Part shown: one piece after another, positions 1-64,000 of the stretch | Layout: each line of letters starts with the position of its first letter | Numbering within the stretch: position 1 is the first letter of the stretch | Source of the DNA: Pelosinus fermentans JBW45 | GTDB taxonomy: Bacteria > Bacillota > Negativicutes > DSM-13327 | Length of the DNA stretch: 64,000 nt | NCBI RefSeq assembly: GCF_000271665.2 | Contig: NZ_CP010978.1 | Span: 5,104,501-5,168,500 of the forward strand | Reading direction: 5' to 3' | The notes under the pieces: generated by a model | The model's input: only the letters and a program-made list of their open reading frames with translations | What the model was told of the DNA's origin: nothing | Database searches by the model: none | Made by a program: the position numbers and the translations under genes

Positions 1-243
1 AATCAATGAATTGGATATATAGGAGCCCAAGTAGTTATCCAACCTTGCATCCTGCAAAATACCAGGGAAGTAACGATACCCATCCAATAAAATTAAAATA
101 ATGATCTCAAAGGGGTGAATCACGGCGCTTGTCTGCAAATGCAATAGGAGGATTTTCCAGTCTTTTTTATAAACGAGTGATGCTGCTACAAGAATCAGGC
201 TTATCATGATTAGCCCATAGTACCAATAAGCAGAAGACAGCAT
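1..243 (-). CDS. Membrane protein, 3' part cut by window edge
   Basis: An open frame of 81 codons starts at an ATG at 243, preceded by GGTGAGGAG, and runs off the left edge without a stop. The visible residues hold two hydrophobic stretches (about residues 8-24 and 40-54) separated by a basic loop with YKKDWK, so this is an integral membrane protein. The pattern of aromatic residues, the PGIL...D..LG segment and the presence of a CBO0543-type protein at 35947-36573 suggest the same family, but this is a loose resemblance. Function unknown; only the N-terminal part is seen. Confidence 0.55.
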   Translation of the reverse strand, partial: MLSSAYWYYGLIMISLILVAASLVYKKDWKILLLHLQTSAVIHPFEIIILILLDGYRYFPGILQDARLDNYLGSYISNSLI

Positions 244-329
244 TTTGATCTCCTCACCTTTTATAATATCGCCATGCGATCATTGATACTATTACCTGAT
301 TCGGATTAAATTAAACAATCTAAATACAG

Positions 330-1322
330 TTATAACGACTTCTCATTCTTTCCAATGATCCTGCTTGCATTCACACAAGCTGCCAGAGGCCTATCTGCCA
401 ATCCTGCAAGAAGGTTATCGACGGTAAGCTGTGCCATTGCAGTACGAGTTTCTACCGTTGCGCTGCCGATATGAGGTGTAATGAGAATGTTAGAAAGCTT
501 CAGCAAGGGATGATCCTGGGTCACAGGTTCTGGATCAGTAACATCAAGGGCCGCATAAGCAATTTCCCCTGATTGCAAAGCCTCTACTAATGAATCTGTA
601 TCCACAACTGGACCTCTTGATACATTAATGAAATAAGCCGTAGATTTCATTTTCCGAAACTCTTCCTTACCAAATAAACCTCTGGTCTCTTGAGACAAAG
701 GAGTCAAGACGATGATCGCATCGGATTTGTCCAATAGAGTCTCAAAAGATTGATATGCTGCACCAATCTTGTCGTCATCATGACGGCGATTCCGATTATA
801 ATAGATCACATTCATGCCAAATGCCTTTGCTCTTTGAGCAACTGCAGCTCCAATTTGCCCCATACCGACGATTCCGAGAGTCTTACCAGCAATATCAATA
901 CCAAAAGATAGTTTATGACCACGAGCCCAAGAGTTTGCCCTTACAAAATCCCACCCTTCATGAATTCGCCGCGCTGAACATAACAAAAGAGAAAATGCCA
1001 GGTCAGCAGTAGCATCAACAAGAACTCCCGGCGTATTGCCAAAGGGTATATTGTATTTTGAACACGCTTCAATATCAACGTTATCATATCCCACAGCCAT
1101 CTGAGCGATCACTTTGAGCCTCGGTGCATTCTGTAATAATTCCTCATTTACTGCGACACTATTATTTACAATCAAACCTTCAGCATCGGCAACCCATTCC
1201 AATAAAATATCTCGGGGAATGTCATTTTCTTTCTTCCATTGCTTAATACTGCAAAAATTTTGCAGTCGTTCTAATGCTGTAGTCATCAGTCCACCAATGA
1301 CCACTACATTCGGTTTACTCAT
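330..1322 (-). CDS. D-isomer 2-hydroxyacid dehydrogenase (glyoxylate/hydroxypyruvate reductase type)
   Basis: NAD(P)-dependent reduction of a 2-keto acid such as glyoxylate or hydroxypyruvate to the D-2-hydroxy acid, in the cytoplasm. An N-terminal catalytic-domain half is followed by a Rossmann fold with GIVGMGQIG near residue 155, the NVSRGPVVD segment near 235 that carries the catalytic Arg, the Asp/Glu segment LDVTDPEP, and the catalytic His in ITPHIGSAT near 285. About 330 residues is the usual family length. I chose the ATG at 1322: the GAGGTG site lies 7 bases before it, whereas the TTG two codons upstream would overlap that site. The exact substrate cannot be read from the sequence. 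No partner gene is adjacent. Confidence 0.88.
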   Translation of the reverse strand: MSKPNVVVIGGLMTTALERLQNFCSIKQWKKENDIPRDILLEWVADAEGLIVNNSVAVNEELLQNAPRLKVIAQMAVGYDNVDIEACSKYNIPFGNTPGVLVDATADLAFSLLLCSARRIHEGWDFVRANSWARGHKLSFGIDIAGKTLGIVGMGQIGAAVAQRAKAFGMNVIYYNRNRRHDDDKIGAAYQSFETLLDKSDAIIVLTPLSQETRGLFGKEEFRKMKSTAYFINVSRGPVVDTDSLVEALQSGEIAYAALDVTDPEPVTQDHPLLKLSNILITPHIGSATVETRTAMAQLTVDNLLAGLADRPLAACVNASRIIGKNEKSL

Positions 1323-1457
1323 CTTCAATCACCTCTATCTTAATCTACTATCTATATTCCTTCTATTTGCCAAGTCTATACAAAATCCTGCATGACAATA
1401 GGACTCTTTAACGATTCTCATCCTGTATCTCTGCCTTTTACAAATGATTTTGAACAT

Positions 1458-1500
1458 AAAAACCAGAAGTCTTCACTGCAAGCAGCTGCAACTTCTGGTA
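1458..1500 (-). terminator. Intrinsic terminator, copy 1 of a repeated 40-bp hairpin
   Basis: CCAGAAGT (1463-1470) pairs with ACTTCTGG (1491-1498); on the minus strand the stem is followed by a run of T (TTTTTAT). It lies just downstream of the small gene 1545-1835. The same 40 bases recur with one difference at 3412-3451. Confidence 0.7.
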
Positions 1501-1544
1501 GTATGTTTCCTAGCATCGCATAATGAATCCTTCCAATTCATTGG

Positions 1545-1835
1545 CTACATATCATATAGCTCCTTAGCCAGTTGATGGTTTGTAATACTTGTATTCATAA
1601 AGCCTAATGCCTTCCAAAAATCACATTTAAACTTACTCATGATTATATTTATCGTTAGACCTTCCACCTTAAACTCATCTACAATTGTTCGATCTGCCAG
1701 ATAGGCATCAAGTACTCTTTGTAAACTTGCATCAATGATATTTAATTCATTAAATATCATGTCTATCTCACCCTCATCTGAATACCCTTCTTCTAACAGC
1801 ATCTTTTTTACAACAGCCTCATCAAAAACAATCAC
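1545..1835 (-). CDS. Small hypothetical protein, 96 aa
   Basis: I do not recognise this protein. It starts at GTG 1835 with GGGAGGG six bases upstream and ends 40 bases before a T-tailed hairpin, so it looks like a complete one-gene transcript. The sequence is acidic, without signal peptide or membrane segment, and looks mostly helical (EGYSDEGEIDMIFNELNIID, then a region with two basic residues around SKFKCDFWKALGF). The good start site, terminator and sensible composition support a real gene; no function is proposed. Confidence 0.6.
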   Translation of the reverse strand: MIVFDEAVVKKMLLEEGYSDEGEIDMIFNELNIIDASLQRVLDAYLADRTIVDEFKVEGLTINIIMSKFKCDFWKALGFMNTSITNHQLAKELYDM

Positions 1836-2087
1836 GTTGTTTCCCTCCCGTTTTTTTGTTTATCCCCTTGATCTTATTGTGCAGTAATTTCCTTTTTATT
1901 ATCTTTATTTATTTGGTGTAATAACAGCATCTTTAGCTATCATGCAATTAACAGATTTGTCCTTTTAATCACACTTACCATTAGGATAAACCATTTTGAG
2001 AATCATTACCTCTCCTAAAAGATATAGATTTTAATATTTCAGAAAATATTAATACAAAATAACCAGTGTCCCTACTCGGGCAAGATT

Positions 2088-2237
2088 TTTTCCACACCGC
2101 TTGTATGGGTATAATATAAGAAAAGGACTGACGTGCTCTAACACGTCAGCCCACAGGCTGTCTAACCGGGAGCGGTAAGCTCAGATTATAGGGTTAAGAA
2201 TAACCGCCGTCTTTGAGCTGGCGTTATTTCTTTTTTA
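2088..2237 (+). ncRNA. Putative small structured RNA (resembles 3'/antisense part of a holin-like type I toxin locus)
   Basis: A promoter-like TATAAT at 2110-2115 precedes a perfect hairpin (CTGACGTG 2128-2135 / CACGTCAG 2142-2149), a GC-rich middle part, and an intrinsic terminator (AATAACCGCC 2199-2208 / GGCGTTATT 2220-2228 followed by TCTTTTTT). Together they outline a plus-strand RNA of roughly 115 nt that converges on the HxlR gene. The minus-strand reading resembles, from memory, the conserved 3' region of Hol_Tox-type holin-like toxin loci of Firmicutes, but no toxin reading frame is left here. It could equally serve only as a bidirectional terminator for the HxlR gene. The rest of the gap 1836-2087 shows nothing clear. 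Confidence 0.4.
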
Positions 2238-2247
2238 TCCCTTCGGC

Positions 2248-2577
2248 TTACTCCATATCGATATGCTTCTCTCCCCATTGGTACATGAGATCAAGAATGG
2301 GAATTAACGTTTTGCCTTCATTGGTTAACGAATACTCAACTTTAGGAGGTACTTCATTATATTGTTCTCGATGAACCAATTTACTCGCTTCCAATTCCTT
2401 TAGCTGTTTGCTTAATGTTTTATGTGCAATCGGCTGCAGCTCTTCTCTCAATTTGTTATACCGTATTACTTCGGCTTTATAAATTTCCCACAAGATAATC
2501 CACTTCCATTTACCTTCCACTGCTGACATTGTGTAGTACATGGGACATTTCCCAAATTTACTCTCAAAATCTACCAT
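2248..2577 (-). CDS. HxlR-family winged-helix transcriptional regulator
   Basis: A 109-residue single-domain DNA-binding regulator. It has the HxlR signature: a Cys near the N-terminus (GKCPM, residue 11), the GKWKWIILWEI helix, the recognition-helix segment AHKTLSKQLKELEASKLVHREQ near residues 50-70, and the wing EVPPKVEYSLTNEGKTL. Members commonly sense redox stress or electrophiles through the N-terminal Cys. It is divergent from the flavoprotein at 2703, and a 16-bp palindrome lies in the 125-bp gap, so it most likely controls that gene and itself. SD GGGGAGG supports the ATG at 2577. Confidence 0.9.
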   Translation of the reverse strand: MVDFESKFGKCPMYYTMSAVEGKWKWIILWEIYKAEVIRYNKLREELQPIAHKTLSKQLKELEASKLVHREQYNEVPPKVEYSLTNEGKTLIPILDLMYQWGEKHIDME

Positions 2578-2593
2578 GATAGCCTCCCCATGC

Positions 2594-2609
2594 TAACCAA
2601 AAGGTTAGT
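2594..2609. promoter_or_regulatory. Palindromic operator candidate for the HxlR regulator
   Basis: CTAACC-AAAA-GGTTAG is a perfect inverted repeat, 17 bases upstream of the HxlR ATG and within the divergent promoter region. HxlR proteins bind such short dyads as dimers. Assignment is by position only. Confidence 0.5.
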
Positions 2610-2702
2610 ATATAACAAATATGTTCATACTTGATTATCTTCCTATAAGAATATATACTTTGAAACATAAAGTCAAGATTGAACTTAAGGGAGTAGATTT
2701 AT

Positions 2703-3371
2703 ATGAAAATAATAGCAATCAATGGAAGTCCGAGAAAGACTAAAAATACTGCAACTTTACTTAAGAAAGCACTTGAAGGCGCAGCATCACATGGAGCTGA
2801 AACAGAATTAATTCATCTTTATGACTTAGATTACAAAGGGTGCATTAGCTGTTTTGCCTGTAAATTAAAAAACGGTAAAAGCTATGGAAAATGTGCTTTT
2901 AAAGACGGATTAACACCGATTCTCGAAAAGGCAGCAACCTCAGATGCAATTATTCTTGGTTCGCCAATATATTTTGAATCAGTTACTGGTAATATGAGAT
3001 CTTTTATGGAAAGATTAATGTTCCCCTATCAAACATATACATCTGGGTACAAAACTATATTTGGTCGAAAAATACCAATCGGCTTTATCTATACTATGAA
3101 TGTAACTCATGACCAAATGAACGAGTTAGGATATACACAGGGATTGAGATTCTCAGAGATAGATTTAAAAAGAGTATTTGGTTATTTTGAACCACTTGTT
3201 GTCAATGATACTTATCAATTCGACGATTACTCTAAATACCTCATAACAGTTTTTGACGGAGATAAAAAGGCCAAAGTAAAGGAAGAGCAATTTCCCCAAT
3301 ACTGCAACAAGGCCTTCGACTTAGGAGTACGCTTCGTTCAGCAAGCCAAAATACTCAAAGAAAATCCGTAA
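2703..3371 (+). CDS. NAD(P)H-dependent FMN reductase-like flavoprotein with Cys motif
   Basis: A flavodoxin-like-fold oxidoreductase of the iron-sulfur flavoprotein/FMN-reductase type. The FMN phosphate loop is NGSPRKTKNT at residues 7-16; GCISCFACK with a further Cys at GKC (about 49-66) matches the compact Cys cluster that can hold a 4Fe-4S centre in these proteins; GSPIYFESVTGNMRSFMER near 95-115 lines the flavin site. Length 222 is typical. AAGGGAG lies 9 bases before the ATG. Divergent from an HxlR regulator, a common pairing for inducible quinone or redox-stress reductases. Substrate unknown. A second gene of this type is at 37976. Confidence 0.85.
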   Translation: MKIIAINGSPRKTKNTATLLKKALEGAASHGAETELIHLYDLDYKGCISCFACKLKNGKSYGKCAFKDGLTPILEKAATSDAIILGSPIYFESVTGNMRSFMERLMFPYQTYTSGYKTIFGRKIPIGFIYTMNVTHDQMNELGYTQGLRFSEIDLKRVFGYFEPLVVNDTYQFDDYSKYLITVFDGDKKAKVKEEQFPQYCNKAFDLGVRFVQQAKILKENP

Positions 3372-3411
3372 TAACAGAGTCTATAACCACGTCATTCCAC
3401 AAAAATAAAAA

Positions 3412-3451
3412 AACCAGAAGTCTTCACTGCAAGCAGCTACAACTTCTGGTA
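3412..3451 (-). terminator. Intrinsic terminator, copy 2 of the repeated 40-bp hairpin
   Basis: CCAGAAGT (3414-3421) pairs with ACTTCTGG (3442-3449), followed on the minus strand by TTTTTTATTTTT. It lies 13 bases past the 3' end of tRNA-Ser(CGA) and would end the tRNA-tadA-tRNA transcript. It matches 1461-1500 in 39 of 40 bases. Confidence 0.75.
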
Positions 3452-3463
3452 TGATTGACTTCA

Positions 3464-3554
3464 TGGCGGAGAGGGTGGGATTCGAACCCACGAGACAGTT
3501 TCCCGCCTACTCGATTTCGAGTCGAGCGCCTTCGACCAGCTCAGCCACCTCTCC
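3464..3554 (-). tRNA. tRNA-Ser (anticodon CGA)
   Basis: Folds as a class II tRNA with long variable arm: acceptor GGAGAGG / CCTCTCC, anticodon loop CTCGAAA with anticodon CGA, T-loop GTTCGAATC, discriminator G and an encoded CCA. It is the last gene of a minus-strand unit after tadA. Confidence 0.95.
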
Positions 3555-3583
3555 GTGACCTGATCTACTTCAATGCTCATGTC

Positions 3584-4075
3584 TCAGGTATCTATGTGAT
3601 GCTTCTTATTGTTTTTTCGTCGTTGTTTAAAAAAATCTTTCATGATTTGCGCACATTCATCTCTACGTATTCCCGATGTAACCACCATGGAATGATTTAA
3701 TGCATCATTTTGCGCTATATTAAAAATCGATTCAATTGCCCCTGCTTTTACATCAGCACTGCCGTAAACCAAGCGGTCAATACGACTCATGACCAAAGCA
3801 CCAGCACACATAGGGCAAGGTTCTATCGTAACATACAATGTAAGTCCAGTTAAACGCCATCGTCCAAGCTTTTGACAAGCTTCCCGAATAGCAATCATTT
3901 CAGCATGAGCCGTCGCATCATGCCAACTTTCCCGCATATTGTGTCCTGCAGCCACTACCTGACCATCCAGAACAAGCACAGCTCCAATTGGTACTTCACC
4001 AATCGCATAAGCCTTTTGCGCTTCCTCTAATGCTAATCCCATATAATAATGATCATCCAATATCCGGTTCACCAC
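3584..4075 (-). CDS. tadA: tRNA-specific adenosine deaminase TadA
   Basis: Converts adenosine 34 to inosine in tRNA-Arg(ACG), so that it can read CGU, CGC and CGA codons. The zinc deaminase signature is complete: HAEMIAI (zinc His and catalytic Glu, about residue 58) and PCPMCAGAL (two zinc Cys, about 88-92). 163 residues is typical. The GTG at 4075 lies only 11 bases after the CCA end of tRNA-Arg(CCT) and lacks a clear Shine-Dalgarno site, so after tRNA processing the message would be nearly leaderless; an ATG at 4042 (HYYMGLALEEA) is an alternative but would cut conserved N-terminal sequence. It sits between tRNA genes, including its own substrate. Confidence 0.95.
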   Translation of the reverse strand: MVNRILDDHYYMGLALEEAQKAYAIGEVPIGAVLVLDGQVVAAGHNMRESWHDATAHAEMIAIREACQKLGRWRLTGLTLYVTIEPCPMCAGALVMSRIDRLVYGSADVKAGAIESIFNIAQNDALNHSMVVTSGIRRDECAQIMKDFFKQRRKNNKKHHIDT

Positions 4076-4086
4076 ACAAAATACAA

Positions 4087-4163
4087 TGGTGCGCCCGGGA
4101 GGACTCGAACCACCGGCACACGGTTTAGGAAACCGTTGCTCTATCCGCCTGAGCTACGGGCGC
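4087..4163 (-). tRNA. tRNA-Arg (anticodon CCT)
   Basis: Acceptor GCGCCCG / CGGGCGC, anticodon arm ACGGTTTCCTAAACCGT with anticodon CCT, T-loop GTTCGAGTC, discriminator A and encoded CCA. Lies between tRNA-Arg(ACG) and tadA on the same strand. Confidence 0.95.
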
Positions 4164-4185
4164 AAAATATAGTTAGCAACAAAAA

Positions 4186-4262
4186 TGGTGACCCCGGCAG
4201 GATTCGAACCTGCGACCTCTTGATTCGTAGTCAAGCGCTCTATCCAGCTGGGCTACGGAGTC
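4186..4262 (-). tRNA. tRNA-Arg (anticodon ACG)
   Basis: Acceptor GACTCCG / CGGGGTC with one G-U pair, anticodon arm CTTGACTACGAATCAAG with anticodon ACG, T-loop GTTCGAATC, discriminator A and encoded CCA. This is the established substrate of TadA, whose gene lies two genes downstream in the same direction. Confidence 0.95.
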
Positions 4263-4300
4263 ATTCCTTCAATGGAACCCTTGTCCCGTCGACAAAAAAT

Positions 4301-4330
4301 ATCTTACCATAGTTCTATAGGTAAAGTCAA
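4301..4330 (-). promoter_or_regulatory. Sigma-A-like promoter for the tRNA-tadA unit
   Basis: On the minus strand TTGACT (4330-4325) and TAAGAT (4306-4301) are separated by 18 bases, placing the start about 35 bases before tRNA-Arg(ACG). It abuts the DnaA-box cluster. Confidence 0.55.
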
Positions 4331-4356
4331 GAGTTTTTATTATTTCGTTTTCTAAT

Positions 4357-4502
4357 TGTGGATAAAAGGATGTGGATAACTTTATCCACATCCTTTTATC
4401 CACATGTTCATTCCTCGTGAAGCTATAAAATTCCCTCATTTTGAAGTAAAAATCAGAATATGTCCCCATAGTTATCCACATTTGTTATCCTTTTGTGCAT
4501 AA
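4357..4502. other. Cluster of six perfect DnaA boxes with a 23-bp palindrome
   Basis: Six matches to TTATNCACA occur in 146 bases: 4357-4365 and 4371-4379 (minus), 4382-4390, 4396-4404 and 4472-4480 (plus), and 4494-4502 (minus, TTATGCACA). The first four form a perfect inverted repeat, arms 4357-4379 and 4382-4404 with a 2-base centre. A second inverted repeat (TCCCCATAGTTAT 4463-4475 / ATAACTATGGGGA 4499-4511) brackets the last two. No dnaA, dnaN, rpmH or parAB gene is in the window, so a DnaA-titrating or DnaA-regulated site is more likely than oriC, though the origin could be near. Confidence 0.6.
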
Positions 4503-4543
4503 CTATGGGGATAACTATTGAAATTAAGGGGAAATCAAGATAA

Positions 4544-4575
4544 AACAAGGCTTATACGAAAGTATAGGCCTTGTT
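4544..4575 (-). terminator. Intrinsic terminator of ppk1
   Basis: AACAAGGC (4544-4551) pairs with GCCTTGTT (4568-4575) and inner TATAC/GTATA closes on a GAAA-type loop; on the minus strand it is followed by TTTTATC. It begins 2 bases past the ppk1 stop codon. Confidence 0.75.
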
Positions 4576-4577
4576 CT

Positions 4578-6632
4578 TTAAAAATCTGCACCACCAGCTC
4601 GCTCTTGTGCTTCTTGATATAATTTTTGCTGACTATTAACGATCTTACCTCGGCGATATACCCGTCGATAGGTGCCATCACTTTTCATCATATAAGCCTT
4701 ACGATTATCTTTCAGCATAATATGCAAAATATTTTTTATTCGTTCTAGAATTTCTGGATTATCAATGGGAAATAATAATTCGATCCTCTCACTTAAGTTA
4801 CGATTCATCCAGTCCGCACTGGATAAATAGATTTTTTCCTTACCACCATTTGCAAAATATAAAATACGATGATGCTCCAAAAAGCGCCCTACAATGCTTC
4901 GTACCTTAATATTCTGACTAACATGTTCAAGCCCTGGTTTTAGAGCACAAATTCCACGAATAATAAGATCAATTTTAACCCCTTTGCTAGAAGCCTCATA
5001 CAATTTAAGAATAATATCCTTATCCAGTAGAGAATTCATTTTAGCAATGATATGACCGCTTTTTCCCTCTTGAGCCAAAGCAATTTCCCGATCAATCAGC
5101 TCTTTTATTTTCTCTCGCAAACCAACGGGGGCAACCACCAGCTTTTTCCACGATGGTGGTTCCGAATAACCCAATAACATATTAAAAAAGTCAGAAGCAT
5201 CCGCTCCTACTTTTTCATTGGCAGTAAACAGACTCATATCAGAGTATATACGGGCTGTAATGTCATTATAGTTCCCCGTCCCCATATGCACATATCGCTT
5301 AATACGAGCTTCTTCCTGCCGAATGATTAATGCCATTTTACCATGGACCTTGAGACCCAACAATCCATAAATTACATGACATCCAGATTCTTCTAATTTT
5401 CTGGCCCATAGAATATTGTTTTCCTCATCAAAACGAGCTCGAACTTCTACTACAACCGTAACTTGTTTCCCATTTTCCGCGGCTTGAGCCAAAGCACGGA
5501 CAATGGAAGAATTGCCACTCACTCTATATAAAGTTTGCTTAATCGCTAACACCTTAGGATCAACTGCTGCCTGACGAATAAAGTTTACTACGGGCATAAA
5601 GGATTCGTAAGGATGATGTAGTAAAATATCTTTCTCTCGAATTACATCAAACAAATCCTCTGCATCTTTTAATCCTATGGGAATCTGTGGAATGATGGGC
5701 TCATAGCGCAGGTCATCAAAACCTTGAAGATCCATCACTTTCATAAAACAAGATATATCAATAGGACCCGTAACTTCATACAAATCCTGTTCATCCATCT
5801 TAAATATATCTAGCAAGAAATTTTTTAAAAAAGATTTGTTTGTTTTGGTCATTTCCAAACGTACTGCTTCGCCCCGTTTACGCTGACGCAGAGATTTTTC
5901 TACCTCGGCCAGCAGATCTTCGGCACCTTCACCATCAATTAACAAATCCGAATTGCGCGTAATGCTAAAGGGTACAATATCCTTAATCGTGTAGCCGCAA
6001 AATAACTCAGAACAATGTTTTTTTATAATGTCTTCTAATAATACAAATTGTTTGCCAACACTTTGGTCAGGCACTTCAATAATTCGTGGCAGAGCACTTG
6101 GAACGGGAAGAATTGCTGTCTGCAGCTCCTCTTTTCCCTTACTTAGCAGCACTGCCAGATTTAAACTCCGATTGGCTAATAGAGGAAAAGGGTGACTGGC
6201 ATTTACTGCTAATGGCGTAAGCAACGGATAGATCGTGTTATAAAAATGCTCTTCTACCCACTGTCGTCCGCTAACGGCTAAACTCTCAACATCACTTACA
6301 TAAATATCATGATTCTGCATGGCACCAAGAATCTTCTTTAGATACCAATACTGCAGCCGTACCATCTCCCGCACCGCTTCATCAATTAATTGAAGTTGCT
6401 GGGCTGCATTAAATCCTGCAGGGTCTCTCTTACCAATACCGCTCTCCACTTGCTGTTTCAGTCCAGCAACACGAATCATAAAAAACTCATCCAAATTAGA
6501 ACTGGCAATCGCCACAAATTTCAATCGTTCCAGCAAAGGTTTTTCAGGGTCATTCGCTTCTTCTAATACCCGATGATTAAACTTCAGCCAGCTTAATTCC
6601 CTATTTAGGAAATTCTCTTTTTTATCAAACAT
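4578..6632 (-). CDS. ppk1: Polyphosphate kinase 1
   Basis: Reversibly polymerises the terminal phosphate of ATP into inorganic polyphosphate, usually at the membrane. The four-domain PPK1 layout is visible: N-terminal helical domain beginning FLNRELSWLKFNHRVLEEA, head domain, and two PLD-like catalytic domains with KVHGKMALI (the autophosphorylated His) and LEHHRILYFANGG (the second catalytic His), plus HMGTGNYN and SADWMNRN. 684 residues is normal. Divergent from ppx, which degrades the product; a Pho-box-like repeat lies in the 355-bp gap. Confidence 0.97.
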   Translation of the reverse strand: MFDKKENFLNRELSWLKFNHRVLEEANDPEKPLLERLKFVAIASSNLDEFFMIRVAGLKQQVESGIGKRDPAGFNAAQQLQLIDEAVREMVRLQYWYLKKILGAMQNHDIYVSDVESLAVSGRQWVEEHFYNTIYPLLTPLAVNASHPFPLLANRSLNLAVLLSKGKEELQTAILPVPSALPRIIEVPDQSVGKQFVLLEDIIKKHCSELFCGYTIKDIVPFSITRNSDLLIDGEGAEDLLAEVEKSLRQRKRGEAVRLEMTKTNKSFLKNFLLDIFKMDEQDLYEVTGPIDISCFMKVMDLQGFDDLRYEPIIPQIPIGLKDAEDLFDVIREKDILLHHPYESFMPVVNFIRQAAVDPKVLAIKQTLYRVSGNSSIVRALAQAAENGKQVTVVVEVRARFDEENNILWARKLEESGCHVIYGLLGLKVHGKMALIIRQEEARIKRYVHMGTGNYNDITARIYSDMSLFTANEKVGADASDFFNMLLGYSEPPSWKKLVVAPVGLREKIKELIDREIALAQEGKSGHIIAKMNSLLDKDIILKLYEASSKGVKIDLIIRGICALKPGLEHVSQNIKVRSIVGRFLEHHRILYFANGGKEKIYLSSADWMNRNLSERIELLFPIDNPEILERIKNILHIMLKDNRKAYMMKSDGTYRRVYRRGKIVNSQQKLYQEAQERAGGADF

Positions 6633-6753
6633 GGCTTCAACCTGCCTATCTCAGAATTTGAAACTGGGCTTACTCATTGTAGTAGTTTTCTTTCGACATA
6701 ATTCCTTATATTACCTGCCATTTCCTCTAGTATAAGAGCTGTATTTGAATAAA

Positions 6754-6770
6754 TTTACAATAACTTAACA
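6754..6770 (+). promoter_or_regulatory. Pho-box-like direct repeat between ppk1 and ppx
   Basis: TTTACA-N5-TTAACA matches the direct-repeat unit TT(A/T/C)ACA with 11-base period known for PhoP binding in Bacillus. It lies 122 bases upstream of ppk1 and 218 bases upstream of ppx. A 10-bp inverted repeat (TTGAGAGAAT 6780-6789 / ATTCTCTCAA 6841-6850) follows it. Only two repeat units are clear, where strong PhoP sites often have four. Confidence 0.4.
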
Positions 6771-6987
6771 ATCCACTGATTGAGAGAATTATAAAAGAAT
6801 ACGCTTTCAATCAATTAAGATTCCTTTAAAGCAACTCTTTATTCTCTCAATTATCTAAATTTTATAACATTTATTTTATCATAATAATCTTTCGTAAATT
6901 ACTATTTAGGCAGAGGATTTTTATAAAATATTGCTAATACATATTTTATAAAAGAATTTGCACCCTGTACAAAGGAGAAATGATTTC

Positions 6988-8511
6988 ATGAATCAACGTA
7001 TCGCGATTATCGATTTAGGATCAAACTCTGCTCGCCTTATTATCGTCGAAATCTATGCTAACGGTTCCTACAATCTAATTTATCATCAAAAAGATGCGGT
7101 TCGTTTGGGACAAGAGGCAGATAAAAATCGTCAGTTGCAACTAGAGGCCATGGCTCGTACAATGAGCTTACTAAAAAGCTTCGCTCATATGTGTCAAATC
7201 TTTCATACGGATAAAATTCTAGGCGTAGGAACAGCAGCGCTGCGCAATGCCGTTAATGGCTCGGAATTCGTAAAGAAAATTCAAAAAGAGACAGGCATTT
7301 CTATTGACATTATTAGCGGGGAAAAAGAAGCAAAATTGGGCTATTTAGGGGCCATTAATACTCTTGATGTTACAGATGCCATATTATTCGACTTAGGAGG
7401 CGGCAGCACGGAATTAACATTGATCAAGAACCGCAAAGCCGAAGAAGTCATTAGTTTGCCCTTTGGAGCGGTTACCTTAACAGAACGCTTTAAACTAGAA
7501 AACAAAGCAACGGAGGGCCAATTAGCAGATCTTGACGAGTTTCTGTCCCAGGAGCTTGCAAAAGTACCTTGGCTAGAAACCCTTAATCTTCCTCTAATTG
7601 GCATTGGCGGAACCGCCCGCAGCATTGGAAAAATGGAGCAGAAAAGAAATCATTACCCTTTATTAAAGCTGCACAACTACCGTACCAGCTCTCTTTCCTT
7701 CCACTCCTTATGGGAAGACGTCATAAAAATGTCCTGTGCTCAGCGTCGCAAAATAGCGGGGCTCAGTAGTGAACGTGCTGATATTATTATCTCAGGTTTA
7801 GCTATTGTTAAACACTTATTTGAAAAAATCGATAGTACACAATTAATTATTAGCAGCTGTGGTGTAAGGGAAGGATTATTTCTTCAATATTATCTTTCCC
7901 AAACTGGGCAAACAGAGCTGTTAGATCCGCTTTCCCATAGTACAGACAATATGTTGTCATTCTATAGCGGCAATACAGGGCACGCGGGCCAGGTAGCAAG
8001 GCTAGCCAATGGCTTATTTGATGATTGGCAGGAAATACTCGGCTTACAGCCGCGTAACAGAACACTCTTGAAAGTAGCTGCGTTATTACATGACATTGGC
8101 ATTACTGTCAGTTATTATGACCATGCAAGACATAGCGCTTATTTAATAGAAAATGCTCGTTTATTCGGTCTCTCCCACCGCGAGCAAATCATGGCCGCAA
8201 TCATTGCCGGCTGGCATCATAGCCCTTCGGTAAAATATTCTTATAACAGAATTTATAATGAATTTCTAGATGCAGCCAACTGGCAAACAGCTCGCAAACT
8301 TGCATTATTGCTAGCCTTGGCGGAAGGTTTAGATACTACGCAAATGAGTCTGGTAGAAAAAGTCACAACAAACATTTCAAAAAAACAGGCACAGCTGATT
8401 TTAACAACCAAACAAGAATTATTATTAGAACTGCAGGCAGTAAAGAAGCACAGCAAGTGGTTTAAACGTGAGACAGGTCTAGAATTAGCGGTCTCAACTG
8501 CCTCCTTGTAG
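6988..8511 (+). CDS. ppx: Exopolyphosphatase, Ppx/GppA family with HD domain
   Basis: Removes terminal phosphates from polyphosphate, or converts pppGpp to ppGpp. The actin-like ATPase fold shows DLGSNSARLI at residues 7-16, the DLGGGSTEL phosphate loop near 135 and IGIGGTARSIG near 205; a C-terminal HD-type region has LLHDIG near 350 and GWHHSP near 405. About 507 residues matches the long Ppx form. The ATG at 6988 is preceded by AAAGGAG ten bases upstream, so I prefer it to the TTG at 6958. Divergent from ppk1: the two opposing polyphosphate enzymes share one control region. Confidence 0.93.
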   Translation: MNQRIAIIDLGSNSARLIIVEIYANGSYNLIYHQKDAVRLGQEADKNRQLQLEAMARTMSLLKSFAHMCQIFHTDKILGVGTAALRNAVNGSEFVKKIQKETGISIDIISGEKEAKLGYLGAINTLDVTDAILFDLGGGSTELTLIKNRKAEEVISLPFGAVTLTERFKLENKATEGQLADLDEFLSQELAKVPWLETLNLPLIGIGGTARSIGKMEQKRNHYPLLKLHNYRTSSLSFHSLWEDVIKMSCAQRRKIAGLSSERADIIISGLAIVKHLFEKIDSTQLIISSCGVREGLFLQYYLSQTGQTELLDPLSHSTDNMLSFYSGNTGHAGQVARLANGLFDDWQEILGLQPRNRTLLKVAALLHDIGITVSYYDHARHSAYLIENARLFGLSHREQIMAAIIAGWHHSPSVKYSYNRIYNEFLDAANWQTARKLALLLALAEGLDTTQMSLVEKVTTNISKKQAQLILTTKQELLLELQAVKKHSKWFKRETGLELAVSTASL

Positions 8512-8576
8512 AATAAAGAAGAAAAGACATAGTAAAATTAAAATAAACTGTACCCTTTCTCAACAAGGAGGCTATT

Positions 8577-9638
8577 ATGAAATTCTTTGCTAAGTTCTAT
8601 AAAGTACTCTCTTTAATTATTCCTTTTGTCAGAAAGGTCTTTCCCTTAGTGGACAGCGAACTGCACCACTGGTCTACGAAAGGAATATCCCATGCCTGCC
8701 CCGAGCTTAAAGAGCAGGCCCTTGCCAGTATTGCGAACAAAAAATTTCATTGTCAGGGAGGAAGCATTTACAGCCTCTACCCTACAGTATGTAAAACAGA
8801 CTTTATTTCTCTCGTCGTCGCGTTACAAACCATCAGCGATTATTTAGATAACCTGTGCGATAACGCTGGTATAACAGACGAACAAGCTTTCCGCCAATTG
8901 CATTACGCAATGACGGATGCTCTTGACCCCAGCGCCCACCTTAAGGATTATTATGCTTTTTATCCTTATAAAGAAGACGGGGGTTATTTGAAAGAGCTTG
9001 TGCTGACTTGCCAGGAAAAGGTAAATACATTGCCTTCTTATGAGCTGGTAAAACCAAATATCCAGAAATTAGCCCGCCTCTACAGCGAATTACAGACCTA
9101 TAAACATCTTAACCCTAGCATTCGCGAAGAAAAAATGCTAACTTGGATTCATAAGCATCTCGAGCACTCCCCTCAGCTTACCCCTTGGGAATTCGCCGCA
9201 GCTACGGGCTCTACCTTAGGTATGTTTATGCTCTGCGCTGCTGCCAGCGACAAGAATCTCACCTCTTGCACAGTTTCAAAAATTGATTCCGCTTACTTTC
9301 CCTGGATTAGCGGCTTACATATCCTATTAGATTACTTCATCGATGCGGCTGAAGATCAAAAAAGTGGCGATCTTAATTTTGTCTCTTATTATCAAGATTC
9401 TCCCGAAACAGCAGTTCACTTGATACACTTCATACAGCAAGCCTTTCTTCAAGCCGACACATTGCCCTATCCCTCTTTTCATAAAACCATTGTGCAAGGA
9501 CTGCTTGCCATGTATCTTTCCGACCCCAAAGCCAATACTTATCAAGGAATAAAAAACTCCTTGCTAGAAACAGCTGGTGGTTATACCCGCCTCCTGTATT
9601 TATTATGTAAATTCCTGCGCTTTCGAAAAAAACTGTGA
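8577..9638 (+). CDS. DUF2600 / YtpB-like terpene cyclase (tetraprenyl-beta-curcumene synthase family)
   Basis: Resembles B. subtilis YtpB, which cyclises a C35 prenyl diphosphate to tetraprenyl-beta-curcumene, the precursor of sesquarterpenes found in spore-formers. Family features seen: N-terminal basic hydrophobic segment, the GGSIYSLYP segment near 60, the Asp-rich DYLDNLCD near 90, ALDPS near 120 and a second acidic motif HILLDYFIDAAED near 250. 353 residues is the family size. AAGGAGG precedes the ATG; the gene follows ppx by 65 bp on the same strand and may be cotranscribed. The product here is inferred, not shown. Confidence 0.8.
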   Translation: MKFFAKFYKVLSLIIPFVRKVFPLVDSELHHWSTKGISHACPELKEQALASIANKKFHCQGGSIYSLYPTVCKTDFISLVVALQTISDYLDNLCDNAGITDEQAFRQLHYAMTDALDPSAHLKDYYAFYPYKEDGGYLKELVLTCQEKVNTLPSYELVKPNIQKLARLYSELQTYKHLNPSIREEKMLTWIHKHLEHSPQLTPWEFAAATGSTLGMFMLCAAASDKNLTSCTVSKIDSAYFPWISGLHILLDYFIDAAEDQKSGDLNFVSYYQDSPETAVHLIHFIQQAFLQADTLPYPSFHKTIVQGLLAMYLSDPKANTYQGIKNSLLETAGGYTRLLYLLCKFLRFRKKL

Positions 9639-9653
9639 ACTGATAAGTAATAT

Positions 9654-9697
9654 AAAATAAAGGCTAAGTGCAGCGATTACACTCAGCCTTTATTTTA
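9654..9697. terminator. Bidirectional intrinsic terminator
   Basis: A stem built on AATAAAGGCT.AGTG and CACT.AGCCTTTATT lies between two convergent genes, with A-run on the left and T-run on the right, so it can end both the DUF2600 gene (plus) and the peptidase gene (minus). Confidence 0.75.
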
Positions 9698-9704
9698 TTT
9701 TATA

Positions 9705-10832
9705 TTACTTTTTCATAGTTGCTGCTGTTTTGATGAGAGCGGTCACTAATTCCGCACTATTATACAAGTCAATTTCTTTTATATATTCATCCTTGGTATG
9801 TACTTTACTCATACCCACTCCTAATACGGCTGTAGGTACACCATAATTATTAAAGAAATTCGCATCACTGCCACCGCCTGTAGCTTTAATTTCTGGAATG
9901 AGGCTAATACTTTCGGCAGCCTTCACTGCCAAAGTTACTACAGGATCTGTTTCCGATAAAACATAAGGACCATAAGCAGTCTCTACCTTGACCTCGGCTT
10001 GGGCTCCGTTAGCAGTTGCCACTTGTTCAAAGGTCTCCTTCATATGAAGCGTCTGCACTTCTAATTTTTTCATATTTCGGCTGCGAGCTTCACATTTTAC
10101 TTCTACCAAATCAGGCACGATATTTGTGGCAATGCCACCACTAATAATCCCTGCATTAGAGGTTGTTTCAAAATCGATACGTCCAATCTGCATCTCGGCC
10201 AACGCTTTACCGGCTACTACAATGGCATTAATTCCCTCTTCTGGTGCTACGCCTGCATGAGCCTTTCTGCCATGAATCAACGCTGTAATGCTATTTTGAC
10301 CAGGAGCCATCGTAATAATTTCGCCAGGTCCACCACCGGAATCAAGAGCATATCCAAAGTCAGCTTTTAACGCAGCGGGATCAATCGCCTTCGCACCATT
10401 TAAGCCGCCTTCTTCCGCTACGGTAAATACAACCTGAATGGGGCCGTGAGAAATATTTTCTTCATTCACAATACGCAATGCTTCTAAAATGGCTACAACT
10501 CCAGCTTTATCATCGGCACCAAGAATCGTATCACCAACGGACGTGATCACACCATCCTTAAGCTGAGGTTCTATCCCGCCACAAGGTTCAACACAGTCCA
10601 TATGAGCGCTGAGCATCAGAGTAGGAGCATCCTGTATTGTTCCCGCTTTATAAGCAATCACGTTACCACAATTACCACCAATGATTTCCCCAACCTGATC
10701 TTCTGTCACCTTTAATCCCAATTCTGCTAAACGAACCTTCAGGACATCTGCAACTTCACGTTCTTCCCGAGTCGAACATTTAATCTTTACCAGTTCAAAG
10801 AATTCCGCTAATACACGCTCTTTATTAATCAT
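9705..10832 (-). CDS. M20-family metallopeptidase, PepT-like
   Basis: Zinc-dependent amino- or tripeptidase of the M20/M25/M40 group acting in the cytoplasm. Motifs: first zinc ligand and Asp in SAHMDCVEP (about residue 78), bridging Asp in GADDKAGV (about 108), catalytic and zinc Glu pair in TVAEEGGLNG (about 140), the dimerisation-domain segment HGRKAHAGVAPEEGINAI, and the last zinc His in GVGMSKVHTKDEYI. Length about 375 fits the PepT-like family. I take the ATG at 10832 because AGGGGG lies 7 bases upstream; in-frame GTG and TTG just before it are badly spaced. The peptide specificity is unknown. Confidence 0.88.
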   Translation of the reverse strand: MINKERVLAEFFELVKIKCSTREEREVADVLKVRLAELGLKVTEDQVGEIIGGNCGNVIAYKAGTIQDAPTLMLSAHMDCVEPCGGIEPQLKDGVITSVGDTILGADDKAGVVAILEALRIVNEENISHGPIQVVFTVAEEGGLNGAKAIDPAALKADFGYALDSGGGPGEIITMAPGQNSITALIHGRKAHAGVAPEEGINAIVVAGKALAEMQIGRIDFETTSNAGIISGGIATNIVPDLVEVKCEARSRNMKKLEVQTLHMKETFEQVATANGAQAEVKVETAYGPYVLSETDPVVTLAVKAAESISLIPEIKATGGGSDANFFNNYGVPTAVLGVGMSKVHTKDEYIKEIDLYNSAELVTALIKTAATMKK

Positions 10833-11016
10833 CACCAAACCCCCTACAATTTAGCTAAAAATATTGTATCCATAGAACATTTCATCATACTCTAATCTAA
10901 TTCTTACTTCGTAATTGTATTCCTGCTTTGAACAAATAAAAAGATATCTTTCCTATAATCTATAAAGTCAGTACACATACTAGACTAAGAATGAAATAAT
11001 TTAAAGGAAGATATCA

Positions 11017-11313
11017 ATGGACAAAACCATCGCATTGCAAGGAAACAACCAAAAACTAACCCATTTGTTGCAGCAGCAGGGCTATACTGTAATCGATATG
11101 TATCAGGCTCACCTGCAAAGAGAGTTCGTCGATGCGTATTTATATACAACCTATCATCCTGCTGCTCTGACTACTTATCATAGTGTAGCCGAATCAGGAG
11201 ATAGTATGCTAGATTCCGAAGAGGAACTTGCTTCATATACTAGCACTCTTATGCTGAATATTACCAACTTAACACCTAAGCAAATACTTCTCACTTTAGA
11301 ACGACAGCTATAA
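11017..11313 (+). CDS. YkuS/UPF0180-like small protein
   Basis: A 98-residue protein with the outline of the YkuS family: an N-terminal strand and helix (IALQGNNQKLTHLLQQQGYTVIDM), a central DAYLYTTYHPA where other members have a DA.V.TG segment, and the C-terminal NLTPKQILLTLE that echoes the family's LT.EQ... helix. The family's function is unknown. SD AAAGGAAG precedes the ATG. Assignment rests on weak pattern similarity. Confidence 0.55.
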   Translation: MDKTIALQGNNQKLTHLLQQQGYTVIDMYQAHLQREFVDAYLYTTYHPAALTTYHSVAESGDSMLDSEEELASYTSTLMLNITNLTPKQILLTLERQL

Positions 11314-11336
11314 GCTCATTAGAAGCAGCATGCACT

Positions 11337-12500
11337 TTACTTCGGTTCCTTTCCATTGATCAATCGTCCTTTGGTCACAATGCCTGCACCAAATCGATTC
11401 CTCAGTTTATCAATGGTTTCATACATGGCAGCACGCTTATCTTCCTGCTGATCGAATAAAGATAGCTGACCGCCGCCAGACTGGAGATTGGACACGGTGA
11501 GTCCCAACAGTCTTACTCCCTCTCCCATGGGTATCTGATGACAAATTTTCATAGCAACATTATAGAGAACATCATCAAACTGGGTATAGTCTGACAATGT
11601 CTTACTGCGAGTAATGGTTTTAAAAGAAGCAAAACGTACTTTAATGGTAATGGTTTTACCACTATAGTCGTACTGCCTAAGCCGCCAGCCGACTTTTTCC
11701 GCCAAGGCCAATAGTTCGGTTTCGATTTGAGATACCGTGATGATGTCAACAGGAAAAGTAAGTTCATTACCGATGGACTTAGGCTCAAGATCCGCGACTA
11801 CTGGCCGATCATCCTGACCATGTGCTAACGCATGGATCTTATATGCCATCTGTCCGCAATGCTTTACTAATAACGCCACATTGGTCTGAGCCAACTGACC
11901 GATGGTATAGATTCCTAAGTTTTTCAAAATCTGAGCCATGGATTTACCAACCCCCCACATGGAAGTAATCGGCAGATCCCGCAGCATCGCCTCTTCCTCC
12001 CCTGGATAAACCACAAACAGACCATTGGGTTTTTTCATCTCAGAAGCCAACTTTGCTAAAAACTTATTCGGAGCGACCCCCGCAGAAGCAGTAAGGTGCA
12101 ACTCACTTTCAATACGCTCCTTTATGCAAACAGCAATCTCCTTGGGACTGGCATAGAGCTGTTCCATTCCTGTAACATCCAGAAACGCTTCATCCAAAGA
12201 CAGCGGTTCTACAACTGGTGAAAACTCGGAAAAAATGCGCTGTAATTCTACAGAAACCCTGTTGTATTTTGCATGGTCACAGGGAACAAAGTTCCCGTCC
12301 GGACAACGGCGTCTCGCCTCTACCATGGACATGGCGGAGTGTACCCCAAAACGGCGTGCTTCATACGAGGCTGTTGCCACCACACCTCGATTGCCAATTC
12401 CCCCAACAATAAGAGGTTTCCCCCGCAGCGCCTCATTATCACGCTGTTCCACTGCGGCAAAAAAAGCATCCATGTCAATATGTATAATCCATCGTTGCAT
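11337..12500 (-). CDS. dinB: DNA polymerase IV (Y-family)
   Basis: Error-prone polymerase for translesion synthesis. The palm motif HIDMDAFFAAVEQRD (residues 6-20), the fingers YEARRFGVHSAMS, the catalytic SLDEAFLDVT near 103, the helix-hairpin-helix GVGKSMAQIL near 180, and a C-terminal little-finger domain with KTITIKVRFASFKTITRS are all present. 387 residues is slightly longer than E. coli DinB. A TATAAT lies about 45 bases upstream of the ATG on the minus strand. I see no LexA-type GAAC-N4-GTTC site. A QLSLFDQ segment near the C-terminus is a likely beta-clamp binding motif. Confidence 0.95.
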   Translation of the reverse strand: MQRWIIHIDMDAFFAAVEQRDNEALRGKPLIVGGIGNRGVVATASYEARRFGVHSAMSMVEARRRCPDGNFVPCDHAKYNRVSVELQRIFSEFSPVVEPLSLDEAFLDVTGMEQLYASPKEIAVCIKERIESELHLTASAGVAPNKFLAKLASEMKKPNGLFVVYPGEEEAMLRDLPITSMWGVGKSMAQILKNLGIYTIGQLAQTNVALLVKHCGQMAYKIHALAHGQDDRPVVADLEPKSIGNELTFPVDIITVSQIETELLALAEKVGWRLRQYDYSGKTITIKVRFASFKTITRSKTLSDYTQFDDVLYNVAMKICHQIPMGEGVRLLGLTVSNLQSGGGQLSLFDQQEDKRAAMYETIDKLRNRFGAGIVTKGRLINGKEPK

Positions 12501-12559
12501 GCATTTTCACCTAACTTTCCCATTTGTGCAGATCAATCCTTATTTCATTATACAACAAA

Positions 12560-12587
12560 CGCCTTCATCTTTTTAAAGATGAAGGCG
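12560..12587 (-). terminator. Intrinsic terminator after tRNA-Ser(GCT)
   Basis: CGCCTTCATCTT (12560-12571) pairs perfectly with AAGATGAAGGCG (12576-12587) around a 4-base loop, with TTTGTTGT following on the minus strand. It lies 16 bases past the tRNA end and directly upstream of the dinB promoter. Confidence 0.65.
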
Positions 12588-12603
12588 TAAAATTTAAAAC
12601 GAA

Positions 12604-12694
12604 TGGCGGAGCGACAGGGATTCGAACCCTGGCAGGCCTTACGACCTCTAACGATTTAGCAAACCGTCCTCTTGAGCCGCTTGAGTATCGCTCC
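12604..12694 (-). tRNA. tRNA-Ser (anticodon GCT)
   Basis: Class II tRNA: acceptor GGAGCGA / TCGCTCC, anticodon loop TTGCTAA with anticodon GCT, long variable arm, T-loop GTTCGAATC, discriminator G and encoded CCA. Lies 12 bases downstream of tRNA-Ser(TGA) on the same strand. Confidence 0.95.
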
Positions 12695-12706
12695 GTATTA
12701 GAAATA

Positions 12707-12796
12707 TGGCGGAGGGGGTGGGATTCGAACCCACGGACCCCTTTCGAGATCGCTGGTTTTCAAGACCAGTTCCTTGAACCGCTCGGACACCCCTCC
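12707..12796 (-). tRNA. tRNA-Ser (anticodon TGA)
   Basis: Class II tRNA: acceptor GGAGGGG / CCCCTCC, anticodon arm CTGGTCTTGAAAACCAG with anticodon TGA, long variable arm, T-loop GTTCGAATC, discriminator G and encoded CCA. First of a two-tRNA transcript. Confidence 0.95.
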
Positions 12797-12913
12797 GTGT
12801 CGGTTGACACGTTCCCGATGACACATTTACTAGTATACCAGCATTCTTTTTCTTTGTCAACACTAGTCAACATAAAAATTTATAATATCTTTTATAAGTT
12901 CATGAAATTCAGG

Positions 12914-13678
12914 TTACATGCGCCCACGATTCGCAATCACATGAATGATGCCGCTATCATACTTAAAAATAGGAATACGCCGCAATTCAAAATCCGGAGA
13001 CTCTTTGATGCAGATACCTTCCCGAACCGTTAAACCGGTTGCATAGCCCACCTCTTTGGCGATATTCACCACCGTTTCATTATAACTACCCCGAGGATAA
13101 GCAATTGCGTTTACATTTTTCCCTAAGACACTCTCTAGTGTTGCCTTGGAGTTAACCAGCTCATCATGAATAGTTGCGGGGTCCAATTCCCCTAGAGCTC
13201 TATGAGTTACAGTATGAGATCCAAAAGACATGCCACCTTGAGACATTTCTACAATATTTTCAGGGGTAAGCCGATCTTTGCTCCACAGCATGTCAGTAAT
13301 CACAAAAAAGCTCCCTACCATACCATGTTTTCGCAGTATCCGATACGCATGTTCAAAATTATCCAAATATCCATCATCGAAAGTGATTAAAATCGGCTTT
13401 TCTGGCATTTCTACATTACGATCATCCAAAAAATTTTGGAATTGTTCCAAGGAGATACTGCAATAACCGCTCTCCTGTAAGCTATCCAAATCACTAGAAA
13501 ATCTCTCTGGAGTGACCGTAAGGGCGTCTGTGGTATATCCTACACGATGATATACTAAAACAGGAATATTCCGATTCCCCGACCCGCTGCTGGTAGGAGC
13601 CTGAAATAACAATTGGGAACCACTGATAGCAATAATAGTACTGACACATCCTTTGATAAATCTACGCCGCGATATCAT
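12914..13678 (-). CDS. Polysaccharide deacetylase with Tat-type signal
   Basis: NodB-homology de-N-acetylase of carbohydrate esterase family 4. The N-terminus MISRRRFIKGC followed by a hydrophobic stretch is a twin-arginine signal (RRRFIKG). The mature part has PVLVYHRVGY, the metal-binding ITFDDGYLDNF (catalytic Asp and metal Asp, about residue 100), GSHTVTHRAL (metal His pair, about 150) and AYPRGSYNETV. The fairly short domain and YHRV opening recall IcaB/PgaB-like exported enzymes that act on exopolysaccharide. ATG 13678 is chosen because AGAGAGG lies 7 bases upstream; the GTG at 13696 overlaps that site. Stands alone. Confidence 0.88.
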   Translation of the reverse strand: MISRRRFIKGCVSTIIAISGSQLLFQAPTSSGSGNRNIPVLVYHRVGYTTDALTVTPERFSSDLDSLQESGYCSISLEQFQNFLDDRNVEMPEKPILITFDDGYLDNFEHAYRILRKHGMVGSFFVITDMLWSKDRLTPENIVEMSQGGMSFGSHTVTHRALGELDPATIHDELVNSKATLESVLGKNVNAIAYPRGSYNETVVNIAKEVGYATGLTVREGICIKESPDFELRRIPIFKYDSGIIHVIANRGRM

Positions 13679-13838
13679 GCAATGACCTCTCTTCACTGTA
13701 AGAACACTTCATTATCGAATAATACTGTATACACACTTCTTATCATTATTGTAGCACTATCTACCTGCTTTGCACCTGTTTTTTTATTATATTTTTATTA
13801 TATTTTCATATGTTTTGATTAGACTTTGATATTTTTCT

Positions 13839-14060
13839 TTATTGATTGTCTAAACGATAATAGGACCAAACACAATGCAGACCTCTTACGGTCCCGCCAC
13901 ACTGACAATTCTCATGACCGCAAATCCGGGAGCAAACCGTATCGACTCCCGACCGACTAACGCGCTCTGAAACCTGTTTGACTGGAAGAGCCGGCTGTCC
14001 AGCCTTTACTCGATACCCGACCTTATTCTCACCGATCTTACAAAACCAATTCCACAGTTT
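13839..14060 (-). CDS. Small Cys-rich hypothetical protein
   Basis: A reading frame of about 73-77 residues that I do not recognise. It is basic in its first half and has five Cys in the second (CSRICGHENCQCGG and GLHC), a spacing that could bind zinc but matches no family I know. The start is uncertain: GTG 14072 directly abuts a GAGGG site, while TTG 14060 is spaced 8 bases from it and is used here. It may also be non-coding. Confidence 0.35.
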   Translation of the reverse strand, partial: KLWNWFCKIGENKVGYRVKAGQPALPVKQVSERVSRSGVDTVCSRICGHENCQCGGTVRGLHCVWSYYRLDNQ

Positions 14061-14183
14061 CAAAGCTGTCACCCTCTTTTATCTCTTTTGCTTCTTATTA
14101 TAAACGATTCATTTACTCTTGTACTATGATCTGTATCACAAAATAAAAAGAAATGCTCCACTTCCTTTAAGATATATAAGGCG

Positions 14184-14286
14184 AATTGAACCACAAAGAC
14201 GCAAAAAAAAGGCTCTATGTTATAACTTATATTGTGTACTCCTTTGTGTGCCGCATCAGCGGCATTGTGCCTTTGTGGTTCAATTT
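14184..14286. repeat. Dispersed inverted repeat, copy 1 (AACCACAAAGACGC type)
   Basis: Ends AATTGAACCACAAAG (14184-14198) and CTTTGTGGTTCAATTT (14271-14286) are inverted repeats; the interior holds a small hairpin GCCGC-ATCA-GCGGC. The right half is nearly identical to copy 4 at 55256-55351. A further inverted pair GGCGAATT (14180-14187) and AATTCGCC (14328-14335) encloses the whole. It fills the gap 14073-14408, where no gene is seen. Confidence 0.7.
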
Positions 14287-14408
14287 GTAAAACCTTAGAT
14301 TTTTCATCTACAATTTTAATTACAAAGAATTCGCCTATCGCTAAACAATTATATCACTAGTATAATGATAATATAATTAACATCTTCTGCAAAAGGGGGA
14401 GGAACACC

Positions 14409-15125
14409 ATGGAGCAAATGGATAAACATAGAAGAGAAGACTTCGTTCAGGAATTATTCGGCAGCATTGCAAAGCGCTATGATTTGCTCAATGCAGTCTT
14501 CACCTTAAACCAAGATTCCTACTGGCGCAGCTTCGCTGCTGATAAAGCAACTATAAGAACCGGGCAGTCCATCCTTGATGTATGCTGCGGCACAGGAAAA
14601 CTATCCATTGCGCTAGCAGAAAAAGCAGGGCTTCAAGGACAAGTTGTCGGCCTTGACTTCTCTGAAAATATGCTGCTGCAAGCCAAAGAAAATATAAAGA
14701 AGACTCCCTATTCCCAACGGATAACACTCATGCAGGGCAATGCCTTACATTTACCCTTCCCAGATCATACCTTTGACTGTACAACCATCGGCTTTGGCTT
14801 GCGAAACGTAGCAGATATACCAAAAACCCTGTCAGAAATGTACCGGGTAACAAAGTCCGGCGGTACCGTATTATCCGTAGAGTTGTCTAAACCTAGCGCA
14901 CCCATTCTAAAACAACTTTATTTCCTGTACTTTGAACACCTGCTCCCTCTAATCGGCAATCTGGGGTTTCATAAAAATCAGCCTTACTACAACCTGCCCG
15001 CCTCCCTCAGAACCCTTCCCGAGCATTCTGTTATTCAAAATATCTTCCTACAAGTCGGTCTAAAGCAAATCACTTCTTATCAATTAACGGGCGGTATTGC
15101 TGCGGTGCATCTCGGAATAAAATGA
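14409..15125 (+). CDS. menG: Demethylmenaquinone methyltransferase (UbiE/MenG family)
   Basis: SAM-dependent C-methylation of demethylmenaquinone, the last step of menaquinone synthesis. Motifs: FGSIAKRYDLLNAVFTLNQDSYWR at the N-terminus, SAM loop ILDVCCGTGKLSIALA near residue 55, VVGLDFSENML, and the family block TIGFGLRNVADIPKTLSEMYRVTKSGG near 125. 238 residues is typical. GGGGGAGG precedes the ATG. It stands alone here; other men genes are not in the window. Supports menaquinone-based anaerobic respiration. Confidence 0.92.
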   Translation: MEQMDKHRREDFVQELFGSIAKRYDLLNAVFTLNQDSYWRSFAADKATIRTGQSILDVCCGTGKLSIALAEKAGLQGQVVGLDFSENMLLQAKENIKKTPYSQRITLMQGNALHLPFPDHTFDCTTIGFGLRNVADIPKTLSEMYRVTKSGGTVLSVELSKPSAPILKQLYFLYFEHLLPLIGNLGFHKNQPYYNLPASLRTLPEHSVIQNIFLQVGLKQITSYQLTGGIAAVHLGIK

Positions 15126-15157
15126 AGCTTGGCTTAAGCCAAGCTTCATTTTATTCC
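15114..15157. terminator. Perfect bidirectional terminator shared by menG and lutC
   Basis: Arms 15114-15133 and 15138-15157 are 20-base perfect inverted repeats around TTAA. The menG stop (15123-15125) lies inside the stem and the lutC stop begins at its outer end, so both convergent genes end within one hairpin. Confidence 0.85.
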
Positions 15158-15918
15158 TAAGTATACAGCACCTCGTCTTTCTCCAGAGGCAATTCTCCCC
15201 TCATCTCACCATGATGCTGGACGTTCCCACTTTGTTCAATAACAATGGTCCACACCTTAACGGGTCCATGCACCCCAATGGATAAATCCATCTCGATATC
15301 GGAAGTACGACTAGGGCCAGTTATAAAATCAATCGCAGCAGGAACTTTTTGGGCACTGCGGCGTTCCATAAGGTTTTCCATAACCGTACTCATGGTAGGA
15401 ACCAAATTGTCCTTCCTAAACACAGCAATATGAACAGTTGGCAGCAAACTAACGGATCGCCCTTGGGTAGGACTTGAAAACAAGGCTAATGTTCCCGTAT
15501 AGCCGATCGCATAATCTACCCAAGTAATGCCTACATCGGCCTGTTCTGCCGCAGTAATGAGGTCCTTTTGCGAACGATCTGGCGACCAATAATCCAGCTT
15601 TATATTGGTATCCTCCAAATGTACAATCTGTTTCAACTCTTCATGATCCCACATAATAACCCTTTTCGCTTCTAATTCCTCTAACCAAACCCGAATTTGC
15701 TGACCAGCATCCTGATCATCTGTTGCGATATAGACCTTACCTGTCAAATTTTCTAAGTTGGTCTTGAAAAACTCTAAAGGCTGATTTATATCAAACTTTT
15801 GTTCCTTCCAAAATACAGGAGGTCCTACTTCATCCCGATTTGGCGCTGAAGTCAAAGGTTTGTCCCTGCCTAATACCTTAGCGATATGACTTAAAAAGCT
15901 TTGCTCCCTGCCTTGCAT
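15157..15918 (-). CDS. lutC: Lactate utilization protein C (LUD domain)
   Basis: Third subunit of the LutABC complex, which oxidises L-lactate to pyruvate. A LUD domain is recognised by the segment VGITWVDYAIGYTGTLALFSS near residue 135, LLPTVHIAVFRKDNLVPTM and the C-terminal TGPSRTSDIEMDLSIGVHGP near 205. 253 residues is the LutC/YkgG size. It follows lutB by 15 bp with AGGAAGG before the ATG, so it belongs to the lutABC operon. Confidence 0.93.
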   Translation of the reverse strand: MQGREQSFLSHIAKVLGRDKPLTSAPNRDEVGPPVFWKEQKFDINQPLEFFKTNLENLTGKVYIATDDQDAGQQIRVWLEELEAKRVIMWDHEELKQIVHLEDTNIKLDYWSPDRSQKDLITAAEQADVGITWVDYAIGYTGTLALFSSPTQGRSVSLLPTVHIAVFRKDNLVPTMSTVMENLMERRSAQKVPAAIDFITGPSRTSDIEMDLSIGVHGPVKVWTIVIEQSGNVQHHGEMRGELPLEKDEVLYT

Positions 15919-15933
15919 GTCCTTCCTCCTTCA

Positions 15934-17346
15934 TTATTCATATTTTTCATGCCAGATTTCTCTAAAAGTCTTCTTGGCGGCTGCCGGTAAATAACGCGAG
16001 TTTGTCCACCCGGATAAAGGCGGCGGTCCAGATCTGATATATCCATCCTTTACTAAAGGAATTTGACCAATTGAAGCCATTTTCATTGCAAATTTATATC
16101 GGCCTGGAAGTTTAAAGAAACGCCGCCACATGTTAAAACCGACCCTCTCCAAAGGATGGGTAAAACCAAGTTCGATTCTCTTGCGGCGTATTTTAATGAG
16201 AAGATCATGAAGAGGTATTTTTACGGAGCATACACTGCTGCAAGCTGCACACAATGTTGTAGCATAGGAAAGCTCTCCCCAAAAATCAAAATCATCTTCT
16301 AGAAATGGAGTGATCACGGCCCCAATCGGTCCGCCATATACCGAACCATAGGCATGCCCGCCAATTTGGCGATACACAGGGCAAACATTAAAGCATGCTC
16401 CACAGCGTGTACAATGCAGGGCTTGCCTGAACTCCTCATCTGCAAGCAAACGCGATCGGCCATTATCGACAATCACCAGATGAAATTCTTCTGCCCCATC
16501 TTTTTCATTCTCCTTACGAGGCGCATTAACTACCGATATATAACTGGTAAGTTTTTGACCTGTAGCATGCCGAGGCAGCAGGGATAAAATCACCTCTAAA
16601 TCATCAAAGGTAGGCAATACCCTCTCCATGCCCATGACCGAAATCAGTACTTTTGGCAAAGAGGCTGTCAGGCGGGCATTCCCTTCATTCGTTACCAAGG
16701 AAATGGCTCCTGTATCCGCAATTGCAAAATTACAGCCAGTAATACCGATATCGGCTTGCATAAATTTCTGCCGCAACGTCTGCCGTGCAAAAGCGGTTAG
16801 AGCTGGTGTATCCGGTTCGATCTTCTTGCCAGCGACTTTAGAAAAAAGCTCTGCAATCTGATACCGATTTTTGTGAATGGCCGGTACAATAATATGAGAA
16901 GGCGTTTCACCGGCTAGCTGCAAAATATATTCTGCCAAATCCGTTTCAATTACCTCCATGCCTTCCTTCTCTAAGGCAGGATTTAAGTGAATTTCTTCTG
17001 TAACCATCGATTTTGACTTGGCCACTAACTTGCCATTGTTCTTTTTGCAAATATCAATAATGACTCTTCTCGCCTCTTCTGCTGTCTGGGCAAAATGAAT
17101 ATGCCCACCTTTATTTCGTACGCTTTCTGATAGCTGTCCTAAGTAATAATCCAGATGATCTACGGTATGCTTTCGAATACGCTTGCCTTGCTCACGCCAG
17201 TCATCCCAGCTAGGCAATTCGGTTTGGGCTTTCTCACGATTGCCGCTTAATCGGTCAACAGCCTTTTGTACAGCTTTTCTCATTGGCTCATCTTTTATGG
17301 CTTTTCTTGCCCTATCGCGTAAATGCAAAGTAGGTTTATGACTCAT
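15934..17346 (-). CDS. lutB: Lactate utilization protein B (iron-sulfur, LUD)
   Basis: Iron-sulfur subunit of the L-lactate oxidation complex. An N-terminal LUD region (GNARLTASLP, SVMGMERVLPTFDDLE) is followed by two ferredoxin-like 4Fe-4S motifs: CTRCGACFNVCPVY near residue 310 and CAACSSVCSVKIPL near 365. 470 residues matches B. subtilis LutB. Its ATG overlaps the lutA stop as ATGA, indicating translational coupling. It would pass electrons from lactate towards the quinone or an electron carrier; the partner is not shown by the sequence. Confidence 0.95.
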   Translation of the reverse strand: MSHKPTLHLRDRARKAIKDEPMRKAVQKAVDRLSGNREKAQTELPSWDDWREQGKRIRKHTVDHLDYYLGQLSESVRNKGGHIHFAQTAEEARRVIIDICKKNNGKLVAKSKSMVTEEIHLNPALEKEGMEVIETDLAEYILQLAGETPSHIIVPAIHKNRYQIAELFSKVAGKKIEPDTPALTAFARQTLRQKFMQADIGITGCNFAIADTGAISLVTNEGNARLTASLPKVLISVMGMERVLPTFDDLEVILSLLPRHATGQKLTSYISVVNAPRKENEKDGAEEFHLVIVDNGRSRLLADEEFRQALHCTRCGACFNVCPVYRQIGGHAYGSVYGGPIGAVITPFLEDDFDFWGELSYATTLCAACSSVCSVKIPLHDLLIKIRRKRIELGFTHPLERVGFNMWRRFFKLPGRYKFAMKMASIGQIPLVKDGYIRSGPPPLSGWTNSRYLPAAAKKTFREIWHEKYE

Positions 17347-18071
17347 GTCCTCATCCCTTCATCTAGTAGTTCAGCAATATGCATTACCCGTACCTTGGCT
17401 CCCTGCTTACGAAGTCTGCCATCAATATTCATTAAACAGCTTAAATCGGTACCTACCACAACATCCGCTCCGGTTGCCAAGATGTCAGCGACTTTGGCAT
17501 TTACCATACTCTCAGAAATCTCAGGCATCTTTACCGAAAAAGTCCCACCAAATCCACAACATTGTTCCTCATGAGCCAGTGGAATAAAATCCAATTTTTC
17601 CACATTCTTTAATAACGCATACACATACTTATCAACTCCTAGAAACCGCCTGGGATGACAGCTGGAATGATAGGTTACTTTATAGGGAAAAGAAGCATTC
17701 ACATTGGTTACTTGCAAAACTTCTACTAGAAACTCACTGAACTCATGGGTTTTTTGAATTAACTCTTTGGATCGATCAAGGTATTTGGGATCTTTTTCAA
17801 ATAAAACAGGATAAAATTCTTTAATCGCTGCCAAACAAGATCCTGCTGGTGTTACGATGATTTCACTAGCATGAAAAGAATCGATAAAGCCTTTGGCAAC
17901 CTCTCTGGCATCATCCCAATACCCACTGGATAATGCGGGCTGCCCGCAGCAGGTTTGCCCCGGGGGAAAATCCAGGTTGACTCCTTGCCGCTCCAATACA
18001 CGAACCATAGCCTCCCCTACACGAGGAAACATACTGTCACAAATACATGTGATAAAAATTGATGCTTTCAC
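17343..18071 (-). CDS. lutA: Lactate utilization protein A (CCG-domain protein)
   Basis: First gene of lutABC. Two Cys-rich CCG domains, as in heterodisulfide-reductase HdrB-like proteins: GQTCCGQPALSSG near residue 40 and EEQCCGFGGTFSVK near 175, with a Cys-containing segment SSCHPRR between. I place the start at GTG 18071: GGAGG lies 8 bases upstream and the resulting N-terminus MKASIFITC matches LutA proteins, while the ATG at 18086 overlaps the ribosome site. About 242 residues, normal for LutA. Confidence 0.93.
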   Translation of the reverse strand: MKASIFITCICDSMFPRVGEAMVRVLERQGVNLDFPPGQTCCGQPALSSGYWDDAREVAKGFIDSFHASEIIVTPAGSCLAAIKEFYPVLFEKDPKYLDRSKELIQKTHEFSEFLVEVLQVTNVNASFPYKVTYHSSCHPRRFLGVDKYVYALLKNVEKLDFIPLAHEEQCCGFGGTFSVKMPEISESMVNAKVADILATGADVVVGTDLSCLMNIDGRLRKQGAKVRVMHIAELLDEGMRT

Positions 18072-18237
18072 AGCTTTAGCCTCCATATCCTTATCTGCCG
18101 CTTAGGATTACCTTTTACGACATAATTTGATTATTCCTATGTTTTGCATAATGCCATGGATTCATACCTTTCTTGATAAGAATATGTGCTTGAATTGAAG
18201 CTAATAAGGAAAAGCACTGCAAAATCAAAAAAAATAA

Positions 18238-18380
18238 ACCGAACCACAGAGGCGCAGAGTACGCAGAGAAAAGATAAATAGAACAACGCTTGCTCCTTTA
18301 GAGCATCATCGTTTTGAAATACAAAGAACACAAAGGGATAATAAATCCTTCTCTGTGTTCTCTGTGCCCTCTGCGTTTAA
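18238..18380. repeat. Dispersed inverted repeat, copy 2
   Basis: GAACCACAGAGGCGCAGAG at the left and an imperfect complementary CTCTGTGTTCTCTGTGCCCTCTGCG-type tract at the right flank a centre with ACAAAGAACACAAAG. The ends are less well conserved than in the other copies. It occupies most of the 18072-18446 gap; no gene is seen there. Confidence 0.6.
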
Positions 18381-18403
18381 CGTTCTTTATACACTCTTTC
18401 CTA

Positions 18404-18438
18404 AAAAAGCTCAGGAATACTACATCCCTGAGCTTTTT
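18404..18438 (-). terminator. Intrinsic terminator of sod
   Basis: AAAAAGCTCAGG (18404-18415) pairs perfectly with CCTGAGCTTTTT (18427-18438), 8 bases past the superoxide dismutase stop; A- and T-runs on both sides make it usable from either strand. Confidence 0.8.
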
Positions 18439-18446
18439 GACATCAT

Positions 18447-19028
18447 TTATACAATTAATCTTCGATCAACTACATCCCAATCAATATTCTTAAAAAAGGT
18501 TTCCAGATACTCTGGTCTTTTAAAGCCATAATCCATCATGTAGGAATGTTCCCAGGCATCTAGTACTAACAACGGCTTATAATCTGCAGGAATCTCAGCC
18601 TGATGTTCATCAAGCCAAAGATTATTTAATTTACCACTGCTGTGATCCTGACACAATACAGCCCAGCCAACGCCAGGAATACTTGCAGTTGTCTTAAAAT
18701 CTTCTTCCCATGCTTTATAACTGCCAAAATTCTCGGTTAATTTTTCGATTAAACAGGATCTATGATTCCTCTCACTCTGACCGCCTAAGTTCTCAAAATA
18801 CAGTTCGTGCAAACGCATATCATTCGATTGCCAGCTCAAACGACGCTTAAGGCTCCCATACTCAGGGGTGTCTTCCTGTCCTTGTGCTGCTAATCCTTCA
18901 AGGTTGGCTGCAATTCGATTCCGATTTTCCACAAGTTCATGATACAAGGCAAAATGATGGTGCAGTAAGGTTTCACTAAAGCCTTGCATTCTTAAAAGAT
19001 GGTCAAAATCTTGTACTTGATAAGACAT
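18447..19028 (-). CDS. sod: Superoxide dismutase, Fe/Mn family
   Basis: Dismutates superoxide; useful to an anaerobe under oxygen exposure. The fold is recognisable: LHHHFALYHELVENRN at residue 18 (first metal His), a helical middle with MRLHELYFENLGG (second metal His region), and the C-terminal metal motif VLDAWEHSYMMDYGFKRPEYLETFFKNIDW (Asp and His ligands near 150). It is divergent from classical SodA/SodB in places, so Fe versus Mn cannot be told. ATG 19028 is used because AGGGG lies 7 bases upstream; the GTG at 19043 overlaps it. Signal peptide absent. Confidence 0.88.
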   Translation of the reverse strand: MSYQVQDFDHLLRMQGFSETLLHHHFALYHELVENRNRIAANLEGLAAQGQEDTPEYGSLKRRLSWQSNDMRLHELYFENLGGQSERNHRSCLIEKLTENFGSYKAWEEDFKTTASIPGVGWAVLCQDHSSGKLNNLWLDEHQAEIPADYKPLLVLDAWEHSYMMDYGFKRPEYLETFFKNIDWDVVDRRLIV

Positions 19029-19273
19029 GTTTCTTCCCCTCACTTAAAGTATTTTCACAATGTACATACGTTCTTATTCCATGCAGTAAAACTGTAATTC
19101 ACTCCATCTGCTCTACCCTTCGTCTTTATTATATGTTATTATTTCTGTATTATATCACCTTAAAAGCGACATTGCTTCCCCTATACAGCATTTATACAGT
19201 ATACTTTATCAGATGAACCATTCGATATTGTGCTATAATGAAAACGATTATCAACACACTCAAGGAGGCAACG

Positions 19274-19600
19274 ATGGAGGTTTTAAAATCCGTAGGCTAT
19301 TTTATCCTTGCTGGCTTATTTGAAATCGGCGGTGGTTATTTAATATGGCTTTGGCTGCGGGAGGGAAAAGGGATTAGCTATGCAGTGTGGGGCGCTATTA
19401 TTCTAGTGTTATACGGCGTCATCCCTACATTACAACCAGCCAGCTTTGGACGGGTGTATGCTGCCTATGGAGGCATTTTCATTGTACTTTCCATCCTATG
19501 GGGGTGGGGTATTGATAAAATACCACCAGATCGATTTGATATTATTGGCGGACTCATTTCCCTGGCAGGCGTCCTGATTATTATGTACTGGCCCAGATGA
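19274..19600 (+). CDS. YnfA/UPF0060 small membrane protein
   Basis: A 108-residue protein with four hydrophobic segments and the family landmarks [43 protein letters not shown] and a C-terminal [23 protein letters not shown]0060 proteins resemble small multidrug resistance transporters but their substrate is unsettled. The ATG at 19274 has AAGGAGG five bases upstream and gives the exact family length; the ATG at 19238 lies within a TATAAT promoter element and is rejected. Confidence 0.9.
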
Positions 19601-19665
19601 TGGTAGCGCTCTTAATCACATTGTCATTGCGAGCACCAATCTCTCCCTTGCTAGGAAATAGAACG

Positions 19666-19749
19666 ATTTAACCGCAGAGACGCAGAGGACGCTGAGAGGG
19701 ATTTTTACCCTATCTTTTCTCTGTGTTCTCTGCGTCTCTGCGGTTAAAT
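19666..19749. repeat. Dispersed inverted repeat, copy 3 (perfect 22-bp arms)
   Basis: Arms 19666-19687 and 19728-19749 are perfect 22-base inverted repeats starting ATTTAACCGCAGAGACGC. Lies between ynfA and addA in a gap without genes. Arms contain the same 9-base-like rhythm (CGCAGAG) as the other copies. Confidence 0.75.
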
Positions 19750-19840
19750 TATTTTTCCCCCACGCATTTTTTATTTAGGATAGCTTTTCTTGATCATGGC
19801 ATTAAAAAGTACTTATATTTATAATTTCTGAAACGCCTAA

Positions 19841-19871
19841 AAAGAAGCTGTCAAATCCTGACAGCTTCTTT
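19841..19871 (-). terminator. Intrinsic terminator of addA
   Basis: AAAGAAGCTGTCA (19841-19853) pairs with TGACAGCTTCTTT (19859-19871); the stem overlaps the last codons and stop of addA and a T-run follows on the minus strand. Confidence 0.75.
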
Positions 19872-22800
19872 TGTGCTAAATACGTATAAATATTTTTCGA
19901 TTACCGGCTGTTTAAAAATTTTCTCTACAGCTTCTGCATACAGATTGAGCTGCACCGAATAACGGTCAATTAATTCACTGCTATCAGTCACCCAATCCGT
20001 CTTATAATCCACTAACACCAACCCATCCGCCTCATCAAACAGTACATCGAGAATCCCTTGAATGAAAATACCTTCTCCCGCCCCTACCATATCATCATAA
20101 AATTTCTCAGCAGGAAGAACCAGACTAAAGGGCAATTCTCGCCGTACTTTCGGCGAAGCGCATAAGCGCTGACCAAGACTACTTTGGAAAAAGGCTGCCA
20201 CGCCTTTAGTATCCACAATTTCAGCATGTTCCGGCAAGATCATTTCCTTCTTCACCATCGCTGTGATTTGCTCTTTGATACCAGACTCAGACAAATTCCC
20301 CTGTAAATCCATCTGCTGCATGATGCTATGCATTAATGTGCCTCGTTCTGCACCCGTAAGTCCCACTGACTGCTGAATGAACCTAGGACGCAGAGCAATG
20401 GATTTCTTAGCAAAGATTGGCTGGCTGCTGCTTTCTTCCACCTCTGTATCAAAACGCCGTTTGATTTCCGTCACAGACAATTTAGCAGGTTTGCCCACAA
20501 TATGCTGATAAGCGTACTGCCAACCTAAGGTTTTCTCTACCCAGACAAAATCTTCGCCACCCTCAACAGGCTGCAGAGTACGGATATTTTCTAACAACGT
20601 AGTCGTTTCAGACTGCTCTTCACCAGCCTCCAGCAATTGGCTGCGGGAATAAATATCCACCTTCCACGCTGACAGATCGTCAGCGAAAATGCGGCTGGGC
20701 TCTTGTTCACACTCCCCATATTCTCGAAGAGGTGCTCCCCCCACATGCCGTGCCACAGCGGGACATAGCCAATCCAAATAATTACCAGCTCCTGCAATCA
20801 TTGCATCTGGCAGAGTAGGCTGCTGGCGATCGGTATATTGACACCATCCTGCCGTTTTTTTTGCTAGCTTGCTCACAGAACCCACGAGAATCAGTTTTTC
20901 TCTCGCCCTTGTTAAGGCTACGTAGAGAATGCGCAGCTCCTCCGCCTTGGTTTCCATGATGAGCTTATGACGAATGCCATGCCTTGCTAAGGTTGGATAC
21001 CGAAACCGCAGTTCCGGATTGGTCACATAAGGACCCACCCCTAATATTTTGTGACTCAGTACCAGAGCTTTACTATCCTGCAAATTGATATTCTTCCCTA
21101 AATCAGCCACAAATACAAGAGGAAATTCCAGCCCTTTACTCTTGTGAATACTCATAATTCGTACCACATCTTCACTTTCTCCCAAAGCTCTGGCAACGGC
21201 AAGATCAGAACCTTTGTCCTGCATCCGTTCTACAAAGCGCAAAAAGCGAAATAAACCTCGAAAATTTGTCGATTCATATTGACGAGCCCGATCATATAGC
21301 GCCCGCAAATTTGCTTGCCGCAGCATTCCACCCGGCATGCCGCCTACATAATCATAGTACCCAGTATCCCGATAAATTTGCCAGATCAGTTCAGGTACAC
21401 CCTTGCGCCGAGACAAATTACGCCATTTTTCAAACTGCCTCACAAAGGCTGCCACTTTCTTCTGTGTTTTTTCGTTTATACTCCCCTGCTCTATCTCATA
21501 GCTCAAGGCGCTCCACAACTCTTCTCCCGGGCAGCACAAACGAACTTCTGCCAACTCTTCCGTCGTAAAACCTACTAAGGGTGAACGCAGCACCGCCGCC
21601 AAGGCAATATCCTGACGTGGATTGTCAATTACACTTAATAACGCTACCATGATTTGTACTTCAATTTCTCTAAAATACCCGGCATCCAGTTCGGCATAAG
21701 CTGGTATGCCTGCCTTTCGCAGTACATCCAGCATGACATTCGCCTTGCCCTTTACTGACCGCAGTAAAATAACAATATCTCGCCAAGCGAGATTGCGATA
21801 TTGTTTTAAACCTTTATCATACACACGATAACTGCCTGTCATATATTCAGCCATCTTCTTCGCAATCAAACGCGCCTCTAGTTCAAAACCACTGAGCTCC
21901 GCCTCTTCCATCAGCTCGGCTGCAGGACCATCCGGGGATTCTACGCCCTCACCGTTATCCATTTCCCCTTCAGGAGAAGCCATCGGCTCCTCAGCCTCAT
22001 CCCGATCTACAATACACAACTCTACAGGTCCTTCTAATAGTTTGCCCTGCTCTTCCAGATAATCAGGACCAGGATTGAGTTTTTCCGCTTCCCCATACTC
22101 CAACTCTCCGATACGTGGTGCCATGAGCTGCACAAAGAGGAAATTGACAGCATGCAGCACTCCCGCCCGACTGCGAAAGTTCTGAGACAAATCGATGCGG
22201 GCATACTGGCTGCCAGCGGTGGGATAGTGGCGATATTTTTCCATAAACAATTCTGGTTCGGCTAAGCGGAAACGATAAATGCTCTGCTTCACATCACCTA
22301 CTAAAAATAAATTAGGCTGCTTAGTACTCGCTACCAAACGCAAAATAGTTTCCTGTACCCCGTTGGTATCTTGGTATTCATCAACCATCACTTCTGCAAA
22401 ACGCTCTTGCAACTCAATTGCGACAGAGGAAGGCTCTATCTCCCCTGGCCGGCTTGTTGGTGCAAGCAATATTTCTAAACAAAAATGCTCCAAATCATTG
22501 AAATCCAATACATCTTTGCTGCGCTTCATCTTGGCAAATTCCCGGCCAAACTCAATGACTAACTTGCCTAAGGTCTCTACCACTGGAGCAATGATTCGCA
22601 TATCTTCCAATAGTTCCTCTGCCGGACGATCAAAAAAGTGCACCTTGCAGTCATTGACTTTATCCTTTACCTTCTGCCTGCCCCGTTGAAAATATTTTTT
22701 CAGTGACTCATCCGTTCCCTTGGGCACAGCAGCAATTTTTTCGAACTTACAACCTGCAACCGCATCGGCCAGCCGCTCCCAGGAATGGGCAGCCGCAGAC

Positions 22801-23579
22801 AGTACTTCATCAAGAACGGCCCGATCCGCCATAAAGGTATCTACATAGGCTTCCACGCCACCTGACTTTCCTGCTTCCAGGCAAAGAGCATCCAGCTGCT
22901 GCCCCGCCTGTTCCAAATCCAATATGATCTTCTCCCGAATCAACTGAGACCAAGGTGTTTGATCAACCCTTGTCCCTTCAGGCAAAGCAAAACGCGTAGA
23001 AAGATCAGCCAGCCAGTCTTCTGGCCACGGATGACTCTGGGAGAAGTTATATAACCCTAACACCAGTTGATACAAAGAATCATCACTCTGCTCATCCCCG
23101 TAGTGTTCGACCAGATCCAAAAACGCCTCATCTCCTTGAGCATATTTGCTCTCGAAGAGGGTTTCTAAGACTTCGGTCTTCATGATCGTCACTTCTGCCT
23201 GACCCCCAATGCGAAACTGAGGATCTAAATCTAAGAGATGAAAATTCTGCCGTACAATGTTTTGACAAAAAGCATGGATGGTTGAAATCGCGGAGGAATT
23301 TAAGAGTGCCAACTGCCGCTGAATATGCTCGGAACGAGGCTGTTTCTTCAGCGCATCATTCAACGCCGAGCCAATCCTTCCCCGCATTTCAGCGGCTGCC
23401 GCATTGGTAAAAGTAACGACTAGTACCTTATCCACATCAATTGGCTGATCTTTATCCAAGATGCGGGAGATAATCCGCTCAACCAATACAGAAGTTTTAC
23501 CCGATCCAGCGGCTGCCGCTACTAATACGTTTTTATTGCGAGTTTCGATTGCCAATAATTGCTGCTCAGACCAACTCAT
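19851..23579 (-). CDS. addA: ATP-dependent helicase/nuclease AddA
   Basis: Helicase-nuclease subunit of AddAB, the Firmicutes counterpart of RecBCD, which resects double-strand breaks up to a Chi site. UvrD-type motifs in order: Q-motif SEQQLLAIET, Walker A AAAGSGKTSVLVERI (residue 18-32), VVTFTNAAAAEMRGRI, VMVDEYQDTN near 395, GDVKQSIYRFR, IHKSKGLEFPLVFV near 815 and YVALTRAREKL near 910. The C-terminal RecB-like nuclease has the catalytic GILDVLFDEADGLVLVDYKTDW. 1242 residues is normal. Overlaps the end of addB by 14 bp with AGGAGG before its ATG. Confidence 0.97.
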   Translation of the reverse strand: MSWSEQQLLAIETRNKNVLVAAAAGSGKTSVLVERIISRILDKDQPIDVDKVLVVTFTNAAAAEMRGRIGSALNDALKKQPRSEHIQRQLALLNSSAISTIHAFCQNIVRQNFHLLDLDPQFRIGGQAEVTIMKTEVLETLFESKYAQGDEAFLDLVEHYGDEQSDDSLYQLVLGLYNFSQSHPWPEDWLADLSTRFALPEGTRVDQTPWSQLIREKIILDLEQAGQQLDALCLEAGKSGGVEAYVDTFMADRAVLDEVLSAAAHSWERLADAVAGCKFEKIAAVPKGTDESLKKYFQRGRQKVKDKVNDCKVHFFDRPAEELLEDMRIIAPVVETLGKLVIEFGREFAKMKRSKDVLDFNDLEHFCLEILLAPTSRPGEIEPSSVAIELQERFAEVMVDEYQDTNGVQETILRLVASTKQPNLFLVGDVKQSIYRFRLAEPELFMEKYRHYPTAGSQYARIDLSQNFRSRAGVLHAVNFLFVQLMAPRIGELEYGEAEKLNPGPDYLEEQGKLLEGPVELCIVDRDEAEEPMASPEGEMDNGEGVESPDGPAAELMEEAELSGFELEARLIAKKMAEYMTGSYRVYDKGLKQYRNLAWRDIVILLRSVKGKANVMLDVLRKAGIPAYAELDAGYFREIEVQIMVALLSVIDNPRQDIALAAVLRSPLVGFTTEELAEVRLCCPGEELWSALSYEIEQGSINEKTQKKVAAFVRQFEKWRNLSRRKGVPELIWQIYRDTGYYDYVGGMPGGMLRQANLRALYDRARQYESTNFRGLFRFLRFVERMQDKGSDLAVARALGESEDVVRIMSIHKSKGLEFPLVFVADLGKNINLQDSKALVLSHKILGVGPYVTNPELRFRYPTLARHGIRHKLIMETKAEELRILYVALTRAREKLILVGSVSKLAKKTAGWCQYTDRQQPTLPDAMIAGAGNYLDWLCPAVARHVGGAPLREYGECEQEPSRIFADDLSAWKVDIYSRSQLLEAGEEQSETTTLLENIRTLQPVEGGEDFVWVEKTLGWQYAYQHIVGKPAKLSVTEIKRRFDTEVEESSSQPIFAKKSIALRPRFIQQSVGLTGAERGTLMHSIMQQMDLQGNLSESGIKEQITAMVKKEMILPEHAEIVDTKGVAAFFQSSLGQRLCASPKVRRELPFSLVLPAEKFYDDMVGAGEGIFIQGILDVLFDEADGLVLVDYKTDWVTDSSELIDRYSVQLNLYAEAVEKIFKQPVIEKYLYVFSTKEAVRI

Positions 23580-26500
23580 CGGGTTTCACCTCCTGTCCCT
23601 GGATAATTTTCCCCATAATACTACTCTCATCCGGCTTTGCCAGTCTGCGGTACTGATTTTCCGGTAATAAACTGTCAAACTGGCACACTGAACTATACTG
23701 ACAAAATCCGCATGGCGTTCGTTTGTCTAAGGCATAAGGACTAATTGCAATGTTCCCCTCCATAATTTCCCGTGCCGTATCCACTAATTTCTTCTCTACA
23801 TGACGGAGTAGCAATTGAAATTCTTCTGGCTCTTTGACATAAGATAAGCAATTGCTATAAAAGGTATCATCCTTTTTCAAGGCGACCTTCAAAAATTCTG
23901 AATAGCCGTCAATGCTTTGATCCAATAGCCGTATGACCTGAGAATCTGCTAAGACCCAGCCCGGCATCTTCAACAGGCCATTGATTTTTTTGCATATTTC
24001 ATCTGCATCCAGTTTTATCTTATCGGATAAGTTCGGATTCTTTAAGAAATAATACAGCACTCCTGCGGGCAGACAATCTTCGTACGCCTTACTCGCTACC
24101 AATAGGTAGGTTAATAACTGCAGCCGCAGTCCATAATACACATCCACCAATTTCAGCCAAGCGCCCCCTGACTTATAATCAATGATGAGCATATATTTCT
24201 TGCCTTCTAAATCGGCAACATCCAAACGATCAATCTGCCCCACTATTTCCAAGGAAATATCATCTGGCAGCATATAAACGAGAGGCGGCAGCGCATCATC
24301 CCCCCGACCAAATGACTTTTCCATTGCCATGGGTTTAAAGGTACTTACTCGGTCAAATTCCACCAGCCGACGCACTGCACGGGTCACCGTCCGTTTCAGT
24401 CTGCCCACCAAATGCTTGTGCTGCTCTGAACTTAATAAAATCTCATTTTGCAGCTTTGGGGCCAGTTCTTCTACCACTTGATTAACAATTTCCTTGTATT
24501 CTCCTTCGCTCATACTGCCCCAATCCCGCCCGGCCTCTTGCAGGCTGTCGCCAAATCCTTTGAGAGCAGCATGCAAAAACTGTCCCCAGTCAGGAGCCTG
24601 CAAGCGAAAAACCGCTCGTTCCTTGAGACTAAGTCCATATTGAGCAAAGTGCTTGAAGGGACAAGCCTGATAGGATTCAAAACGAGTGACGCTGCCCCTA
24701 AGCTTATTCTTCTTCGGATATAAACGTCTCGCCAAATTTCCTGGCAGGGATTCTACTTGGTTGTGATGAAACAGTCCTGCTACCGCGCGCTGCACATACC
24801 ACTCCAGTCCCTGATGCTGTATCGCCCAATTATAAACATCCCACCACACACTAGCAATTGCCTCGCCGCTCTTGTAGCTGCGAAGCACAGCCGCTAAGGA
24901 GGAAATACTGCGCTTCCCATGAGCGATATATTGTCGTTCACTTCCCGGTACAGGTTCTACAGGCAAGGAATGAAAGGGTACGGCTGCCAATTCTCGCACC
25001 CGTTTGATCAAAAGGGATGGGCTTAGCCCCTTGCCTTCTTCATCTGCCAGAGGATAGCTCAGCCACAAATAGTCTCTCGACCTTGTTAAAGCTGTATAAA
25101 CCAAAAACCGCTCAGCAAAAGAATCCGATTGAGAACCGGGTGCTAATTCCAGTCCCAGCTGGATCATCTGACCTCGCTCGGCATCCGTTAATAAACCCTC
25201 ACCGCGACCACGCATGGGCAATACCCCATCGTTTACGCCTGGGATATAAATACTTCGAATGTTTACCAAGCTGGTCTGCTCCATGGGAGAAACAGTAACA
25301 TAATCAAGTCCAGGAGGTATGAGACTGAGGGTCAATCCTTCCAAGCCTTCACTGAGCATAATTCCATAATCGACTGCCTTCATTTCTTCTGCTCCGCAGA
25401 TTTCCACCAGTTGTTCCATTAACTGAATGACTTGGTCCCATAACTGACGATGCTCCCGTGCCTGCTCCAGATCCCCGATTTCTTCGGCATGAACCGCCCA
25501 CACTTCTAGCTTTTCAGGCACCATCAACCCCACTAGAAATTCATATAGGGCCGTCGTCATCGCCAGTACCGTAGTTGCAGCTTTCATCTGCTGCTCAAAG
25601 ACAATCAAAGGCGCAGAGGCTTTCATCCTAATCTCATTAATGGACTGCAGCTGCTCCTGCTGCACTTCATTCAACTCCTCATCTTCCCCTAATGAAAAAC
25701 GACGAATAAATGTCCAGGGCTGACCATTGGTCCATTTTGTACCGCGAATCCCAAACTCCAATACGTAGTTTTCCAATTTATCAATATCATCCCGAGACAG
25801 ATCAAATAAATCCGTCTTAAAACAGCGAAACAGCGGATCATAACTCCACCTTTCCGTGATCACTTCTAAAACAGAACGCAATAATTCTGCTAAGGGATGA
25901 TGTACCGGCTGACGTTTGCGATCACTGAAAAAAGGTATCTCATAATCAGCCAGCACTGTCTCTACAAGTTCAGCGTAACTATCCCCACTCCGAAGCAAAA
26001 CTCCAATATCCCGCCAGCGATAGCCTTCCTCTCGGACTAAACGCAGCATATCTCGTGCCATACCCTCGATTTCTACCCGGCGATTGGCAGCCTCTGTTAC
26101 CACTACGCCTCGCACTTCTCCCGTCCAAACCGTAGAAGGAAAGGTAAATAACTGCTCTTCCATATGCCCAAGAAGTGGAGCACTAAAGCGCTTAGTCTGA
26201 ACTAATTCCACTTCCTCAACCTCTGCCCCTATTTTCCTTGCCATGTCCAATAGCTTCCGCCGTGTATCCCACTGGCGATGAAACAAGGCCGTCTCACTAG
26301 CCTGCTCACCAGACTTGGCATCTGCCAAACACAAGGTAATGGTTACACTGGCAGAATTCTGCAATAGCTGTGCCACCACACCTGCCTCCTGGGGATTAAA
26401 CCAGGTAAAACCATCAATCCACACCTGGGCCTGATGCAAAATTGCAGACTGAGGAATCTTCTCTGCCAGCAAGGTGAGATAGTCTTCAGGATCCGTATAA

Positions 26501-27030
26501 CGCCCTTGCAAAAATTTCTCAAAACCTTGATATACTAAGGCTAAATCATGAAGTTTATCACCAATCGGCAAATCCGCACACTGTTCTTCCACTTCCGCCA
26601 AAGACTCTGGTGATACACCATAAGCTTTAAATTCCTGAATCATACTGACTAAAATATCGGCAAAACTTCGCTGAGCAGCCGCCCGATGAAAGATCTTAAA
26701 ATCTGCTTGATGATCATGCAGCAATTTATTCAATACGATTCGTTTCCCCAGTTCCGTAATATGAGGACGAACCGCACCACCCGTTTCCATTAAAACCCGA
26801 TGTGCTAAACGGCGAAAACCAAAGACATAGGCCCTCGTAAAGCCAGCAATGTCAGGATTGGATGCCAGCTCATGCTCCACCTGAAAGGTAGCATGCTCCG
26901 GCAAGATCATGATCATAGACCGTCCCTCTGGTGATGCCGCCAGCATCTGACCCATTTCCTCTAAACAATACTGGGTCTTACCAGCCCCAGCCCTTCCTAT
27001 CATTAAACGAAGCTTCACCTTATGTTTCAC
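23566..27030 (-). CDS. addB: ATP-dependent helicase/nuclease AddB
   Basis: Partner of AddA. The Walker A GRAGAGKTQYC lies at residues 12-22, a degenerate helicase core follows, and the C-terminal nuclease carries IIDYKSGGAWLKLVDVYYG. The 4Fe-4S cluster ligands are visible: one Cys in YQACPFKHFAQYG near residue 800 and three in CGFCQYSSVC near the C-terminus. 1154 residues is typical. The start is ambiguous between two close GTG codons (27030 and 27018); the first keeps AAGG six bases upstream. First gene of the addBA operon. Confidence 0.95.
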   Translation of the reverse strand: MKHKVKLRLMIGRAGAGKTQYCLEEMGQMLAASPEGRSMIMILPEHATFQVEHELASNPDIAGFTRAYVFGFRRLAHRVLMETGGAVRPHITELGKRIVLNKLLHDHQADFKIFHRAAAQRSFADILVSMIQEFKAYGVSPESLAEVEEQCADLPIGDKLHDLALVYQGFEKFLQGRYTDPEDYLTLLAEKIPQSAILHQAQVWIDGFTWFNPQEAGVVAQLLQNSASVTITLCLADAKSGEQASETALFHRQWDTRRKLLDMARKIGAEVEEVELVQTKRFSAPLLGHMEEQLFTFPSTVWTGEVRGVVVTEAANRRVEIEGMARDMLRLVREEGYRWRDIGVLLRSGDSYAELVETVLADYEIPFFSDRKRQPVHHPLAELLRSVLEVITERWSYDPLFRCFKTDLFDLSRDDIDKLENYVLEFGIRGTKWTNGQPWTFIRRFSLGEDEELNEVQQEQLQSINEIRMKASAPLIVFEQQMKAATTVLAMTTALYEFLVGLMVPEKLEVWAVHAEEIGDLEQAREHRQLWDQVIQLMEQLVEICGAEEMKAVDYGIMLSEGLEGLTLSLIPPGLDYVTVSPMEQTSLVNIRSIYIPGVNDGVLPMRGRGEGLLTDAERGQMIQLGLELAPGSQSDSFAERFLVYTALTRSRDYLWLSYPLADEEGKGLSPSLLIKRVRELAAVPFHSLPVEPVPGSERQYIAHGKRSISSLAAVLRSYKSGEAIASVWWDVYNWAIQHQGLEWYVQRAVAGLFHHNQVESLPGNLARRLYPKKNKLRGSVTRFESYQACPFKHFAQYGLSLKERAVFRLQAPDWGQFLHAALKGFGDSLQEAGRDWGSMSEGEYKEIVNQVVEELAPKLQNEILLSSEQHKHLVGRLKRTVTRAVRRLVEFDRVSTFKPMAMEKSFGRGDDALPPLVYMLPDDISLEIVGQIDRLDVADLEGKKYMLIIDYKSGGAWLKLVDVYYGLRLQLLTYLLVASKAYEDCLPAGVLYYFLKNPNLSDKIKLDADEICKKINGLLKMPGWVLADSQVIRLLDQSIDGYSEFLKVALKKDDTFYSNCLSYVKEPEEFQLLLRHVEKKLVDTAREIMEGNIAISPYALDKRTPCGFCQYSSVCQFDSLLPENQYRRLAKPDESSIMGKIIQGQEVKPDELV

Positions 27031-27238
27031 CTCTTACCTTGTATCTTGCTATTAGCAGTAACATTCGGTATGAGGGGGGAAAAGTCCTACACGATAGGAT
27101 TGGATTGCACAGGGAAAGTATTCATGGAAAGAAGAATTTCTTGAATCCCCTTCAAAAAGTTACACCTCTTGCAGTTACTATAAAGAAAATAAGAGAGCTA
27201 ATGCCCTTTATAAAGCTAACTCTCCTGTTTTTAGGACT

Positions 27239-27341
27239 TAACTTGGCTGGTTCATTCAAATGCAAACTATAAAATACATTCGCGATGTAAAACTAGAAAA
27301 GAAGCGGGAAAAATCGTAAACGATTTTCTCCGCTTCTTTTT
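27239..27341. pseudogene. Deletion scar of a DUF6809-like/XRE gene pair
   Basis: 27239-27283 matches 28171-28217 (3' end of the 100-aa minus-strand gene and its flank) and 27284-27341 matches 29029-29090 (3' end of the XRE gene plus terminator hairpin). The two tails are joined at an ATTC shared by both parents, as if about 0.8 kb between them had been lost by short-homology deletion in a second copy. The remnant still encodes DVKLEKKREKS then stop, against DVKQEKKREKS in the intact XRE gene. Confidence 0.65.
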
Positions 27342-27462
27342 CTGTCTATTAAAACCTATAAACCCCAATACTATTTATTAGGTAGTGCAGGAACCTTGTT
27401 ATTACCATGGATCTAAGTAACACTTAATGACAACAGGCTGATGTTGGTTTAAGATATCCTTT

Positions 27463-27765
27463 TTAGAATAATTTCGTATAATTTCGTTTACTAGAAACTA
27501 TACGCCTAATTTCTACGATGCTACCAATCACAACATAAAACACTAGATAATCATTAACAACAAGCATTTTATATCCTTTATTGGCTAGCCGTCGGTTTTT
27601 AAGATTGACTCCCATATCCGGGAAGTCCTCTAAATGAAGAACAGCGGTATCAATCTCATTCAATAGATTTGCCGCTGCTCTGGAATCATCTGCAGCAATA
27701 TAAGTGAAAATCTCATCTAGATCATCATAAGCCAGTGGCAAATATTCTACTCTATATTTACCCAT
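27463..27765 (-). CDS. Type II toxin, RelE/ParE family
   Basis: A 100-residue ParE/RelE-fold protein: YRVEYLPLAYDDLDEIFTYIA at the N-terminus, AAANLLNEIDTAVLHLEDFPDMG in the helical hairpin, and the C-terminal strands KGYKMLVVNDYLVFYVV..SIVEIRRIVSSKRNY. The conserved Arg-rich end IRRIV..KR fits the family's toxic surface. ATG 27765 overlaps the antitoxin stop by 8 bp, the usual antitoxin-first operon. Target (gyrase for ParE, ribosome for RelE) cannot be settled from sequence. Confidence 0.9.
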   Translation of the reverse strand: MGKYRVEYLPLAYDDLDEIFTYIAADDSRAAANLLNEIDTAVLHLEDFPDMGVNLKNRRLANKGYKMLVVNDYLVFYVVIGSIVEIRRIVSSKRNYTKLF

Positions 27766-28024
27766 TAAGCCGCGCTCTTAACCTTTCCATAACTTCACGG
27801 TGTGGTATTCGCTTGGCTCCCGCTGCGCTTTGGACTTCGGCTTCGTCTAGTTTATCATATAGCTCCATAAGTGCTTGTTGTTCTTCATATAGTCTTTGGC
27901 TCATAATTACCAGATGCCCGTTGCCATTCTTGGTAATGAAAACTGGCTTTTGTTCTTTGATACAAATTTCTTCAATCTCAGGAGTCTTATTCCGTAAATC
28001 AGAAACCGGACGAATAACAGGCAT
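27758..28024 (-). CDS. Antitoxin, Phd/YefM family
   Basis: The 88-residue antitoxin of the pair. The N-terminal DNA-binding fold MPVIRPVSDLRNKTPEIEEICIKEQKPVFITKNGNGHLVIMS is typical; the charged C-terminal tail (DKLDEAEVQSAAGAKRIPHREVMERLRARL) would wrap the toxin. ATG 28024 has AGGTG six bases upstream and gives the canonical start; GTG 28033 overlaps that site. A 40-bp palindrome immediately upstream is the likely autoregulatory operator. Confidence 0.92.
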   Translation of the reverse strand: MPVIRPVSDLRNKTPEIEEICIKEQKPVFITKNGNGHLVIMSQRLYEEQQALMELYDKLDEAEVQSAAGAKRIPHREVMERLRARLNG

Positions 28025-28047
28025 TATACTCACCTCGTATTTTTATT

Positions 28048-28087
28048 ATGATATTATTATATCATAATTATGATATAATAATATCAT
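28048..28087. promoter_or_regulatory. 40-bp perfect palindrome, toxin-antitoxin operator
   Basis: Arms 28048-28067 and 28068-28087 are a perfect 20-bp inverted repeat with no spacer, and each arm is itself a near-palindrome (ATGATAT-TATT-ATATCAT). This gives two dyads, fitting the two-site cooperative binding seen in Phd/Doc and YefM/YoeB systems. It starts 23 bases upstream of the antitoxin ATG. Confidence 0.75.
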
Positions 28088-28192
28088 TTTCTTGCTAGGT
28101 TGTATAGAATGCTGTATACAACTATATTCTTGAGTAACGATTACCTGCATAAAGTTTTGCAGCGTCAACATGACACTACTTGGCTGGTTCAT

Positions 28193-28495
28193 TCAAATGC
28201 AAACTATAAAATACATTCCGCAGGGCATACCATCGAGTACCCCTTGCAAATATTCGTGAGTACTAGCATAGTTTTGCTCTTGGAATACTGCCGTTTCATA
28301 CTGCTCTAACAGTTCTTCATCAAATAAACTAAGCGGTTCACGGAACCTCTTAATCTCTGCTGCCATCTTTTGATATTCCTCTGTTTTATGATACTGACGA
28401 AAAGCTCTATTGCGTCGGTCATCAATAAAACCATCTAACTCGTTTACTAGATTGCTCACAAATGGATCTTCAATAGATTTGTGCAAGAATCTCAT
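28193..28495 (-). CDS. DUF6809-like small protein
   Basis: A 100-residue helical protein with charged helices (RRNRAFRQYHKTEEYQKMAAEIKRFREPLSLFDEELLEQYETAVFQEQ) ending in HEYLQGVLDGM. This layout resembles the DUF6809 family often found next to XRE regulators in Firmicutes accessory regions; the match is from memory. ATG 28495 follows GGAGGGG by six bases, so the longer frame from 28579 is rejected. Divergent from the XRE gene; a 19-bp inverted repeat sits in its upstream region. Function unknown. Confidence 0.6.
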   Translation of the reverse strand: MRFLHKSIEDPFVSNLVNELDGFIDDRRNRAFRQYHKTEEYQKMAAEIKRFREPLSLFDEELLEQYETAVFQEQNYASTHEYLQGVLDGMPCGMYFIVCI

Positions 28496-28511
28496 TACAA
28501 TCCCCTCCATT

Positions 28512-28553
28512 ATTTGTTGTGTACGATTTACAGGTAAATCATACACAACAAAT
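28512..28553. promoter_or_regulatory. Inverted repeat, operator candidate of the divergent pair
   Basis: Arms 28512-28530 and 28535-28553 pair in 18 of 19 positions (ATTTGTTGTGTA.GATTTA). It lies between the 100-aa gene and the XRE gene, close to the former's ribosome site, where a repressor or a leader hairpin could act. Confidence 0.5.
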
Positions 28554-28647
28554 ATCCTCCCGTCAATCATAAACAACACTATTTCATCACTATCTTTATA
28601 TATTTTGTGTCCTGTATGGTTTACACTTTATACATGAGGTGATTCTA

Positions 28648-29064
28648 ATGAGCTCCAATAAGTTGGGCAATTATATAAAAAATATACGTGGCAATATGTC
28701 ACTTCGTGATTTTGCTAAATTGTGCGGAATAAGCCACACTCACATAGATAGTATAGAAAAAGGTGTTGACCCTCGAACTAATAAAACAGTGCGTCCTACA
28801 GTTGAGACTCTCAATAAAATTTCTCTTGGAGCTGGAATAAGCATAAAAAAACTAGTTGACCTATCTATGGATATTACTAGCGATGAAATTCCCCTAATCC
28901 AATCCAAAGAAGCAAAATGCAAAGATTTAATTGAATTCCTCAAACAGCCAGAAGTACTATTGGATGGCAAATTACTTACAGAGGAAGATAAAGCCAAAAT
29001 CAAAGCGTCACTAAAAATTATATTCCACGATGTAAAACAAGAAAAGAAGCGGGAGAAATCGTAA
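28648..29064 (+). CDS. XRE-family HTH regulator
   Basis: A 138-residue regulator with an N-terminal Cro/C1-type HTH: LGNYIKNIRGNMSLRDFAKLCGISHTHIDSIEKG, then PTVETLNKISLGAGISIKKLVDL. The C-terminal half (ILLDGKLLTEEDKAKIKASLKIIF) resembles the dimerising tail seen in other Clostridial XRE regulators. ATG 28648 has GAGGT seven bases upstream. The last codons (EKKREKS) form the left arm of the terminator hairpin, so sequence of the tail is tied to termination. A deletion remnant of a second copy is at 27239. Confidence 0.85.
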   Translation: MSSNKLGNYIKNIRGNMSLRDFAKLCGISHTHIDSIEKGVDPRTNKTVRPTVETLNKISLGAGISIKKLVDLSMDITSDEIPLIQSKEAKCKDLIEFLKQPEVLLDGKLLTEEDKAKIKASLKIIFHDVKQEKKREKS

Positions 29065-29090
29065 AATGATTTTCTTCGCTTCTTTTTCCG
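29042..29090 (+). terminator. Terminator of the XRE gene, one of three near-identical hairpins
   Basis: AAAAGAAGCG.GAGAAATC pairs with GATTT.CT.CGCTTCTTTT, followed by T-run. The XRE stop codon lies in the loop. Similar hairpins occur at 27297-27340 and 29827-29874. Confidence 0.75.
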
Positions 29091-29105
29091 TCAAGTAGTT
29101 TATAC

Positions 29106-29151
29106 ATGCGACCTACTCATTCGTAATGAGTAGGTCGCATGTTCGAATCTG
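29106..29151 (+). pseudogene. tRNA-Thr(CGT)-like 3' fragment
   Basis: CCTACTCATTCGTAATGAG plus TAGGTCGCATGTTCGAATC reads like the anticodon arm (anticodon CGT), variable region and T-loop of a tRNA-Thr, but the D-arm and acceptor stem are missing and the T-stem does not pair. The anticodon stem is extended into a perfect 16-bp palindrome (29106-29121 / 29125-29140). Such tRNA 3' fragments often mark attachment sites of integrated elements; the palindrome alone could also be a plain hairpin. Confidence 0.35.
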
Positions 29152-29261
29152 ATATCCTTACTTATGTAATCAAAGGTTCTGAGAATTACTCAGAAGCAGG
29201 AAATTTAAAATTGTAGAAATACAGGACCCAAAAGGGTAGAATGAAGACATATGTTAATATA

Positions 29262-29606
29262 TTATTTATGTAAAATAAAATTAAAGTTATCACTACCATC
29301 TTTTAATTGAATTTTTCCGCGGTATGTTTTGTATTTTTCTTTACCTATCGTTACCCAGTATACTTTGTTTGTTACTGGCAAATAAATTGAATAATTACCT
29401 CGATTGTTAGTCTTTGCAACTTGTATACTATTTAAGCCTCCTTCCAGTTCGAACACTATTTTTGCTCCATCAATTGGTCTCAAATTTAAATCTGTTATTT
29501 TCCCAGAAATAAGGTACTTTGCAGTTGCCGCCGCAGTGTTAAAATGAAACAGGTTTACGAAAAGAAAAGAACCGAGAATTAGTAGGAAAATCCTTCTGTT
29601 TTTCAA
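29262..29606 (-). CDS. Small secreted protein with carboxypeptidase-regulatory-like domain
   Basis: An N-terminal signal peptide (KNRRIFLLILGSFLFVNLFHFNTAAATA, cleavage near residue 26) precedes about 85 residues of a beta-sandwich of the CarboxypepD_reg type: ISGKITDLNLRPIDGAKIVFE..., TNNRGNYSIYLP and VTIGKEKYKTYRGKIQL. Such domains bind surfaces or sugars; here there is no catalytic partner. Probable TTG start at 29606, with AGGAG eight bases upstream; GTG 29615 is the alternative. Alone in an accessory region. Confidence 0.7.
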   Translation of the reverse strand: MKNRRIFLLILGSFLFVNLFHFNTAAATAKYLISGKITDLNLRPIDGAKIVFELEGGLNSIQVAKTNNRGNYSIYLPVTNKVYWVTIGKEKYKTYRGKIQLKDGSDNFNFILHK

Positions 29607-29826
29607 AACAAGCACTCCTCATCGATAATATTTTTGACACAAGTAAACAATATATTACTATAAACTTGTGACGAGAATATGACAAAAAACTCTCTTCTCC
29701 TTGTAAGGTCACGCTGACGATTCAACAGCTTCTTTCCTCTGAGAATTTCAAAGTTCAGAAAAGACATCTGATGCCTATTTTTAAGGGGATTTCTTTATAA
29801 TGACAGACAGATAAAAGGACATATTT

Positions 29827-29874
29827 GAAAAAGAAGCGGAAAAAATCCTAAACGATTTTCTCCGCTTCTTTTTC
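29827..29874. repeat. Terminator-like hairpin, third copy
   Basis: GAAAAAGAAGCGGA.AAAAATC pairs with GATTTTCTCCGCTTCTTTTTC. It resembles the tails at 27297 and 29042 and even retains KKKRKKS-stop in one frame, suggesting another XRE 3' remnant. No gene is seen from 29616 to 29933 otherwise. Confidence 0.55.
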
Positions 29875-29933
29875 CATTAAATCATTCATCCCCATAATCT
29901 TTCTTACTCAAGAATCAAAATATCATAGACACT

Positions 29934-30185
29934 TCACCTTAGATTTTCTTTGTGTCGTTGATTTTCAAGTTTCTGACGTTCATGCCACTCCCGTTCACTC
30001 TCATTTGGACGTCGCTTCATTTCACGCTCATGTCTTTCATTTTCAATCTGTTTTCGATCATCTTGCTGCTGCACAGAGGATCGTTCAGTATGTAGCGGTG
30101 AAGCTTCTATTAACGATGCGCCAAATCCGACTTGCATCATACCTGCCATTGACAATATAGCTATTTTTTTAACCATGCTTTTCAT
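29934..30185 (-). CDS. Small secreted charged protein, 83 aa
   Basis: A signal peptide (MVKKIAILSMAGMMQVGFGASLIEA, cleaved near residue 29) is followed by a very polar tail rich in Arg, Glu and Gln (QQQDDRKQIENERHEREMKRRPNESEREWHERQKLENQRHKE) that looks like a single charged helix. AGGAG lies before the ATG. I do not know the family. The periodic REWHERQ pattern recalls short coiled-coil or metal-binding envelope proteins, but no function is proposed. Confidence 0.6.
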   Translation of the reverse strand: MKSMVKKIAILSMAGMMQVGFGASLIEASPLHTERSSVQQQDDRKQIENERHEREMKRRPNESEREWHERQKLENQRHKENLR

Positions 30186-30257
30186 GAGAAATCACTCCTA
30201 TCTGGTATTTATTGCTTTATTGTAATCCATTGATGTAACAACAATGTTACAGATTAG

Positions 30258-31640
30258 TCACTTTTTACCTAACTCTATAAGAACCTGGCCTTCCATTTGT
30301 TCAAATTTAGTATAAAACAGAAGTGGAATAATGGCCAACAGAAATACACTTGCTGGAAACCAGATAAATGCAAATTTAATGCCTGTCAAACTAGAAATCG
30401 TCTGAACCTGATTTGGAATATAGCCATATAAATCCATAATCCACGCAGGGATAGCAGCACCGATGCCACTGCCTGCTTTAATACAGAATGTACTGCCGAT
30501 TGCTGTAAGAAATCCGGCAGAACGAATTCCCGTTTTCCATTCGCCAAAGTCAACTGCCGATCCTAGCATTGCAAAAGGCATTGCACAAGCAATTCCACCG
30601 CCCATATTAGATAAAATCCAGCCAATAATTACGCCCGTAAGATTACTGCCAGAAAGGAACATAATCATCTGACCGATAATAGCTGCTGCCAATCCCATAA
30701 TCCACGTATTCCGCTTACTTACCACTTTGCAGATAAAGGGAATTGCAACCATTGCAATAATTTGCAAAGAGGCAATACTGTTTACAAAAGCAACCATGTC
30801 TTTTTGTCCCATATTATAGGTAAAATAATAAATTACCGATGAAGTTCTTCCCATCATTGCAATCCAAAAAAGCAAATTACTGGCTGTCATAATCACCCAT
30901 GGCCAATTGCCTTTGATCGCAAGAAAACTGTTTTTCAAGGGAATTTTTTCTTCCTGTTTTACTGTATATTTTTCTCTTACATTCTGAAATGCATAGAATG
31001 CCATCAATACAAAAACAACACCAAAGATGATTGAAGTAAAGAAAAATCCCTGTTTATCGTCGCCCTTACCTAAAAAAGCAACCAGAGGAAGTGCGGCTAC
31101 ATTCATCAGAAAAAATCCCACCTGCCCGCCAACCATACGAAACGAATTCAACACAAGACGTTCTTTTGGCTGAGGCGTAAGCGATGGCAAAATTGCTGTG
31201 ATTGGCGTATTGAATCCAGTAAATATAATATTAGCAACGAAATAAGTAACTCCCACATAGACAATTTTCATTGTCGGACTTACATCTGGTACATAAAACA
31301 TCAAAACACTGAAAACAGCAAACGGCATTGCCAACCAAAGAAACCAGGGTCGGCATTTCCCGTATTTTGAATGCGTCTTATCAATGATAATTCCCCAAAC
31401 TGGAGCATCTATGCCATCAATAATCCTTGCAAGAAGCAGAATCATTCCGGCGGTTACGATTGAAATGCCTGCTACATCAGTATAAAAGTAGAGAATATAG
31501 GATGTTGCAAAACAATACAGCAGATTTCCTGCAGCATCCAGCATTCCATAACTGACGCGCTGTTTTAGCGGTAATGTATCAGGTTCCACTCTTTTCGTAT
31601 TCAGCAAATTTGGTTGTATATCATTAAGCTTAGAATCCAT
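30258..31640 (-). CDS. Glycoside-cation symporter, MFS GPH family
   Basis: A twelve-helix transporter of the glycoside-pentoside-hexuronide:cation symporter family (MelB/XynB type). The N-terminus shows SYGMLDAAGNLLYCFATSYILYFYTDVAGIS, the loop GIDAPVWGIIIDKTHSKYGKCRPWFLW is the family's cytoplasmic signature, and SAVDFGEWKTGIRSAGF the C-terminal one. 460 residues is typical. It lies 121 bp downstream of the GH127 gene on the same strand and near an AraC regulator, so it likely imports arabinofuranosyl oligosaccharides. Confidence 0.88.
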   Translation of the reverse strand: MDSKLNDIQPNLLNTKRVEPDTLPLKQRVSYGMLDAAGNLLYCFATSYILYFYTDVAGISIVTAGMILLLARIIDGIDAPVWGIIIDKTHSKYGKCRPWFLWLAMPFAVFSVLMFYVPDVSPTMKIVYVGVTYFVANIIFTGFNTPITAILPSLTPQPKERLVLNSFRMVGGQVGFFLMNVAALPLVAFLGKGDDKQGFFFTSIIFGVVFVLMAFYAFQNVREKYTVKQEEKIPLKNSFLAIKGNWPWVIMTASNLLFWIAMMGRTSSVIYYFTYNMGQKDMVAFVNSIASLQIIAMVAIPFICKVVSKRNTWIMGLAAAIIGQMIMFLSGSNLTGVIIGWILSNMGGGIACAMPFAMLGSAVDFGEWKTGIRSAGFLTAIGSTFCIKAGSGIGAAIPAWIMDLYGYIPNQVQTISSLTGIKFAFIWFPASVFLLAIIPLLFYTKFEQMEGQVLIELGKK

Positions 31641-31761
31641 AATTCATTTCTCCCATCCATTCAATTTTTCAGAAAGAATTTTTGTTTATTATAGAATGCC
31701 AATAAAAATGCTTCATATAAAAACAGATGAATTTATGCAGTCTCTAAGATAAAGTTGATCG

Positions 31762-33714
31762 TCAGTATTTAACCCACACGGTCATTTCTCCAGGTGTACG
31801 ATTGCTCCATGCATAATAGGGAATCCATTTTAACTTTTTTATTTGCCATACAGGCTCGCGATACGATTGATATATTGTATTTTCTTTCCATGATTTTTCG
31901 TCTAACATTTTCCCACTAGAGATAATGCTAACAACACCACCCAATAAATCCGGTTCAAATTGAACGTGAAAATTTTGCGTATCGCAAAGGTATATTCGAT
32001 GCAAATTCGGACCATTATCCGCTTCTTCAAGACAATATACAATAGGTCCTCTCATCATTGCTACCTTGCCAAGGTCTTCTCTTACCCTCGGATTCGCCTG
32101 CATAACTTCTATCGGCATAGCAAAATGCAGATGAATGACATCTCCATTTTTCCATTCTCGCTGCAAATATGCATAGCCATTGACAATTGGCGCATTCGTT
32201 TTTTCTCCGTTAACGTTAACTTCATACGCTTTACACCAACCTGGAATCCTCAACGCATACGTAAACTCTTTGCTTTCTGCTAACGAAACTGTAATCTCTA
32301 CATCTTCATCCCATGGGTAATTGGTCGCTACTGTAAAATTAACTTCTTGGCTATCAAATGTATGGGTCAATTCACCACCGATATAGAGGTGCAGCCATAA
32401 CGTATTGCTTTTCGCCGAATACGAATAAATGTAACTTCCAAGAGATGCAAACAATCGTGCGATATTCGGTGGACAACATGCACAACCAAACCATTTTTGC
32501 CGCTCAACTTCTACATGATGGTGCAATTGATCTTTCTTAGATGCTTCTGGTACAACCTCAAGGGGATTTACATAAAAAAAGCTCTTACCATCCATGGACA
32601 TACCGCTCAGAATTCCATTAAATAACTCTTTTTCAATGACATCCGCATACTCCCCTTCAGGAGAAATTTCGAGCATCCTGCGGGCAAAGAAAACAGCACC
32701 AATCGAAGCGCAGGTTTCACCGTAAACGGTATCGTTTGGTAAATCATAATCATAGGTAAACGATTCACCATAAGCTGAAGCACCAATACTTCCAGTAATA
32801 TACATCTGACGCTGAGTCATATTGTTCCAGATACGTTTGCAGGCTGCATACAATTCTTCGTCTTTGGTTAATCGTGCTACGTCCGCCATGCCGGAATACA
32901 AATACGTCGCTCTCACTGCGTGACCTTCTGCCACCTGTTGACTGCGTACTGGCTGATCTGCCTGGTAATACTTATACTGAAAGTAGCTGTCTTTCCACGG
33001 AAAGTCATTGCCATAACGTTTTGTTTCTTCTTGAAAATATAAAGGCTGCTGACCTCTTTCATCGATAAAATATTTTGCTAATTTCAAATGCTTTTCATCC
33101 TTTGTGATCTGATAGAGTTTCACCAGCGCCAATTCAATCACTTCATGTCCAGGGTAACCATGCTTTTTCCCTTGTTCAGGACCTAAAATCGTATCTACAT
33201 AATCGACATATCGGATTGCAGCCTTTAATAATTTATCCTTACCGGTTGCCTGATAGTAAGAAATTGCACCTTCAATCATATGACCCAGGCAATACAATTC
33301 GTGATTATCCTGTAAATTGGTCCATCGCTTATCGAGACCATTTAAAATGTAATATGTATTCAGATAACCATCTGCTTGCTGTGCAGCACAAACGATATCA
33401 ATTGCTGCATCCGCCACCTTTTCTAAGGCCGAATCCTTATGCCACACCAAACAATACCCTACAGCTTCTATCCATTTGGCAAAATCACTATCCTGAAAAA
33501 CACGCCCTGCAAACTTTCCTTCTTCCAAACCTGCAGCAATTTTAAAATTCTTCATACAATGACTTGGTTCGGCACCTTCTATTTGATCATTCAATGCATC
33601 CCACTGATAGGGAATCACTTGCGTTCGAATTAGTTCCATTAACGTTTGCCAAAATTGATCCTTAATTTTCACTTCGGTAATTGAGACAGGTTTTGAAAAT
33701 TGCTTATCATCCAT
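31762..33714 (-). CDS. Beta-L-arabinofuranosidase, GH127 (DUF1680)
   Basis: Hydrolyses beta-L-arabinofuranosyl disaccharides or chains as on plant hydroxyproline-rich glycoproteins and pectin. The zinc-thiolate catalytic site of the family is visible: VYGETCASIGA (Glu and Cys, near residue 335) and WFGCACCPPNIARLFASLG (nucleophile and zinc Cys, near 415). 650 residues is the family length and there is no signal peptide, so it acts inside the cell on imported sugars. SD GAGGAG precedes the ATG. Grouped with the symporter at 30258 and the divergent AraC regulator. Confidence 0.92.
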   Translation of the reverse strand: MDDKQFSKPVSITEVKIKDQFWQTLMELIRTQVIPYQWDALNDQIEGAEPSHCMKNFKIAAGLEEGKFAGRVFQDSDFAKWIEAVGYCLVWHKDSALEKVADAAIDIVCAAQQADGYLNTYYILNGLDKRWTNLQDNHELYCLGHMIEGAISYYQATGKDKLLKAAIRYVDYVDTILGPEQGKKHGYPGHEVIELALVKLYQITKDEKHLKLAKYFIDERGQQPLYFQEETKRYGNDFPWKDSYFQYKYYQADQPVRSQQVAEGHAVRATYLYSGMADVARLTKDEELYAACKRIWNNMTQRQMYITGSIGASAYGESFTYDYDLPNDTVYGETCASIGAVFFARRMLEISPEGEYADVIEKELFNGILSGMSMDGKSFFYVNPLEVVPEASKKDQLHHHVEVERQKWFGCACCPPNIARLFASLGSYIYSYSAKSNTLWLHLYIGGELTHTFDSQEVNFTVATNYPWDEDVEITVSLAESKEFTYALRIPGWCKAYEVNVNGEKTNAPIVNGYAYLQREWKNGDVIHLHFAMPIEVMQANPRVREDLGKVAMMRGPIVYCLEEADNGPNLHRIYLCDTQNFHVQFEPDLLGGVVSIISSGKMLDEKSWKENTIYQSYREPVWQIKKLKWIPYYAWSNRTPGEMTVWVKY

Positions 33715-33869
33715 AGAAATTCTCCTCTTTACTATATTTGCATTTTGCGCGCAATTTATTAAGGTGTCTAAAACAATATAAACACCTTCGAAATTACAAA
33801 TTTATTCATAATTTTCAGCTTTCTATTAATAAAAGGAATCCTTATAGAAAAACAATATATTGTGTTTGC

Positions 33870-33895
33870 TATACCCATAGTATAATATGGGTATA
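33870..33895. promoter_or_regulatory. Dyad operator candidate of the arabinofuranoside cluster
   Basis: TATACCCATA-N6-TATGGGTATA (33870-33879 / 33886-33895) lies in the divergent region between the GH127 gene and the AraC-type gene, and its centre overlaps a TATAAT-like element facing the regulator gene. Position suggests control by the adjacent regulator. Confidence 0.5.
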
Positions 33896-33942
33896 ACTGT
33901 CATACAACCAGCATTATATTAGAATAGGTGGTGAAATCCTAT

Positions 33943-34845
33943 ATGATGTATTGTATTGCAAAAAACAAATATCCCTTGAAATATTTTTCTTGCGGAAAGC
34001 TGATCAGCGATGAGCCTTTTTTGCATTTACGAAGAAACCTTGACACCTTTGTTCTTCTGGTCGGCTCTAAAGGTACCTTATATATCGCCCAAGATGATCA
34101 GCCTTATGAATTAAAACCAAACCAGTTTATGCTGCTATTTCCTGGGCACGAGCACTATGGCTACCGTGAATCAGAGCCCGGACTTCACTATTACTGGTGC
34201 CATTTTCAAACATGTCATAACCAGTACAAATTTCTGACAGAACAGCAAATGAACCAATATCTGCATATTGAAAAAAACACTGTCGCCGATAGCATTCTTA
34301 AAACGTATTACATCCTGCCTCAATTCGGAGAAATTCTGATTAAAAATCGCATTGACCTGATTTTTAATCAACTATTGGATTTATCCAACCGCAATTACTA
34401 TTCTAAAACCATCGTCACCAACTATACACTGAGTTTGCTGCTTATGGAGCTTTCACAAAACTTCATCGATACTTCTACCCCCAAAATACAGGACATTTCA
34501 AACAGCAATTACAAAATCGCAGAAATAGCTGAATGGATTAGAGTCAATTACAATACGGACCTTTCCGTAAAAAAAATTGCTGATAAATTTGGTTATAATC
34601 CCGATTATCTTTCCTTAGTTTTCAAAAAGTTCACTGGTTATCCACTGCTTAAATATTTGAATCGATTAAAAATCTCTGAGGCAAAACAACTACTGCTTAA
34701 TTCTTCGGCAAACATTAAAGAAATTGCAAATGCCACTGGGTTTATTGATGAGAAAAACTTCATGAAGCTCTTTAAAAAAATGGAATCTTTAACACCAACC
34801 CAATATCGAAACACCTTCTTTTGTAAGCACTTCAATAAAAACTAA
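33943..34845 (+). CDS. AraC-family transcriptional regulator
   Basis: An N-terminal cupin-like sugar-binding domain (FVLLVGSKGTLYIAQDDQPYELKPNQFMLLFPGHEHYGY, residues about 35-75) and a C-terminal double HTH: IAEWIRVNYNTDLSVKKIADKFGYNPDYLSLVFKKFTGYPLLKYLNRLKISEAKQLL and IKEIANATGFIDEKNFMKLFKKMESLTPTQYR. About 300 residues. Start uncertain: ATG 33943 is 11 bases after AGGTGG; GTG 33928 overlaps that site. Divergent from the GH127 gene, which it probably activates in response to an arabinose-containing sugar. Confidence 0.88.
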   Translation: MMYCIAKNKYPLKYFSCGKLISDEPFLHLRRNLDTFVLLVGSKGTLYIAQDDQPYELKPNQFMLLFPGHEHYGYRESEPGLHYYWCHFQTCHNQYKFLTEQQMNQYLHIEKNTVADSILKTYYILPQFGEILIKNRIDLIFNQLLDLSNRNYYSKTIVTNYTLSLLLMELSQNFIDTSTPKIQDISNSNYKIAEIAEWIRVNYNTDLSVKKIADKFGYNPDYLSLVFKKFTGYPLLKYLNRLKISEAKQLLLNSSANIKEIANATGFIDEKNFMKLFKKMESLTPTQYRNTFFCKHFNKN

Positions 34846-34904
34846 TTTTAAAGATATAACATCAGAGGATCTTGCTTGTAGATATAAATTTGTACAAAAA
34901 GAAA

Positions 34905-34927
34905 AAGCCGAACGCAGCGTTCAACTT
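34905..34927 (-). terminator. Intrinsic terminator of the 64-aa gene
   Basis: AAGTTGAACG and CGTTCGGCTT (minus strand) form a 10-bp stem with two G-U pairs around a 3-base loop, followed by TTTC and T-rich sequence, 8 bases past the stop at 34936. Confidence 0.65.
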
Positions 34928-34935
34928 AAGTTATC

Positions 34936-35130
34936 TTAGATATTTCTGTTATAAAATTCTTTCCGAATAAATTCAGCACATTTATTCAGTATAGTTTCAA
35001 GTTGTTTATCAATCTCAGAGGTATCTTTATTTTCTTTTTTTAAGCTATCAATCTCCTGACTTAACTCTGAGATGGTATTACATATTTTATCATATTCTAT
35101 TTTCTTTTGAACTGATAGTTTATAACTCAC
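34936..35130 (-). CDS. Small coiled-coil protein, possibly Spo0E-like
   Basis: A 64-residue helical protein starting at GTG 35130 with AAGGA eight bases upstream. Residues 8-62 form two predicted helices with heptad spacing; the segment ELSQEIDSLKKE resembles the SQELDxLI core of Spo0E-family phosphatases but the LI positions are not kept, and the following helix is longer. I would treat it as a hypothetical coiled coil with a weak Spo0E resemblance. Divergent from the XRE gene at 35279. Confidence 0.5.
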   Translation of the reverse strand: MSYKLSVQKKIEYDKICNTISELSQEIDSLKKENKDTSEIDKQLETILNKCAEFIRKEFYNRNI

Positions 35131-35278
35131 ATAACCATTCCTTTTTAAAAATTACTCAGTATTCCACATTATACCATATCTTTCTTTGTGTTAGAAATAT
35201 TTATTCCATTTTAAAGAAGTGCAAAAATTTGCATTGCTCTCTATAATTAATAGTACTAATTATTGGGAGTGTAACCTT

Positions 35279-35548
35279 GTGCGAAAAAAAGATACCGATA
35301 AATTTTTTTCAGTATATAGAGAAATTGGTAGAAAGATTGCATTTTATCGTAATCTTCGTGGTTTGAGTCAGGAGGAACTTGCAGCAAAAATTGAAGTTAG
35401 CACAAGTCATCTTTCTAAAATAGAGGCTCTAAATACAAATATAAGCTTTTCACTTGATATGCTTTTGTTGATCGCCGAAGGTTTAGACGTGGATATCGCA
35501 GCATTCTTTAATACAACAGAAGTACAAAATCCTTATATGAGAAAATAA
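35279..35548 (+). CDS. XRE-family HTH regulator, short
   Basis: An 89-residue single-domain regulator. HTH: IGRKIAFYRNLRGLSQEELAAKIEVSTSHLSKIEALN (residues about 15-50), then FSLDMLLLIAEGLDVDIAAFFN. No sensory domain, so it is a minimal Cro-like repressor. GTG 35279 is chosen because GGGAG lies 9 bases upstream, while the longer frame from 35219 has no ribosome site. Divergent from a coiled-coil protein. Confidence 0.85.
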   Translation: MRKKDTDKFFSVYREIGRKIAFYRNLRGLSQEELAAKIEVSTSHLSKIEALNTNISFSLDMLLLIAEGLDVDIAAFFNTTEVQNPYMRK

Positions 35549-35635
35549 CAAGTAGCACCGGATTATCGGTGCTACTTGTTTATGATTATATGATAAATAT
35601 GCAAAATATTTTTATTCAAGTGCGAGGACTAAAAG

Positions 35636-35815
35636 TTAAGTTAGAGTTGCAGGATCTATATAAACTCCTATAGAAACTCCATACAATACAATCGCTGTTA
35701 AAGCAAGCAAGAATAAGATATATCCACCAATTATGACTTTCTTATCAAAGCTCTCGTTGGGATCTTCTTTCCTTGTTGTTTCACAATATCCGTCGTGACA
35801 ACAGGTATTAGCCAT
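35636..35815 (-). CDS. Small single-pass membrane protein, 59 aa
   Basis: MANTCCHDGYCETTRKEDPNESF leads with three Cys and many polar residues; residues about 27-50 (KVIIGGYILFLLALTAIVLYGVSIGVY) are one membrane helix. AAGGAG is 8 bases upstream of ATG 35815. The N-terminal CC...C cluster could bind a metal. No family recognised. Confidence 0.6.
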   Translation of the reverse strand: MANTCCHDGYCETTRKEDPNESFDKKVIIGGYILFLLALTAIVLYGVSIGVYIDPATLT

Positions 35816-35946
35816 TATAATCACTCCTTTCGAACTGAATTAGTAGCTTTAATGTAAATATATAACAATCAATAATCATTGTCAATTAGAAAGTTTATTC
35901 CGTTAAAAGGCACAATTTTGATAATTGTAAAAATTTATACCCTACT

Positions 35947-36573
35947 TTAATCCTTCCGATTCTTATTCTCTTCGTCCAGTGGTTTCATTGCGGGTTGCAT
36001 CGTTGGCATTAAGGAGTTGCTAGAATATCCGAACTCATGTTTTTGTTCTATTTTCAAAACAGTAAGAAGGATCGCCCGCATAACGATTGCGACGATTGTC
36101 ATAATAAAAAAAGTGTAGTAATACTGCCAATTGTACAGCCGAAGAATATCAAATTTTACTAGCACTGGAAGAAGGAGAAAAGAGTAACCCGCTTCAACGA
36201 TAACGGTCCAGAGGAAGAATTTTTTCCATGACCGACAATATTGGTATACTAACATAAATCCTAATGGCACAATCGTTAAATCGTTCAAAAATAATGCTTG
36301 ACCAAAAGGTAATGGTTTTACACTGTAGCTCCAAAGAGCAGCAGAGGATCCAGCATCATCCATAATTAACCTGAAAACCGCTATAAACGAGCCGAACAAG
36401 AGTATTTGCGTTAAATAACGTTTATTCACATACTTCCACCAAATTGCATATGCGATTGCGATACTGCCAATGATAAACCACCACCGAACCGTAAAGAGAT
36501 TTATATACCAATCTGTGAGTTGGTATCCCCACAATTCAAATGTAGAGTTATGAATCATGTCAATAATATCCAT
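35947..36573 (-). CDS. CBO0543-family membrane protein
   Basis: A 208-residue integral membrane protein with five or six hydrophobic segments, WWFIIGSIAIAYAIWW and RLIMDDAGSSAALWSYSVKPLPFG being family-like landmarks, followed by NDLTIVPLGFMLVYQYC and a polar C-terminal tail (KPLDEENKNRKD). The family is widespread in spore-forming Firmicutes and of unknown function. AGGAG precedes the ATG. It is a candidate relative of the cut membrane protein at 1-243. Confidence 0.75.
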   Translation of the reverse strand: MDIIDMIHNSTFELWGYQLTDWYINLFTVRWWFIIGSIAIAYAIWWKYVNKRYLTQILLFGSFIAVFRLIMDDAGSSAALWSYSVKPLPFGQALFLNDLTIVPLGFMLVYQYCRSWKKFFLWTVIVEAGYSFLLLPVLVKFDILRLYNWQYYYTFFIMTIVAIVMRAILLTVLKIEQKHEFGYSSNSLMPTMQPAMKPLDEENKNRKD

Positions 36574-36695
36574 GGAAGTCTCCTCCCTTTTTTCGCATCA
36601 GCCTTAGATTACCCTGCGGTTGAATAATCTATGCGTGGACTAGATCGTTACGTGGATATTATGAATTTTACTAATGAACTATTCGACTTATTCCT

Positions 36696-37595
36696 TTACG
36701 ATTTTTCTTGTACCAAATAGGTAGATGAAAGTCGTTTTTTTTCTAAATTGGGATATACAATTCCCAGGAGAATAAATAGAATGCCGATCCATTGTGAAGA
36801 GTGCACAGTTTCACGGAGAACCAGCGTAGACATGAGTACAGCCATTGGCAGTTCCGAAGCACTCAAGATATTACCTAAACTGCGCACTTTGGGCATACCA
36901 ATATTGAACAATATTGGTGGAATCACTGACCCAAAGAGTCCTGTAAAAATTCCATAGCTAATAAGCCCCTTTGCCAGTACTCCATTAAAGAGAAATGCCG
37001 GGGGCATCAGTACAAAAACAACTATGGTCGCTCCACTCGTCATAATTGCACTTTTATAGATCGGGTGGACAGGAATGCTGCTAAGTCCACTCACATAAAT
37101 AAAAGTAGCAAAGGATAGTGCAGCAGATAGTCCCCATAGTATTCCAATCCAGGAAAAAGAAATGCCGCTTTTAAGAACGCCAGAAGCAAGGACCGAACCA
37201 AAAAGTATAATCCCAATCGCAATAATATTTTTTCGGCTCGGAATATTATTATCAAGTACATACCGTAAACCAAGGCTTATCCAGATAAATTGCAAAAGTA
37301 GAATGATTGCCAATGAAGCATTAATATATCCAAGGGATTGATTATAAAAAATACCCGTTAACCCCATTGGCATCCCACTGATAAGAAGAAGCATCCATTG
37401 TTTCGCTGATAGTTTTATCTTAGGAACAAAGGCGGCCACCATCCATAACATAACTGCTCCACAAAAATATTGACTGCCAGTTACCTCACTGACTATGAAA
37501 CTCTCTCTGTATGCAAGCTTCACAAAGGTTGAAACAACGCCATATGAACATCCACCAAGAAAAACTAGAATCGAATATTTCCAAAGTCCCATCAT
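36696..37595 (-). CDS. EamA-family (DMT) transporter
   Basis: About 299 residues with ten predicted membrane helices in two repeated EamA halves (GLWKYSILVFLGGCSYGVVSTFVKLAYRESF and later SWIGILWGLSAALSFATFIYVSGLSS; TGLFGSVIPPILFNIGMPKVRSLGNILSASELPMAVLMSTLVLRETVHSSQWIGI). Drug/metabolite exporters of this type efflux amino acids or similar solutes; the substrate is unknown. ATG 37595 is used because AGGAGG lies 7 bases upstream. A leader with a strong terminator precedes it, so it is probably controlled by attenuation. Confidence 0.88.
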   Translation of the reverse strand: MMGLWKYSILVFLGGCSYGVVSTFVKLAYRESFIVSEVTGSQYFCGAVMLWMVAAFVPKIKLSAKQWMLLLISGMPMGLTGIFYNQSLGYINASLAIILLLQFIWISLGLRYVLDNNIPSRKNIIAIGIILFGSVLASGVLKSGISFSWIGILWGLSAALSFATFIYVSGLSSIPVHPIYKSAIMTSGATIVVFVLMPPAFLFNGVLAKGLISYGIFTGLFGSVIPPILFNIGMPKVRSLGNILSASELPMAVLMSTLVLRETVHSSQWIGILFILLGIVYPNLEKKRLSSTYLVQEKS

Positions 37596-37732
37596 CCAAA
37601 ATCCTCCTGTTGCATAAAATAAAAACGCCACCCATCCCTTAATAAAGAGATGAGTGGCGAAATGAAAATTTAGATTTTCAGAAAGTCCACCTACCGCATG
37701 GTTGTTTATGCAGTTTTGCGACTATGTTATTT
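37596..37732 (-). promoter_or_regulatory. Leader RNA with terminator, riboswitch or attenuator candidate
   Basis: A 137-base transcribed leader ends in a 13-bp terminator stem (37647-37659 / 37626-37638 on the plus strand, two G-U pairs) followed by TTTTT, lying 20 bases before the ribosome site of the EamA gene. An upstream GGTGG (near 37688-37692) can pair with CCACT of the terminator's 5' arm, forming an antiterminator that encloses a small hairpin (TGAAAA/TTTTCA). A GCAT-N8-ATGC stem lies further upstream. It does not match any riboswitch consensus I can recall, including T-box, SAM, purine, guanidine or preQ1. Confidence 0.5.
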
Positions 37733-37738
37733 TTAATA

Positions 37739-37767
37739 ATTATAGTCCCACATATAGGAACTGTCAA
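37739..37767 (-). promoter_or_regulatory. Consensus sigma-A promoter of the EamA leader
   Basis: On the minus strand TTGACA (37767-37762) and TATAAT (37744-37739) are both perfect and separated by 17 bases. It points to a leader that begins about 137 bases before the EamA ATG. Confidence 0.75.
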
Positions 37768-37975
37768 GAACTAGACGTTTTCAGGGTCTACCCTAGTATT
37801 TGTGATTAGGTCTGTAGCTAATAATAGCATGTGTTATATCATTGAACATAAAGTGATTTTAAACGCACTATTTTCTATGAATATTATACTATAGATCTGC
37901 TGAAAATTTAAAACTGTAAAATTTTGGAATTGTTTGATATAATTGTTTATAGATTACGTGAGAGAAGGTGGATTA

Positions 37976-38689
37976 ATGAAAATTGTAGTTATTAATGGAA
38001 GTCATAGAGGAAAAGATGGCAATACCAATATAATAGTTACCGCCCTTTTAAAAGGAGCGCAAGAAGCAGGGGCGGAAACAGCAAATATTTTTTTGGCGGA
38101 AAAGGAAATTAAATTTTGCAAGGCTTGTAAGGCCTGTTGGTTCAATAGTCCAGGAAAGTGCGTGATTAAAGATGATATGGCTGAGATAATAGCTCTTATG
38201 GAAGGCGCAGATATTCGTGTATTAGCTACACCGCTCTATTTTGACAATATCTCAAGTATGTTAAAAGTCTTTATGGACCGAATGATAGTGACAGCCAGTC
38301 CTTATTGGGGAACGGATAAAGATGGGGAATGCCGACATTTAACAACCAGTTTACCTCCGAAACTTATAATGATAGCCAACTGCGGCTATCCCGAAAGATC
38401 CCACTTTCAAGTGATCTCTCACTGGATTAGAAGACATGCGCGCAATATAAATACTGAGATAATCGGTGAAATATATGCTTCACAGGGTGCTCTTCTGAGT
38501 ACCAGCGAAGCTGCGGTGAGGCCTATTATTTCTAGCTATCTGAAAGTACTAGAAACTGCAGGTAAAGAAATTGCTACCGACATGAAGTTGACAGAGGAAA
38601 CTGCGAAATTGTTGGAAAAAAACTTTATTCCCAATGAAATTTACATCCAAGAAGTTAAGCGATATGTTGATGCTATATTGAAAAAATAG
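37976..38689 (+). CDS. FMN-reductase-like flavoprotein with Cys cluster
   Basis: A second flavodoxin-fold oxidoreductase of the iron-sulfur flavoprotein type: FMN loop NGSHRGKDGNTN (residues 7-18), Cys cluster CKACKACWFNSPGKC near 47-61, ATPLYFDNISSMLKVFMDRM near 85, and a C-terminal extension. 237 residues. SD AAGGTGG supports ATG 37976. Longer than the gene at 2703 and only distantly like it. Electron donor and acceptor unknown. Unlike the 2703 gene it has no adjacent regulator. Confidence 0.83.
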   Translation: MKIVVINGSHRGKDGNTNIIVTALLKGAQEAGAETANIFLAEKEIKFCKACKACWFNSPGKCVIKDDMAEIIALMEGADIRVLATPLYFDNISSMLKVFMDRMIVTASPYWGTDKDGECRHLTTSLPPKLIMIANCGYPERSHFQVISHWIRRHARNINTEIIGEIYASQGALLSTSEAAVRPIISSYLKVLETAGKEIATDMKLTEETAKLLEKNFIPNEIYIQEVKRYVDAILKK

Positions 38690-38706
38690 TTTTATTAATT
38701 TATACA

Positions 38707-38829
38707 TCATCCTCCCGCTTTCAGGTCGACAAGAGTCATACTCTTCTTTGTTATTCCCCGGATCTGCTTCGCACTTATTTGATTCAACGCCTTTTTTCCC
38801 TTGTCTTTTAAGGATTTCTTAGCCCGCAT
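38707..38829 (-). pseudogene. Possible short gene remnant, about 40 aa
   Basis: A minus-strand open frame of about 40 codons from ATG 38829 with coding-like composition (AKKSLKDKGKKALNQIS, then KSMTLVDLKAGG). The same frame continues upstream for about 13 codons without a start. It has no ribosome site, so I read it as the end of a decayed gene, in the otherwise empty 38690-38895 gap. Weak evidence. Confidence 0.2.
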
Positions 38830-38895
38830 TGCAACGATAGAATTCTTATTGAAATATTCATGAACCTAATAACAATCAAGTCGAGGAGGTTACAC

Positions 38896-39534
38896 ATGGA
38901 AATCATTGATCTTTCACAACTGATCCATGCTGAAATGCCAGTATTTCCAGGTGCCCCGCAGCCACAATTTCAACAAGTAGCCCGAGTGGAAACTAACGGA
39001 TTTCGAGTGGCCAATGCAACAATGAATTATCACGTAGGGACTCATATTGATGCTCCTGCTCATATGATAGCAAGTGGAAAAACACTAGATGCATTTTCCG
39101 TTCACCACTTTACCGGCCAAGCGGCAATTGCTGAATTTGCCGAGTTGTCATCTGAAACGATTACTTTGGAAGCTATCCAAAAGTATGAGCCGATCCTTCA
39201 CCAGATCGAATATTTACTTCTCAAAACTGGGTGGAGTAAATACTGGGGGAGTGAGCAGTACTTCAAAAACTATCCTACTCTTACCCCTGAAGCCGCCAAA
39301 TGGCTGACTAGTTTCCCACTGAAAGGAATTGGATTGGATGCGATTTCGATTGATCCAATCACCAGTACCGATTTTGAGATTCACCGAATTCTACTGGATA
39401 AAGAGATATTGATCGTGGAAAATTTAAGCAATTTAAATGCAATTGATGCAGATTTCTTTGAGTTCTTTAGCATGCCGCTTTGGATCAAACATGCCGATGG
39501 TTCACCAGTCAGAGCAATAGCTATGATTCGGTAA
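38896..39534 (+). CDS. Cyclase-family (kynurenine formamidase-like) hydrolase
   Basis: Metal-dependent hydrolase of the cyclase family (Pfam PF04199), whose members include kynurenine formamidase. IIDLSQLIHAEMPVFPGAP opens the fold; NYHVGTHIDAPAHMI (residues about 45-60) is the zinc-binding HxGTHxDxPxH motif; GIGLDAISIDPITSTDFEIHRILLDKEILIVENL near 145-175 carries the second conserved block with the catalytic His region. 212 residues. SD GAGGAGG before ATG 38896. No tryptophan-degradation partner is nearby, so the substrate is open. Confidence 0.85.
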   Translation: MEIIDLSQLIHAEMPVFPGAPQPQFQQVARVETNGFRVANATMNYHVGTHIDAPAHMIASGKTLDAFSVHHFTGQAAIAEFAELSSETITLEAIQKYEPILHQIEYLLLKTGWSKYWGSEQYFKNYPTLTPEAAKWLTSFPLKGIGLDAISIDPITSTDFEIHRILLDKEILIVENLSNLNAIDADFFEFFSMPLWIKHADGSPVRAIAMIR

Positions 39535-39726
39535 TTCATATATATATATTCATCTCTCTATTTCGTTAGCCCGCTGCCTGCCTTTGTGCCTGTCACATGG
39601 TATAATAGGAAAATACCGAAGCGTGACCGCCAGAGATATGACGATGCTTCTAGGTATATGGAGCTTGTGCATAGCAGGCCCAATAACAAAATCAGTGCAT
39701 CCATAAGAATTTCTTTAAAATATACA

Positions 39727-39762
39727 AAAAAGCGTGACAGCTTCGATACATGCCACGCTTTT
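39727..39762. terminator. Intrinsic terminator hairpin
   Basis: AAAAGCGTG (39728-39736) and CACGCTTTT (39754-39762) form a stem with A- and T-tracts. It is 193 bases past the cyclase gene on the plus strand, with no gene seen between; it may serve transcripts from either side. Confidence 0.5.
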
Positions 39763-39780
39763 CTTAATTTAAACAAAAGA

Positions 39781-39825
39781 TATCGCTAGTCTATACATTC
39801 CTAGTAGGAGTATAAACTAGCGATA
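39781..39825 (-). terminator. Hairpin downstream of the 46-aa gene
   Basis: TATCGCTAGT (39781-39790) and ACTAGCGATA (39816-39825) pair fully, and TATAC/GTATA extends the stem inward with one mismatch. On the minus strand TCTTTTGTTT follows, so it likely ends the 39882-40022 transcript. Confidence 0.55.
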
Positions 39826-39881
39826 GTAGTGTGTAGTGTTAAGGTCTCTGGAGAAAGTGAACCATATTTCTTTACTAAAAG

Positions 39882-40022
39882 CTACGCTTTTACATCAACG
39901 ATATTGTTTGCTTTTGCAGTTTCTGGCTTATTAGCTTCAATCTTTTTAGATACTAGATTCTTTTTTTGCAGATTCGTGTAGTATAGGCTATTAATGTTTG
40001 TATTGATTGCTGGTATTGCCAT
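39882..40022 (-). CDS. 46-aa protein with flagellin-like N-terminus
   Basis: A short gene with a strong ribosome site (AGGAGG eight bases before ATG 40022) and a hairpin after it. The protein begins MAIPAINTNINSLYYTNLQKK and ends in a Lys/Glu/Ala-rich tail. INTNINSL is the opening motif of flagellins (INTNxxSLNAQxNL), but the protein stops before any D1 core. It might be a flagellin-like export-signal peptide, a decayed flagellin start, or unrelated. No flagellar gene is adjacent. Confidence 0.6.
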   Translation of the reverse strand: MAIPAINTNINSLYYTNLQKKNLVSKKIEANKPETAKANNIVDVKA

Positions 40023-40243
40023 TATATTCTCCTCCTTTCCTTTTTATTAATTTTATTGGGGGAACAATTACTGTATCGTCTCCTCAAATTTGAAATACAT
40101 TTAAATTTCTCTTTGATATTCCTTTATTCCAAAAAATTAAACTTTTATCAGTTTTATCCCAGTTAGTTTATTTATTTTTAAACGGTATTAAAATTCTTCC
40201 CCTTAAGGCATATCATTTGATCAAAGCAGGTGGTTTTGCGTTT

Positions 40244-40270
40244 GGGACAAAGTTCCTGTCCTCTTGTCCC
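40244..40270. repeat. REP-like GGGACAA-palindrome
   Basis: GGGACAA (40244-40250) and TTGTCCC (40264-40270) enclose AGTTCCTGTCCTC. This resembles, from memory, REP-like palindromes GGGACA...TGTCCC scattered in anaerobic Firmicutes and often moved by Y1-type transposases. Single copy here; no transposase in the window. The gap 40023-40487 contains no gene. Confidence 0.4.
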
Positions 40271-40362
40271 CCTTCCAAAAGAAGATCGCACCAAACAATT
40301 TTTATCCCGTTATATTTCATTAATTGAATATAATATCTAATGGATTCGCTGGCGTAAATACC

Positions 40363-40396
40363 AATCACCCAGGTTTTTCATAAAGCCTGGGTGATT
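40363..40396 (+). terminator. Intrinsic terminator hairpin
   Basis: AATCACCCAGG (40363-40373) and CCTGGGTGATT (40386-40396) pair perfectly, followed by CTTGTT. No upstream plus-strand gene is visible within 800 bases, so what it terminates is unclear. Confidence 0.5.
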
Positions 40397-40487
40397 CTTG
40401 TTGCCCATATATCTTACTGTAGCTGAGGAATCGGATATTGCCTAATTGTTTCCATCATGATATTCTGGTTAAAAAGGATGTGTAGAA

Positions 40488-41021
40488 ATGATTAAGAAAT
40501 CATGGACGACCCTTATCGTCGTCAGTTTATGTATGCTTATTTTTAATGCCTCTCCCGTCAATGCGGCTCCTGCTGACGTCATCCAAGAAGAATCAGCTCC
40601 TCCTCAAAGCCAAGAGCAGCTTGCAGAGATTTTTACAACTTTTTCAGAAATCAACACCGCCCTTGAAAAGGATATAAAAGAGTACCAAGGGTTCATTGAC
40701 GATTATAGCAATGATCGCGTAACTCCAAGTGAGATGAATACGAATTTGTCGAAGTTGAATGAATCAATAAAGAACACCCGCAGTAAAACATATTCCTTGA
40801 ACGTTACTGGCAAATATGAAGATGATAAAATACAGCTGCTTCGAACTTGTGATATGCTCCATCAATCCCTGAAAGATATGAAAATAGCAGTAAGTCTTCG
40901 AAATACAGGCTACTTCTCAAAATCAAAGCAAGAGTTGCAGGATGCTGTACAATTCAAAGCTTTAACCTGGAAGCACATACATGAAGATCTCCATAGTGAT
41001 GGCTACATTCCTGCCAATTAG
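40488..41021 (+). CDS. Secreted hypothetical protein, 177 aa
   Basis: A signal peptide (MIKKSWTTLIVVSLCMLIFNASPVNA, cleavage near residue 26) precedes a polar, largely helical domain. The helices read like a four-helix or coiled arrangement (EQLAEIFTTFSEINTALEKDIKEYQGFIDDYSND..., KLNESIKNTRSKTYSL, DKIQLLRTCDMLHQSLKDMKIAVSL). One Cys (residue 124) is present. No family recognised. A terminator hairpin follows at 41023-41070. The downstream operon at 41237 is separate. Confidence 0.65.
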   Translation: MIKKSWTTLIVVSLCMLIFNASPVNAAPADVIQEESAPPQSQEQLAEIFTTFSEINTALEKDIKEYQGFIDDYSNDRVTPSEMNTNLSKLNESIKNTRSKTYSLNVTGKYEDDKIQLLRTCDMLHQSLKDMKIAVSLRNTGYFSKSKQELQDAVQFKALTWKHIHEDLHSDGYIPAN

Positions 41022-41022
41022 C

Positions 41023-41070
41023 AAAAGAGAAGCTGTCTGCCTAATATAAAGGCCGATGACTTCTCTTTTT
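41023..41070 (+). terminator. Intrinsic terminator of the 177-aa gene
   Basis: AAAAGAGAAG (41023-41032) pairs with CTTCTCTTTT (41060-41069), T-run following; begins right after the stop codon. Confidence 0.6.
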
Positions 41071-41236
41071 ACTAAGAAAAATAAAAATATGTACTATTTC
41101 TTCGTGACCTTCGCGGTTCATTATTATTTTTATATAACTTTTTAACCTTTTTTATAAAAATTTTAAGAATCCTTTAAAGCAGGTTTATACTCTTTTCTTA
41201 TAATAACCTCATAACAAATTCAAGGAGGTTATTATC

Positions 41237-41908
41237 ATGAACAAGATTCGCGTTTTATACGATGTTATGAACACAATGAAAGCCAAAGAGGAGGTAAAGG
41301 GTGTATTGCAAGTACAAGTAGAAAAAGACCAAGCAACGATCCTTTCTCTCCAAAATGAATTCGAAAAAAATTTATTAACAGGGAAAATGAAAACAAAAGT
41401 GACTGCGTCGCTGGATTATGAGGGAAGGATTCAAGGGCATCACACAGAAGATGCAGCTCCTTGCCCGCCGGAAAGAACGCACCATGATTGTTTGCATCAC
41501 ATGCATCACTTCTCTTCACACCGTCGCAGAGGGTTGAATGAGATATTCTCTAAATGGACTTTCGCTTTGAGTCTTTTAAACGCTTTACAATTTGAGGAAC
41601 GAGCAGGGAAAATCACAATGATATCACTAAGTGCCAATGATCTTCCGGAAGATATAAAAAAACTGTTTTCCGAAAGAATCAATCATGCAGGCAGACGCCA
41701 TGATCGAGGGCACGAACTCATAAAGGTGATTTCCTCCATAGATCATCTTGACATAAAGCTTAGCATATTCATCAATCCGAATTATGAAGTCGAAAAAGTC
41801 GTAGTTACAGCTGGCGGCAGTCAACTGGATGCACAAGATCATCAACATGATTTGAAGGCAAATGCCCAATTAATCCTTATACGGGAAGATGAAAACGATG
41901 CATCTTAA
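41237..41908 (+). CDS. Histidine-rich hypothetical protein, 223 aa
   Basis: I do not recognise this protein. It has no signal peptide or membrane helix. Residues 68-95 are rich in His and Cys (GHHTEDAAPCPPERTHHDC, then LHHMHHFSSH), a likely metal-binding loop dividing an N-terminal beta-rich part (GVLQVQVEKDQATILSL) from a C-terminal alpha/beta part (LPEDIKKLFSERI, IKLSIFINPNYEVEKVVV). It is the first gene of a four-gene operon with a ferredoxin, a His-rich sensor kinase and a response regulator. SD AAGGAGG precedes the ATG. A role in metal or redox sensing is plausible but inferred. Confidence 0.7.
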   Translation: MNKIRVLYDVMNTMKAKEEVKGVLQVQVEKDQATILSLQNEFEKNLLTGKMKTKVTASLDYEGRIQGHHTEDAAPCPPERTHHDCLHHMHHFSSHRRRGLNEIFSKWTFALSLLNALQFEERAGKITMISLSANDLPEDIKKLFSERINHAGRRHDRGHELIKVISSIDHLDIKLSIFINPNYEVEKVVVTAGGSQLDAQDHQHDLKANAQLILIREDENDAS

Positions 41909-42098
41909 GCAATATTATATCCATCCCGATCGTTGTACGCGTTGCCATCGTTGTCTTGCGGTTTGTCCGGCAGACGCTATTGAGCTGACGGAAACAGGCA
42001 AAGCGCAAATCCGAAATTTAAAGTGTATACGTTGCAAAGCCTGTAAAAAAGTATGCCACCAAGGTGCCATATCATATCGTGTTCGATTGCAGTTTTAA
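41889..42098 (+). CDS. Small 2[4Fe-4S] ferredoxin-like protein
   Basis: A 69-residue dicluster ferredoxin: CTRCHRCLAVCPADAI (first motif) and CIRCKACKKVCHQGAI (second), each CxxCxxCxxxC followed by Pro or His. In the second motif the usual Pro after the last Cys is His (VCHQ), which often shifts cluster potential. It overlaps the His-rich gene by 20 bases; an ATG at 41898 is an alternative start. Cytoplasmic, part of the two-component operon. Confidence 0.85.
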   Translation: MKTMHLKQYYIHPDRCTRCHRCLAVCPADAIELTETGKAQIRNLKCIRCKACKKVCHQGAISYRVRLQF

Positions 42099-42211
42099 GT
42101 CGAGGGATTTATTCTAAGAAAGAGAAGGTGTGGGATCATTTTGCACCTTCCCTTTCTTTAGAATATAATAGTGGTAGCAACAGGCCTCGAAAAAAGCGAA
42201 AGGTGATATTG

Positions 42212-43393
42212 ATGCACAGACATGACGACCAAAAATATTCCCATAACAATTTGAATAAAAAAGACAAAGGCGACTTCCCTGCAACCTTTAGGCAATTTCA
42301 TCATCATCACAGGCACCATCATGAACGTTTTCTGCAGCACTATACCTATTTTCGCTATCTTCGCCCACTAGGCATTGCATTTACCTTTGTTATTCTCTAC
42401 TTAGCATTTTACTGGGGGGGTAACAAGGAGATTGGCATCCTTTTTGCCACGCTGCTTGCAGTGAAAGAAATAATCCATTTTTTCTTTATGTGGCGCTTAG
42501 AAAAGAATATATTTAAGCCCATGATTAACTTAAAACAGGGTCTGGATGAAGTCACCAAGGGAAATTATACGATTAAAGTAAAAAATGAACTGTCCAGTGA
42601 TCTTGGCATCGTAATTGATGCTTTTAATGAAATGACGGAAAAATTATATGAAAATGAAAAGATCCAAATGGAGTATGAAGAAAACCGCAAGGCATTAATC
42701 GCCAATATCTCCCATGATCTCAAAACACCAATAACCGCCATTCAAGGCTATGTGGAAGCACTTATGGATTCTTCCATTACGTCGAAAGAAAACCAAACTA
42801 AATATTTAAGAACCATTCATCATAATGCAATTTACGTTAATAAACTAATTGATGATTTATTCATGTTCGCAAAATTAGATATGCAAAAACTAGAGTTTCA
42901 ATATCAATGTACAAAGATTCAATCATTTATGGATGATTTGATTGCAGAATATCGTTTTGATTTTAGCGAGCGGAATATTCAGTTTTACTATGATGTGCTG
43001 CTAGAGGAAGATATCCAAGTTGATTTGGATGGAAAACGCTTTCACCAAGCCATTAATAATATTTTGAACAATGCCATTCAATATGGTCCTACAGTGGGTT
43101 TATCGATAGAAGTAATCATCTATCAGCAAAAAGACACTGTCTGTATTGACATCAAAGATAATGGACCTGGTATTCCCACAGAAAAGCTCCCCTTTGTCTT
43201 TGACCGATTTTATCGCATCCATACGGAACGCCCAAAAGAAACAGCAGGTACCGGGCTGGGCCTAGCCATTACCAAAGAGCTTATCGAAGCACACGATGGA
43301 AAAATTTTACTTTCCAGCAACCTAAATCAAGGAAGCTGTTTTTCGATTCAGCTTCCCATTTGCCAGAAAAATGACGGGGAGATTGCACAATGA
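42212..43393 (+). CDS. Sensor histidine kinase with His-rich N-terminus
   Basis: A 393-residue membrane kinase. A basic N-terminal cytoplasmic tail contains FRQFHHHHRHHHERF (residues 27-40), then two closely spaced membrane helices (52-70 and 72-94) with only a few residues outside, a HAMP domain (KPMINLKQGLDEVTKGNYTIKV), the H-box ANISHDLKTPITAIQGY (His168), and ATP-binding N and G boxes (INNILNNAIQYG, DNGPGIP, TGLGLAI). With so little outside the membrane the signal is probably felt from the inside. ATG 42212 has AAAGGTG ahead. Couples (ATGA) to the response regulator gene. Confidence 0.93.
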   Translation: MHRHDDQKYSHNNLNKKDKGDFPATFRQFHHHHRHHHERFLQHYTYFRYLRPLGIAFTFVILYLAFYWGGNKEIGILFATLLAVKEIIHFFFMWRLEKNIFKPMINLKQGLDEVTKGNYTIKVKNELSSDLGIVIDAFNEMTEKLYENEKIQMEYEENRKALIANISHDLKTPITAIQGYVEALMDSSITSKENQTKYLRTIHHNAIYVNKLIDDLFMFAKLDMQKLEFQYQCTKIQSFMDDLIAEYRFDFSERNIQFYYDVLLEEDIQVDLDGKRFHQAINNILNNAIQYGPTVGLSIEVIIYQQKDTVCIDIKDNGPGIPTEKLPFVFDRFYRIHTERPKETAGTGLGLAITKELIEAHDGKILLSSNLNQGSCFSIQLPICQKNDGEIAQ

Positions 43394-44079
43394 AACGCAT
43401 TTTGATTATTGAAGACGATCTGGATATCGCAGAACTGGAACGGGATTATCTGCAACTAAACGGCTATAAAGCAGAAATTGTTCAGGATGGAATGCTGGGA
43501 TTAAAAAAGGCAGCTTCATCCGTATATGACGCAGTTGTCGTGGATTTGATGCTCCCTAATAAAGACGGCTTTGAAATCATCAAAGAGATTCGAAAAAATC
43601 AGGAAATCCCCGTGATTGTCGTATCTGCCAAAGTAGACGATATTGATAAAATCAGAGGGCTGGATGTTGGTGCAGATGATTACTTAACAAAGCCATTCAG
43701 TCCCGCAGAACTGGTAGCAAGAATAAAGGCTCACCTCAAGCGTTACGAGAGACTAAAAGGATCCTCTCTCTCTCTTGAAGTGATACAGCATAAAGGCTTG
43801 GAAATTAATACTGCATCTCACAAAGTTTTTGTATATGGTAAGGAAGCGCAATTGACGACAAAGGAATATGAGCTTTTACTTTTTTTAGCTTCTAATCCGA
43901 ATATTGTTTTTAGTAAAGAGCATATTTTTGACACCATCTGGGATAATGAAAGCTTTGGTGAGGTAGCCACTGTAGCAGTCCATATCCAAAAAATCCGCAA
44001 AAAGATTGAAAAAGACTCAACCAATCCTGAATTCATTGAAACCCTGTGGGGTACAGGATATCGCTTTAATTCAATTTAA
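43390..44079 (+). CDS. OmpR/PhoB-family response regulator
   Basis: A 229-residue DNA-binding regulator with a receiver domain (IIEDDLDIAELE acidic pair, phosphoacceptor in VVDLMLPNKDGFE near residue 54, Lys in YLTKPFSP near 104) and a winged-helix domain (EAQLTTKEYELLLFLASNPNIVFSKEHIFDTIWDNES and TVAVHIQKIRKKIEKDSTNPEFIETLWGTGYRF). Starts 4 bp inside the kinase gene. It likely controls its own operon and other genes not identifiable here. Confidence 0.95.
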   Translation: MKRILIIEDDLDIAELERDYLQLNGYKAEIVQDGMLGLKKAASSVYDAVVVDLMLPNKDGFEIIKEIRKNQEIPVIVVSAKVDDIDKIRGLDVGADDYLTKPFSPAELVARIKAHLKRYERLKGSSLSLEVIQHKGLEINTASHKVFVYGKEAQLTTKEYELLLFLASNPNIVFSKEHIFDTIWDNESFGEVATVAVHIQKIRKKIEKDSTNPEFIETLWGTGYRFNSI

Positions 44080-44097
44080 ACACGGTTATAAAAAAAC

Positions 44098-44131
44098 AGA
44101 AGCCATTTCCACTAAACGGAAAATGGCTTCT
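44098..44131. terminator. Bidirectional intrinsic terminator
   Basis: AGAAGCCATTTCC pairs with GGAAAATGGCTTCT (one bulge) between the convergent response regulator gene and the glycosyltransferase gene. Confidence 0.75.
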
Positions 44132-44135
44132 ATTC

Positions 44136-45314
44136 TCATGCACCGATAAAAATCTGTTTTTCGTGGGATTGCATAGAGGGGTTGGCTGCGATTGCTGCGT
44201 TCATGGTATCAAGAATAATGTCAGCGATATTCTGGGAACCATTTATAGCTGATACATCCTTGTATGTTAGATTACCGTAAGAAGCCGAGTTAGCAATTTG
44301 GTTAATTCTTTTGCATGCCTCCTTTGGAGTCGGGCAGTGATAGCCTAATTGGTTTTTGGTAATAAAGTCAATATTGCCAGTCTCTTGAATGCCGACTGCT
44401 TCCGTAACAATCAACGTTTTCTTCATCGTCACGCCTTCCATAAGAGTACCAGGACCAGCCTTGGAAACAATTACATCACTTGCTGCCATCAGTTTTTCCA
44501 TGTTATCAACAAAACCATAGACATGCAGTCCATCGAAAGGGGAGTTTGACTTCTTAAGTTCATTATATAACTCTTTGTTATTTCCTGTTATAGCCAAAAT
44601 TTGTTTGTCAGGACACTGCGCTTTTAGTGTATGTACCCAATCACGCATATTTCCTGCCCCCACTCCACCACCTGTAAGAAGAACTGTAAATGCATCATTC
44701 TTTATCCCAAGTTCACCACAAGCTTGCTGTTTTGATATAGGAAAGTCTCTAAATTTAGGATGTACCGGAAAACCGGTATAGATAATCTGGCTATAGGGAA
44801 TACCGTACTGGATTAGGGATTGAAATGCGTCTTGTGTAGGAACCAAGTACACATCTGCTCCTGGTGTTGCCCATGACGCATGTATCGTAACGAGATCGGT
44901 AACGACAGCTATGATTGGCCAAGTCCCACAAGATGCTTTGCGCGTTTGATGTAATAAACCAATGACAAGTGGATGAACAGCCACAACAGCATCTGGCTTA
45001 CTATTTGCTATGGCTTGCTTTATACTACAGCGGGATTGAAAATATACAATTCTTGTTAGTGCCTTAATACGATTGATGCTATTCGTTTTCTTAAAGAACA
45101 AATTGTTTAGCCATACATGGTTCTTCGAGCAGTAATCATAAATTTCCGGTGCTTTTCTAAGACCTGGAAAATTTGTTGTCCGTAGGAAATCAACAATAGT
45201 AGATTGTATGCTCGGTTCTTTATCAAGTGCAGCTATAATCGATGCTGCAGCACTGCGATGTCCACCGCCTGTATCTGATATTGCGAACATAATCTTCGTA
45301 GGCTTACTTACCAT
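44136..45314 (-). CDS. Glycolipid glycosyltransferase (MGDG-synthase/diacylglycerol glucosyltransferase family)
   Basis: GT28-type enzyme transferring a sugar from a UDP-sugar to diacylglycerol at the membrane face. The N-terminal domain reads MFAISDTGGGHRSAAASI (residues 9-26), the family's glycine/His motif, and HPLVIGLLHQTR; the C-terminal nucleotide-sugar site is VIVSKAGPGTLMEGVTMKKTLIVTEAVGIQETGNI near 270-320. About 392 residues. ATG 45314 with AGAGG six bases upstream is preferred. Product may be a mono- or diglycosyl lipid or, in spore-formers, a related lipid; not resolved. Confidence 0.85.
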   Translation of the reverse strand: MVSKPTKIMFAISDTGGGHRSAAASIIAALDKEPSIQSTIVDFLRTTNFPGLRKAPEIYDYCSKNHVWLNNLFFKKTNSINRIKALTRIVYFQSRCSIKQAIANSKPDAVVAVHPLVIGLLHQTRKASCGTWPIIAVVTDLVTIHASWATPGADVYLVPTQDAFQSLIQYGIPYSQIIYTGFPVHPKFRDFPISKQQACGELGIKNDAFTVLLTGGGVGAGNMRDWVHTLKAQCPDKQILAITGNNKELYNELKKSNSPFDGLHVYGFVDNMEKLMAASDVIVSKAGPGTLMEGVTMKKTLIVTEAVGIQETGNIDFITKNQLGYHCPTPKEACKRINQIANSASYGNLTYKDVSAINGSQNIADIILDTMNAAIAANPSMQSHEKQIFIGA

Positions 45315-45512
45315 GAGACACCTCTCATTATCAGATTTTCCGATGATGCCAGCAAATATTTTTTCTTTCATTATATGAGTTTCATTATACACTGAGCTAT
45401 ATTTCTTTAAGTTAACAAATGGTTAAGAAAATATTAAAGATATAAAGAAAAAACCAGTCTTCCCTTTATCCTGTGGGCAGACTGGCTCGATTGAAAATCA
45501 AAAATATGTACC

Positions 45513-45914
45513 TCAAAGCGTCTTCTTAGGATAGCAATCCTTTTTCAATGACAACGTTAATTTTACGTTTAATTCCAAAAGATGACATACTAGATCCGGA
45601 TCAAACCCATATTGCTCAGCAAGAGTTATTACTTTATCCCATCGTTTATCCGTATTTGCCTGATAGCTAGGAATACTCTCACGAATGCAGTTCCCCTGAT
45701 TTGAAGACGAATCTTCCGCATCAAATCCGACTAACCAATCAATACTTACCTTAAAATAACTGGCAATACGCCGCAGTGTTGCAATATCCGGTTCACGACG
45801 GTTAATTTCCCAGGAAGCAAGCGTGGAGCGATCAACCTGAAGAATTGTCGCTAATGCTTCTTGGGTTAACTCACTCCGTAATTCTTTTATTCGATCTCCT
45901 AATGTTGTTTCCAT
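45513..45914 (-). CDS. XRE-family regulator
   Basis: A 133-residue regulator with N-terminal HTH LGDRIKELRSELTQEALATILQVDRSTLASWEINRREPDIATLRRIASYFKVSIDWLVG, then a flexible middle and a C-terminal helix (KVITLAEQYGFDPDLVCHLLELNVKLTLSLKK) that may dimerise. This layout resembles SinR-like regulators in outline. ATG 45914 is preceded by GAGGGG. Divergent from the HisKA-like protein at 46085, with a 13-bp dyad between. Confidence 0.85.
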   Translation of the reverse strand: METTLGDRIKELRSELTQEALATILQVDRSTLASWEINRREPDIATLRRIASYFKVSIDWLVGFDAEDSSSNQGNCIRESIPSYQANTDKRWDKVITLAEQYGFDPDLVCHLLELNVKLTLSLKKDCYPKKTL

Positions 45915-46011
45915 GAGCACACCCCTCATTATTACGATAGCGTGCTTATCATAGCAGTGCAATTATTCTGTCCATAAGACACTCCCTTGGCAGGATTTTA
46001 CAACAATCCAG

Positions 46012-46040
46012 AGAATTAGTGTCTTATAGACACTAATTCT
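46012..46040. promoter_or_regulatory. 13-bp dyad between the XRE gene and the HisKA-like gene
   Basis: AGAATTAGTGTCT (46012-46024) and AGACACTAATTCT (46028-46040) are a perfect inverted repeat. A partial third site ATAAGACAC lies near 45974. The dyad is a candidate binding site for the adjacent XRE protein. Confidence 0.55.
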
Positions 46041-46084
46041 CGTTAAATAAAAAAGCAAGATGCTAAAAAAGGAGGGGCAGTTTC

Positions 46085-46387
46085 GTGCAGGTAGTAACGT
46101 TTTCTAGAAAAATGGATGTATTGGAAATGATAGACAACAAACCTAAAAAACAAGCTACAGTATACAAGAATTCTCAAGTCGATGCAATTGCTGCGAATGC
46201 AATTACGCTGGTAAATGAAATCAGCGATCCGCTCACAGTCATCAAAGGCTATTTACAAGTCTTCGAAAAAAATACTTTAAACAATCAACAAGAGTGGTTA
46301 CCACTCGTGTTTCAAGAATTAAATCGAGTGGAGCTATTGATCAACCACTTTATAACAATTTCTCAGAATAAGAAACCTCGGTCATAA
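46085..46387 (+). CDS. Orphan HisKA-like protein lacking the phospho-accepting His
   Basis: A 100-residue protein whose residues 38-97 match the dimerisation/phosphotransfer domain of sporulation-type kinases: ANAITLVNEISDPLTVIKGYLQVF aligns with the H-box (A..AHEIRNPLTVIKGFLQL) and FQELNRVELLINHFITISQ with the second helix. Where the kinase has the phosphorylated His, Asn44 stands, and no ATPase domain follows. It may act as a dominant dimerisation partner or decoy of phosphorelay kinases, comparable in idea to kinase inhibitors such as Sda or KipI. GTG 46085 with GGAGGG upstream. Divergent from an XRE gene. Confidence 0.7.
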   Translation: MQVVTFSRKMDVLEMIDNKPKKQATVYKNSQVDAIAANAITLVNEISDPLTVIKGYLQVFEKNTLNNQQEWLPLVFQELNRVELLINHFITISQNKKPRS

Positions 46388-46576
46388 TTTATAATAATCG
46401 CTATATAATTTTCTCAATGCATTATATAGCGATAAAAAACTCATATCCGCAACATAATAAAGACCAGAAGAGATTACATTTTTATGCAATCTTTCCTGGC
46501 CTTGTTTAGAATGTTAATATGAAAATAAGGTAGAATCTAAGTCGTAGACCAACTCTTATGAACTAAACCCACCTTG

Positions 46577-47524
46577 TCATATCGCTTCAGCACTTCTTTT
46601 TCGATCTGTTCTTTGCACCTGTTTGCTTTTAGCAGTCTCACCAAATAATGCTCCAATCAGGTTAACAGTAAGACGAGCCGTCATATCATCTTTATCCAGC
46701 AATGGATTGACCTCTACAAATTCCGCGGAAATCAAATTTTCAGCTGCCGCTAATAACCGTACGGCCTGCAGACTTTCTTTATAACTAAGGCCATTGGCGA
46801 CGGGGGTCCCTACTCCCGGGAATTCTGCAGGATCAATACCATCTACATCAAAGCTTAAATGGATTCCATCACAACGTTCTGATAAATAACGTACTGCCTC
46901 GGCGATGACTACTTCCATGCCCAGTCGTTTAACATCATTGGCAGTGTACATTTTTATATGTTTTTCCTCAATAAGCTGCTGCTCCCCTTGATCCACATCC
47001 CGAGCACCAATCAACACAATATGCTCCGGTTTCACTTTTCCCTGATAGCCTCCAATATTCGTCAAAGCCGAATGACCTAATCCCATACTGGCTGCTAAAG
47101 GCATGCCATGAATATTGCCAGTCGGGGATGTTTCAGGCGTATTCATATCAGCATGAGCATCGTACCAAATGACACCAATATTCTTATAATGTTTTGCAAT
47201 ACCAGCTAATGTCCCCATGGCAATGCTGTGGTCTCCGCCTAAAACAAGGGGAAAGCGCCCTTCTTGTATAATATTTGAAACCTTTGCTGCCAACTTTTCA
47301 CTTGAATCAACAAGGGTTTTTACATTTTTAATATTCTCGCCGCTTTGTCTAAAGCATCCTGTAATGCCAATAGAAAGATTACCTTCATCTACGACATCCT
47401 GTCCGATACCTTTTAGACGATCCATTAACCCTGCACACCGGATACCCTGGGGTCCTAAGTTGGTACCATAGCGAGTCTGTCCCAACCACATTGGTACACC
47501 AACAATCGAAATCTTTCTTTTCAT
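46577..47524 (-). CDS. rocF: Arginase
   Basis: Hydrolyses L-arginine to ornithine and urea, using two manganese ions. Ureohydrolase motifs: GGDHSIAMG near residue 95, DAHADMNTP near 123 (metal ligands), SFDVDGIDPAEFPGVGTP near 225 and FVEVNPLLDKDD near 265. Arginase rather than agmatinase is favoured by the bacillus-type N-terminus KISIVGVPMWLGQTRYGTNLGPQGIR and the EVNP.LD block. Start uncertain: ATG 47524 matches family length but has a weak ribosome site. Stands alone; no transporter is adjacent. Confidence 0.9.
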   Translation of the reverse strand: MKRKISIVGVPMWLGQTRYGTNLGPQGIRCAGLMDRLKGIGQDVVDEGNLSIGITGCFRQSGENIKNVKTLVDSSEKLAAKVSNIIQEGRFPLVLGGDHSIAMGTLAGIAKHYKNIGVIWYDAHADMNTPETSPTGNIHGMPLAASMGLGHSALTNIGGYQGKVKPEHIVLIGARDVDQGEQQLIEEKHIKMYTANDVKRLGMEVVIAEAVRYLSERCDGIHLSFDVDGIDPAEFPGVGTPVANGLSYKESLQAVRLLAAAENLISAEFVEVNPLLDKDDMTARLTVNLIGALFGETAKSKQVQRTDRKRSAEAI

Positions 47525-47873
47525 GAAATTCACTATCACCGCCCCAATCTTTTGCATTATTTTTTTGCTGCGAATTTTATTTTAAACCTTTCTTGTCTAG
47601 TGTGCAAGAAAAGTTTTATAAAATACATAACCTTTATTCCCATTTAAGAACAGTCGTGATCTGAGATCATTCAAAAACAAAGAACTGCAGCTATCTAAGT
47701 TGAAGAAATCCAATATTTTCTTGATTACTTTAAATCTTCATTTTATATTCACTTTGGTAAACGATTTAAATATAAAAAAGATCCATACCAGTATTATCCT
47801 GTGATAAAACACCAAAAATCAGGAAGAATACTAACAGATAACTCATCCACAAAAGGATGCTGGAGGTAATCTT

Positions 47874-48131
47874 ATGACCGTACAAAAAGATTTAGAAAAG
47901 GCTTTAGCTGCCGCTGAATCAGCTAAAGGAACCTATGCATCTTTTGCCACATCTACTGAGGACCAAACGGCTCAACAAATGTTTACCCAAATGTCCCAAG
48001 ATATGAAGCAGCATATTTCCAATATTGAAGATCGTCTTAGCTCTAACGCTGCTGTGGGATTGAACGCAGGAAGCGCTTCTACTGTAACGAATAGCAATAG
48101 TAGTGCTACTGTAACGAATCAGCAAAACTAA
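47874..48131 (+). CDS. DUF1657-family protein
   Basis: An 85-residue helical protein: TVQKDLEKALAAAESAKGTYASFATSTEDQTAQQMFTQMSQDMKQHISNIEDRL is the two-helix DUF1657 core, followed by a low-complexity tail of Ser, Thr and Asn with a duplicated SxATVTN element. DUF1657 proteins occur in spore-formers, often near spoVA genes; the function is unknown. GGAGG precedes the ATG. Upstream, an AATACTA with TGATAA 19 bases before could be a forespore promoter, but the match is loose. The gap 47525-47873 shows no gene. Confidence 0.8.
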   Translation: MTVQKDLEKALAAAESAKGTYASFATSTEDQTAQQMFTQMSQDMKQHISNIEDRLSSNAAVGLNAGSASTVTNSNSSATVTNQQN

Positions 48132-48309
48132 TAGACACGCAGTCTTCCTGTTTTTACTTTATAGAAACCCTATTCCTATTAAGTTCGGAATAGGGTTTCT
48201 TTTGTAAAAACAAAAAAAATGCACATTTTTTTAATTTCCGGGACAAAATAACACTAAGTAGATAAGTCATTCCAATTTATAAAAAATAACAAAGAAAAGG
48301 AGTTCATAC

Positions 48310-48402
48310 ATGGTGGAACTTCAATTGGGTCTTTTTGGTTTACTCTTCATTGCAGTTTCCCTTTGGTTGCTGCATGTATTACATGGTCTAGGGATGATGT
48401 GA
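48310..48402 (+). CDS. Single-helix membrane peptide, 30 aa
   Basis: ATG 48310 follows AAAGGAG by 7 bases; the 30 residues MVELQLGLFGLLFIAVSLWLL plus HVLHGLGMM form one membrane helix with a short tail. Small membrane peptides of this kind are common near spore genes; the function is unknown. It lies 178 bases after the DUF1657 gene and just before the glnS terminator. Confidence 0.6.
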   Translation: MVELQLGLFGLLFIAVSLWLLHVLHGLGMM

Positions 48403-48427
48403 ACTTCGAAGAACACTATGGTAAGAC

Positions 48428-48473
48428 AAAAGATAAAGAGCCCGCCACTTCGTTGACGAGCTCTTTATCTTTT
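48428..48473. terminator. Intrinsic terminator of glnS
   Basis: AAAAGATAAAGAGC (48428-48441) pairs with GCTCTTTATCTTTT (48460-48473); the glnS stop overlaps its right arm. Usable from both strands. Confidence 0.75.
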
Positions 48474-50154
48474 ACGCTTTTTGCGCTTTTGCCCAGGAAT
48501 CGCGCAATCCTACAATACGATTAAAAACAGGTAATTCTACCGTAGAATCCTTCGCATCCAAGCAGAAGTAGCCATTGCGGATGAATTGGTAACGCTGATC
48601 AGGGGTAGCTTGAAGTAAGCTAGGTTCTAGCATGCAAGATGTAAGTTTCTCCAACGAATTGGGATTGATATCATCTTTGAAGTCTTTTTCACCTTGATCG
48701 GTCTCTTCTTCTGCAAGTAAATAATCAAACAATCGCACTTCAGCCTTAACAGCCTGGGCAGCAGATACCCAGTGCAGCGTCCCTTTCACTTTGCGAGTTG
48801 CTGTTCCTGTACCACTTTTGGTTTCAGGATCATAAGTGCAGCGTAATTCCATCACTTCACCAGTTTCCGGGTCTTTAATCACTTCTTCGCATTTGATAAA
48901 ATAAGCATTTTTTAGACGCACTTCCTGTCCGGGAGCCAAACGGAAGAATTTCTTAATGGGAATTTCCATGAAATCATCCTGCTCAATATAGATCTCCCGT
49001 GAGAAAGGAATACTACGATTGCCCATATCAGGCTGCTCTGGATTATTCTCCGTTTCCAGTTCCTCTACCTGTCCCTCAGGGTAATTGGTAATGACTACTT
49101 TCAATGGACGCAGCACTGCCATCGCTCGCAAAGCCTTACTGTTTAGATCTTCTCTGATACAATGCTCCAGCATCGCAATATCAACAGTACTATTGCTTTT
49201 GGCTACGCCAATGCGTTCACAAAAATCACGAATGGCTTCCGGCGTATAACCACGACGGCGTAGTCCAGAAATCGTTGGCATGCGCGGATCATCCCAGCCA
49301 TCCACCAAACCTTCTTCCACTAGCATCCTAAGTTTTCTTTTGCTCATTACCAGATTGGTAACATTCAACCGTGCAAATTCAATCTGTTGAGGACGGTTTT
49401 CCATCTCAAGAGAAGAAATCAGCCAATCATATAATGGACGATGATCTTCAAATTCCAAGGTACAAATAGAGTGAGTAATTCCTTCTAAGGCATCGGAAAT
49501 AGGGTGAGCAAAATCATACATAGGATATATGCACCAGGTATTACCTGTACGATGATGTTCAGCTCGCATAATACGATATAAAATAGGATCACGCAAATTT
49601 ACATTTGGCGATGCCATATCAATTTTTGCTCGCAATACCCTAGAGCCATCGGCAAATTTTCCAGTTCTCATACCATCAAATAGTTCTAGATTTTCTGCTA
49701 TCGAACGACTGCGATAAGGGCTGTTTTTTCCTGGTTCAGTCAAAGTCCCCCGGTATTCCCGCATTTCCTGGGGATTCAAGTCACAAACATAGGCCTTTTC
49801 TGATTTTATCAATTGAACAGCACATTCATAAAGCTGTTCAAAATAGTCAGAAGCATAAAACATACGATCGTCCCAATCAAATCCCAGCCATTTTACATCT
49901 TCTTGAATGGATTCAACATACTCGACTTCTTCTTTACTTGGATTGGTATCATCAAAGCGCAAATTACATAAGCCGTTATAATCCCGAGCAAGCCCAAAAT
50001 TAAGACAGATGGACTTTGCATGACCAATATGCAGATATCCATTGGGTTCTGGTGGAAAACGGGTATGTACCCTCTTATTATTTTTATTGTTCTTCAAATC
50101 TTCATTAATAATATTTTCAATAAAGTTTGAAGATATTGTCGTATTTGTCGTCAT
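48472..50154 (-). CDS. glnS: Glutamine-tRNA ligase
   Basis: Attaches glutamine to tRNA-Gln. Class I synthetase signatures: [17 protein letters not shown] (HIGH motif, residues 33-49), the GlnRS-specific RFDDTNP and [24 protein letters not shown], and VMSKRKL (KMSKS-like) near 270; C-terminal beta-barrel anticodon domains follow. 560 residues is typical. Many Firmicutes lack GlnRS and use the GatCAB transamidation route, so its presence is noteworthy. The ATG follows GAAGGGG. Single gene. Confidence 0.96.
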
Positions 50155-50276
50155 CCTTGAAACCCCTTCTCGATTATCTTTTTATTTATTCACATTTCGT
50201 CATTTATCGCCCTTTTCCTGCTTATAGCAAACATACATCTACAGTATATAGATAAAATAACCAAAATCTATATAAA

Positions 50277-53200
50277 TTAACCAATTTTAAAACAGGCTGT
50301 GCTGCCTCTTTCTGTTGCCATAACTTCTAAGCGGGCATCTATTCTTTCCTTTAGTTCAGGAACGTGAGAAATAATCCCCACCAGTCGCCCCCCCTGCTGC
50401 AAATCGATTAAAGCCTTGATAGCAAAATCTAAGGATTCTGGATCAAGAGTACCAAAGCCCTCATCTACTAAGATTGTATCTAAATGTATGCCGCCTGCAT
50501 AGGACTGAACAACATCAGCTAAACCTAAAGCTAATGACAAAGATGCTAAGAAGGTCTCACCCCCGGAAAGGGTCCCCACGCCTCTGGCAATGCCTGTATA
50601 GTTGTCAAAAACCTCTAGATCCAAACCACCAGCAGCGTTTTTTCTGGCTCGCTCCAGGGTTCGCTGCAGGGAATAACGGCTGCGGCTCATCATTTTTAAA
50701 CGTTCATTCGCTGCCACAATTACATTTTCTAATAACGTTCCTAAAACAAATCGCTGCAACGTTAATTTGTGCTCATTGCTGCCATTAGCCACTTCTGCCA
50801 AACGTCCTGCCACAGCATATTGGGCTTCTAATGTCCCTAAGGCCTCATCCACTTGACTGATCTTTTTCAACCAAGCTTGCTGACGTTTTAGAAGTGCCTC
50901 TAGATTCGTGTGTGCAGCAAACATATCATTATATCGATTTTGCATAGTTGTAACTACTTGCTGCAACCCCAGCATATCCGGTAATTCCAGATTTTCCGCT
51001 GCCTGGGCAGCCTGTTCCAGGAACAGAGTGGCTTTACTAAATTCTGAATCAAAGGCAGCAATTTTTTTTGCAGTAAGACTCATACTCTCTGGACTCTTTT
51101 TCGCATTCTCATAGTCTTGCTGATCCATAAATCCAGCTGCTGCTACTCGTTTTACAAAATAGTTTTGTTCCTCTTCATATTTTATCTTGCTGTCTTTTAA
51201 GCGATATTTGGTATTTTCCAAGAGTGTCTGCTTCTGGGTTACCAGCTGCTTTCCCTGCTGTACATGATGCTGAGCTTGTTCCCAGGCTGCTTTATATTGC
51301 TCTTGCTTATTTTGGGCACTTTTTAGGGCTGCTGCCAATTTCCCCATCCCTTGCAGTTCCTCGGGTATCGCAAGACGCCTTTCTGCCACTATGGTTTCTG
51401 CGGCTGTAAAAGACTGTTCTGCCTGACGCCACGCTTCTTGCACCTGAACCAATTCCTTATGCAGGTCCTCTTGTTGTTTTCTTAACTGCTCCAACTGCTT
51501 AGTCACATTCCTGACCTGCTGTTCTCCAACCAAGGCTTGCTCATACTTTTGACGCAGAGTCTGAACTTTTAGATCTAACTCTAGCAAAGGTAATGCAGCT
51601 TGCTCTTTAAGTTCTCCAGCAAGATCGGCAATCCGTTTTTTCCATGTATCCCTCTCGGTTTGCAGCAAACTGTGCTGACTGCGGCAAGTATCTCTTTCTT
51701 GTTCCAGAAGTTCGATCTGCTTTTGAGCCGTTTTCAACTGACTTTCATTCGGCATGATTCCTCTAAGAGTGGCCAGCTTAGGATGATCCGCTGAACCACA
51801 GACAGGGCAGCTCTCTCCTGCTGCCAAGGAACTTGCCATGAAAGCTGCCTGCCCTTGCATCCATTCATGCTGCAATGTGGTGAGACTGCTTTTAGCAGCC
51901 GCATAGTTTTTCTCAAGCTCTGCTAAATTCAGGTCAGAAGCAGAAACTTGCTGTTCTAGCTGGGTAAATTTTTTCCTATGTTCCTCTAGAAGTCTACTTT
52001 TCGTAAGCAATCCTTGGGCATGCTGCCATTGTACTTCCCTGCTGCCCACTTCTAACGCAAGTTGAACAACTTGCTGTTCTTCTTGAATGATATGGTCCAT
52101 CTTTTCTTGTATCTTCGTATATTCGAGTTCAACAGCATCTTTTTTCTTTGCTGCCTGCTGCAGTTCACTTTTTCTTATCGTTGCTGTTTCTAAGGCTTTT
52201 TCCAGTAGTTTTATTTTATCCTCAATCTGCTGTAAATGGATGATTTGCCGAACCAGCATTTCCCGCTCTTCGTCTTTAGCAGCTTCTATTTCAAACCGCT
52301 GCTGTGCCTCTTTTAGCTTCTGCATCTCAATATCCAGCTCAGCCTTATAAGTCTTACAGTTCTCTTCCAACGACAGTACATCCTGAGCATAGTTCGATCG
52401 ATTCTTTTCTGCATCGAACAAGCCCATTGCCGCCGTTGCCTGCAGGAGACCTGCTCGTTCTTCTTCGATGATCGGCTTTTGCTCGATAAGCGTCGCAAAT
52501 AATTGCTCTGCTTTTTGTTTTTCTTGAATTTTTCCCTGTATGATTTCCCCTTGGTTCACAGCCTGTTGAGCACTTTTTAATTCTTCACTGATACTTTTAA
52601 TCTGAACGAGTACGTTTTCTACTTCCCTTTCATTTTGCTGTATAGAATCCAGCAGTTCATAATCTTGCGCTACGCCGGCTTCCTGCAAAATCCACTGACG
52701 CTGTTTGCTCTGTTCATCACTCGCCTTTTTTAGCTGTAGAGCCTTGTCCTTTAATTTTTCCTCAATCCTTTGATATAGGTCTGTTTTAAATAATGCCTGC
52801 ATAATTTCTTGCCGTTCATTGGAGTTAGCAGTTAATAATTTACGAAATTCACCTTGAGGCAGCAGCACAACTTGACGAAATTGGCTGCTCTTAAAGCCTA
52901 GCAGTGTTTCAATCTGCTTCGTAACGTCCAGCCATTTGGCTGCCAGCAAAATAGGTTCACCCACTAAAGGCATACTCCACAATTCAGCTTGTGCCAGCAT
53001 AGTGGTGGTGCCTTCTCCCCGTTTCTTAGGCCGCTCCTGCTCTGGAATTCGTTTTACTTGATAACAAGCTTCGCCAATCGTAAAATCAAAAATCACTTCT
53101 GTAATTACAGCACTATCGGCATGATCGCTGCGCATGGATTTTCCTTCACGCTGCGTGCCGCTGGCATCACCAAACAAGGCAAAGCACATACCATCTAAAA

Positions 53201-53330
53201 TTGTCGTTTTTCCTGATCCTGTGGGGCCATGAATCAAGAAAAATGTTCGATCCTGCAATTCCCTAAAATCAAGTTTTTGCTGTTGCGCATAGGGGCCAAA
53301 AGCCGTCATAGTTAAACATAATGGTCTCAT
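50277..53330 (-). CDS. sbcC: Nuclease SbcCD subunit C
   Basis: SMC-like ATPase of the SbcCD (MR-like) complex that opens hairpins and DNA ends. N-terminal Walker A FLIHGPTGSGKTTILDG (residues 32-48), long coiled coils with the zinc hook ESCPVCGSADHP near residue 505, and C-terminal signature TLSGGETFLASLSLALG with Walker B DTILVDEGFGTLDPESL. 1017 residues is normal. The ATG overlaps the sbcD stop (ATGA). Confidence 0.96.
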   Translation of the reverse strand: MRPLCLTMTAFGPYAQQQKLDFRELQDRTFFLIHGPTGSGKTTILDGMCFALFGDASGTQREGKSMRSDHADSAVITEVIFDFTIGEACYQVKRIPEQERPKKRGEGTTTMLAQAELWSMPLVGEPILLAAKWLDVTKQIETLLGFKSSQFRQVVLLPQGEFRKLLTANSNERQEIMQALFKTDLYQRIEEKLKDKALQLKKASDEQSKQRQWILQEAGVAQDYELLDSIQQNEREVENVLVQIKSISEELKSAQQAVNQGEIIQGKIQEKQKAEQLFATLIEQKPIIEEERAGLLQATAAMGLFDAEKNRSNYAQDVLSLEENCKTYKAELDIEMQKLKEAQQRFEIEAAKDEEREMLVRQIIHLQQIEDKIKLLEKALETATIRKSELQQAAKKKDAVELEYTKIQEKMDHIIQEEQQVVQLALEVGSREVQWQHAQGLLTKSRLLEEHRKKFTQLEQQVSASDLNLAELEKNYAAAKSSLTTLQHEWMQGQAAFMASSLAAGESCPVCGSADHPKLATLRGIMPNESQLKTAQKQIELLEQERDTCRSQHSLLQTERDTWKKRIADLAGELKEQAALPLLELDLKVQTLRQKYEQALVGEQQVRNVTKQLEQLRKQQEDLHKELVQVQEAWRQAEQSFTAAETIVAERRLAIPEELQGMGKLAAALKSAQNKQEQYKAAWEQAQHHVQQGKQLVTQKQTLLENTKYRLKDSKIKYEEEQNYFVKRVAAAGFMDQQDYENAKKSPESMSLTAKKIAAFDSEFSKATLFLEQAAQAAENLELPDMLGLQQVVTTMQNRYNDMFAAHTNLEALLKRQQAWLKKISQVDEALGTLEAQYAVAGRLAEVANGSNEHKLTLQRFVLGTLLENVIVAANERLKMMSRSRYSLQRTLERARKNAAGGLDLEVFDNYTGIARGVGTLSGGETFLASLSLALGLADVVQSYAGGIHLDTILVDEGFGTLDPESLDFAIKALIDLQQGGRLVGIISHVPELKERIDARLEVMATERGSTACFKIG

Positions 53331-54481
53331 AGAATCGCCTCCCGTTCCTCACGGTATACGGTTTCGATCACATTAACTAAGTGCATCTGCTGCTCCTGTG
53401 TCATATTTTCTCCAGTCATCTGATGATAAAAGGCCGCAAATAGTTCTTTTTCACTAAGCTTACGATGATCCTTAGGCAAGCCGCTCAACACACCCTTTTT
53501 CAAAAAACGCGGACTTTCGATCTGCAGTACATTAGGATATTTCTCACGCAGTTTCCCCATGGCATCTAAGATTGGCATTTCATCTAGCAGCGTTACCGAT
53601 ACATAATCCTGCTGATTGCCTTCATCAATGGAATGATCCAGGATATCTTTAAAATAGCCTTTTATACAACGAACATCGCGACGAGGAGATAAGGGAATTC
53701 TCTCAACGGTGATGCCCCCGACTTTATCCATTTCGATCAAATGAATACCTTTTCGCTGAGAAGCTTCTGCAAAAGAGTATTTCAGCAGTGATCCGCTATA
53801 ATGAATGCTTGGATTTCCTGCCTGCTGAGAATTATGTAAATGCCCTAAAGCTGTATAGCAAAAAGGCTGAAATACAGCCCCATTTACCATACTACTGCCG
53901 CCTATAGATAAAGGACGCTCCGATTCACTCTCCATGCCCCCCGCAATAAAAGCATGAGCAATAGCAACTGAACGTGCTTTATTTGGAATTTTTCTTATTA
54001 CATGCTGCACCATAGCCTCTATTGCTTGTTCGTGATTTGAAACATCAGGACAAGAAAGACGTTCGCGAACGAATGCAGGCTCTCCATAGGTAAGCGGAGC
54101 AAAGTACACCGGTCCATGCTCATCATATAAAATAATAGGTTCTATTTCCCGACTTAATGCCCCTGCTACATACAGCCCTTGAGCCGCTAATAGACGACTG
54201 CCAAAGCCTAGACGTTCTGCACTATCATGATTACCTGCAATCATAATCGTAGGCACCTTGTAGTCTACTAAAATTTGCGAGATTAATTGGTTTAATAATT
54301 CTACTGCCTCAATAGGCGGCACGGCACGATCATAAATATCTCCGGCAATAATAATCCCATCTGGTTTACTCTCACGTACTAAAGCTAGAAACTGATCCAG
54401 TACATGGGCCTGATCATTCGTCAAATGAATCCCATGGAACAACCTGCCTAAATGCCAATCTGAAGTATGTAAAAATCGCAC
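53327..54481 (-). CDS. sbcD: Nuclease SbcCD subunit D
   Basis: Manganese-dependent exonuclease/endonuclease. Phosphodiesterase motifs in order: TSDWHLGRL (residues 6-14), GDIYDRAVPP, IAGNHDSAERL near 90, AIAHAFIAGG near 175 and TALGHLHNSQ near 215, followed by the capping domain. 384 residues is typical. Starts at GTG 54481 with AGGAGG upstream and is coupled to sbcC. Confidence 0.96.
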   Translation of the reverse strand: MRFLHTSDWHLGRLFHGIHLTNDQAHVLDQFLALVRESKPDGIIIAGDIYDRAVPPIEAVELLNQLISQILVDYKVPTIMIAGNHDSAERLGFGSRLLAAQGLYVAGALSREIEPIILYDEHGPVYFAPLTYGEPAFVRERLSCPDVSNHEQAIEAMVQHVIRKIPNKARSVAIAHAFIAGGMESESERPLSIGGSSMVNGAVFQPFCYTALGHLHNSQQAGNPSIHYSGSLLKYSFAEASQRKGIHLIEMDKVGGITVERIPLSPRRDVRCIKGYFKDILDHSIDEGNQQDYVSVTLLDEMPILDAMGKLREKYPNVLQIESPRFLKKGVLSGLPKDHRKLSEKELFAAFYHQMTGENMTQEQQMHLVNVIETVYREEREAIL

Positions 54482-54553
54482 AATCCGACCTCCTACCGCT
54501 ATTTTCTACCTTCTTCGTGATACACATAAAAAATTCCTACAAAATAATATTAC

Positions 54554-55198
54554 CTACTCCTGACAAGTAACAAGCGTCTCCACATAGACTTCTCCTTCAC
54601 GGGTTAATCTAACCTGGCCTGCCGTCCAATCGATAACCTTTTGTTCCAGAATTTCTTCTTGCCCCACTTTTTCTAATACAATCAATCGTATTGTATCGGT
54701 AAATATTTTATCCTCAATTCGATAACCTTGCAGCCTAAGCTGATTTTCCAGCATTCCCAAAAAAGTATAGTCAATCTCTACCCCAATGCGTGTATGATTT
54801 TGTCGCTGGGTAATTCCTACGGCTTTTAAACCTGCGCTGGCACTCTTGCCATAGGCACGAATGAGACCTCCCGCCCCCAGCTTAATGCCGCCAAAATAGC
54901 GCGTAACGACAATCACCGTATCTTTTAATTGATTCTTCTTGATGATCTCTAAAATTGGTTTACCAGCCGTACCTGACGGTTCACCATCATCATCTGCTTT
55001 TTGCCACTGATCATTCCCTCCTATTACATATGCAGAACAGTTATGAGTAGCATTCCAATGCTTTTTCTTAATTTGTTCTACAAAAGCGACTGCAGCTTCT
55101 TCCTGTTCTGCACGTTGTACATAAGCAATAAATCGTGATTTTTGAATCTCAATTTCCGCCTCACCATAGCCACTGACCGTTAAATAAAAAGATAACAT
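54554..55198 (-). CDS. YigZ/IMPACT-family protein
   Basis: A 214-residue protein with the UPF0029 fold: EIEIQKSRFIAYVQRAEQEEAAVAFVEQIKKKHWNATHNCSAYVIGG and the signature DGEPSGTAGKPILEIIKKNQLKDTVIVVTRYFGGIKLGAGGLIRAYGKSASAGL, then a C-terminal DUF1949 domain. Distantly related to yeast Yih1 and mouse Impact, which regulate Gcn2; the bacterial role is unknown. Follows GAGGTG. Confidence 0.92.
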   Translation of the reverse strand: MLSFYLTVSGYGEAEIEIQKSRFIAYVQRAEQEEAAVAFVEQIKKKHWNATHNCSAYVIGGNDQWQKADDDGEPSGTAGKPILEIIKKNQLKDTVIVVTRYFGGIKLGAGGLIRAYGKSASAGLKAVGITQRQNHTRIGVEIDYTFLGMLENQLRLQGYRIEDKIFTDTIRLIVLEKVGQEEILEQKVIDWTAGQVRLTREGEVYVETLVTCQE

Positions 55199-55255
55199 CC
55201 TCTACACCTCAATCTATAGTAACTCTCTGATATCCCCTTTTAAAAAATATAAAAC

Positions 55256-55351
55256 GAACCACAAAGACGCAAAGGACACAAAGGATTTTATTTATATTTT
55301 TTTGTGCACTCCTTTGTGTGCCGCATCAGCGGCATTGTGCCTTTGTGGTTC
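55256..55351. repeat. Dispersed inverted repeat, copy 4
   Basis: GAACCACAAAG (55256-55266) and CTTTGTGGTTC (55341-55351) are the ends; the interior has the same GCCGC-ATCA-GCGGC hairpin as copy 1 and the two right halves match for over 40 bases. It fills the gap between the YigZ and YaiI genes. Confidence 0.7.
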
Positions 55352-55411
55352 ATAATTTCTTATGTTTTTTCACTTACAAAACTTATAAATGCTGATTCTA
55401 ATATCAAATCA

Positions 55412-55870
55412 TCATTGCAAGGAAGCATCCAAGCTGGCTGCGTCAGCTAACAATTCTTCCAACGAGCGATAAAATCGTTTATCTTCTTCTGCCGTTCGTT
55501 TATTGGGACCTTTCGTTCGGCCGCCACCGCGGCGCAATTTGGCTTTGACTTCTCGCTCCTCCAGCAAAAATTCAATATTATCATTGGAAAATATTCTCCC
55601 TACCGGACTTAAGGAATACGCTTTTTTCCCCAGGACCATTGCTGCGAGCCCCCAGTCCTGGGTCACAATTATATCCTTAGCTTGTGTCAGATTCAGGACC
55701 TTAATATCAGCTTCCTGAGAACCATCGCCCACTACCACATGATGATCCGATACAATCATGTGATTAAAACTAGCTACCGTCCAGACAGGGATATGGTATT
55801 TGCGTCCCAATTCCATGCAAATTTGCAATGCATTTTTAGGACAAGCATCTGCATCCACTAAAATTTTCAT
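55412..55870 (-). CDS. YaiI/YqxD-family protein (UPF0178)
   Basis: A 152-residue PIN-like/NYN-related protein: [25 protein letters not shown] carries the conserved Asp pair, [44 protein letters not shown] the second acidic set, and the basic [14 protein letters not shown] stretch the family end. Suspected nuclease, activity unproven. ATG 55870 with AGGAG nine bases upstream is preferred to TTG 55879. Confidence 0.92.
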
Positions 55871-56138
55871 ATCGATCAACTCCTGTACCTTACAACGAGA
55901 TTATACATTTTTTTCATGCATTGTTATTGAAAAGTTTATCACACCTCTAAGATTATCTCAAAAATTACTTGTCAAATGCGCCTTACTATTTTAAGATAAA
56001 GAAGACTTGATTTTAGTTGGAATTCTAACACCATCAAAAATCCTAGTTGCTTTGTCCAGCAATTTTTCCTGGATACATAGATACCAATCCTAACAATTGG
56101 TTATACTCTTACTACTAATAATAAAAGGATGATTTAAA

Positions 56139-56456
56139 ATGAGTGACAACACAGTATTAGATTTTTATGAACCTTTCGGCTTTTATGAAACAGAAAATGA
56201 AGATGGCTGTACTGCTCTTCTTTATGAAACACTAAATAATGGCGATTACGCCTTAGTCACTGATGGTGATGGTATTATACCAGAAGATCTAGAGCAAGAA
56301 ATCATTTTTGCTTATTACACTGCAGATGGGGCCTTTTCCTGGAGTGTTAGTTTTGAAGATTCCCATCATTTTTTTGAACTGTTAGGAAAACATACAGAAA
56401 GTAATCATCTCATTGATATTGTAAAGCAATATCGTGATAGTGGCGATTACTATTAA
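56139..56456 (+). CDS. Small acidic hypothetical protein, 105 aa
   Basis: An acidic protein (DFYEPFGFYETENEDGCTALLYETLNNGDYALVTDGDG) of alternating strands with many Asp and Glu, ending in a helical SNHLIDIVKQYRDSG. It resembles in outline DUF1292-type acidic proteins but I cannot name it with confidence. The ATG is preceded by AAAAGGATG. Own terminator follows at 56470-56505. Confidence 0.6.
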   Translation: MSDNTVLDFYEPFGFYETENEDGCTALLYETLNNGDYALVTDGDGIIPEDLEQEIIFAYYTADGAFSWSVSFEDSHHFFELLGKHTESNHLIDIVKQYRDSGDYY

Positions 56457-56469
56457 AAAATAAATGTAT

Positions 56470-56505
56470 AAAGGGTTCTAAAGATGAGAAATCTCAGAAC
56501 CCTTT
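56470..56505 (+). terminator. Intrinsic terminator of the 105-aa gene
   Basis: AAAGGGTTCT (56470-56479) pairs with AGAACCCTTT (56496-56505), 13 bases past the stop codon, with T-rich sequence after a GTACA. Confidence 0.7.
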
Positions 56506-56544
56506 GTACATTTTATTTTTTCAGTAAAGCCTTCGCTCTTTCTT

Positions 56545-56640
56545 CTAATTAATATCTTCTGCTTCCGAAGGTTTTACTACTACACCATGAGGTGTAGACT
56601 TACCATCTTTATCCACATGGCTAAAGGTCCTTCTTTTCTG
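56545..56640 (-). pseudogene. Out-of-frame coding remnant after the PaaK-like gene
   Basis: In a frame different from the PaaK-like gene, and running directly past its stop, about 30 codons read KRRTFSHVDKDGKSTPHGV and then VVKPSEAEDIN and stop at 56545. This has the feel of the C-terminus of a hotdog-fold acyl-CoA thioesterase (TFV.VD.NGKP.P). It may be the surviving 3' end of a neighbouring gene after a deletion. Low certainty. Confidence 0.3.
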
Positions 56641-57604
56641 TTTCTTTTCTTATTCGTATCAACGTCCGTCCACAAGCACATGGGCTGTCCTCTAAACTAC
56701 ATAGCATACCCGTGGTAAAACGCAAAAGAGGCATCGCCTCCAATGTCAGGCTGGTAAGAACCAATTCACCGATTTCTCCCATGGGCAGAACTTGTCCACT
56801 TATAGGATGTAGAATCTCAGGATAAAAACAATCCTCTTGAACATGCAAACCAGCATCACAATGGCACTCTCCTGCAATCCCCATTCCCCAAATGTCATAC
56901 ATGCCATAAACTTGGATTGGTTTTTTCCCATAAATCTGTTGAATTGTTTCACTTTGACTTTGGGATACAAGATTACTATCACAGAAAATATTCTGCAATG
57001 GTAATTCTGCAGGCTTATACCCATTCATACCGGCTTCTTGTGCAAGCTGGAGCAGATGTGAAGCAATAGAAAATATAGAGGTAATACCAAAATCCTCGAT
57101 TAAATGCAACTGTGCGAGCATACTGCTCCCACTGTCTGGCAGTAAGGTTGAGCCAATTTGCTGTATTCCAAAATGCACCCCTAAGCTGGGTGCATTTTCT
57201 TTCATCATACCCACCCATTGAAAAATAGAGGTCACATTCACCCCTCCAGCAACCAGTATACGGGACATTAATTCACTCCACATAGCCATATCATTTCGGG
57301 TATAACTCACTGCAATATGGTCTTGATCCTCTAGCGTTTTATGAATATAGGCAACACCACTCACTGGCATCGTTAATAGTCCATAAGGATAATTAGCTGC
57401 TATATCCTGTTTCGTAGTAACAGGAAGTTTTTTCAGATCATCCAGATTTGTAATATCTTCTGGCAGCAGCCCACATTCTTTCATGCGAATTTGGTATAAG
57501 ATACTTTTTTCATATACTCGCTCTATTATTTTTGTTAGTTTATAAGATTGCCATGCTGTCATATCCGTACGAGACAAGGTTTCTACTTGTTGATTCCAAA
57601 TCAT
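56621..57604 (-). CDS. Phenylacetate-CoA ligase-like AMP-forming enzyme, C-terminally short
   Basis: N-terminal MIWNQQVETLSRTDMTAWQSYKLTKIIERVYEKS, DDLKKLPVTTKQDIAANYPYGL and YIHKTLEDQDHIAVSYTRNDMAMW match PaaK-like adenylate-forming enzymes; VYGMYDIWGMG near 250 and GEIGELVLTSLTLEAMPLLRFTTGM near 285 are later core motifs, and a CACGRT element ends it. The family has about 430 residues with a C-terminal AMP-binding_C domain of about 95; here the frame stops at 327. It is probably truncated or inactive, or a natural N-domain form. ATG 57604 has AAGGAG ten bases upstream. Confidence 0.75.
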   Translation of the reverse strand: MIWNQQVETLSRTDMTAWQSYKLTKIIERVYEKSILYQIRMKECGLLPEDITNLDDLKKLPVTTKQDIAANYPYGLLTMPVSGVAYIHKTLEDQDHIAVSYTRNDMAMWSELMSRILVAGGVNVTSIFQWVGMMKENAPSLGVHFGIQQIGSTLLPDSGSSMLAQLHLIEDFGITSIFSIASHLLQLAQEAGMNGYKPAELPLQNIFCDSNLVSQSQSETIQQIYGKKPIQVYGMYDIWGMGIAGECHCDAGLHVQEDCFYPEILHPISGQVLPMGEIGELVLTSLTLEAMPLLRFTTGMLCSLEDSPCACGRTLIRIRKETEKKDL

Positions 57605-57763
57605 ATATCTGCATCTCCTTTTCATGACCATAAAGACGTTTTTAATACTTTTCTTATTTCTCTATTTCCAGGATATAACCTTCCCTTTAGGAGATTAATG
57701 CCTTGACCGATTATTTCATATTTCCATCTATGATTGGACAAACTAGTCCTAGGAGGTGTATAC

Positions 57764-58159
57764 ATGGATGGAATGATTTGTTCCAATTGTCATACTTGGA
57801 TGACCACCCAGGCAAAAAACTGCCCGGATTGCAATGCAGATATTGTTATGGACGGGGAAAGCAAAAATGTGATCGACCGTATTCAGCCCAATTGTCTTAT
57901 TTATCGCTATGATGGCTCTGATTTATTAGAGGCGGGAGTCGTTATTAAACAGCTTAAGGTAAATATGAAAGTAGCTACAAAGTTGCGAGAATACTCTGCT
58001 CCCCTTCTTGTACCCAAGCATAAAGTCTATGCTTTTAATCAAAATCTGTTAAGCTCGATTCAAGGCTTGCGCAACGAACGCACTGCTACAATGGTAAGGT
58101 TTGATCAGCTTATCAAATCTCACTGGCAGAATCTAGAACCGTATCAACACACTGAATAA
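57764..58159 (+). CDS. Zinc-ribbon hypothetical protein, 131 aa
   Basis: An N-terminal zinc ribbon, ICSNCHTWMTTQAKNCPDCNADI (four Cys as CxxC...CxxC), is joined to a domain with GSDLLEAGVVIKQLKVNMKVATKLREYSAPLLVPKHKVYAFN that I do not recognise. AGGAGG lies seven bases before ATG 57764; the longer frame from 57734 has no ribosome site. Function unknown. No operon partner. Confidence 0.65.
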   Translation: MDGMICSNCHTWMTTQAKNCPDCNADIVMDGESKNVIDRIQPNCLIYRYDGSDLLEAGVVIKQLKVNMKVATKLREYSAPLLVPKHKVYAFNQNLLSSIQGLRNERTATMVRFDQLIKSHWQNLEPYQHTE

Positions 58160-58183
58160 GTCCACCCTAAAGTCTGGCACATT

Positions 58184-58882
58184 CTAATTACGAACTTCGT
58201 AATACTGCAATAGCTCACTGACTGTAACAATGCTGTAACCTTGCTCACGAAGTTTATCAATTATAATACCAAGGGCCTCTGGTGTAGGCAGCGGATACTG
58301 ACCGTCATGCAATAACACAATGCTGCCAGGCTTTACATGATTCATTACGTTCTCAACAAGAGAAGAGACACTAGGCCGCCGCCAATCACCAGGGTCCACT
58401 GACCATAAGATCGTCGTATATCCACGCAGCTCTGCTTCTGCCACTATAGCATCATTGTAGGCTCCGCCAGGAGGACGAAACAATACAGGTTTCGGAGCAG
58501 CTGCCATAATTGCCTTTTCAGCCTTGTCGAGTTCTTCAATCATTTCTTCCTTACTTATTTTGGATAAAAACCTATGCCTATAAGCATGGGAGGCCACTTC
58601 ATGTCCATCAGCTACCTCCTGTGCTACTATTTCCGGATGAGCAGCAGCATGCTCGCCGAGAACAAAAAATGTTACTTTTGCATTTTTTTCTCTAAGAACT
58701 GCTAATAACTGCGGTGTCATCATATTGTGTGGACCATCGTCCACTGTTAATGCCACTACTTTATGAGTCGTAGGGACTTTTCGTATTGCTTTATCATTAT
58801 CCTTTACAACTCCATCTACCATTACAGCAGCAGAAAAAATAATTCCTATTACGCCTGCGAAAACTAAACTTCCTCGTTTCAT
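58184..58882 (-). CDS. Polysaccharide deacetylase, PdaB/PgdA-like, membrane-anchored
   Basis: An N-terminal membrane helix (GSLVFAGVIGIIFSAAVMV, residues 4-22) and a NodB domain: VALTVDDGPHNMMTPQLL (catalytic Asp pair, residue about 47), EVASHAYRHRFLS (metal His pair near 97), LFRPPGGAYN (near 135), WSVDPGDW and VLLHDG. De-N-acetylates GlcNAc or MurNAc of peptidoglycan; in spore-formers such enzymes make muramic delta-lactam or resist lysozyme. About 232 residues. ATG 58882 is spaced well from AAGG; the GTG/ATG upstream overlaps the SD. Confidence 0.9.
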   Translation of the reverse strand: MKRGSLVFAGVIGIIFSAAVMVDGVVKDNDKAIRKVPTTHKVVALTVDDGPHNMMTPQLLAVLREKNAKVTFFVLGEHAAAHPEIVAQEVADGHEVASHAYRHRFLSKISKEEMIEELDKAEKAIMAAAPKPVLFRPPGGAYNDAIVAEAELRGYTTILWSVDPGDWRRPSVSSLVENVMNHVKPGSIVLLHDGQYPLPTPEALGIIIDKLREQGYSIVTVSELLQYYEVRN

Positions 58883-59011
58883 ATCATCCTTACCTCCTAT
58901 CACTACCTCAGTGGATATTACGCAAAAGACTAGAAAGATATGCTTTATGTTTTTGCATGATTATGCCATAACAGCAATATACTATAAAAGCCATTCACGA
59001 GGGGGATGCAT

Positions 59012-60172
59012 ATGTGGATATCATTTGCTCGTAACGTCATACTCCTATTTTGCCTATTCTTTACTTTAGCTACACCCATTGCCAATAGCTCACCACCAAA
59101 AATTGAGGCTCAAGCAGCCATCTTAATAGATGCAAAAACAGGGCAAATTCTCTTTGAAAAGAATAGTCATATTCGCAATGCTCCTGCCAGTACCACAAAA
59201 GTACTAACAGCCATCATTGCTATTGAAAGCGGACGACTAGATGAAGAGGTAAAGGTCAGCGCTCGAGCTGCCAATACAACAGGTTCTTCCATGCATTTAA
59301 GTACGGGGCAGCTCATTTCCATGCGGGAGCTAGTGATCGGTCTTTTGATGCGTTCAGGCAATGATGCAGCCGTGGCGATCGCGGAGCATTTGGCTGGTTC
59401 TGTCGAAAATTTCGTTATGCTTATGAATGATAAGGCCCAATCATTGGATGCTGCCAATAGCCATTTTGTCAATCCCCATGGTCTGACTGCTGTCAACCAT
59501 TATTCTACAGCCTTTGACTTAGCCTGGATTGCCAGATATGCGTTAACCAATCCGACTTTTTCTATGATTGTGAACACGAAAGAAACGAATATTGAATGGC
59601 TCGATCGAAAAGGCAAAGAACACGATCAAAGTCTCAAAAATACCAATAAACTATTATGGTTATTGGAAGAGGCGGACGGAGTCAAAACAGGAACCACCAA
59701 TCAGGCGGGCCCTTGCCTCATTTCCAGCGCTACTCGGGGAAATCAGAAATTAATTGCGGTTGTACTTCATGATCATTCCCGTTGGTATGACTCCATGAAA
59801 TTATTAAAATACGGCTTTGATGCCTTTGAACTATATGAATATGCTGTTAAAGGTGATATTTTAGGATCGATTCCTGTAGAAGGAGGTCTTGGACCTCTGA
59901 TTGATGCGGTAGTGAGTAATAATGCAAGTGTAGTAGTGCCAACCGCAGATTATGAGCATGTTACCGTCTATGTTAATCTACCAGAACAAATAAAAGCCCC
60001 TGTATATCAGGGGCAAAAGATTGGTGAAATTGTCTTTCTTGTTCATGAGCAAGCAATAAAAACCGTAGACATTACATCCGGCCAAACCATAGAAGAACGC
60101 ACGAATAGTAAAATCTTACTGCAATATTTATTGCGTACCTTTCGTTTGTTATCCAGCTGGGGAGCACTCTAG
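59012..60172 (+). CDS. D-alanyl-D-alanine carboxypeptidase (PBP5/DacF type)
   Basis: Trims the terminal D-Ala of peptidoglycan stem peptides. A signal sequence (about residues 1-26) precedes the S11 domain with SxxK in ASTTKVLTA (near 58), SGN in RSGNDAAVAI (near 112), KTG in DGVKTGTTNQ (near 220), and a C-terminal PBP5-C domain plus amphipathic end. 386 residues. ATG 59012 has GAGGGGG six bases ahead; the ATG two codons before overlaps it. Divergent from the deacetylase, both cell-wall genes, 129 bp apart. Confidence 0.93.
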   Translation: MWISFARNVILLFCLFFTLATPIANSSPPKIEAQAAILIDAKTGQILFEKNSHIRNAPASTTKVLTAIIAIESGRLDEEVKVSARAANTTGSSMHLSTGQLISMRELVIGLLMRSGNDAAVAIAEHLAGSVENFVMLMNDKAQSLDAANSHFVNPHGLTAVNHYSTAFDLAWIARYALTNPTFSMIVNTKETNIEWLDRKGKEHDQSLKNTNKLLWLLEEADGVKTGTTNQAGPCLISSATRGNQKLIAVVLHDHSRWYDSMKLLKYGFDAFELYEYAVKGDILGSIPVEGGLGPLIDAVVSNNASVVVPTADYEHVTVYVNLPEQIKAPVYQGQKIGEIVFLVHEQAIKTVDITSGQTIEERTNSKILLQYLLRTFRLLSSWGAL

Positions 60173-60213
60173 TACCGACTGATGACTACTACTAAAAATA
60201 GAATTCGTTTGCT

Positions 60214-60996
60214 TTATAGAGGTCTACGATAAAAAAATGGCATGTATTGGCTAAAGCCAATATCACGGAAATTTAAGATGGCTTCCGTACCACCTACAAA
60301 CAATACGCCACCAGGCTTAAGAGCACCTAAAAATCTTCGATATAAGCCATCTTTTGCCTCTTCGGTAAAATAAATAACTACATTTCTACATAAAATTAAA
60401 TCGAATCCGGTATCAAATTTATCGAGCAATAAATTGTGACGTTTAAATTCTACCCGAGAACGGATATCTTCATCAATCGTATAGGTAGTACCAGCTTGTT
60501 TAAAATATTTAGAAGCTCTGCCAGTAGAAATATTCTTGAACTCAGTATTGGTATATATACCACTTTTGGCTTTTGCCAGCATTTCTACATCCAAATCTGT
60601 AGCTAAAATTCGATGTTTTACATTTGGCGTTATATCCTTTAAGATCATTGCTAAGGAATATGGCTCAGCACCAACAGAACAGCCAGCACTCCAAATATTA
60701 AGTTTAGGACTTTGTGCTAATAAATCTGGCAGCACTTTGCTTTCCAGCTCAGAGAATTTTTCTGGTGTTCGGAAAAATTCTGTTACATTGATTGTCATAT
60801 AATCAACAAATTCCTTGTACATCTTCGCATCTTTATCCAATAAGTTAAAGAAGTCTACATATGTATTCACACCATACCGAGTCATTAAATTATTAATCCG
60901 TCGCTGCATCTGAGCCGGTTTATAATCATTAAGGTTAATGCTTGATTTTGCATTAAACTTTTGCTTAAACAACTCCCAATCTTTCTCACCAACCAC
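60214..60996 (-). CDS. cheR: Chemotaxis protein methyltransferase CheR
   Basis: SAM-dependent methylation of glutamates on chemoreceptors. An N-terminal helical domain (DYKPAQMQRRINNLMTRYGV) is followed by NVTEFFRTPEKFSELE near residue 70, the SAM loop IWSAGCSVGAEPYSLAMIL near 100, and DLILCRNVVIYF near 205. 260 residues is typical of CheR without TPR. Starts at GTG 60996 with GGAGG. No other che gene is present; stand-alone cheR genes are common. Confidence 0.95.
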   Translation of the reverse strand: MVGEKDWELFKQKFNAKSSINLNDYKPAQMQRRINNLMTRYGVNTYVDFFNLLDKDAKMYKEFVDYMTINVTEFFRTPEKFSELESKVLPDLLAQSPKLNIWSAGCSVGAEPYSLAMILKDITPNVKHRILATDLDVEMLAKAKSGIYTNTEFKNISTGRASKYFKQAGTTYTIDEDIRSRVEFKRHNLLLDKFDTGFDLILCRNVVIYFTEEAKDGLYRRFLGALKPGGVLFVGGTEAILNFRDIGFSQYMPFFYRRPL

Positions 60997-61117
60997 ACCA
61001 ACACCTCCAACTTATTTCTAGAAGTATATTCGACATATTCTATTAATTTCCTACCTTCCCACCAAAAGACTTACAATAGGCGAATTTTCCTGACAAGCAT
61101 CAAGCAAATGAGTAGAA

Positions 61118-61156
61118 AAGACCCACTCTCACCAGATATAAAGGTGGGTGGGTCTT
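61118..61156 (-). terminator. Intrinsic terminator of alr
   Basis: AAGACCCACTCTCACC and GGTGGGTGGGTCTT form a stem with G-U pairs, between 61118 and 61156; on the minus strand it follows the alr stop by 30 bases with a T-rich tail. Confidence 0.7.
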
Positions 61157-61185
61157 ATATTTACTGCATTGTATTAGGATACTTT

Positions 61186-62304
61186 TTAAGAAGTCTTGCT
61201 GATATAATACCTAGGCACTCTTTTTCCTACCATGCATACGATCTCATAATTAATTGTTCCCATGATCTGAGCAATCTCCTCTACTGGCAATTCAGCTCCG
61301 CCAAATAAAAGCACCTCATCATCAATGGTAACATCCCGAATATCGCTGACATCAACCATACACTGATCCATACAGACTCGTCCGACGATAGGGGCCCGCT
61401 GACCATGAATCAATACTTGCGTCTTACCCGCCAGCAAACGAGACCAACCATCTGCATAGCCTACGGGCAGAGTTGCAATTCGACTCCTTTGATCCGTATA
61501 ATAAGTCCTTCCATAGCTTATAGACGAGTTAGGCGGTACATCCTTGACAAAGCCGACTTGAGCTTTAAACTTCATCGCTGGTTTAAGCAGCAAACTCTTT
61601 TTTACTTCATTTGAAGGCCATAACCCGTACAGAATAATGCCAGGCCGTACCATATCCAGATGCATCTCGGGCAATTCTAATAACGCTGCACTATTGGCAA
61701 TATGGCGGATGGGTATGTGAATGCCTTGTCCCTTAATGTATTCAATAGCTTCTAAGAAATGCCGGTATTGCTCATAGGTAAAGGCCTTGTCCCAGCTATC
61801 AGAAGTAGCAAAATGAGAATATACGCCCTCGATTTCAACTCCGGGCAAAGCGGCTACTGCTGCTGCAAAAACGCCTGCATCAGTTGGGCTAACGCCGACT
61901 CTAGCCATTCCCGTATCGATTTTAAGATGTACTTTAGCTGTTTTACTTGCTGATATGGCCGCCGCTGATAAAGCCTGTGCTGATTCAAGAGAAAATATCG
62001 TTTGCGTAATATTATTCTTGACCACTAGATCAGCCTGACAAACTGGCGTATACCCTAACACCAAAATGGGCACTTCAAACCCTGCATTTCGTAATTCTAC
62101 TGCTTCATTGACAATCGCTACGGCCAAACGGTCTGCTCCCGCCTGTAATGCAGTCCGTGCAACAGCTACCGCTCCATGCCCATACCCATCAGCCTTAACA
62201 ACGGCACAAACTTTTGCATCACGGTTTGTTGCTTTTCTGATTTCGGTTACATTATGAGCAATAGCTGTTAAATCAATCTCTGCCCATACAGGTCGATTAA
62301 ACAT
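61186..62304 (-). CDS. alr: Alanine racemase
   Basis: PLP enzyme converting L- to D-alanine for peptidoglycan and, in spore-formers, spore germination control. PLP-Lys motif AVVKADGYGHGA (residues 33-44), GVYSHFATSD, HIANSAALLELPEMHLDMVRPGIILYG and the catalytic Tyr in SISYGRTYYTDQRSRIATLPVGYADG near 265, then VGRVCMDQCMVDVSDI. 372 residues typical. GGAGGG precedes the ATG; a terminator separates it from the upstream hyp operon. Confidence 0.96.
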   Translation of the reverse strand: MFNRPVWAEIDLTAIAHNVTEIRKATNRDAKVCAVVKADGYGHGAVAVARTALQAGADRLAVAIVNEAVELRNAGFEVPILVLGYTPVCQADLVVKNNITQTIFSLESAQALSAAAISASKTAKVHLKIDTGMARVGVSPTDAGVFAAAVAALPGVEIEGVYSHFATSDSWDKAFTYEQYRHFLEAIEYIKGQGIHIPIRHIANSAALLELPEMHLDMVRPGIILYGLWPSNEVKKSLLLKPAMKFKAQVGFVKDVPPNSSISYGRTYYTDQRSRIATLPVGYADGWSRLLAGKTQVLIHGQRAPIVGRVCMDQCMVDVSDIRDVTIDDEVLLFGGAELPVEEIAQIMGTINYEIVCMVGKRVPRYYISKTS

Positions 62305-62321
62305 ATCTTACCCTCCTAAGC

Positions 62322-62368
62322 AAAAAATAGGTGACAAAGAGACGTTATTTTGGGGGCTTTGTACCTAT
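62322..62368 (-). terminator. Terminator between the hyp/Spo0E-like genes and alr
   Basis: ATAGGTACAAAG and CTTTGTCACCTAT pair on the minus strand (one bulge), followed by TTTTTTG. The alr ribosome site follows immediately. Confidence 0.65.
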
Positions 62369-62377
62369 GAAATAAGA

Positions 62378-62554
62378 TCATCGTCTTACGTGCTGCATCT
62401 TTACTCTCTCATATTCTACAATTAATTTATCTAATTGAATACTGACTTCTGCAACTTCTAGGTCTATTAAATTACCTGATTTTTTTTCTACCAATTCATG
62501 AAGGTGTATGCGTACACGTTCAATTTCTTGTGCCAGCTTTTGCAGATTAAGCAT
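62378..62554 (-). CDS. Spo0E-family aspartyl-phosphate phosphatase-like protein
   Basis: A 58-residue helical hairpin: LNLQKLAQEIERVRIHLHELVEKK and VSIQLDKLIVEYERVK. SIQLDKLIVEY matches the Spo0E core SQELDxLIxxY, with I for the second residue; this surface removes phosphate from Spo0A~P and delays sporulation. ATG 62554 overlaps the hypB stop (TGATG) and AAGGAG precedes it. Its coupling to hydrogenase maturation genes is unexpected. Confidence 0.8.
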   Translation of the reverse strand: MLNLQKLAQEIERVRIHLHELVEKKSGNLIDLEVAEVSIQLDKLIVEYERVKMQHVRR

Positions 62555-63222
62555 CACTTGCTCTCCTTGCCTTTTTTTATTTGCACTTGTTTCATAAGCC
62601 AATTGAACCAAGCTTCAAGTCCTTCACCAGTCTGGCATGAAACCGGCAATAGGGTAACTTCAGGATGAATAGCAGTAATGTCTTTTTCTGCAGCTTTTAG
62701 GTCAAAATTAGTATATGGCAGTAAATCTACCTTATTTAAAATGACAGCGCTGGCTTGTTTAAAGATTAATGGATACTTTAAAGGTTTATCGTCACCTTCT
62801 GTAATACTAAGAACCGTTACTTTACAGTCCTCACCAATATTGAATTCCGCCGGACAAACCAGATTTCCTACATTTTCGATAACAATAATATCAAGTTCCC
62901 CAAGATCAAGACAGTCAAGCACGCCTTGAATCATATTCGCATCTAGATGACAGCCACCGCCTGTATTAATCTGCACCACAGGTACGCCATGCTGTTCAAT
63001 ACGCTCGGCATCCTTCGCCGTAAATAAATCACCTTCAATAACAGCGATTGAAAGTGTTTCTTTTAATGCTTTAATGGTCTTTTCTAATAAAGACGTTTTG
63101 CCACAACCAGGTGACCCTAGTAAATTTATTACAAAGATACCTGCTTTTTCAAATCGTTCCTGCAATGCAGCAGCAACCTGATCATTTTTCTCTAAAATAT
63201 TAGTCATTACTTTTATTTGCAC
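62554..63222 (-). CDS. hypB: Hydrogenase nickel-incorporation GTPase HypB
   Basis: GTPase delivering nickel to [NiFe] hydrogenase (or urease). G1/P-loop GSPGCGKTSLLEKT near residue 37, GDLFTAKDAERIEQHGVPVVQINTGGGCHLDA near 66-97 with the metal-binding Cys and His, ENVGNLVCPAEFNIGE, and the guanine-recognition NKVDLLPY near 160. 222 residues, without the N-terminal His-rich tail of some HypB. GTG 63222 follows GGAGG. Two bases after hypA. Confidence 0.95.
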   Translation of the reverse strand: MQIKVMTNILEKNDQVAAALQERFEKAGIFVINLLGSPGCGKTSLLEKTIKALKETLSIAVIEGDLFTAKDAERIEQHGVPVVQINTGGGCHLDANMIQGVLDCLDLGELDIIVIENVGNLVCPAEFNIGEDCKVTVLSITEGDDKPLKYPLIFKQASAVILNKVDLLPYTNFDLKAAEKDITAIHPEVTLLPVSCQTGEGLEAWFNWLMKQVQIKKGKESK

Positions 63223-63223
63223 T

Positions 63224-63565
63224 TTATTCTACCTCCAGATAATCAACTGCTAACTCTCGGCCCGATACCACTAGGATATTAGCCGAGTGGCATAAGGGAC
63301 ATAGGAAAGAATATCGTTCCACTGTAAATTGCTGCCCACAGCTATTGCATTTGCCAACCAGAGGTATAATCGTAATATCTACCACTGCGCCATCAGCTAT
63401 CGTATTTGCAGCTAAAGCCGCAAAGCCAAATTTAAGAGATTCAGGCTCAACTTGAGTCATCTGGCCAATTAGCAGTTTAATGCAACTTATCTTTACCGCA
63501 TTATGCTCTGCAGCAGTTTTTAATACGATGTCCAATATTCCTTGAGCAATGGACATTTCATGCAT
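63224..63565 (-). CDS. hypA: Hydrogenase maturation factor HypA
   Basis: Nickel chaperone partner of HypB. The N-terminus MHEMSIAQGILD carries the nickel-binding His2; a zinc site of two CxxC motifs follows (CNSCGQQF and CPLCHS, near residues 73-92). 113 residues is the family standard. ATG 63565 has GGAG eight bases upstream. First gene of hypAB-spo0E-like. Confidence 0.95.
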   Translation of the reverse strand: MHEMSIAQGILDIVLKTAAEHNAVKISCIKLLIGQMTQVEPESLKFGFAALAANTIADGAVVDITIIPLVGKCNSCGQQFTVERYSFLCPLCHSANILVVSGRELAVDYLEVE

Positions 63566-63699
63566 ATACTTCACTCCACGTTTACCATTTTCATACAATT
63601 AATTCGTCATGAAAGGATGATTTCCTGCCATAGCAATAAGTTCAATGATTCACATTCGATGTTTATTACACGATTGGAACTATTTACATAATATAAACT

Positions 63700-63730
63700 C
63701 GAATAATCACTTTCTATTTCGCTGATACTA
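63700..63730 (+). promoter_or_regulatory. Sigma-G-like forespore promoter of the SASP gene
   Basis: CGAATA (63700-63705) and GATACTA (63724-63730) are separated by 18 bases and differ by one base each from the sigma-G consensus TGMATA and CATACTA. It lies 31 bases upstream of the SASP ATG. Confidence 0.6.
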
Positions 63731-63761
63731 TGATTACACCAACACAAGGAGGTGATTATCA

Positions 63762-64000
63762 ATGGCCAGAAGTAACAAACCTGTTAACCCAGGCGCGGAA
63801 AACGCTCTCGATCGCATGAAGCTTGAGATCGCTAGCGAGTTAGGAATTGCTGATCGAGTACGTGCTCAAGGTTGGTCAACCATGACTTCCGCTGACTGCG
63901 GACGTGTGGGCGGACAAATGGTTCGCAGAATGATTGAGCAATATGAATCCGGCATGAGCGGAACTACCACTCAAGCAATGAACAGCACATTAACTGCTCA
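63762..64000 (+). CDS. Alpha/beta-type small acid-soluble spore protein, cut by window edge
   Basis: Binds and shields DNA in the dormant spore and is degraded by the GPR protease on germination. ATG 63762 with AAGGAGGTGATT upstream, then MARSNKPVNPGAENALDRMK, LEIASELGI (the GPR cleavage region) and GGQMVRRMIEQYE (C-terminal DNA-binding motif). 79 codons are seen and the frame is open at the right edge. A sigma-G-like promoter precedes it. Confidence 0.93.
   Translation, partial: MARSNKPVNPGAENALDRMKLEIASELGIADRVRAQGWSTMTSADCGRVGGQMVRRMIEQYESGMSGTTTQAMNSTLTA

Follow-up and report, generated by a model that had tools for sequence, protein, structure and literature searches.

Candidate DnaA-control element at the ppk/tRNA-Arg locus of Pelosinus fermentans and its patterned three-box module in the Negativicutes

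Introduction

DnaA is the initiator protein of chromosome copying. DnaA control sites outside oriC have been worked out in Escherichia coli and are known by deletion in Bacillus subtilis, where Okumura et al. reportedly described oriC-proximal DnaA-box clusters in 2012. Excerpts of the published work report that deletion of six B. subtilis clusters outside oriC resulted in early initiation, and that the effect was strong only if all six were deleted (PMC5295017, PMC13220808). A review, as excerpted, assigns these clusters no large role in initiation control (PMC5295017). Excerpts on the E. coli sites state that boxes I and II of the DARS cores are opposed (PMC8682772), that datA requires same-direction boxes and IHF (PMC5742627), and that datA is controlled by read-through from a tRNA operon (PMC10950094).

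The present study concerns a cluster of DnaA boxes flanked by ppk and a tRNA-Arg(ACG)-tRNA-Arg(CCT)-tadA unit on a chromosome of the genus Pelosinus, that of P. fermentans JBW45. The stretch analysed, referred to as the window, is 64 kb long and corresponds to positions 5104501-5168500 of a single 5,380,816-bp contig. Among the papers listed from an open-access library, none concerns such an element in Negativicutes.

Results

DnaA boxes of the Pelosinus locus

Six exact DnaA boxes, matching TTATNCACA, are contained in 146 bp (window 4357-4502; Table 1), an arrangement expected about 6e-10 times per genome under a Poisson model with the genome-wide box density. Across the 64-kb window 10 matches were counted where 3.28 would be expected; none of 100 shuffles reached 10, and the whole genome (5.38 Mb) holds 240 against 109 for a reversed control pattern. 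All six boxes of the first-pass annotation were recovered at their positions, as was its four-box palindrome, in which two 23-bp arms match perfectly around a 2-bp centre, with a folding energy of -35.8 kcal/mol as a single RNA strand. The second dyad that it had drawn around two boxes was located at 4460-4516; it is imperfect (-26.4 kcal/mol when folded as RNA) and includes an extra, seventh box with one mismatch, which completes the conserved three-box module described below.

Table 1. Features of the ppk/tRNA-Arg locus in window coordinates
Feature	Position	Strand	Remarks
tadA, tRNA adenosine(34) deaminase	3584..4075	-	
tRNA-Arg(CCT)	4087..4163	-	
tRNA-Arg(ACG)	4186..4262	-	
Promoter-like site, tRNA-Arg/tadA unit	4301..4330	-	TTGACT starts at 4330, TAAGAT ends at 4301
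Exact TTATNCACA boxes	4357-4365, 4371-4379, 4382-4390, 4396-4404, 4472-4480, 4494-4502	-, -, +, +, +, -	Pattern match
Block I, four-box palindrome	4357..4404		Boxes D to G; spacing 14, 11, 14 bp
Box D	4396..4404	+	76 bp from C; orientation as C
Core module, block II	4472..4514	-	Boxes A, B and inverted C; class-wide geometry
Box C	4480-4472		Inverted relative to A and B
Box B TTATGCACA	4502-4494	-	C follows at 22 bp
Box A TTATCCCCA	4514-4506	-	B follows at 12 bp; one mismatch
Probable ppk terminator	4538..4575	-	Hairpin then T-rich DNA; -17.8 kcal/mol, z -5.75
ppk, polyphosphate kinase 1	4578..6632	-	

Exact-box pairs with gaps of at most 30 bp occur in this genome near dnaA, at the ppk/tRNA-Arg cluster and at three lesser places. 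The latter comprise three boxes preceding an MFS transporter gene (contig 5293395-5293436), two inverted boxes between dnaB and purA (5328551-5328571) and two boxes at 4881786-4881825. Among the first 100 of the 240 boxes listed, those on the minus strand predominate up to about 1.9-2.0 Mb and all beyond it are on the plus strand; the strand bias seems to follow the replication arm.

The first-pass annotation had also placed the promoter of the tRNA-tadA transcript beside the cluster. A promoter-like site directed away from the element was indeed found 26 bp from the nearest box and is retained in relatives, with displacement in G006 and G008, but the promoter scan returned one site against 1.8 expected in shuffles and gives no support by itself. 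The hairpin behind ppk is absent from the terminator-scan output. A search for an RNA element at 3400-4700 was negative: only the three tRNAs reached their gathering scores, and weaker matches to the palindrome remained far below their own.

Conservation within the family

Boxes were found at the ppk/tRNA-Arg locus in eight of the nine other genomes of the family; no cluster was found in the ninth, G009, which is 85% complete. In eight family genomes, including that of JBW45, 83% of box columns are invariant vs 14% of the columns between boxes. Loss of the boxes with retention of the palindrome, which had been named as an outcome that would speak against a role of DnaA, is thus the opposite of what was observed. 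The four-box palindrome (≤3 mismatches) is nearly private to the genus: of the 380 class genomes, only five carry it and all five are from Pelosinus, which rules it out as the conserved unit. Its 5-bp spacers (4366-4370 and 4391-4395) vary between Pelosinus species in three states and yet stay complementary, through either selection for the hairpin or conversion between the arms; two other genomes of the family, G001 and G002, lack this symmetry. A scan of named genomes with three of the palindrome boxes returned 21 stretches, of which four carry ppk of the Pelosinus family, four contain dnaA (L040, L045, L047, L049) and the remainder include Chryseobacterium.

The three-box module in the Negativicutes

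The most conserved part of the locus is the second dyad together with the one-mismatch box, read as box, 12 bp, box, 22 bp, inverted box. This 12/22 module (≤3 mismatches) was detected in 102 genomes among the 341 of Negativicutes searched, representing 49 of 95 genera, vs a single match for the reversed control, and in 23 of 34 families by our own counting from the module-search results. At this threshold 239 genomes were without it, and it was not found in any searched genome of families f3, f5, f17, f19, f24, f29, f30 and f32-f35. The 12/14 spacing of E. coli DARS was matched in 30 of 341 genomes, all in families f2 and f20 (one match for the reversed control), and was not found in the JBW45 genome at ≤3 mismatches. 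Among the 30 fetched 12/14 loci, three adjoin ppk (L281, L285 and L286, of genus g3) and one adjoins dnaA (L298); the ppk place can therefore carry either a 12/22 or a 12/14 module.

In total 121 loci of the 12/22 module were fetched, mostly one match per genome, with neighbours judged within about 1.5 kb; L309-L311 were fetched and left out of the analysis, and the orientation of L105 was chosen from two equally good ones. A rule-based classification placed 60 loci, each from a different genome, in a class with ppk, a small conserved ORF or tRNA-Arg where expected. L124 (f8), which is cut by a contig end and shares its upstream gene with L125, was moved by hand to this class, so that 61 of the 102 module genomes carry the module in the same place, i.e., after ppk or the small ORF and/or before tRNA-Arg. 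Another eight loci (L127, L171, L175, L220, L222, L223, L227 and L228) form a second conserved place, beside genes for a PLP-dependent decarboxylase (Orn/DAP/Arg type) and/or a DegS-type histidine kinase and with no tRNA; an extra box often occurs there at 67-68 bp. The other 53 loci lie elsewhere by rule (49 in f20, two in f1, L124 in f8 and one in f13) and are mostly without a D box at the stepped distances reported below, so that more than the three boxes is needed to define the element. Some 12/22-type groups in f20 are kept within single genera, namely L142-L156 (g44, preceding a permease-like gene), L160-L169 (g50) and L182-L188 (g65), all without a stepped box D. The small conserved ORF (about 95 aa; L210 and 27 others by clustering) usually stands right before the module, often after ppk; it had no match in Pfam or NCBIfam and was not seen ahead of the module in Pelosinus.

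Downstream of the 60 same-place loci, tRNA-Arg(ACG) lies within 600 bp on the same strand in 34, at 117-467 bp from the module; eight have only tRNA-Arg(CCT) and 18 have neither. In family f25, ppk is upstream of the module in 10/10 loci and the downstream tRNA is absent from the fetched DNA in nine of them. When the best tRNA-Arg(ACG) match in each of 30 genomes was chosen independently of boxes, 25 exact boxes were counted within 500 bp upstream, in five loci, and none downstream; the other 25 loci were box-free upstream, a count in which three of the 30 loci have less than 500 bp of upstream sequence and the tRNA is multicopy. One of the five boxed loci, L253 (f17), was scored module-negative; by eye it has the same small ORF upstream, and it retains the 22-bp spacing of B and C as well as a box at 78 bp, and its A-B interval is 10 bp. 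An exclusive tie of the cluster to ppk, tadA or the tRNA is ruled out, each being missing at some loci.

Stepped distances of box D

Box D was outside the search pattern and was found at stepped distances from box C in 28 genera. At each locus the first exact box located between 45 and 85 bp from C was used, and distances were expressed as genus medians. This gave values for 28 of 36 genera; the remaining eight have no exact box in that range, and four of them have a one-mismatch box at 44, 54, 62-63 and 79 bp. The medians fall at 52-56 bp (seven genera), 63-67 bp (five) and 74-79 bp (16; single loci 73-79) with none between, i.e., in steps of about one helical turn. The maximum Rayleigh R over periods of 10.0-11.5 was 0.75 (p = 5e-5 vs a uniform distribution over 50-80; p = 1e-4 with each distinct value used once), p values that are optimistic given the relatedness of the genera and a distance range of our own choosing. 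At the second place, D lies at 53-55 bp in 7/7 genera. The natural reading of the stepping is that DnaA on C and DnaA on D would face each other over bent DNA.

Chromosomal position

The position relative to dnaA was determined from the whole contig. The dnaA gene is located at 504-2084 with its own DnaA-box cluster at 122-434, and the ppk/tRNA-Arg cluster is 272 kb away (5.1% of the contig), on the side of dnaA away from dnaN, if dnaN is assumed to follow dnaA. GC skew shows no change of sign around 4.4 kb of the window. The site neither adjoins dnaA nor sits at a skew switch as an oriC does. Both sites share one long contig in 12 genomes from six families, and there the distance from the module to dnaA amounts to 2.0-11.3% of the contig (for G003 under the assumption of a circular contig). 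The module lies on the side of dnaA opposite dnaN in 11 of them and on the dnaN side in G076. For the second place, two genomes were mapped, with values of 7.9 and 8.5%. Under uniform placement, the chance that six families all fall within 11.3% is about 1e-4, a figure to be read with the inheritance of gene order in mind; the position near oriC may itself be inherited gene order.

Discussion

The observed boxes, spacing, helical stepping, position and conservation present a known kind of site in a clearly patterned new variant, whose binding and replication effect are predicted from sequence. Of the three interpretations first proposed for the cluster, a titration site, a DnaA-regulated promoter and an arm of the origin, only part has stood. 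A titration or control site of the datA, DARS or B. subtilis kind fits best, with the class-wide spacing, the proximity to oriC and the persistence without the tRNA. The element is probably a chromosomal DnaA-binding control element near oriC. On the best reading it would work in the manner of the DnaA-box clusters of B. subtilis or of datA/DARS in E. coli, and is neither an origin nor primarily a switch for the tRNA genes.

The proposal of an origin arm is contradicted, and ruled out, by the 272 kb to dnaA and its box cluster and by the unchanged sign of the GC skew. The same observations make a second or former replication origin extremely improbable, in spite of the dense boxes and of a 12-bp tandem pair that recurs in the dnaA-side cluster (278 and 290); moreover, tblastn found no dnaA in the approximately 1.5-kb flanks of the 121 module loci. 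It is also improbable, to a lesser degree, that the site is a transcription block, insulator or terminator at which hairpins or bound DnaA stop read-through between ppk and the tRNA unit. The palindrome is the sole terminator-like match in the region, where it was found on the plus strand in three overlapping forms vs 0.5 expected, and its arms change symmetrically between species, but it is genus-restricted whereas the module is class-wide, the spacer symmetry fails in G001 and G002, and a separate hairpin already follows ppk.

More weight is due to a promoter at which upstream DnaA would tune transcription of the tRNA-Arg/tadA unit and so couple translation capacity to replication, an unlikely explanation all the same. 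Boxes that stop 26 bp short of the promoter-like site, the downstream tRNA-Arg(ACG) of 34/60 same-place loci and the exclusively upstream boxes of the independently chosen tRNA loci speak for it; it is weakened by the 117-467 bp range of module-tRNA distances, the missing tRNA in 9/10 f25 loci with the module, the eight loci of the tRNA-less second place and the 25/30 tRNA loci with no exact box up to 500 bp upstream. A DnaA control element is preferred over a promoter switch because the internal spacing is fixed while the distance to the tRNA is loose, and because the module survives without the tRNA and lies close to oriC.

For such a control element we infer DnaA binding, looping and an effect on initiation. 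DnaA would occupy boxes A and B (12-bp interval) in head-to-tail order and would also load on the inverted box C. DnaA on box D, and in Pelosinus on the palindrome boxes too, would join on the same helix face, and the C-D interval would consequently bend or loop. Because it is close to oriC, the site would be duplicated soon after initiation, and the doubled site would lower free or active DnaA and guard against early re-initiation. The action could be mere DnaA titration, faster ATP hydrolysis as at datA, or ADP release as at DARS. That the exact spacing recurs over much of a bacterial class suggests that the element may help to set when chromosome copying begins. A bolder proposal, possible but doubtful, is that the element represents a third class of DnaA-activity site, distinct from both datA and DARS and already present in the ancestor of Negativicutes. 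In this view DnaA would form a helically phased nucleoprotein loop on a 12/22 core or (in one genus, at the same place) a DARS-like 12/14 core, and the element would alter the nucleotide state of DnaA in bacteria for which no DARS is known. With one fixed-layout element in most searched families of a class, the generality of DnaA titration and activity switching becomes testable by comparison, and the spacing rules and helical steps may indicate which DnaA-DnaA contacts are selected.

Comparison with known DnaA-control sites

The locus shares with the B. subtilis clusters, as excerpts describe them, groups of several DnaA boxes outside yet near oriC; it differs in that one place with a fixed, stepped layout can be followed, by our own count, through 23 of 34 families, a layout of which those excerpts describe no counterpart in B. 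subtilis. Like E. coli datA in the excerpted accounts, it is oriC-proximal, adjoins tRNA genes and has distant boxes with DNA that would bend between them (PMC5742627, PMC10950094). The essential boxes of datA share one direction there, whereas A and B of the Negativicutes element oppose C and D; datA also stands downstream of its tRNA genes and the present element upstream of tRNA-Arg. The read-through at datA is a parallel only, as the tRNA promoter-like site is directed outward from the element, which is itself preceded by the hairpin behind ppk. With DARS1 and DARS2 (K-12 sequence) the module shares three boxes, a tandem pair 12 bp apart and an opposed one. The last interval is 14 bp in DARS and 22 bp in the Negativicutes module, which thus departs from the DARS core. 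The g3 loci beside ppk (L281, L285 and L286) fit the 12/14 pattern at ≤3 mismatches, and the 12/22 and 12/14 forms may link the element to DARS.
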